Shown one piece after another: positions 1-17,707 of a DNA stretch of 17,707 nt; position 1 is the first letter of the stretch, and each line of letters opens with the position of its first letter. Below the pieces are notes generated by a model. It saw nothing but the letters and a program-made list of their open reading frames with translations, was not told the origin of the DNA and made no database searches. Origin of the DNA: an uncultured Eisenbergiella sp. (GTDB taxonomy: Bacteria > Bacillota > Clostridia > Lachnospirales > Lachnospiraceae); contig CARDPF010000021.1 in the NCBI GenBank assembly GCA_948960675.1, forward strand, positions 1,553 to 19,259. Direction: 5' to 3'. A program made the translations under genes and the position numbers.

Positions 1-1
1 G

Positions 2-643
2 GAAAGCTTTGCCATCGTGGGCCCCACCGGCGCAGGCAAAACCACTCTGGTAAACCTTTTGAGCCGCTTCTACAACTTAGACAGCGGACAGATTTTGATC
101 GACGGAACCGATATCTGTGACGTGACCATCCGCTCCCTGCGCCGCCAGATGGGGGTCATGATGCAGGACAGCTTTATTTTCTCCGGCACGATCATGGATA
201 ACATCCGTTACGGCAACTTTACCGCCACTGACGAGGAGGTTATCCGCGCCGCCAAGACGGTATGCGCCCACGATTTTATCATGCAGCTGGAAAACGGCTA
301 CTATACCGAGGTCAACGAGCGGGGCAGCCGTCTCTCCGCCGGACAGCGCCAACTGATTTCCTTTGCCCGTGCGCTGCTGGCCGATCCCAAAATATTGATT
401 CTGGACGAAGCGACCTCCAGCATCGACACCGAGACGGAGATTGTGCTGCAAAGAGGGCTGAACGAACTGCTCAAAGGGCGTACCTCCTTCATCATCGCCC
501 ACCGGCTCTCCACCATCCGGAATTCCTCCTGTATCATGTACGTGGACAGGGGCAACATTCTGGAACGCGGCACCCACGACGAACTGATGCAGCAGCAGGG
601 CGAATACTACCGCCTGTACATGTCCCAATACGCCAATATTTGA
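2..643 (+). CDS. ABC exporter, ATP-binding domain (5' truncated by window edge)
   Basis: This is the C-terminal nucleotide-binding domain of an exporter-type ABC transporter. The reading frame is open to the left edge (E-S-F-A-I-V before the Walker A motif), so the start and any fused membrane domain lie outside the window. Visible in order are Walker A GPTGAGKTT, a Q-loop in MMQDSFIFSGTI, the signature LSAGQRQ (LSGGQ with one change), Walker B ILILDEATSSID and the H-loop IIAHRLSTI. The FIFSGTI sequence after the Q-loop and the SSIDTETE D-loop are typical of MsbA/MdlB-like half-transporters that hydrolyse ATP to drive export of lipids, drugs or peptides. The substrate cannot be told. The GTG at position 17 is inside the Walker A region and is not a real start. 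The stop at 641-643 is followed 33 nt later by a long inverted repeat. Confidence 0.95.
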   Translation, partial: ESFAIVGPTGAGKTTLVNLLSRFYNLDSGQILIDGTDICDVTIRSLRRQMGVMMQDSFIFSGTIMDNIRYGNFTATDEEVIRAAKTVCAHDFIMQLENGYYTEVNERGSRLSAGQRQLISFARALLADPKILILDEATSSIDTETEIVLQRGLNELLKGRTSFIIAHRLSTIRNSSCIMYVDRGNILERGTHDELMQQQGEYYRLYMSQYANI

Positions 644-676
644 CGTCAGGTAATACGATCCCTCCTGTGGGCCTGC

Positions 677-778
677 GATATCCTGCCGGAATAGTGGGGG
701 GGAGGGGCATGCAAACCGGCGTTCCCCAAAAGGAACTCCTGCCCACTAAACCCTTCCCCCCTATTCCGGTAGGATATC
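677..778. repeat. Long inverted repeat with nested hairpin after the ABC gene
   Basis: The arms 677-694 (GATATCCTGCCGGAATAG) and 761-778 (CTATTCCGGTAGGATATC) are complementary over 18 bp with one G-T pair. Pairing continues inward through the G-run 696-702 against the C-run 756-760, and 704-706 against 751-753, giving a stem of about 28 bp with small bulges. Inside the loop, GTTCC at 721-725 can pair with GGAAC at 731-735. There is no T-run on either side, so it is not a standard intrinsic terminator. It could shape the 3' end of the ABC transcript, or be a small non-coding palindromic repeat. Confidence 0.7.
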
Positions 779-1453
779 CCAGAACTGTAGGGCCGTGCGT
801 TACCCTATCGGACGGAGATGATCATTCCATTCCATATTCCCGATATAGTTGTCTCCTGATTTGCAAGTCCGTGAGCGCTCCGTTACAGAAATCGGCAAAA
901 ATCCGATCCTTTCCCAGATACCACTTCAATTGGGTATCTTTTTTCCCCATTTATTGCCCCCTTACTTTTTGCGGCCTGTTCCCCTAATTACGAACAGAAA
1001 CCTCTTTTCATCTGATCCGGAAATAGCGGGCGAAAATACCCTACGGAAACAAGGAAAGGCCTGTCCTGCAAACCTTCCGCTGTCCAAACAAGATGCACCA
1101 CGGCGAATCAGACTCCGCCCGATGCTATAAGATTTCCAATCATTCAGATTCCCTTCGGATCGTTATTCCATCCGATTCTGCGCTTAGTATACACCATTTT
1201 CCACAAAAGAACAAGCACTTTATTCTATTAAGCCACGGAAACCAATTTTGCAGGAAGGGGAGGGCTTTTCTTACCGAATATTCCCTAATACGAACATTAT
1301 TCTTGTATAAAAAGAGATTCCAAAGAAGCATATTAACGGAATGGTTCGTTGGCGATATCAGCTGCCTTTATCAATAGTAAAAAATCTATTGAACTAATAG
1401 AAGTATGATTTATTGTGTTTGAACGGATGGCGGGGCTGAAAACCTCATAACAC
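779..1453. other. Gene-free stretch
   Basis: About 0.67 kb in which I see no convincing gene. The short open frames here (for example 849-1130 and 1093-1377) lack a good ribosome binding site, have proline/histidine/serine-rich compositions typical of shadow frames, and show no domain. The base composition becomes more AT-rich towards 1270-1440. No tRNA-like fold or clear promoter was recognised. It might be a decayed gene or regulatory DNA. Confidence 0.5.
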
Positions 1454-1507
1454 CAAAAAAAGGACTGACACGGCAAAAAGTTTACTGCTGTTCAGTCCCC
1501 TTTTTAT
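1454..1507 (-). terminator. Intrinsic terminator of the lipoprotein gene (possibly bidirectional)
   Basis: GGACTGA at 1462-1468 pairs with TCAGTCC at 1492-1498. The stem continues through CGGCA (1471-1475) against TGCTG (1486-1490), leaving a short loop. Read on the minus strand, the stem ends in a run of seven T, placed about 55 nt beyond the stop at 1560. On the plus strand the stem is followed by CCTTTTTAT, so it could also stop transcription coming from the left. Confidence 0.85.
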
Positions 1508-1559
1508 GTTTTTCACAAAACCGATGGCAAATCAGTGGCAAATATTTGCCATGCGTATT

Positions 1560-3842
1560 TTATCCCTGTTCAGACAGGTAAATGGAGACTTCCTTCTGGA
1601 TGGTCCACACTCCCTCTTCCACGGATATACCGCCGGACAGCACTGACGGCCCAAACTTCATCACCGCTTCCTCCAAAACCTTATTGCCCTCCAGACAATG
1701 ATCCGCCTGCTCTACCAATTCCTTGAGCCGCCTTGTGGTCTGTTCCCCCGGCCAGCCGTTTCCAAACTCCACTTCCCCGTCAGGCCCATGAAAGCTTCCC
1801 CCGACCCACTGATCCTGCCATTCACACAGCTTATCAAAAGCGGCCCGGTTCACCGGAAACGCATCGCCCGAAGGAAGTTCCTGTACCTGACTTGAAAAGA
1901 ACAGGCGCAAAAAATTTTCCGCCTCCACACTGCGCTGCGTCTGTGCAAAAACCGCCAGCTTATCCTTTGGCACAAACCCGGTACCGTCCTGCCCTGCCCA
2001 CAGGGCAAATGCATATCCCTCCTCTTCTTCCACAAAATGACCGATGCCCCCGATATCCATAAGCATCATGGAGGCCAGCCCGAACGCTATTTTCCCGGTT
2101 CCCACCGCGATATCGTCCGTCCGGGTTCCCAGCGGCGCCGCCCCGTTATAATTTCCAAACCTCTCCAAAAACTCCGGCGTCAGTCCGGTTTTATCCACAT
2201 CATACATACGCTTTGCCTGTGTCAGGAATTCGGAAAGCGCCTCCTGGTTCACCTCCTTTCCCGAAAGCCATGCCGGACTGCACACACTCAACAACTGGGA
2301 CAATTCCTGCTCCGCCGACTTTGCCCCGGTCACTGTGGTATTCACCAGATTTCCCGCATATTTTTCCACCACATCCGCCAGCGATGCCAAATCGGTTACG
2401 GCACTGACGTCCTCCTCTTTTCCCACAAGCAACGGCAGGGAAAAACCGGCCGGGGCCATAAACGTTCCCTTTTCCGTCTGATAAGTATGCACAATATTGG
2501 CAAAAACCTCCCGGTCCGATGCGAAATCTTCCAGCAATTCACTAAGATCCTTGAGCAGTCCCTTGTCTGCATAAACCTTCCCGTCTATGCCGTCCAAAAG
2601 CAATACATCGGGACCGTTTCCCCCCATCAGGGCCAGATTCAGGTTTTTGAGGGCATCCATCCTGGTGACGGCGCTTTGCTGCGGCATTCCCACCTCATAG
2701 CTGACATAAACATCCGGATACTGCTTCTGGTAGGCGCTAATCGCCTGCCGCAGCCTGCCATTCTCTTCCAGACTGTATACTTTTAAAAGCTTTTCCGGTG
2801 TGGTGGGCTCATCGGGATCATAGGTAAAGCAAACCAGGTTATCTTTTGTGTGGAGCAGTAAAAACTGCCCGCTTTCCAGAAGCGTGACGACACAAATTCC
2901 GACGGACGGATCCCCGAAGGTGGAAAGGCTGCCCTCTATCAGCTGCTCCATGACATTGCCGCCCAATACATGCCGGTACAGCCCTTCCCTGCATGCCAGA
3001 TAGCAGATGCCCTCGCCTGCGCCAAGCAGATATGCGCCCACACAGTCCGAATTGCTCCCCAATGCCCCCTTTAAATGCTCCCTGCAAAACTCATCAAGTA
3101 CCGTATCCCCTTCCTGCTGCGTGCCCGTTTCCAGATTGTAAATTTCCACACCGCCCTCTTCCAGCGCCAGCATAAGCTTACCGGAAAAGGCCAGCATCTC
3201 AGGTGACTGGGCTGCAGTAAACAAAAGCTGTAAAGACTGTCCCTGCGTATCCACCGCATAGACTTTTCCCCGCAGGCTGCTTCCGTACAGGCGGCCGTCC
3301 GTCCCAAAAAAGAGTTTGTCTATCCAATCCCCGTCCTCCAGCGCGGCATCAATCGTGGACGTCGTTCCATCCGCACCGGCGTACAAAACCATTGCCTCAT
3401 CTGTCTCATAATTATGGTCTCCCACTGCAATGCTGCCGTCTCTGGCAATCGCTGCCGTATCCACATACTTTATCTGTCTGTCCGGGAAAAATTGAGCAAG
3501 TGTCTTTTGATCCTTCCAGCTTTTTCCCTGATCCTGCGAAAACCAGATTCCTGCCTTATAATCGAAATAAGCAAGCCTGCCGTCCTCCAACAGCGACATG
3601 GTTCTTCCCAGTACGCCGGCGCCCTCAGGCAATGCAACACTGTCCTCCATATATCTTCCCATGGACGTCACGCTTTCCCCCGGCGCTTCCTGCCCGCCTG
3701 CTTCCGTCTGCTGTGCCGTTGCAGTCTCCTGCGCGTCTTCCAACGTTTTTTTTGTTGTGGCATTGGCGCTGCTGCATCCGGCCGCCGAAAGCGCTAACAC
3801 CAATGCAAGCAAAACTGCGGTTATCCTTTCTTTTCTTCTCAT
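1560..3842 (-). CDS. Lipoprotein: propeller-like N-terminal half fused to an extracellular solute-binding protein half
   Basis: A 760-residue predicted surface lipoprotein. It begins MRRKERITAVLLALVLAL and has a lipobox ending SAAGC, with Cys23 the expected lipidation site, followed by a Ser/Ala/Thr/Gln/Glu-rich linker to about residue 60. Residues 60-340 are beta-rich and propeller-like. SQDQGKSW (102-109) fits the Asp-box pattern S-x-D-x-G-x-x-W of sialidase-type propellers. From about residue 345 (KVYSLEENGRLRQAISAYQ, then YPDVYVSYEVG) to the end it reads like a family 1 ABC solute-binding protein, including GPDVLLLDG and LKDLSELLED. The start at 3842 is preferred over a TTG seven codons upstream, because AAAGGAG lies just before 3842 and would otherwise be inside the coding region. 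It is divergent from the two-component genes at 4193. No ABC permease genes are adjacent, so it may act as a sensor or an orphan binding protein. The ligand is unknown. Confidence 0.85.
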   Translation of the reverse strand: MRRKERITAVLLALVLALSAAGCSSANATTKKTLEDAQETATAQQTEAGGQEAPGESVTSMGRYMEDSVALPEGAGVLGRTMSLLEDGRLAYFDYKAGIWFSQDQGKSWKDQKTLAQFFPDRQIKYVDTAAIARDGSIAVGDHNYETDEAMVLYAGADGTTSTIDAALEDGDWIDKLFFGTDGRLYGSSLRGKVYAVDTQGQSLQLLFTAAQSPEMLAFSGKLMLALEEGGVEIYNLETGTQQEGDTVLDEFCREHLKGALGSNSDCVGAYLLGAGEGICYLACREGLYRHVLGGNVMEQLIEGSLSTFGDPSVGICVVTLLESGQFLLLHTKDNLVCFTYDPDEPTTPEKLLKVYSLEENGRLRQAISAYQKQYPDVYVSYEVGMPQQSAVTRMDALKNLNLALMGGNGPDVLLLDGIDGKVYADKGLLKDLSELLEDFASDREVFANIVHTYQTEKGTFMAPAGFSLPLLVGKEEDVSAVTDLASLADVVEKYAGNLVNTTVTGAKSAEQELSQLLSVCSPAWLSGKEVNQEALSEFLTQAKRMYDVDKTGLTPEFLERFGNYNGAAPLGTRTDDIAVGTGKIAFGLASMMLMDIGGIGHFVEEEEGYAFALWAGQDGTGFVPKDKLAVFAQTQRSVEAENFLRLFFSSQVQELPSGDAFPVNRAAFDKLCEWQDQWVGGSFHGPDGEVEFGNGWPGEQTTRRLKELVEQADHCLEGNKVLEEAVMKFGPSVLSGGISVEEGVWTIQKEVSIYLSEQG

Positions 3843-3933
3843 CCCAAACCTCTCCTTTCCCAACTGCGGACGGCCAGACCCATGTGCCGTCTGCCTTTTT
3901 CCATGCTACCGCACTTGTCTCTAAATTTTCTCT

Positions 3934-3939
3934 AGTATA
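3934..3939 (-). promoter_or_regulatory. Possible -10 box for the lipoprotein gene
   Basis: On the minus strand TATACT is found here, about 92 nt upstream of the start at 3842. No good -35 hexamer lies 16-18 nt further upstream, so the call is weak. If correct, the leader would be about 85 nt. Confidence 0.3.
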
Positions 3940-3980
3940 ACGAAAATTAAGTTTCTGGTACATTGACGCAGAATGATTGT

Positions 3981-4104
3981 TTCAGATGCAAGGCGGAGGA
4001 AAGAGTCGTAGCGGTGGCTACGGCGATTGACGACAACGCCGCAGATGAACAACCAGGCAAGTCAAGGTTGCCAGTTACTTAATATTCGTTGTACTGGAAG
4101 TAAC
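3981..4104. repeat. Imperfect palindromic element between divergent genes
   Basis: The centre is a hairpin, CGTAGC (4007-4012) with GCTACG (4017-4022) around a GGTG loop. It is flanked by partly complementary outer arms (TGCAAGGCGG at 3987-3996 and ACGCCGCAGA at 4036-4045). To the right are overlapping dyads that compete with one another: CAACC/GGTTG (4050-4054, 4066-4070), GGCAA/TTGCC (4056-4060, 4068-4072), CCAGT/ACTGG (4071-4075, 4093-4097) and GTTACTT/AAGTAAC (4074-4080, 4098-4104). It has no open frame and is GC-richer than its flanks, which suggests a dispersed repeat inserted between the lipoprotein gene and the two-component operon. Confidence 0.5.
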
Positions 4105-4148
4105 AGCACATGAAATCATCCGAATTAGATGTAATTTGGAGGTTTCCG

Positions 4149-4157
4149 TGTTATACT
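4149..4157 (+). promoter_or_regulatory. Extended -10 promoter for the two-component operon
   Basis: TG-T-TATACT fits an extended -10 box (TGn followed by a TATAAT-like hexamer) and lies 35 nt upstream of the response regulator start. No strong -35 box is seen, which is tolerated by extended -10 promoters. The leader would be about 30 nt. Confidence 0.5.
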
Positions 4158-4192
4158 GACAGTGGAAACTTTTTGGGAAGGAGGAAGTAGGG

Positions 4193-4867
4193 ATGCGCAT
4201 TTTGCTGGTGGAGGATGACCAAAAGCTGCACATGACCTTAAAATTCCAGCTGGAGCAGGAAAACTTTACGGTGGACTCCGCCTACGACGGGGAGGAGGCC
4301 CTTTATTATATTGAAGAAACTCTCTATGACCTGATTCTTCTGGACCGGATGCTGCCGGTAAAAGACGGGCTTTCCGTGCTTAAAACCATGCGCAGGCAGG
4401 GCATGCAGACCCCCGTAATCCTATTGACCGCGCTGGGGGAGGTACAGGACAAAATCGACGGTCTGGACGAAGGGGCCGACGATTATCTGGTCAAGCCTTT
4501 CGCCTTTGACGAATTATGCGCCCGCATCCGGAGCATCCTGCGCCGCCCCCGCAAGCTGGTGGCTTCCTCCGTCCTCACTTTTTCCGACCTCTCTTTTACA
4601 CCGGACGCCCTGACGCTTACCGGACCGGGCGGTTTTTGCAAATTATCCCGCCGGGAGGGGGCGCTTCTGGAGATTTTTATGCGCAATCCCGGCCAGTCCC
4701 TGTCAAGGCCTGCCCTGCTGCTCCACGTCTGGGGACACGACAGCGAGGTTGAGGACGGGAACCTGGACAACTACGTCTATTTTCTGCGCCGGCGCTTCAA
4801 AGCCGTCGCGTCGCAGGCCTGCCTTACCACCGTGCGCAGCGTGGGATATCGTTTGGACAAAGGATAA
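4193..4867 (+). CDS. OmpR/PhoB-family response regulator
   Basis: A 224-residue two-domain response regulator. The receiver has the acidic pair Asp8-Asp9 in LLVEDDQ, the phosphorylation site Asp51 in LILLDRMLP, Thr79 in VILLTALG and Lys101 in YLVKPF, so all the catalytic positions are present. Residues from about 125 to 222 form an OmpR-type winged helix, with LSRREGALLEIFMRNPGQSLSRPALLLHVWG and the closing VRSVGYRLDKG typical of the DNA-binding domain. AAGGAGG lies just upstream of the ATG. The kinase gene starts 11 nt after the stop, so the two are almost certainly one operon and a cognate pair. By position, a likely target is the divergent lipoprotein gene, but this is inference. Confidence 0.95.
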   Translation: MRILLVEDDQKLHMTLKFQLEQENFTVDSAYDGEEALYYIEETLYDLILLDRMLPVKDGLSVLKTMRRQGMQTPVILLTALGEVQDKIDGLDEGADDYLVKPFAFDELCARIRSILRRPRKLVASSVLTFSDLSFTPDALTLTGPGGFCKLSRREGALLEIFMRNPGQSLSRPALLLHVWGHDSEVEDGNLDNYVYFLRRRFKAVASQACLTTVRSVGYRLDKG

Positions 4868-4878
4868 GGGGGTTTTCC

Positions 4879-6177
4879 ATGTTTCGGAAAGTACATCTTC
4901 GGCTCACCCTGCTGTGTGTAGTGGTCACCATCCTCATTATCGGCAGCATGAGCGCCGCTTATTTGTATATCTCGGAAAAAAACCTGCGGGACACATATTT
5001 TTCTTCTTTTCAGAATGATATGAATACCCTGCTCTCCAATCTGGGAAACCAGTCGGTTATCACCCACCGGTGGCTTTCCTGGATGGAGGGAAACGGAAAA
5101 TACATCATTGATGTGCGGGACAACGGCGTGGATTTTCTGTGGAACAGCTACACGGACACCGCCCATCCCGAACGCCGCCCCGCCATCGACGCCGGATGGG
5201 ATTATTACAACAGCCACTTTTCCATGGCATCCGGATCCTCTTTTTATTCCATCTCCCATCAGGAATTTTCCTTTTCCCAGACCGGATCCGGGCCGGACGA
5301 TTATTACGGCTGTGTCGCTGTTTTTTCCCGTGACAGCGGTACGCTGTCTTTCCTGATTTTAAAACCGCTTTCCCCGCTGACCGTACAGATTGCCGCCCAG
5401 CGCAGGGCCTTTGTCGTACCCGTTCTCGCCGCCTGCGCATTCCTTTGGCTCTTTTTCTGGTATTTTACCAGAAAACTGCTCTCCCCCATTGAAGAAAGCC
5501 GCCAAAGCCAGATACGCTTTGTGGCCGCCGCTTCCCACGAACTGCGCACCCCGCTTTCCGTCATTCTTTCTGCGGCCGATGCCTGTAAAAAGGCGAAGCC
5601 TGCGGAACAGGACAAGTTTTTTGCCATCATTTCGGACGAGGGAAAAAGCATGTCCCGGCTGATCAGCAGTCTGTTGATGCTGGCCGGCGCCGACAGCCAT
5701 TCCTTTTCCCTGCAAAAAGAAAACTGCGAAATGGATACCCTCCTTCTGGATACCTTTGAAGCTTTCGAGCCGCTGGCACAGAAAGGGGGACACGCCCTCT
5801 CTGTCCTGCTTCCCGACCACAGGGTCGCCCCCCTGTACTGCGACGGCGACCGCATCCGGCAGGTGCTCTCCATTTTGCTTCACAACGCCTTTTCCCATAC
5901 GCCTGCAGGCAGCCACATCCGCCTTTCGCTGAAAGATACGCCAAAGGAACTGTCCCTTTCCGTCTCCGACAATGGCCCCGGCATTCCGGACGACAAAAAG
6001 GCACGTATTTTTGAACGGTTTTACCGCGCGGACAATGCCCGCCCTGACAGCCCCGACTCCCATTTCGGGTTGGGACTGTCCATCGCAGGGGAAATTTTAC
6101 ACGCCCATGGCGGCTCCATCCGGGTTTTTGACACTCCGGGCGGCGGCGCCACCTTCACCCTTACCCTGCGCCGGTAA
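4879..6177 (+). CDS. Membrane sensor histidine kinase, no HAMP domain
   Basis: A 432-residue sensor kinase. Transmembrane segments are predicted at about residues 9-30 and 177-196, enclosing an extracytoplasmic sensor region of about 145 residues rich in Ser, Tyr and Asp. The H-box follows soon after (FVAAASHELRTPLS, His220 the phosphoacceptor). Only about 23 residues separate membrane and His220, too few for a HAMP domain. The ATPase part shows an N-box (LHNAFSHTP), G1 (DNGPGIPDD), an F-box-like FERFYRAD and G2 (GLGLSIAGEIL). AAGGGGG precedes the ATG. It should phosphorylate the regulator encoded just upstream. The ligand is unknown. The tail GGGATFTLTLRR is normal for the family, so the gene seems intact. 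Confidence 0.95.
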   Translation: MFRKVHLRLTLLCVVVTILIIGSMSAAYLYISEKNLRDTYFSSFQNDMNTLLSNLGNQSVITHRWLSWMEGNGKYIIDVRDNGVDFLWNSYTDTAHPERRPAIDAGWDYYNSHFSMASGSSFYSISHQEFSFSQTGSGPDDYYGCVAVFSRDSGTLSFLILKPLSPLTVQIAAQRRAFVVPVLAACAFLWLFFWYFTRKLLSPIEESRQSQIRFVAAASHELRTPLSVILSAADACKKAKPAEQDKFFAIISDEGKSMSRLISSLLMLAGADSHSFSLQKENCEMDTLLLDTFEAFEPLAQKGGHALSVLLPDHRVAPLYCDGDRIRQVLSILLHNAFSHTPAGSHIRLSLKDTPKELSLSVSDNGPGIPDDKKARIFERFYRADNARPDSPDSHFGLGLSIAGEILHAHGGSIRVFDTPGGGATFTLTLRR

Positions 6178-6218
6178 CAGTGCAGCCTGCCGGCCCGCAA
6201 AATTGATTCCCGCCAATC

Positions 6219-6247
6219 TTGCCAATAGCGTCTGCGCAGGGTATAAT
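6219..6247 (+). promoter_or_regulatory. SigA-type promoter for the propeller-like membrane protein
   Basis: TTGCCA (6219-6224) and a perfect TATAAT (6242-6247) are separated by 17 nt. The expected start of transcription, near 6254, leaves a leader of about 20 nt with the ribosome binding site AAAGGGG at 6258-6264. This gives the third gene of the cluster its own transcription in addition to any read-through from the kinase gene. Confidence 0.75.
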
Positions 6248-6272
6248 GGGGAAAATGAAAGGGGCAAGGGTG

Positions 6273-7304
6273 ATGAAAAAGAAGAAACGGTCTGCCCGCA
6301 GAAAGCGGCGGATTTTTATACTTTGGAGCGTTGTGGCGGGGGCTGCCTGTCTCGGCCTTTTTTTGGCAGCCTGGTTTTTCATGCAGGACAGACAGCCGGA
6401 TTTTCTGCGCGCATCTACGGTTTTGGACACACCGCTGCCGTGCAATACGCGGTGCAATACGGAACCTACCCTTTCGGTTCCCACCCAGATTACCAAAATC
6501 GGGACGGACTATTTTCTGGTGGACTGTTACCACAACCAAATCCTCACCAGTCCATCCATGGACAGGCCTCTGACCGAATGGCTGGTATTCACCGACCAGA
6601 TCGCGCGCGGCCACACCATCGCCGGGGACGGATGCGTATATCTGGCGGACGACACCGAAAACCACCGGGTCCTGGTCTTTGAAAAGCAGGAGGACGGATG
6701 CTATCTCACACAGGTCTTTGAAAATATCGGCATCCGTCCCCACTACATTGTCTATGACGAAAAAGAACAACGCTTCTATGCCCTCAGCTCCATGACCGGG
6801 GAAATCTATGTGTTCTTGCGTCCCCAGAAAAAGTCCGCAACCGTTGCACTGGAAAAGATTTTATCCGTCCCGGAACTGAACAATGTTTATGTGCGCTCCT
6901 TCACCCTTCTGGACGACTGCTTTTATTTCGTATCCGGCAACCGTTCCATCCTGCGCGCCTCCAAAAAAGACCTGAAAATATTGGAAAGCTGGCCCGTCCC
7001 GGATGTAATCGCAGGGATGGTCCAGCTGACCAAAATACAGGACTATTATTATATCACCGTTTCCACGGATCTGTACGGAAACCAGGACTATGCCACGATT
7101 TTGCGGGTGCGAAACCTTTCCGACCTGGCAAGCCAAAACTGGGAAGATCTCTACGCTTCCTTTATCGGCGGCGGTACCCCCTACTACATTTCCGCTTTCG
7201 ACGGCCATTACTATCTCACGGAACACCGGATTTTGGGACACGGCGTCTGGCAGTTCGATGTGGAAGACAACCAGCCCTGCCGCATCCTGACACGCTTTCC
7301 TTGA
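6273..7304 (+). CDS. Membrane-anchored propeller-like protein of unknown function
   Basis: A 343-residue protein that I do not recognise as a named family. It opens with a very basic segment (MKKKKRSARRKRR) and one hydrophobic helix at about residues 14-36, so most of the chain should be outside the cell, anchored at its N-terminus. The remainder shows repeated blade-like patterns: a hydrophobic beta strand, then D-N/G-H and Y-Y-L/I motifs, for example DYFLVDCYHNQIL, GCVYLADDTENHRVLVFE, RFYALSSMTGEIYVF and HYYLTEHRILG. These resemble NHL or YncE-like beta-propellers. The start at 6273 is chosen because a strong promoter and AAAGGGG lie just upstream. Earlier in-frame starts (6219, 6255) overlap the promoter or sit at the predicted transcription start. 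It converges on the zinc-ribbon gene with only 14 nt between stops and no terminator. It may be an accessory sensor for the adjacent kinase. Confidence 0.75.
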   Translation: MKKKKRSARRKRRIFILWSVVAGAACLGLFLAAWFFMQDRQPDFLRASTVLDTPLPCNTRCNTEPTLSVPTQITKIGTDYFLVDCYHNQILTSPSMDRPLTEWLVFTDQIARGHTIAGDGCVYLADDTENHRVLVFEKQEDGCYLTQVFENIGIRPHYIVYDEKEQRFYALSSMTGEIYVFLRPQKKSATVALEKILSVPELNNVYVRSFTLLDDCFYFVSGNRSILRASKKDLKILESWPVPDVIAGMVQLTKIQDYYYITVSTDLYGNQDYATILRVRNLSDLASQNWEDLYASFIGGGTPYYISAFDGHYYLTEHRILGHGVWQFDVEDNQPCRILTRFP

Positions 7305-7318
7305 CAGGATTTTGTTAT

Positions 7319-8455
7319 TTACGCCCTGGTAAACCAGCACACAAGCCCTGTGATCAGGGCCGCCGCCAACGTAAGGATGCCATAGGCCGCATAATCGCTG
7401 CACAGCAAAAACAGCGTAAGCACCAATAATACGGCGACGGCGACCCGCAGTAGGGAGGTGGGAGCCTGTCCGCCCGCCTTCCCGGATTGTCCGTTTACCA
7501 TGAAGTGGTATACCTTTCCTTTGTAACGGTAGGAAGAAAGCCAGACCGGCAGCAACAGGTATTTGAAGGTGACGCCAAAGTATCCGGTACGGATATTGGC
7601 AATGCGCACATGATCCGCATGGTGCTCCTCGCGCACCTTCTCCTCAATGTTGGCCTCCAGCTTCTGTCCAATGGTTTTCTTTGCCTTCTCCCACGCCTGC
7701 TGCAGCCCTATGGAATAGCGTTCCGCAATGAAGCCCGCCACATACTCAGGCTTGTATTTTTTGTTGTCCGCCGTATGGAACGGTTCCACGTCCCGCATCA
7801 GGCTTTCCTCATGCCGGGAAGAACCCAGCACCAATTCGTCGTCAAAATCCTCCCGGTATTTTCCCTTCACAGGATGCCAATCGGTCACGGTTTTTACCCC
7901 GTCCTTATGCCGCACGGTACGGTCTATCCCATATTCCCCCGCATAGCTGCTCTCGGTGCCTGCGTCAAACGTCCAATACGGAAGGTACACCCCTTTAAAA
8001 GCACCCGGCCGGGCCCCCTCCTTGGCAGCCCGGGGACAAAACAGCTTTCTCTTAATCCAAGAAGTAAACTTGGCGGCCGCCTGCTTTGCCGTCACCGCAA
8101 ACAGCACCACCCCGCCCGGCGCAAGGGTGTCCTCATCCTTTTCCTCCATCACCTGATTGGAACCGCAGTAGGGGCATTCGTTTGCAATTTCCAATTCGTC
8201 GTAAACGGATTGCGCCCCACAGGACTTGCAGAGGATGATTTTCTTTTTTACGCCCCAGTCCCGGTTTGCGGTCTGCGTCTCCCGCCCAAAATCCAATTCC
8301 TCCGCCGTATCCGCCCCTGCATCCTGTATAATCGCTTCCCCGTACTCGCAATACGGACATTTGAGCCCCCCGGTGGCAGGATCAAAATCCATGGTTCCGC
8401 CGCACCGGGGACATTTCCGGTCCGTCTCCCGTTTCGTTTCTTCCCGCAAAAGCAT
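7319..8455 (-). CDS. Zinc-ribbon membrane protein, YdjG-like partner of the SPFH protein
   Basis: A 378-residue protein with two N-terminal four-cysteine zinc ribbons (Cys15, Cys18, Cys33, Cys36 and Cys76, Cys79, Cys94, Cys97). A mixed middle region carries motifs such as YLPYWTFDAGTESSYAGEYG and VEPFHTADNKKYKPEYVAGF. Two hydrophobic helices follow at about 331-376, so it is likely a C-terminally membrane-anchored cytoplasmic protein. The architecture matches TFIIB-type zinc-ribbon proteins of the YdjG type, found next to SPFH proteins in Bacillus. The start at 8455 (MLLREETK) is chosen because it sits one base after the stop of the upstream gene, with AGAGGAT upstream. Longer in-frame starts run through that gene in another frame. 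Translational coupling is likely. No role beyond membrane organisation or envelope stress can be proposed. Confidence 0.85.
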   Translation of the reverse strand: MLLREETKRETDRKCPRCGGTMDFDPATGGLKCPYCEYGEAIIQDAGADTAEELDFGRETQTANRDWGVKKKIILCKSCGAQSVYDELEIANECPYCGSNQVMEEKDEDTLAPGGVVLFAVTAKQAAAKFTSWIKRKLFCPRAAKEGARPGAFKGVYLPYWTFDAGTESSYAGEYGIDRTVRHKDGVKTVTDWHPVKGKYREDFDDELVLGSSRHEESLMRDVEPFHTADNKKYKPEYVAGFIAERYSIGLQQAWEKAKKTIGQKLEANIEEKVREEHHADHVRIANIRTGYFGVTFKYLLLPVWLSSYRYKGKVYHFMVNGQSGKAGGQAPTSLLRVAVAVLLVLTLFLLCSDYAAYGILTLAAALITGLVCWFTRA

Positions 8456-8456
8456 C

Positions 8457-9797
8457 TCACCGGATATCCTCTGCGCCGAATGGATCCCCGCATTCCGGGC
8501 AGAACTTGGGCGGATGCGCAGGGTCTTCGGGCTCCCACCCGCACTTATCACATTTGTAGAGCGGTGCATCCGCTGGCTTTTGCCTGCCGCATTCCGGACA
8601 AAACTTTCCCTTATTGCGCGCCCCACAGGCACAGGTCCAAAATCCGTCCGCCACGGGCTTTGGTTTTCCACACTCTGCGCAGAACTTCCCGGTATTGCCT
8701 ACGGCCCCACAGGCACAGTTCCAGCCCGCTGCAGGTTTTTGCGCTACATTTTGGGACGGCGCTGCATTTTGCTGCGCAGCCGCCTGCTGCTGTCCCATGG
8801 CATACAGGTTCGAGACATCGGCTCCCCCCTGGCCGGCGGCCATGTTCATACCGGCAAACGCCATCATGGGGCCTGCGTGCGTATTGGACGCCGCCGCCTG
8901 CATGGCCGCCGCCTGCGCCCCCACCAGATGGGCCGCCGCCATGTTGGGATTGCGGAAGGCTGCGTTTCTCTGCAGTTCCTTGATCATCCGCTCGTCTTCC
9001 TCCGGCGCTTTTACACTGCTTATGCCGATGGCCGTAATGGCAATCCCGTACCTTTGCCCCCATTTTTCGGAGAGTACCTCGTTTAAGGCGTCCGCCAGTT
9101 CCAATGTATGTCCCGGCAGGGCGCTGTAACGAATGCCCATGGCGGAAATTTTGGCAAAGGCGGGCTGCAGCGCAGTCTGTATCTCGGTCTTTAGCTGGGA
9201 AGCGATTTCCTCCCGTTCATATTGCTCCTCCACATTGCCGCAAATGTTTTTGTAAAACAGGATCGGATCCACAATCCGGTATGCATATTCCCCGTGACAG
9301 CGGATCTCAATGTCCATGTCCAGTCCTATGTTGGCGTCCACTACACGGAACGGAACCGGATTGGGCGTACCGTACTTATTGCCGAGGATTTCCTTGGTGT
9401 TGAAAAAATAAACCCGCTGGTCTTTTCCCGTATCCCCGCCCATGGAAAACCGCCTGCCAAACTGCCGGAAGCTCTCCGAAAGGCTTTCCCGCAAATCCCC
9501 GTAAAAAACGCTGGGCTCCGTGGAGGTGTCATAGACAAACTCCCCTGCCTCCGCGCAGACATCCACAATCATGCCCTGCTCCACGATCATCATGCACTGC
9601 CCCTCGTTCACCGCAATGATCGAACCGTTGGAAATAATGTTGTCGCTTCCCTTATTCCCAAACCCCCTTTTGGCTTTACGGTTTACGCCCTTTCTCACCA
9701 ATACGTCTGTCTCCAGCGCCGGGCAGTAAAAATACTCCCTCCACTGGTCTGCCAGCACACTTTTTGCCGCACCGATTCCGGCCTTCAAAATTCCCAT
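8457..9797 (-). CDS. SPFH-domain protein with three C-terminal zinc ribbons (YdjI-like)
   Basis: A 446-residue protein. Residues of about 30-285 form an SPFH/band-7-like domain of the YdjI ('virion core protein') type, with ADQWREYFYCPALETDVLV near the start and the EREEIASQLKTEIQTALQPAF and RYGIAITAIGISSVKAPEED segments. An Ala/Met/Gln-rich low-complexity linker at about 295-355 follows. Two near-identical short zinc ribbons come next (Cys361, 363, 373, 376 and Cys389, 391, 400, 403), then a rubredoxin-like knuckle (Cys416, 419, 433, 436). The start at 9797 (MGILKAG) is preferred because AAGGAGG lies 8 nt upstream. An earlier start 18 codons back would translate through that site. SPFH proteins assemble into membrane-associated scaffolds. 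In Bacillus the homologue works with YdjG and PspA, but no pspA is visible here. Confidence 0.9.
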   Translation of the reverse strand: MGILKAGIGAAKSVLADQWREYFYCPALETDVLVRKGVNRKAKRGFGNKGSDNIISNGSIIAVNEGQCMMIVEQGMIVDVCAEAGEFVYDTSTEPSVFYGDLRESLSESFRQFGRRFSMGGDTGKDQRVYFFNTKEILGNKYGTPNPVPFRVVDANIGLDMDIEIRCHGEYAYRIVDPILFYKNICGNVEEQYEREEIASQLKTEIQTALQPAFAKISAMGIRYSALPGHTLELADALNEVLSEKWGQRYGIAITAIGISSVKAPEEDERMIKELQRNAAFRNPNMAAAHLVGAQAAAMQAAASNTHAGPMMAFAGMNMAAGQGGADVSNLYAMGQQQAAAQQNAAPSQNVAQKPAAGWNCACGAVGNTGKFCAECGKPKPVADGFWTCACGARNKGKFCPECGRQKPADAPLYKCDKCGWEPEDPAHPPKFCPECGDPFGAEDIR

Positions 9798-9868
9798 ATG
9801 CTTTTCCTCCTTACCCGTACATATTCCAAAAACAACGCATCTGCCGCGCATTTTGTAACCCTGTATCC

Positions 9869-9897
9869 AGTATACCTTTTTTTCTTCCTAAGCACAA
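9869..9897 (-). promoter_or_regulatory. SigA-type promoter of the SPFH/zinc-ribbon operon
   Basis: On the minus strand TTGTGC (9897-9892) and TATACT (9874-9869) are separated by 17 nt that include an A-run. The start codon at 9797 is about 65 nt beyond the expected transcription start. It does not look like an ECF (SigW-type) promoter, which is what drives the related Bacillus genes. Confidence 0.6.
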
Positions 9898-9913
9898 TCA
9901 AAAAATATCCGGT

Positions 9914-10002
9914 CTTCCTACCGCTGCCGCACCTGCCGACGTACCGTCTGGGCCCATGGCTAAACGAAATGACATTACCCATGAACTGTAACCTGATTTC
10001 CG
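9914..10002 (+). promoter_or_regulatory. Upstream promoter element, copy B (full length)
   Basis: An 89-bp sequence in the intergenic region before the HEPN gene. Its right end reads AACTGTAACCTGATTTCCG (9984-10002), and the CCG lies exactly 20 nt before the -35 hexamer at 10023. Its left part (CCGCTGCCGC, CCTGCCGACG, CCCATGGC, then an AAACGAAATGACAT segment) aligns with the copy at 17558-17641 in opposite orientation, with roughly three quarters of positions identical. A shorter version is at 12426-12452. Confidence 0.7.
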
Positions 10003-10022
10003 TGGGGCGGCAAACTGTAGCA

Positions 10023-10051
10023 TTGCAAATCACGGATGCCTATGATAAGAT
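10023..10051 (+). promoter_or_regulatory. Probable SigA-type promoter of the HEPN gene
   Basis: TTGCAA (10023-10028) and TAAGAT (10046-10051) are 17 nt apart. The hexamers are mediocre on their own (four of six each). The call is strengthened because the conserved upstream element ends exactly 20 nt before the -35, as it does at two better promoters in this window. The leader would be about 58 nt. Confidence 0.5.
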
Positions 10052-10115
10052 GGAAAAATACAAACTATGACATGCCAGGCTGCAGTAATACTTGTGCCGG
10101 AAAGGTGGCATCACA

Positions 10116-11420
10116 ATGGAAAACAGATCCAAACTGTACGGCGTAGTACAGGGACAGGAAAAAATATCGTTTGTATTGGACGGATTTGAATGCGTCTTTT
10201 TTCACACGGATCCTGCGCCGAACACTTTTACCCTCCTTCCCCACCGTCAGGGATTTATTGTGGGGCGTACCGCCGCCCAAAGATACGTCTATATCTACGC
10301 CCATCAGGATTTAAAGATATGGCATGAACTGACCCTGCACACCTGGGGATACATCGTCAGCAGTTCCCCCGACATCCAAGCCTATCAAATTCTTTGTTTC
10401 AAAGGCGGTATTCTCAATAAACTTTTTTACCAGTCTTCCGTCAAATTTGAGTACACCGACGCAGACGAAACGAAAGTACAATACCGGGACGACACCCTGT
10501 CCTACCCCTTTACAGGCAAAAAATGGAAGGGCAGGATCTCTGTATATTCCTCTCCCCTCGAGCGGATGTCGGCGGAAAAAGGCGAATCCATCCAAACGGG
10601 GGGAACCTGTCTGGAAATTTCGTTTGATGGGGAAAAGGAACTCCAAACCTTTCCGGAAGTATTCGGCTATCTGCTGAATCTGTGCCAGTTTATGGCCTTT
10701 CGGCGTAATGTCAGCTTTGCGGAAGTGGCTTTTTTAAGACCCGACGACCGTTTCCCGGAAATGACCGTCTCCCTTGCGGACTGTCATATCCATTATGAGC
10801 ACACCCTGAATACCGAAAAGCCAATCCACAGCTGCCTGACCTTCAACACATTGGGACAATCGGTTTGTGGCCTGTTGGTCTCCATCATGGAAAATACCCC
10901 GAAAAAGCCCCGCTTTAACATCGGGTTTCTTCCCGAAGACGACAAAACCGTCACATACATTACCGGCATGAAAATCCGGGAAATCTGCTCTGCCCTGGAA
11001 TCGGAAATGGAACTGGCCAACATACAGGTGCAGCAGGAGGAAGCCTTCGACGCGCTGGTGAACCGGCTAAAGGCCGTCGTCACCGAAAGCCGCGACGGCG
11101 ACCATCCGCTGCCGGATCCAAAGGTGTATGATTATCTCTTCGGTACGCTCAGGCACTTATCCGGAGCCCTTTCTGACCGCATGGAAAAATGCTTTCTGGA
11201 CTGCCAGCCGCTGCTGGGCGAAGCACTCTCCCGCAGGCAGATCGACGAACTGGTCAAATACCGCAACACCATTACCCACGGCAGCTTCATGCCGCTGGAC
11301 CCCAATCTGGCCGAAACCGCATATGTCCTTATCAAACTGGTCTACTGCTGCGTCCTGAAACGGATCGGAATGACAGACTCCACGATCCGGGAACTGTTCC
11401 GGTGGCGCCTCATATCCTAA
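10116..11420 (+). CDS. Predicted HEPN-domain protein, ApeA-like architecture
   Basis: A 434-residue soluble protein without membrane segments. The first half to about residue 210 is beta-rich (SKLYGVVQGQEKISFVLDGF, YVYIYAHQDLKIWHELTLHTW). The second half is helical. Near the C-terminus, YRNTITHGS carries Arg383 and His388, the R-x4-H motif of HEPN domains, preceded by helices (RHLSGALSDRMEKCF) and followed by a hydrophobic helix (YVLIKLVYCCVLKRIG), as in HEPN folds. Catalytic HEPN proteins are metal-independent ribonucleases that often act in phage defence or toxin systems. The order of beta-rich N-terminal domain then HEPN resembles ApeA. The ATG at 10116 is chosen for AAAGGTGG seven bases upstream. 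No antitoxin-like or nucleotidyltransferase partner is adjacent. Nuclease activity is inference from the motif, and the N-terminal family is not recognised with certainty. Confidence 0.65.
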   Translation: MENRSKLYGVVQGQEKISFVLDGFECVFFHTDPAPNTFTLLPHRQGFIVGRTAAQRYVYIYAHQDLKIWHELTLHTWGYIVSSSPDIQAYQILCFKGGILNKLFYQSSVKFEYTDADETKVQYRDDTLSYPFTGKKWKGRISVYSSPLERMSAEKGESIQTGGTCLEISFDGEKELQTFPEVFGYLLNLCQFMAFRRNVSFAEVAFLRPDDRFPEMTVSLADCHIHYEHTLNTEKPIHSCLTFNTLGQSVCGLLVSIMENTPKKPRFNIGFLPEDDKTVTYITGMKIREICSALESEMELANIQVQQEEAFDALVNRLKAVVTESRDGDHPLPDPKVYDYLFGTLRHLSGALSDRMEKCFLDCQPLLGEALSRRQIDELVKYRNTITHGSFMPLDPNLAETAYVLIKLVYCCVLKRIGMTDSTIRELFRWRLIS

Positions 11421-11427
11421 ACGTTTT

Positions 11428-11448
11428 TCCGGCCAAGCCGGATGTTTT
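11428..11448. terminator. Bidirectional terminator between HEPN and methyltransferase genes
   Basis: TCCGGC (11428-11433) and GCCGGA (11437-11442) form a perfect 6-bp GC-rich stem with a CAA loop. It is followed by TGTTTTTA on the plus strand and by AAAAACG reversed (a run of five T) on the minus strand. It lies between two convergent genes, 8 nt after one stop and 12 nt after the other. Confidence 0.85.
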
Positions 11449-11459
11449 TAATGCCCGCG

Positions 11460-12278
11460 CTACCGCGTGCGCTGGCGCGTGACCTCATACATCAATACGG
11501 ATGCCGCGCAGCTAACGTTAAGGGACGACGCGTAGGAACTTTCCGCCATCGGAATCGTACACAGAACGTCGCAATATTCCTTGAAGGCCTTATTCAATCC
11601 CATCGTCTCATTCCCCATCATCAGCAGAAGCGGGCCTTTTAAATCCACACCATACGCCGGGTTTTCCCGATGCGCCGTCGTTCCCACAACTTGAAATCCG
11701 GGATATCTCTTTTTCAGTTTTTGCAGATACCCAAACAGCGATTCCTGGTCCGATACCCTTACCGCCGGCATGTTGAAAAACGATCCCATCGCCGATACCA
11801 CCACGTCCGGATCATACAGATCCACGGCGTGCCCCGTGACAATCAGCATATCCGCCCCCAGAGCATCGCAGGAACGGATCATGGTACCGAGGTTTCCTTT
11901 GTTGGACGGACGGTCAAACAGAACCAGAAAGGGATTTGGGGAAAGCGGCACGCTGTTTAAATCGTCATTGCGCATTTCTATGACCGCCATCAGTTCCGAA
12001 GTATCCTCCTTCCCGCTCAGTTCCCGCATCAGGGAAGCAGTCAAATTGTAATTGACTTTTGTATGTACACTGTGAATCATATTGGCCGCCCAATCCGATA
12101 AATGATTCCTGTCATATAAAAACGAATGAATATTCCAATGGTTTTCCACTGCCTCATTCAGGCTTCGGACCCCCTCCACCAAAAATTCATGGTATTTGTA
12201 CCGCTTATTCCGATTGGTTTTTAACACTTCCCACTTTTGGAAATCATTATTCTTGTTCACAATCTTGATCTCGTTCAT
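11460..12278 (-). CDS. SpoU/TrmH-family RNA 2'-O-ribose methyltransferase
   Basis: A 272-residue SPOUT-class methyltransferase that should transfer a methyl group from S-adenosylmethionine to a ribose 2'-OH in rRNA or tRNA. An N-terminal substrate-binding region (residues 10-105, with KYHEFLVEGVRSLNEAV) precedes the knotted catalytic domain. Motif 1 is NKGNLGTMIRSCDALG (Asn126, catalytic Arg135), motif 2 is LLLMMGNETMGL (Gly222-Asn-Glu) and motif 3 is IPMAESSYASSLNVSCA (242 onwards, with Ser-Leu-Asn-Val at 252-255). All key residues are present and the length is normal. AGGGGG lies just before the ATG. A good promoter sits about 100 nt upstream. The exact RNA target cannot be read from the sequence. 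Confidence 0.93.
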   Translation of the reverse strand: MNEIKIVNKNNDFQKWEVLKTNRNKRYKYHEFLVEGVRSLNEAVENHWNIHSFLYDRNHLSDWAANMIHSVHTKVNYNLTASLMRELSGKEDTSELMAVIEMRNDDLNSVPLSPNPFLVLFDRPSNKGNLGTMIRSCDALGADMLIVTGHAVDLYDPDVVVSAMGSFFNMPAVRVSDQESLFGYLQKLKKRYPGFQVVGTTAHRENPAYGVDLKGPLLLMMGNETMGLNKAFKEYCDVLCTIPMAESSYASSLNVSCAASVLMYEVTRQRTR

Positions 12279-12376
12279 CTCTGCCCCCTATACCGCCTGT
12301 CCGCTGCAGCCTTTTCCGAAAGACTCCCACAGCCGTCTGCAGCCCTTTTTCCCGGTTCCTTTTTTGGTCATTTCCC

Positions 12377-12405
12377 ATTATACGAAATAACCCACCTCCC
12401 GGCAA
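12377..12405 (-). promoter_or_regulatory. SigA-type promoter of the RNA methyltransferase gene
   Basis: On the minus strand TTGCCG (12405-12400) and a perfect TATAAT (12382-12377) are separated by 17 nt. Predicted transcription starts near 12370, giving a leader of about 92 nt. The conserved upstream element ends exactly 20 nt before the -35. Confidence 0.8.
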
Positions 12406-12425
12406 TCCCTTCTTTCCCCAAAACA

Positions 12426-12452
12426 CGGAAATCAAGTTACAGTTTAGCCATG
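12426..12452 (-). promoter_or_regulatory. Upstream promoter element, copy C (short form)
   Basis: Read towards the methyltransferase gene, it is CATGGCTAAAC followed directly by TGTAACTTGATTTCCG. The first part equals 9955-9965 of copy B and the second equals 9987-10002 with one change. Copy C therefore matches copy B with 21 bp removed. Its CCG end lies exactly 20 nt before the -35 at 12405. Its other end is four bases from the base of the large hairpin at 12457-12548. Confidence 0.65.
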
Positions 12453-12456
12453 AACC

Positions 12457-12548
12457 AGAACGGCATTCCATTCCGACCGGAAAACGCGGACTGTTTGAGC
12501 GCAGCGAGTTTCCGCGCTTTCCGGTTGCTTGGAATGGAATGCCGTTTT
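12457..12548. repeat. 92-nt near-perfect hairpin (palindromic element) after spoVAD
   Basis: The outer stem is 16 bp without mismatch (AACGGCATTCCATTCC at 12459-12474 with 12531-12546), extendable by an A-T and a G-T pair. A second stem pairs CCGGAAA (12477-12483) with TTTCCGG (12518-12524). A third pairs CGCGGA (12485-12490) with TCCGCG (12511-12516). The terminal loop 12491-12510 contains GAGCGCAGCGAG. It starts 51 nt past the spoVAD stop and has no strong T-run. It may end the spoVAD transcript, protect its 3' end, or be one copy of a dispersed palindromic repeat. Confidence 0.8.
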
Positions 12549-12598
12549 AGCTTTGGATGCGCCTGCCCGGTAAGAGGGCTGCCCCGCCCCAATAAGCG

Positions 12599-13678
12599 TT
12601 AAAGATGCTCCAGCACCACCCCGTGGGCAATTCCGGGCACATTCTGGCCTTCATTAAAGCTTGTCTTTGACAGCAGGGCGCCGGTGGGAACGAACAAAAC
12701 CCTTTTCCAGGTTCCCTCCGCAATCTTTTGCAGCACGTAAGCGCTCAGCACCACGGCGCTGCAGCCGCAGCCGGAGCCCCCCGCATGGGTGTCCTGCTTT
12801 TCCCCGTCATAAATCTCAATCCCGCAGTCCATATGCTGCTTCGCGATATCCACATCCCTCTCCAGCAAAAGGTCCAACAGGGCGCGCTGCCCCACCTTCC
12901 CCAAATCCCCGGTGATAATCCGGTCATAATCCTCGGGCCTGCGTCCAAAATCCTTCAGGTTTTGGTAAACCGTATCCGCCGCCGCAGGGGCCATGCACGC
13001 CCCCATATTCATGGAATCCTTCAACCCAAAATCCACAATTTTGCCCGGCGTAATCCCGGTAATGGCCGCTTTGGCCTCTTCCCCGCTATTGCTCAATACA
13101 AAAGCCCCGCTTCCTGTCACCGTCCAGGTCGCGGAAAGCGGCCGCTGGTTCCCATACCCCAAGGGAAACCGAAATTCCTTTTCCGCGCTGGCAAAATGGC
13201 TGCTGGTGACACAGGCCACATACTCTGCAAAACCACCGCAGATTGTCATGGCGCCCAGGCTCAGCGAAAGCCCGCAGGTCGAACATGCCCCATAGAGCCC
13301 GAACAACGGCTTATCAAACTGTGACAGGCCAAAGCTGGTGGCAATCCCCTGTCCCAGTAAATCCCCCGCAAACATATAGCGGATGTCCGTGGTATGCAGT
13401 CCGGCCTTTTGTACCGCCAAATGCAGGGCATCCCTCTGCAGGCTGCTTTCCGCTTCCTCCCAGGTATTACAGCCAAACAGGTCATCCTCCCCGACCACAT
13501 CGAAAAGTTCCCCCAAAGGGCCCTCCCCCTCCTTTTTGCCAACCACGCATGCGCTTTCCCTGATAAAAACAGGCACCGGGAATTTGATGCTTTGACTGCC
13601 ACAGGCAAACATCGCTTTTTCTCCCAGCGCCTCGTTCTCAACGGAAGCATTCCGCTTCCCCTCTTTCTGCTTTTCCAT
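12599..13678 (-). CDS. spoVAD: Stage V sporulation protein AD
   Basis: A 359-residue thiolase-fold protein matching SpoVAD, a part of the SpoVA channel that binds dipicolinic acid and loads it into the developing spore. Hallmarks are the IKFPVPVFIRESACVVGKKE opening, LFGLYGACSTCG with the thiolase-like Cys, RPLSATWTVTGSGAFVL, DFGLKDSMNMGACMAPAA, DYDRIITGDLGKVGQ, GGSGCGCSA and the tail GQNVPGIAHGVVLEH. About 20 extra N-terminal residues (MEKQKEGKRNASVENEALGE) precede the conserved core. The ATG at 13678 is chosen because GGAGGG lies six bases upstream. Unusually, neither spoVAC nor spoVAE is adjacent: upstream is a LytTR regulator gene, downstream a hairpin and an RNA methyltransferase gene. 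A SigG-like promoter lies upstream, so forespore expression is likely. Confidence 0.95.
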   Translation of the reverse strand: MEKQKEGKRNASVENEALGEKAMFACGSQSIKFPVPVFIRESACVVGKKEGEGPLGELFDVVGEDDLFGCNTWEEAESSLQRDALHLAVQKAGLHTTDIRYMFAGDLLGQGIATSFGLSQFDKPLFGLYGACSTCGLSLSLGAMTICGGFAEYVACVTSSHFASAEKEFRFPLGYGNQRPLSATWTVTGSGAFVLSNSGEEAKAAITGITPGKIVDFGLKDSMNMGACMAPAAADTVYQNLKDFGRRPEDYDRIITGDLGKVGQRALLDLLLERDVDIAKQHMDCGIEIYDGEKQDTHAGGSGCGCSAVVLSAYVLQKIAEGTWKRVLFVPTGALLSKTSFNEGQNVPGIAHGVVLEHL

Positions 13679-13810
13679 AGCATTCCCTCCGTATCCGACT
13701 GTTCCTGACGCCTTGCCCGTCAGAAAACACCTTTCACAATGGTCTGTGTCCGTAACGCCCAAAACCTGTCCGCCCCAGTCCCCGTGCAGGCAGTCTTTTG
13801 GACTATTCCT

Positions 13811-13840
13811 TAGTATCGGAAGGAATCCTTTCTTTTATGC
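13811..13840 (-). promoter_or_regulatory. SigG-like forespore promoter of spoVAD
   Basis: On the minus strand GCATA (13840-13836) and GATACTA (13817-13811) are 18 nt apart. This fits the SigG pattern (GHATR at -35, CATnnTA at -10) except for the first base of the -10. The leader would be about 125 nt. The -10 box is framed by ATTCCT (13805-13810) and AGGAAT (13821-13826), a 6-bp dyad that could be an operator or chance. Confidence 0.6.
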
Positions 13841-13892
13841 AAATCCTATCATCCCAACTGACCTATCCCGTAAAAATAACGTAATTGCCCGC

Positions 13893-14606
13893 TTACTCCA
13901 TCTTTTCCCCTAAAAACTGCAAAAACTCATCCTTCGCTTTTGCATACCTCGGCCTGCTGACAGGAATCAGCTTTCCGTCTGCCAGTTCCACGCCCTTTGC
14001 GGAAAAAACGCGGATTTGCTTCATATTGACCAGATAACTCTGGTGCACCCTGACAAAATATTCCGGAAGCTTCCCTTCCAAATCACCAAGCTTTAAATTC
14101 ACCCGGATATCTTCCTCCCGGGTATGCACCGTCAAAATCCGCCTTTCGCTCTCCACATACCAGATGTCTTCCGCCCTCACCCTGGCAATGAAACTTTTGG
14201 AAATCAGGGTCACGGAAGTCGCTTCCTGTTCCTCGATCTGTTCAATCGCCCGGTCCACAGCCTCCAAAAACTTTTCCTGACGGACCGGGGATATCAAAAA
14301 AGAGGTTGGTTCCGCCTCGAAAATGTCTTCCGTACACTCCAGCATACCGGTTGAAAAAATGATTTTTACACCGCCAAAAATTTCCTGTGCCTGCTTTACG
14401 GCAATAAGGCCACCCATTTCCTGCGCCTTGACATCCATGTAAATAATGTCGGACTTTTTACGTTCATCTCGCTGCCATGCGCGCAAAAGTTCCTCGCCCG
14501 ATGAATAAGTCGCGATCTGCAGCTCTTTTCCGTACTTCGCTGCCAAAAGCCTGCGCACCGATGCCAAAGTCTCGCAGCAGCTGTCACAAATTGCGATTTT
14601 TCTCAT
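13893..14606 (-). CDS. LytTR-family response regulator with a degenerate receiver
   Basis: A 237-residue regulator of the AgrA/LytR type. The receiver (1-120) keeps the phosphorylatable Asp58 in IIYMDVKAQEMGG and Asp8 in IAICDSC. However, the second acidic residue of the usual pair is Ser9, and the invariant Lys before Pro is replaced by Ser106 (SFLISPV). The LytTR DNA-binding domain (about 135-235) is well kept, with FIARVRAEDIWYVES, FVRVHQSYLVNMKQI and IPVSRPRYAKAKDEFLQFL. The start at 14606 is used because AGGGGTGA lies five bases upstream. The stop is about 50 nt from the SigG-like promoter of spoVAD. No histidine kinase gene is adjacent, so it is an orphan here. The altered receiver suggests weak or phosphorylation-independent control. 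Confidence 0.9.
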   Translation of the reverse strand: MRKIAICDSCCETLASVRRLLAAKYGKELQIATYSSGEELLRAWQRDERKKSDIIYMDVKAQEMGGLIAVKQAQEIFGGVKIIFSTGMLECTEDIFEAEPTSFLISPVRQEKFLEAVDRAIEQIEEQEATSVTLISKSFIARVRAEDIWYVESERRILTVHTREEDIRVNLKLGDLEGKLPEYFVRVHQSYLVNMKQIRVFSAKGVELADGKLIPVSRPRYAKAKDEFLQFLGEKME

Positions 14607-14728
14607 AGAGTTCACCCCTGTCTGCATACAACATGAATTCTTTGTGTCAGATCAGTTTTGTTCCTTTGTCCATAATACGCCTTTCCTGACTTTATAATAA
14701 CACACATAAAAAGTTTTGCACTAAGGCA

Positions 14729-14743
14729 GATACAATATGTATC
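14729..14743. promoter_or_regulatory. Perfect dyad GATACA-N3-TGTATC upstream of the LytTR gene
   Basis: GATACAATATGTATC has 6-bp arms around a 3-bp AT centre, located about 125 nt upstream of the LytTR start and beyond the pnp terminator. It is the size of a dimeric regulator site. It does not resemble the direct repeats bound by LytTR proteins. Function is unknown. Confidence 0.35.
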
Positions 14744-14806
14744 GAAAAAGACAAATTTTGTTCCTCAAATAAGACCTTAAGATGCCTGTTTTTGCCTTTT
14801 TACACG

Positions 14807-14848
14807 GAAAAAAAGGGAAACCCGCCATAGGATTCCCCTCTTCTTTTT
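14807..14848 (-). terminator. Intrinsic terminator of the rpsO-pnp operon
   Basis: On the minus strand AAGAGGGGAA (14842-14833) pairs with TTTCCCTTTT (14820-14811), with one G-T pair, around a 12-nt loop. A T-rich tract follows. It lies about 19 nt after the pnp stop. The plus-strand version also ends in T-rich sequence. Confidence 0.75.
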
Positions 14849-14860
14849 CATAATATTGTT

Positions 14861-16951
14861 TTAAACCTGCGCAACATCTTTCATGGAAAAACTCATCCGG
14901 CCCATTTTGTCCTTGCCAAGGCATACCACCGTAACCTTATCTCCCAGTGTCAGTACATCCTCCACCCGGTTGATTCTCTCTTTGGCAATCTTGGAAATAT
15001 GAACCATTCCCTCTTTTCCGGGGGCAAACTCCACAAACGCGCCAAATTCCTTGATGCTGACCACCGTACCCTTGAAAATCTGGCCCGCCTCAAATTCCGT
15101 CACAATAATCTTAATCATTTCCACGGCCTTGTCCATCATGGCCCTATCTGTACCACATACGGACACCGTGCCGTCATCCGTGATATCAATCTTTACACCC
15201 GTACGGGCAATGATTTCATTGATCGTCTTTCCCCTCTGCCCCACTACATCACCGATTTTTTCGGGATCAATCTGGATGGAAATGATCTTGGGCGCATACG
15301 GGCCGACCTCCGGCCTGGGATGGGCGATGCAGGGCGTCAGGATCTCGTTGATGATATACTCCCTCGCCTCTTTGGTCCTGGCAATGGCCTCTTCCACAAT
15401 CGGCCTGGTCAAACCATGGATCTTGATATCCATCTGAATGGCCGTAATTCCGTCATGGGTACCGGCCACCTTGAAATCCATGTCACCGAAAAAGTCTTCC
15501 AATCCCTGAATATCCGTCAGCACGATGTAATCGTCATCCGTATCGCCTGTCACCAGGCCACAGGAAATACCGGCCACCTGCTTCTTAATCGGCACGCCCG
15601 CCGCCATCAGCGACAATGTGGACGCACAAACGGAGGCCTGGGAGGTGGAACCGTTGCTCTCAAAGGTTTCGGATACCGTACGGATGGCATACGGGAACTC
15701 CTCCTCTGTGGGAAGCACCGGCATCAGCGCCTTTTCCGCAAGCGCGCCATGGCCGATTTCACGGCGGCCCGGCCCCCTGGAAGGCTTGGTTTCCCCTACG
15801 GAATAGGACGGGAAATTATAATGGTGCATATATCTTTTGGAAACCTCATTCTCGTCAAGCCCGTCAATTTTTTGCATCTCGGAAAGGGGGGCCAGGGTAC
15901 ACACATTGCAGATCTGTGTTTGTCCCCGCGTAAACATGCCCGATCCATGCACCCTGGGAATGATATCTATTTCTGCAGCCAGCGGCCGGATCTGGTTGAT
16001 CGCACGACCGTCGGGACGCTTGTGATCCTTCAAAATCATCTTACGCACCGTTTTTTTCTGATACTGGTAGACTGCCTCGCCCAATACCGCAAGCCACTCC
16101 TCCCTGTCTGCAAAAGCCTCTTCCAGCTTCTCCGTAATCTTACGGATATTTTCCTCCCGCACCTGCTTTACATCCGTAAACACGGCTTCTTCCATCTCCT
16201 GCGGGGTCACGATTTCCCGCATCGCCGAAAACAGTTCTTCCGGCACCGCACAGCTGGTATACTCATGCTTGGGTTTCCCTACTTCCGAAATAATCTGGTT
16301 GATGAAAGCGATCAACGTCTGGTTCACCTCGTGCGCCATGTAAATCGCTTCGATCATTTTCGCTTCCGGCACCTCGTTAGCGCCCGCCTCAATCATAATG
16401 ACCTTCTGCGCCGTGGAAGCCACCGTCAGCTGCAGATCCCCCTTCTTCCACTGCTCCTGACCGGGATTTACCACAAACTCCCCGTCCACCAGTCCCACCT
16501 GCGTCATCGCGCACGGACCGTCGAAGGGAATATCGGATACACAGGTGGCAATCGCCGCCCCCAGCATCGCCACCAGTTCCGGACGGCATGCAGGATCCAC
16601 GGACATCACCAGATTGTTCAGCGTCACGTCATTGCGGTAATCCTTCGGAAACAGGGGACGCATCGGCCGGTCAATCACACGGCTGGTCAAAACGGAATTC
16701 TCGCTGGCCTTCCCCTCCCTCTTATTGAATCCGCCGGGAATCTTACCCACGGAATACAGCTTCTCTTCAAACTCCACCGAAAGCGGGAAAAAGTCAATGC
16801 CCTCCCTCGGCTTCTCGCTGGCAGTGGCGGTGGATAATACCGTCGTCTCCCCATACTGCATAAATGCCGCGCCGTTGGCCTGCGCAGCCACACGCCCGAT
16901 ATCCACCCGCAGGGTTCTACCGGCCAATTCCATTGTAAACGTCTTGTACAT
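14861..16951 (-). CDS. pnp: Polyribonucleotide nucleotidyltransferase (PNPase)
   Basis: A 696-residue PNPase, the trimeric 3'-5' phosphorolytic exoribonuclease of RNA turnover. The domain order is complete: a first RNase PH-like domain (about 1-230, with FMQYGETTVLSTATAS), a helical linker, a second RNase PH-like domain with SRGPGRREIGHGALAEKALMP and the catalytic Asp490/Asp492 in GDMDFKVAGT, then KH (GDVVGQRGKTINEIIA) and S1 (GTVVSIKEFGAFVEF through GKDKMGRMSFSMKDV). The start at 16951 (MYKTFTMELAGR) matches the family and has AGAGGAA upstream. In-frame starts further left have no support. It follows rpsO on the same strand, as in many bacteria, and ends with a terminator. Nothing suggests damage. 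Confidence 0.98.
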   Translation of the reverse strand: MYKTFTMELAGRTLRVDIGRVAAQANGAAFMQYGETTVLSTATASEKPREGIDFFPLSVEFEEKLYSVGKIPGGFNKREGKASENSVLTSRVIDRPMRPLFPKDYRNDVTLNNLVMSVDPACRPELVAMLGAAIATCVSDIPFDGPCAMTQVGLVDGEFVVNPGQEQWKKGDLQLTVASTAQKVIMIEAGANEVPEAKMIEAIYMAHEVNQTLIAFINQIISEVGKPKHEYTSCAVPEELFSAMREIVTPQEMEEAVFTDVKQVREENIRKITEKLEEAFADREEWLAVLGEAVYQYQKKTVRKMILKDHKRPDGRAINQIRPLAAEIDIIPRVHGSGMFTRGQTQICNVCTLAPLSEMQKIDGLDENEVSKRYMHHYNFPSYSVGETKPSRGPGRREIGHGALAEKALMPVLPTEEEFPYAIRTVSETFESNGSTSQASVCASTLSLMAAGVPIKKQVAGISCGLVTGDTDDDYIVLTDIQGLEDFFGDMDFKVAGTHDGITAIQMDIKIHGLTRPIVEEAIARTKEAREYIINEILTPCIAHPRPEVGPYAPKIISIQIDPEKIGDVVGQRGKTINEIIARTGVKIDITDDGTVSVCGTDRAMMDKAVEMIKIIVTEFEAGQIFKGTVVSIKEFGAFVEFAPGKEGMVHISKIAKERINRVEDVLTLGDKVTVVCLGKDKMGRMSFSMKDVAQV

Positions 16952-17058
16952 ATTTCCTCTCATTCTGCCGCCCTGTGCGGCTCTGCAACCGGAAAGGTTC
17001 CCTCCATGCACCGTACGGATTCCCCTTCCCCTTTTCATCAGAAAGATTTCCACAGGAA

Positions 17059-17099
17059 AAGGCGGCTAGCCAGCGCTAAACCGACTGAATACCCGCCTT
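17059..17099 (-). promoter_or_regulatory. Hairpin between rpsO and pnp
   Basis: On the minus strand AAGGCGG (17099-17093) pairs with CCGCCTT (17065-17059). Inside it, TAGC and GCTA can form a smaller stem. Only four T follow, so it is at best a leaky attenuator. In other bacteria a stem-loop at this place is the RNase III and PNPase target for pnp autoregulation, and the same role is plausible here. About 200 nt separate the two genes. Confidence 0.5.
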
Positions 17100-17150
17100 A
17101 TCCTTCCCATGGCACAAAAAAGCACATGCATCGCGCCTTTTGGGCCATTT

Positions 17151-17417
17151 TTATTTTCTGATGCCCAGTCTCTCAATCAGGGAACGATATCTTTCGATAT
17201 CCTTCTTCTTCAAATAATCCAGCAGCCCCCTTCTCTGTCCGACCATCTGCAAAAGTCCTCTTCTGGAATGATGATCCTTGGGATTGCTCTTTAAATGCTC
17301 TGTCAACTCCTGAATCCGCGCCGTCAAAACCGCTACCTGAACCTCCGGCGAACCCGTATCGCCTTCCGTTCTCCCATACTCTTTGATAATCGCCGTTTTC
17401 TTTTCCTTGGAAATCAT
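17151..17417 (-). CDS. rpsO: 30S ribosomal protein S15
   Basis: An 88-residue S15 of normal length. It is the primary 16S rRNA-binding protein of the 30S platform. The family pattern is clear: [54 protein letters not shown] and [19 protein letters not shown] lies 7 nt before the ATG. It is the first gene of the rpsO-pnp operon. The leader of about 85 nt (17418-17502) is GC-rich and can fold, so S15 autoregulation of the kind known in several bacteria is possible, but no specific binding structure was identified. Confidence 0.98.
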
Positions 17418-17508
17418 GATAAATCCTCCTTATTCTGCAACCGCCTGACGCTAAGCTGTGGGTCGGAGCATCCCATCCCCGGGCGCCGGCTCTTCTCCAT
17501 ACTTGCCT

Positions 17509-17537
17509 ATTGTAGCATAGAACCCACCGGATGTAAA
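17509..17537 (-). promoter_or_regulatory. SigA-type promoter of rpsO-pnp
   Basis: On the minus strand TTTACA (17537-17532) and TACAAT (17514-17509) are separated by 17 nt, both five of six to consensus. The conserved upstream element ends exactly 20 nt before the -35. Confidence 0.8.
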
Positions 17538-17557
17538 CAACAATTTTTCATGGTCCG

Positions 17558-17641
17558 CGGAATCGTAACAGTTCAGGTTACCATGTCATTTTGTTTCGCC
17601 ATGGGCTTTGGCGGTGCGTCGGCAGGCGTGGCAGCGGCAGG
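17558..17641 (-). promoter_or_regulatory. Upstream promoter element, copy A (full length)
   Basis: Read towards rpsO, it ends CTGAACTGTTACGATTCCG (17576-17558), with the CCG exactly 20 nt before the -35. The distal part (CCGCTGCCAC, CCTGCCGACG, CCCATGGC, AAACAAAATGACAT) aligns with copy B at 9914-10002 over about 84 bp with small indels near the proximal end. GTAAC (17565-17569) and GTTAC (17577-17581) also form a local dyad. Confidence 0.7.
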
Positions 17642-17707
17642 ACAGCCCCCTTACAGTGCGGGCAGTTCCTTACGCATGGTGGCATGCAAACGGTGGAATT
17701 TCCCAAA

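Follow-up and report, generated by a model that had tools for sequence, protein, structure and literature searches.

The three similar sequences that precede promoters in the window (the whole 17,707-nt stretch of an uncultured Eisenbergiella sp. analysed here) are very probably worn remnants of transposons of the MITE type. These transposons appear to be non-autonomous, and their insertion sites keep a constant distance to a downstream sigma-A promoter. Two kinds of mobile-element end, termed F1 and F2, are present. F1 is dispersed in Lachnospiraceae and generates 8-bp duplications, and the interval between its outer end and a predicted -35 hexamer is preferentially 28-30 nt. The core common to the three copies is best read as the junction of two different mobile-element ends, F1 and F2; it occurs in the lineage of the window because F1 ends abut F2 ends there.

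Three probable element relics upstream of predicted promoters in the window

According to the original prediction, three cores each end in CCG and are followed by 20 nt, a -35 hexamer, 17 nt and a -10 hexamer, and direct reading of the sequence bears this out. The features are as follows.

1234..1254, - strand: additional F2-type end, GCAAAATTGGTTTCCGTG when read leftwards, at 19 nt from TTGTTC (1214-1209)-17-TATACT (1191-1186)
6174..6214, + strand: relic, F1-like left end GTAACAGTGCAGCC (6174-6187) and F2-like sequence GCAAAATTGATTCCCG from 6197
9914..9992, + strand: copy A, degenerate F1 element, body and right end ATGAACTGTAAC ending at 9992 and resembling the family F1 end; 30 nt to the -35 hexamer
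9984-10002, + strand: copy A core, then 20 nt, TTGCAA (10023-10028), 17 nt and TAAGAT (10046-10051)
9994..10004, + strand: copy A, F2-type end TGATTTCCGTG; -35 hexamer 18 nt downstream
10023..10051, + strand: predicted promoter TTGCAA-17-TAAGAT, serving the gene at 10116-11420; present in G008 (L185) as well
12377..12405, - strand: predicted promoter TTGCCG-17-TATAAT, serving the SpoU methylase gene at 11460-12278
12444-12426, - strand: copy B core, then 20 nt, TTGCCG (12405-12400), 17 nt and TATAAT (12382-12377)
12424..12447, - strand: copy B, F1 end CTAAACTGTAAC (12447-12436) adjoining F2-type end TGATTTCCGTG (12434-12424)
12459..12551, strand not assigned: long hairpin upstream of copy B, self-complementary at 74%
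17509..17537, - strand: predicted promoter TTTACA-17-TACAAT of rpsO-pnp, kept in relatives without the element
17556..17564, - strand: copy C, worn F2-type end GATTCCGCG
17573-17558, - strand: copy C core AACTGTTACGATTCCG, then 20 nt, TTTACA (17537-17532), 17 nt and TACAAT (17514-17509)
17565..17642, - strand: copy C, degenerate F1 element with end CTGAACTGTTAC at 17565; 27 nt to the -35 hexamer

The predicted identity of spacing depends on the anchor. Counted from CCG it holds (20, 20 and 20 nt), and counted from the mobile-element end (GTWAC) it does not, the distances to the -35 hexamer being 30 nt for A, 30 nt for B and 27 nt for C. Copy C is spaced at 20 nt only with CCG as anchor because its core is short by 3 nt. 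Copies A and B do not share some 85 bp as had been stated: the long match links the copy at 9914 to that at 17558 (60 nt at 83%; 79 bp at 81%), and the copy at 12426 comprises 27 nt and has 21 nt in common, at 95%, with the copy at 9914. Target duplications and left ends of the window copies themselves can no longer be recognised because of wear, and the distance of the relic at 6174..6214 to the next promoter falls outside the F1/F2 pattern.

The gene at 10116-11420 is a 442-aa ORF (counted from 10092) with no Pfam match. No RNA family matched the window at the Rfam gathering score, and copy A had no match among phages and plasmids. In viral contigs, the single exact core (L102) was accompanied by no such promoter within the stretch read. 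The hairpin at 12459..12551 is a dispersed sequence in its own right, with 82-83% matches at two places in G008 (C33 and C282).

F1 is a dispersed family of short elements with target duplications

F1 elements have the ends GTAACAGTTCAGCC...GGCTGAACTGTTAC. Exact F1 ends were present in 82 of 397 sampled Lachnospiraceae genomes, about a fifth, and 28 genomes contained at least 10 of them, with a maximum of 154; the reversed-pattern control gave 1 hit in the 397 genomes. We identified 73 complete elements with matching inverted ends, 28-243 bp in length. The smallest are hardly more than two 14-bp ends, and judged by size most F1 copies are likely to be without coding capacity. Duplications of 8 bp matching in at least 7 of 8 positions flank 42 of the 73 complete elements (8/8 in 25, 7/8 in 17), compared to 0.2 with swapped flanks, and the 7-bp and 9-bp registers gave no comparable signal. 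F1 thus combines small size and terminal inverted repeats with an 8-bp target-site duplication, as expected of MITEs, and the earlier suggestion that the element is mobile is supported.

Bacterial MITEs and REP/BOX/RUP-like repeats are short, palindromic, intergenic and mobilised in trans. F1 is similar to them, presumably also in being mobilised in trans, but keeps a fixed distance to the -35 box, for which we know of no counterpart among them. In titles and abstract openings of the literature on promoter-targeted insertion, TnGBS, ISLre2, MITEs and IS66, we found no description of F1. No intact F1-ended transposon or transposase was found among IS66 and ISLre2 loci, IS-type ends (G247 and others) or the candidates L271 and G131. 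At least 120 stretches of viral contigs contain the F1 14-mer, and those scanned for both ends held no autonomous element. In G247, contigs break off inside a longer F1-ended element, the interior of which was not found in the bin.

F1 ends lie preferentially at a fixed distance from predicted promoters

Sigma-A promoters are here predictions scored against a consensus, and G008, the closest genome and the source of most of the model, was counted apart. Outside G008, a promoter was predicted 28-30 nt beyond 57 of 197 F1 ends. The fixed distance of the F1 end is seen across the family, and the notion of a promoter-targeting repeat is supported. Hits at offsets 28, 29 and 30 numbered 15, 32 and 19, respectively, compared to a mean of 2.69 at other offsets and 2.50 per offset in base-shuffled flanks. 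In G008 the corresponding proportion was 34 of 61.

Among the 57 promoter-facing ends, 25 have a TG extended -10, which the score does not use, and 44 have a spacer of 17, a length that the score itself slightly prefers. When the extended -10 was considered alone and the -35 disregarded, 18 F1 ends had it at offsets 51-53, compared to a mean of 0.34 per offset. A ribosome-binding site and ORF, features likewise outside the score, follow downstream in 34 of 47 promoter F1 ends vs 34 of 117 other F1 ends. There is no predicted promoter at 28-30 nt on either side in 26 of the 42 duplication-verified elements, and the signal is weak in several genomes (G373, 1/12; G379, 1/11; G357, 2/15; G187, 2/14). 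A minor excess is seen at offset 38 (8/197). In G300, the promoter faces a CGGG-type F1 end at three loci (L319, L320, L553) and an ATGG-type end at L552; in G247 it faces the ATGG-type end in all three cases.

F2 elements have ends CACGGAAATCGATTTTGCGGCC, the F2 end at the junction reads ...GATTTCCGTG, and the single complete copy is flanked by an 8-bp duplication, TTTTCTGG. Among 40 F2-type ends, 28 reached the threshold, and in 23 of these the best predicted promoter lies 17-19 nt (mostly 18 nt) beyond the end. Only four F2-type ends are located at a promoter without an F1 end (L151, L152, L185 and position 1234 of the window). The placement of F2 17-19 nt upstream of the -35 hexamer is shown from fewer cases than that of F1.

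Orthologous promoters with and without insertions

At rpsO, an F1 element has inserted 29 nt ahead of the promoter in one relative (L011), and another (L008) keeps the promoter without an insertion. Both the core and the F1 element are absent from the rpsO promoter of four genus relatives (L001-L004), and similarity to the window ends between the -35 hexamer and the element, as do the BLAST matches. The promoter of the 442-aa gene carries an F2 end in G008 (GCAAAATGGATTTCCGTG, 6 nt from the contig start) with no F1 end beside GATTTCCGTG, and in the window F1 is joined to the same GATTTCCGTG. The promoter of the SpoU methylase ortholog in G008 (L187) has an F1-like end 29 nt from the -35 hexamer.

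A search for the core near promoters, as originally proposed, was successful in the closest genome only. With at most 2 mismatches, all 8 fetched places in G008 had a promoter scoring 6 bits or more at 18-21 nt, which is more than chance would give, and none of the 27 places fetched from the genus's other genomes did; with at most 3 mismatches, only 9 of 39 fetched places in G008 were at promoters. Core matches were judged by promoter position because, with 3 mismatches, the pattern also outnumbered its reversed control in genomes of the genus other than G008.

Discussion

A transposase supplied in trans may use RNA polymerase bound at the promoter, or else the -35 region, as its docking site. 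Insertion would then occur just upstream of the polymerase footprint, near -65 in the case of F1 and near -54 in that of F2, points that would differ by roughly one helical turn. The promoter itself stays in place, and insertion is therefore tolerated; it may possibly alter expression.

The original prediction knew of no named element of this structure. Promoter-targeted insertion has in fact been described, and it is the F1 distance that differs from the described elements. Guerillot et al. (2014, PMC3942029) describe TnGBS integrative conjugative elements and ISLre2 (p-MULT3) as inserting upstream of sigma-A promoters with constant spacing. The right end of these elements is 15-17 nt away from the -35 hexamer (figure 2: 13-17) and their orientation is fixed; they encode their own transposase and generate 8-9 bp duplications. 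The ISKra4 group (p-MULT4) is described there as inserting 13-17 nt upstream of the -35 hexamer, flanked by promoters on either side; its inverted repeats are near-perfect, it encodes a transposase, and the phyla given for p-MULT4 do not include Firmicutes (PMC3942029).

Could a p-MULT3 or ISKra4-type transposase mobilise F1? The behaviour is the same, with fixed distances upstream of sigma-A promoters, inverted-repeat ends and 8-9 bp duplications, and F2 at 17-19 nt comes close to their 13-17 nt (PMC3942029). By contrast, F1 lies at 28-30 nt, its complete copies are only 28-243 bp long, and promoters in G300 are faced by one F1 end or the other, unlike the oriented insertion of p-MULT3. These differences, together with the Pfam survey for p-MULT3 that follows, make such mobilisation rather unlikely. 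Among genus genomes PF06782 occurred in 1 of 13, and among F1-carrying genomes in 4 of 30; none of the 11 PF06782 loci has an F1 end at up to 2 mismatches, and one has such an end at 3. We take PF06782 to be the marker of the UPF0236-type transposase of p-MULT3. The p-MULT3 inverted repeats are 18-39 bp long and have a conserved terminal cytosine (PMC3942029); F1 ends have about 14 bp in common, ending ...TTAC.

It is likewise doubtful that an IS66-family insertion sequence is the parent of the F1 MITEs. IS66 elements have GTAA ends and an 8-bp duplication, features that F1 shares. At L348, the C terminus of an IS66 transposase (PF03050, PF13817) is followed, 17 nt past the last codon, by the F1 end GAATGGCGCGGGCTGAATTGTTAC, with TGTACA-17-TATAAT 29 nt beyond. 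However, L348 is a wreck in which an IstB fragment (PF01695) runs into the IS66 fragment, and its 80% identical relative L572 has a different end, GTAAACGC. Of 8 IS66 loci in F1-carrying genomes, an F1 end matching with 2 mismatches or fewer is present at this truncated one only. In another set of 11 IS66 loci, perfect ends and 8/8 duplications were seen at three (L567, L570, L571), and imperfect ends with an 8/8 duplication at one (L577); none has a promoter scoring 6 bits or more at 28-30 nt, and in this the four copies with 8/8 duplications differ from F1.

A binding site for an activator or global regulator adjoining RNA polymerase, as had been suggested for the core, is very improbable. 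Unrelated genes do have the core at a fixed upstream distance, a GATTTCC-like motif follows 23 of 61 F1 ends in G008, and related ends are kept at two orthologous promoters of G008; inherited insertions also explain the latter. But the conserved part is a transposon end flanked by 8-bp duplications, and outside G008 the GATTTCC-like motif follows only 4 of 197 F1 ends, yet the 29-nt distance persists. We dropped this reading in view of the duplications, the rpsO promoter present in an element-free relative, the absence of the core from the four genus relatives at the same gene, and the core-like matches in other genus genomes, none of the 27 fetched ones being at a promoter. That the repeat brings its own promoter, with the constant spacing inherited through copying, can practically be dismissed, since spacers and promoters vary between copies and open with insertion-specific duplications, and the empty site already has a promoter.

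Relics of promoter-targeting MITE-like elements thus remain our preferred explanation. The wider proposal, to which we give a little less than an even chance, is that a transposition system distinct from the known Mutator-like groups reads promoters, that its minute elements insert about one helical turn upstream of the TnGBS/ISLre2 position, and that in many Lachnospiraceae of the gut they have rewritten the upstream regions of dozens of promoters in each genome.

To our knowledge, few bacterial elements select promoters, and a dispersed family with its own distance provides a second yardstick for promoter recognition by a transposase. F1 ends flag likely promoters in uncultured gut bacteria, and F1 insertions may be a source of regulatory variation near housekeeping genes such as rpsO-pnp. 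We also observed that many G008 contigs start just upstream of a repeat end; such repeats may therefore be what breaks these assemblies.

Results

The window carries three copies of a core repeat, each ahead of a predicted promoter:

9914-10002 (+), copy A, before an ORF of 442 aa with no Pfam match
12426-12452 (-), copy B, before a SpoU methylase gene
17558-17641 (-), copy C, before rpsO-pnp (Ribosomal_S15)

Direct reading confirmed the fixed spacing in all three copies: CCG, 20 nt, -35, 17 nt and -10. The original prediction had also assigned a long similarity to copies A and B. Such a similarity exists (60 nt at 83%; 79 bp at 81%), but it joins 9914-10002 to 17558-17641. Three core bases are absent from copy C. 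Beside copy B, 12459-12551 forms a long hairpin whose loop reads TTTGAGCGCAGCGAGTTT; this dispersed sequence recurs at C33 and C282 of the genome G008.

The PNPase of the window is 95% identical to that of a MAG labelled Eubacteriales and 93% identical to that of Candidatus Eisenbergiella merdigallinarum. Two window genes matched G008 (85% and 87%), and the matches listed for these genes included none of the other 12 genus genomes; G008 was therefore taken as the closest of the 13. Copy A gave weak matches in the genus, several of them at contig starts in G008 and continuing into promoters. With three mismatches, the core pattern matched 44 places in G008 (40 retrieved for reading) versus 9 in a reversed control, and the other genus genomes likewise exceeded their own controls. 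In G008, a predicted promoter (at least 6 bits, 18-21 nt away) accompanies the core at 8 of 8 places with up to two mismatches and at 9 of 39 with up to three; in the other genus genomes it does so at 0 of 27 retrieved places. A sequence model of the repeat (12 copies, 10 from G008) gave 62 G008 matches with an E-value of 10 or lower, 150 of 1677 candidates having been scored; aligned, these share a conserved end, CTGAACTGTTAC, beyond which the bases vary.

F1 is a MITE-like element. Its end, GGCTGAACTGTTAC, is present in 82 of 397 Lachnospiraceae genomes drawn evenly out of a larger group (reversed control, one match), at 10 or more copies in 28 genomes and at most 154, often in inverted pairs. 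Among 73 complete elements of 28-243 bp, the 8-bp flanks match at 8/8 positions in 25 and at 7/8 in 17 (0.2 with swapped flanks); comparisons of 7-bp and 9-bp flanks of the same elements gave no duplication signal. The duplications are 78% A+T. Elements of up to 31 bp (23 of 73) hardly extend beyond two adjoining 14-bp ends, and 11 of them have duplications of at least 7/8; instead of having transposed at this length, they may be long hairpins that collapsed.

F1 targets predicted promoters. We scored F1 ends picked by terminal repeat, not by promoter, among the matches listed (part of all copies), using a -35/-10 weight matrix. A predicted promoter lies 28-30 nt from the element end (measured to the -35) at 57 of 197 ends outside G008 and at 34 of 61 within it. 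Outside G008, offsets 28, 29 and 30 hold 15, 32 and 19 promoters, against a mean of 2.69 at the remaining offsets and 2.50 after base shuffling of the flanks; the next best separate three-offset window has 18 matches versus 66. Two features unused in the score support these promoters as real, namely an extended -10, present in 25 of 57, and an ORF with its ribosome-binding site (34 of 47, versus 34 of 117 at other ends). The spacer is 17 nt in 44 of 57, under a score that itself slightly favours 17. The distance looks steadier to the -35 than to the -10: among promoters that score 8 bits or more and have an 18-nt spacer, 6 of 8 stay at offset 29. Among the 42 elements with good duplications, one end or both face a predicted promoter at 28-30 nt in 16 cases and neither does in 26. 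With two ends per element, no more than roughly half of the F1 ends would be expected to face one. The signal is weak in four genomes (G373, G379, G357 and G187). A second small excess outside G008 lies at offset 38 (8 of 197 versus 2.7), about one helical turn past the main peak. In the window stretch 6160-6247, the stop codon (6175-6177) of a putative histidine kinase-like ORF (4879-6177) falls within an F1-like left end, and a predicted TTGCCA-17-TATAAT promoter lies shortly downstream.

A second element, F2, has GATTTCCGTG as its end; a complete copy (locus L152) spans 127 bp, CACGGAAATCGATTTTGCGGCC...GGCCGCAAAATTGATTTCCGTG, flanked on either side by TTTTCTGG. G008 places and the window together supplied 40 F2-type ends. 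A promoter reaches the threshold at 28 of them and lies 17-19 nt away at 23; four of these 23 lack an F1 end. In G008, the promoter of the 442-aa gene bears the F2 end GCAAAATGGATTTCCGTG, with the contig beginning 6 nt earlier, whereas in the window F1 adjoins that same GATTTCCGTG; at another locus, L225, GCAAAATGG is still readable on the far side of F1. The core is thus an F1 end adjoining an F2 end. An F2-like motif follows 23 of 61 F1 ends in G008, against 4 of 197 in the other genomes. Of the G008 ends lacking the motif, 15 of 38 still have a promoter, so the F1 distance is independent of F2. Within 1186-1254 (-), a further F2-type end is accompanied by a good predicted promoter pointing left into a stretch with no obvious gene on that strand; it possibly drives a small RNA or is a relic.

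Occupied and empty rpsO promoters can be compared directly. In the relative L011 an F1 element precedes rpsO, 29 nt from TTGCAT-17-TATACT. A second relative, L008, shares this promoter without the element and in turn has an F1 copy, duplicating AATGAAAA, at a site that is empty in L011. The window promoter resembles those of L001-L004, with the similarity stopping between the -35 box and the element. These comparisons suggest that elements inserted at the rpsO promoter in two lineages; the copy in the window is worn. In the rpsO leader (17430-17510, -), a block CTCCGACC...GCGGT is conserved in L001-L004, L008 and L011; it had no match to Rfam families in the window at gathering score and may be an S15-type autoregulatory leader.

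Discussion

By established promoter geometry, F1 ends would lie near -65 and F2 ends near -54, separated by about one turn and both immediately beyond the polymerase footprint. Such positions would suit a transposase that docks on RNA polymerase bound at the promoter, or on the polymerase alpha domains. Promoter-targeted insertion is already described in PMC3942029, which places TnGBS/ISLre2 insertions 15-17 nt from the -35. That distance would correspond to about -52, as against -65 for F1 and -54 for F2. The literature searched, which covers few subscription papers, listed no account of the F1 or F2 ends or of the 29-nt distance.

A transposase for F1 was not found among the candidate loci of the sampled genomes. 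PF06782, which we take to mark ISLre2-type transposases, was detected in 1 of 13 genus genomes and in 4 of 30 that carry F1; at its 11 loci there is no F1 end within two mismatches. IS66 transposases are present in 5 of 12 F1-rich genomes. That F1 elements are MITEs of an IS66-family insertion sequence is a tentative and rather doubtful reading: at L348 a truncated IS66 copy abuts an F1 end 29 nt from TGTACA-17-TATAAT, but a close relative of that copy has a different end, and none of four IS66 copies with full duplications lies at a predicted promoter at 28-30 nt. In the genome G247, contigs end within a longer F1-ended element whose flanks pair by duplication (CCCAATTG and others), some facing promoters; the rest of the bin did not yield its interior. 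At L475 (genome G131), an F1 end immediately precedes a reading frame without a Pfam match, and a second F1-like end lies beyond the frame in the same orientation. At an IS66 locus on Ruminococcus albus plasmid pRUMAL02 (L576), TnpB and the transposase are separated by an ATP-binding protein and an LCxxNW protein annotated as mobility-associated.
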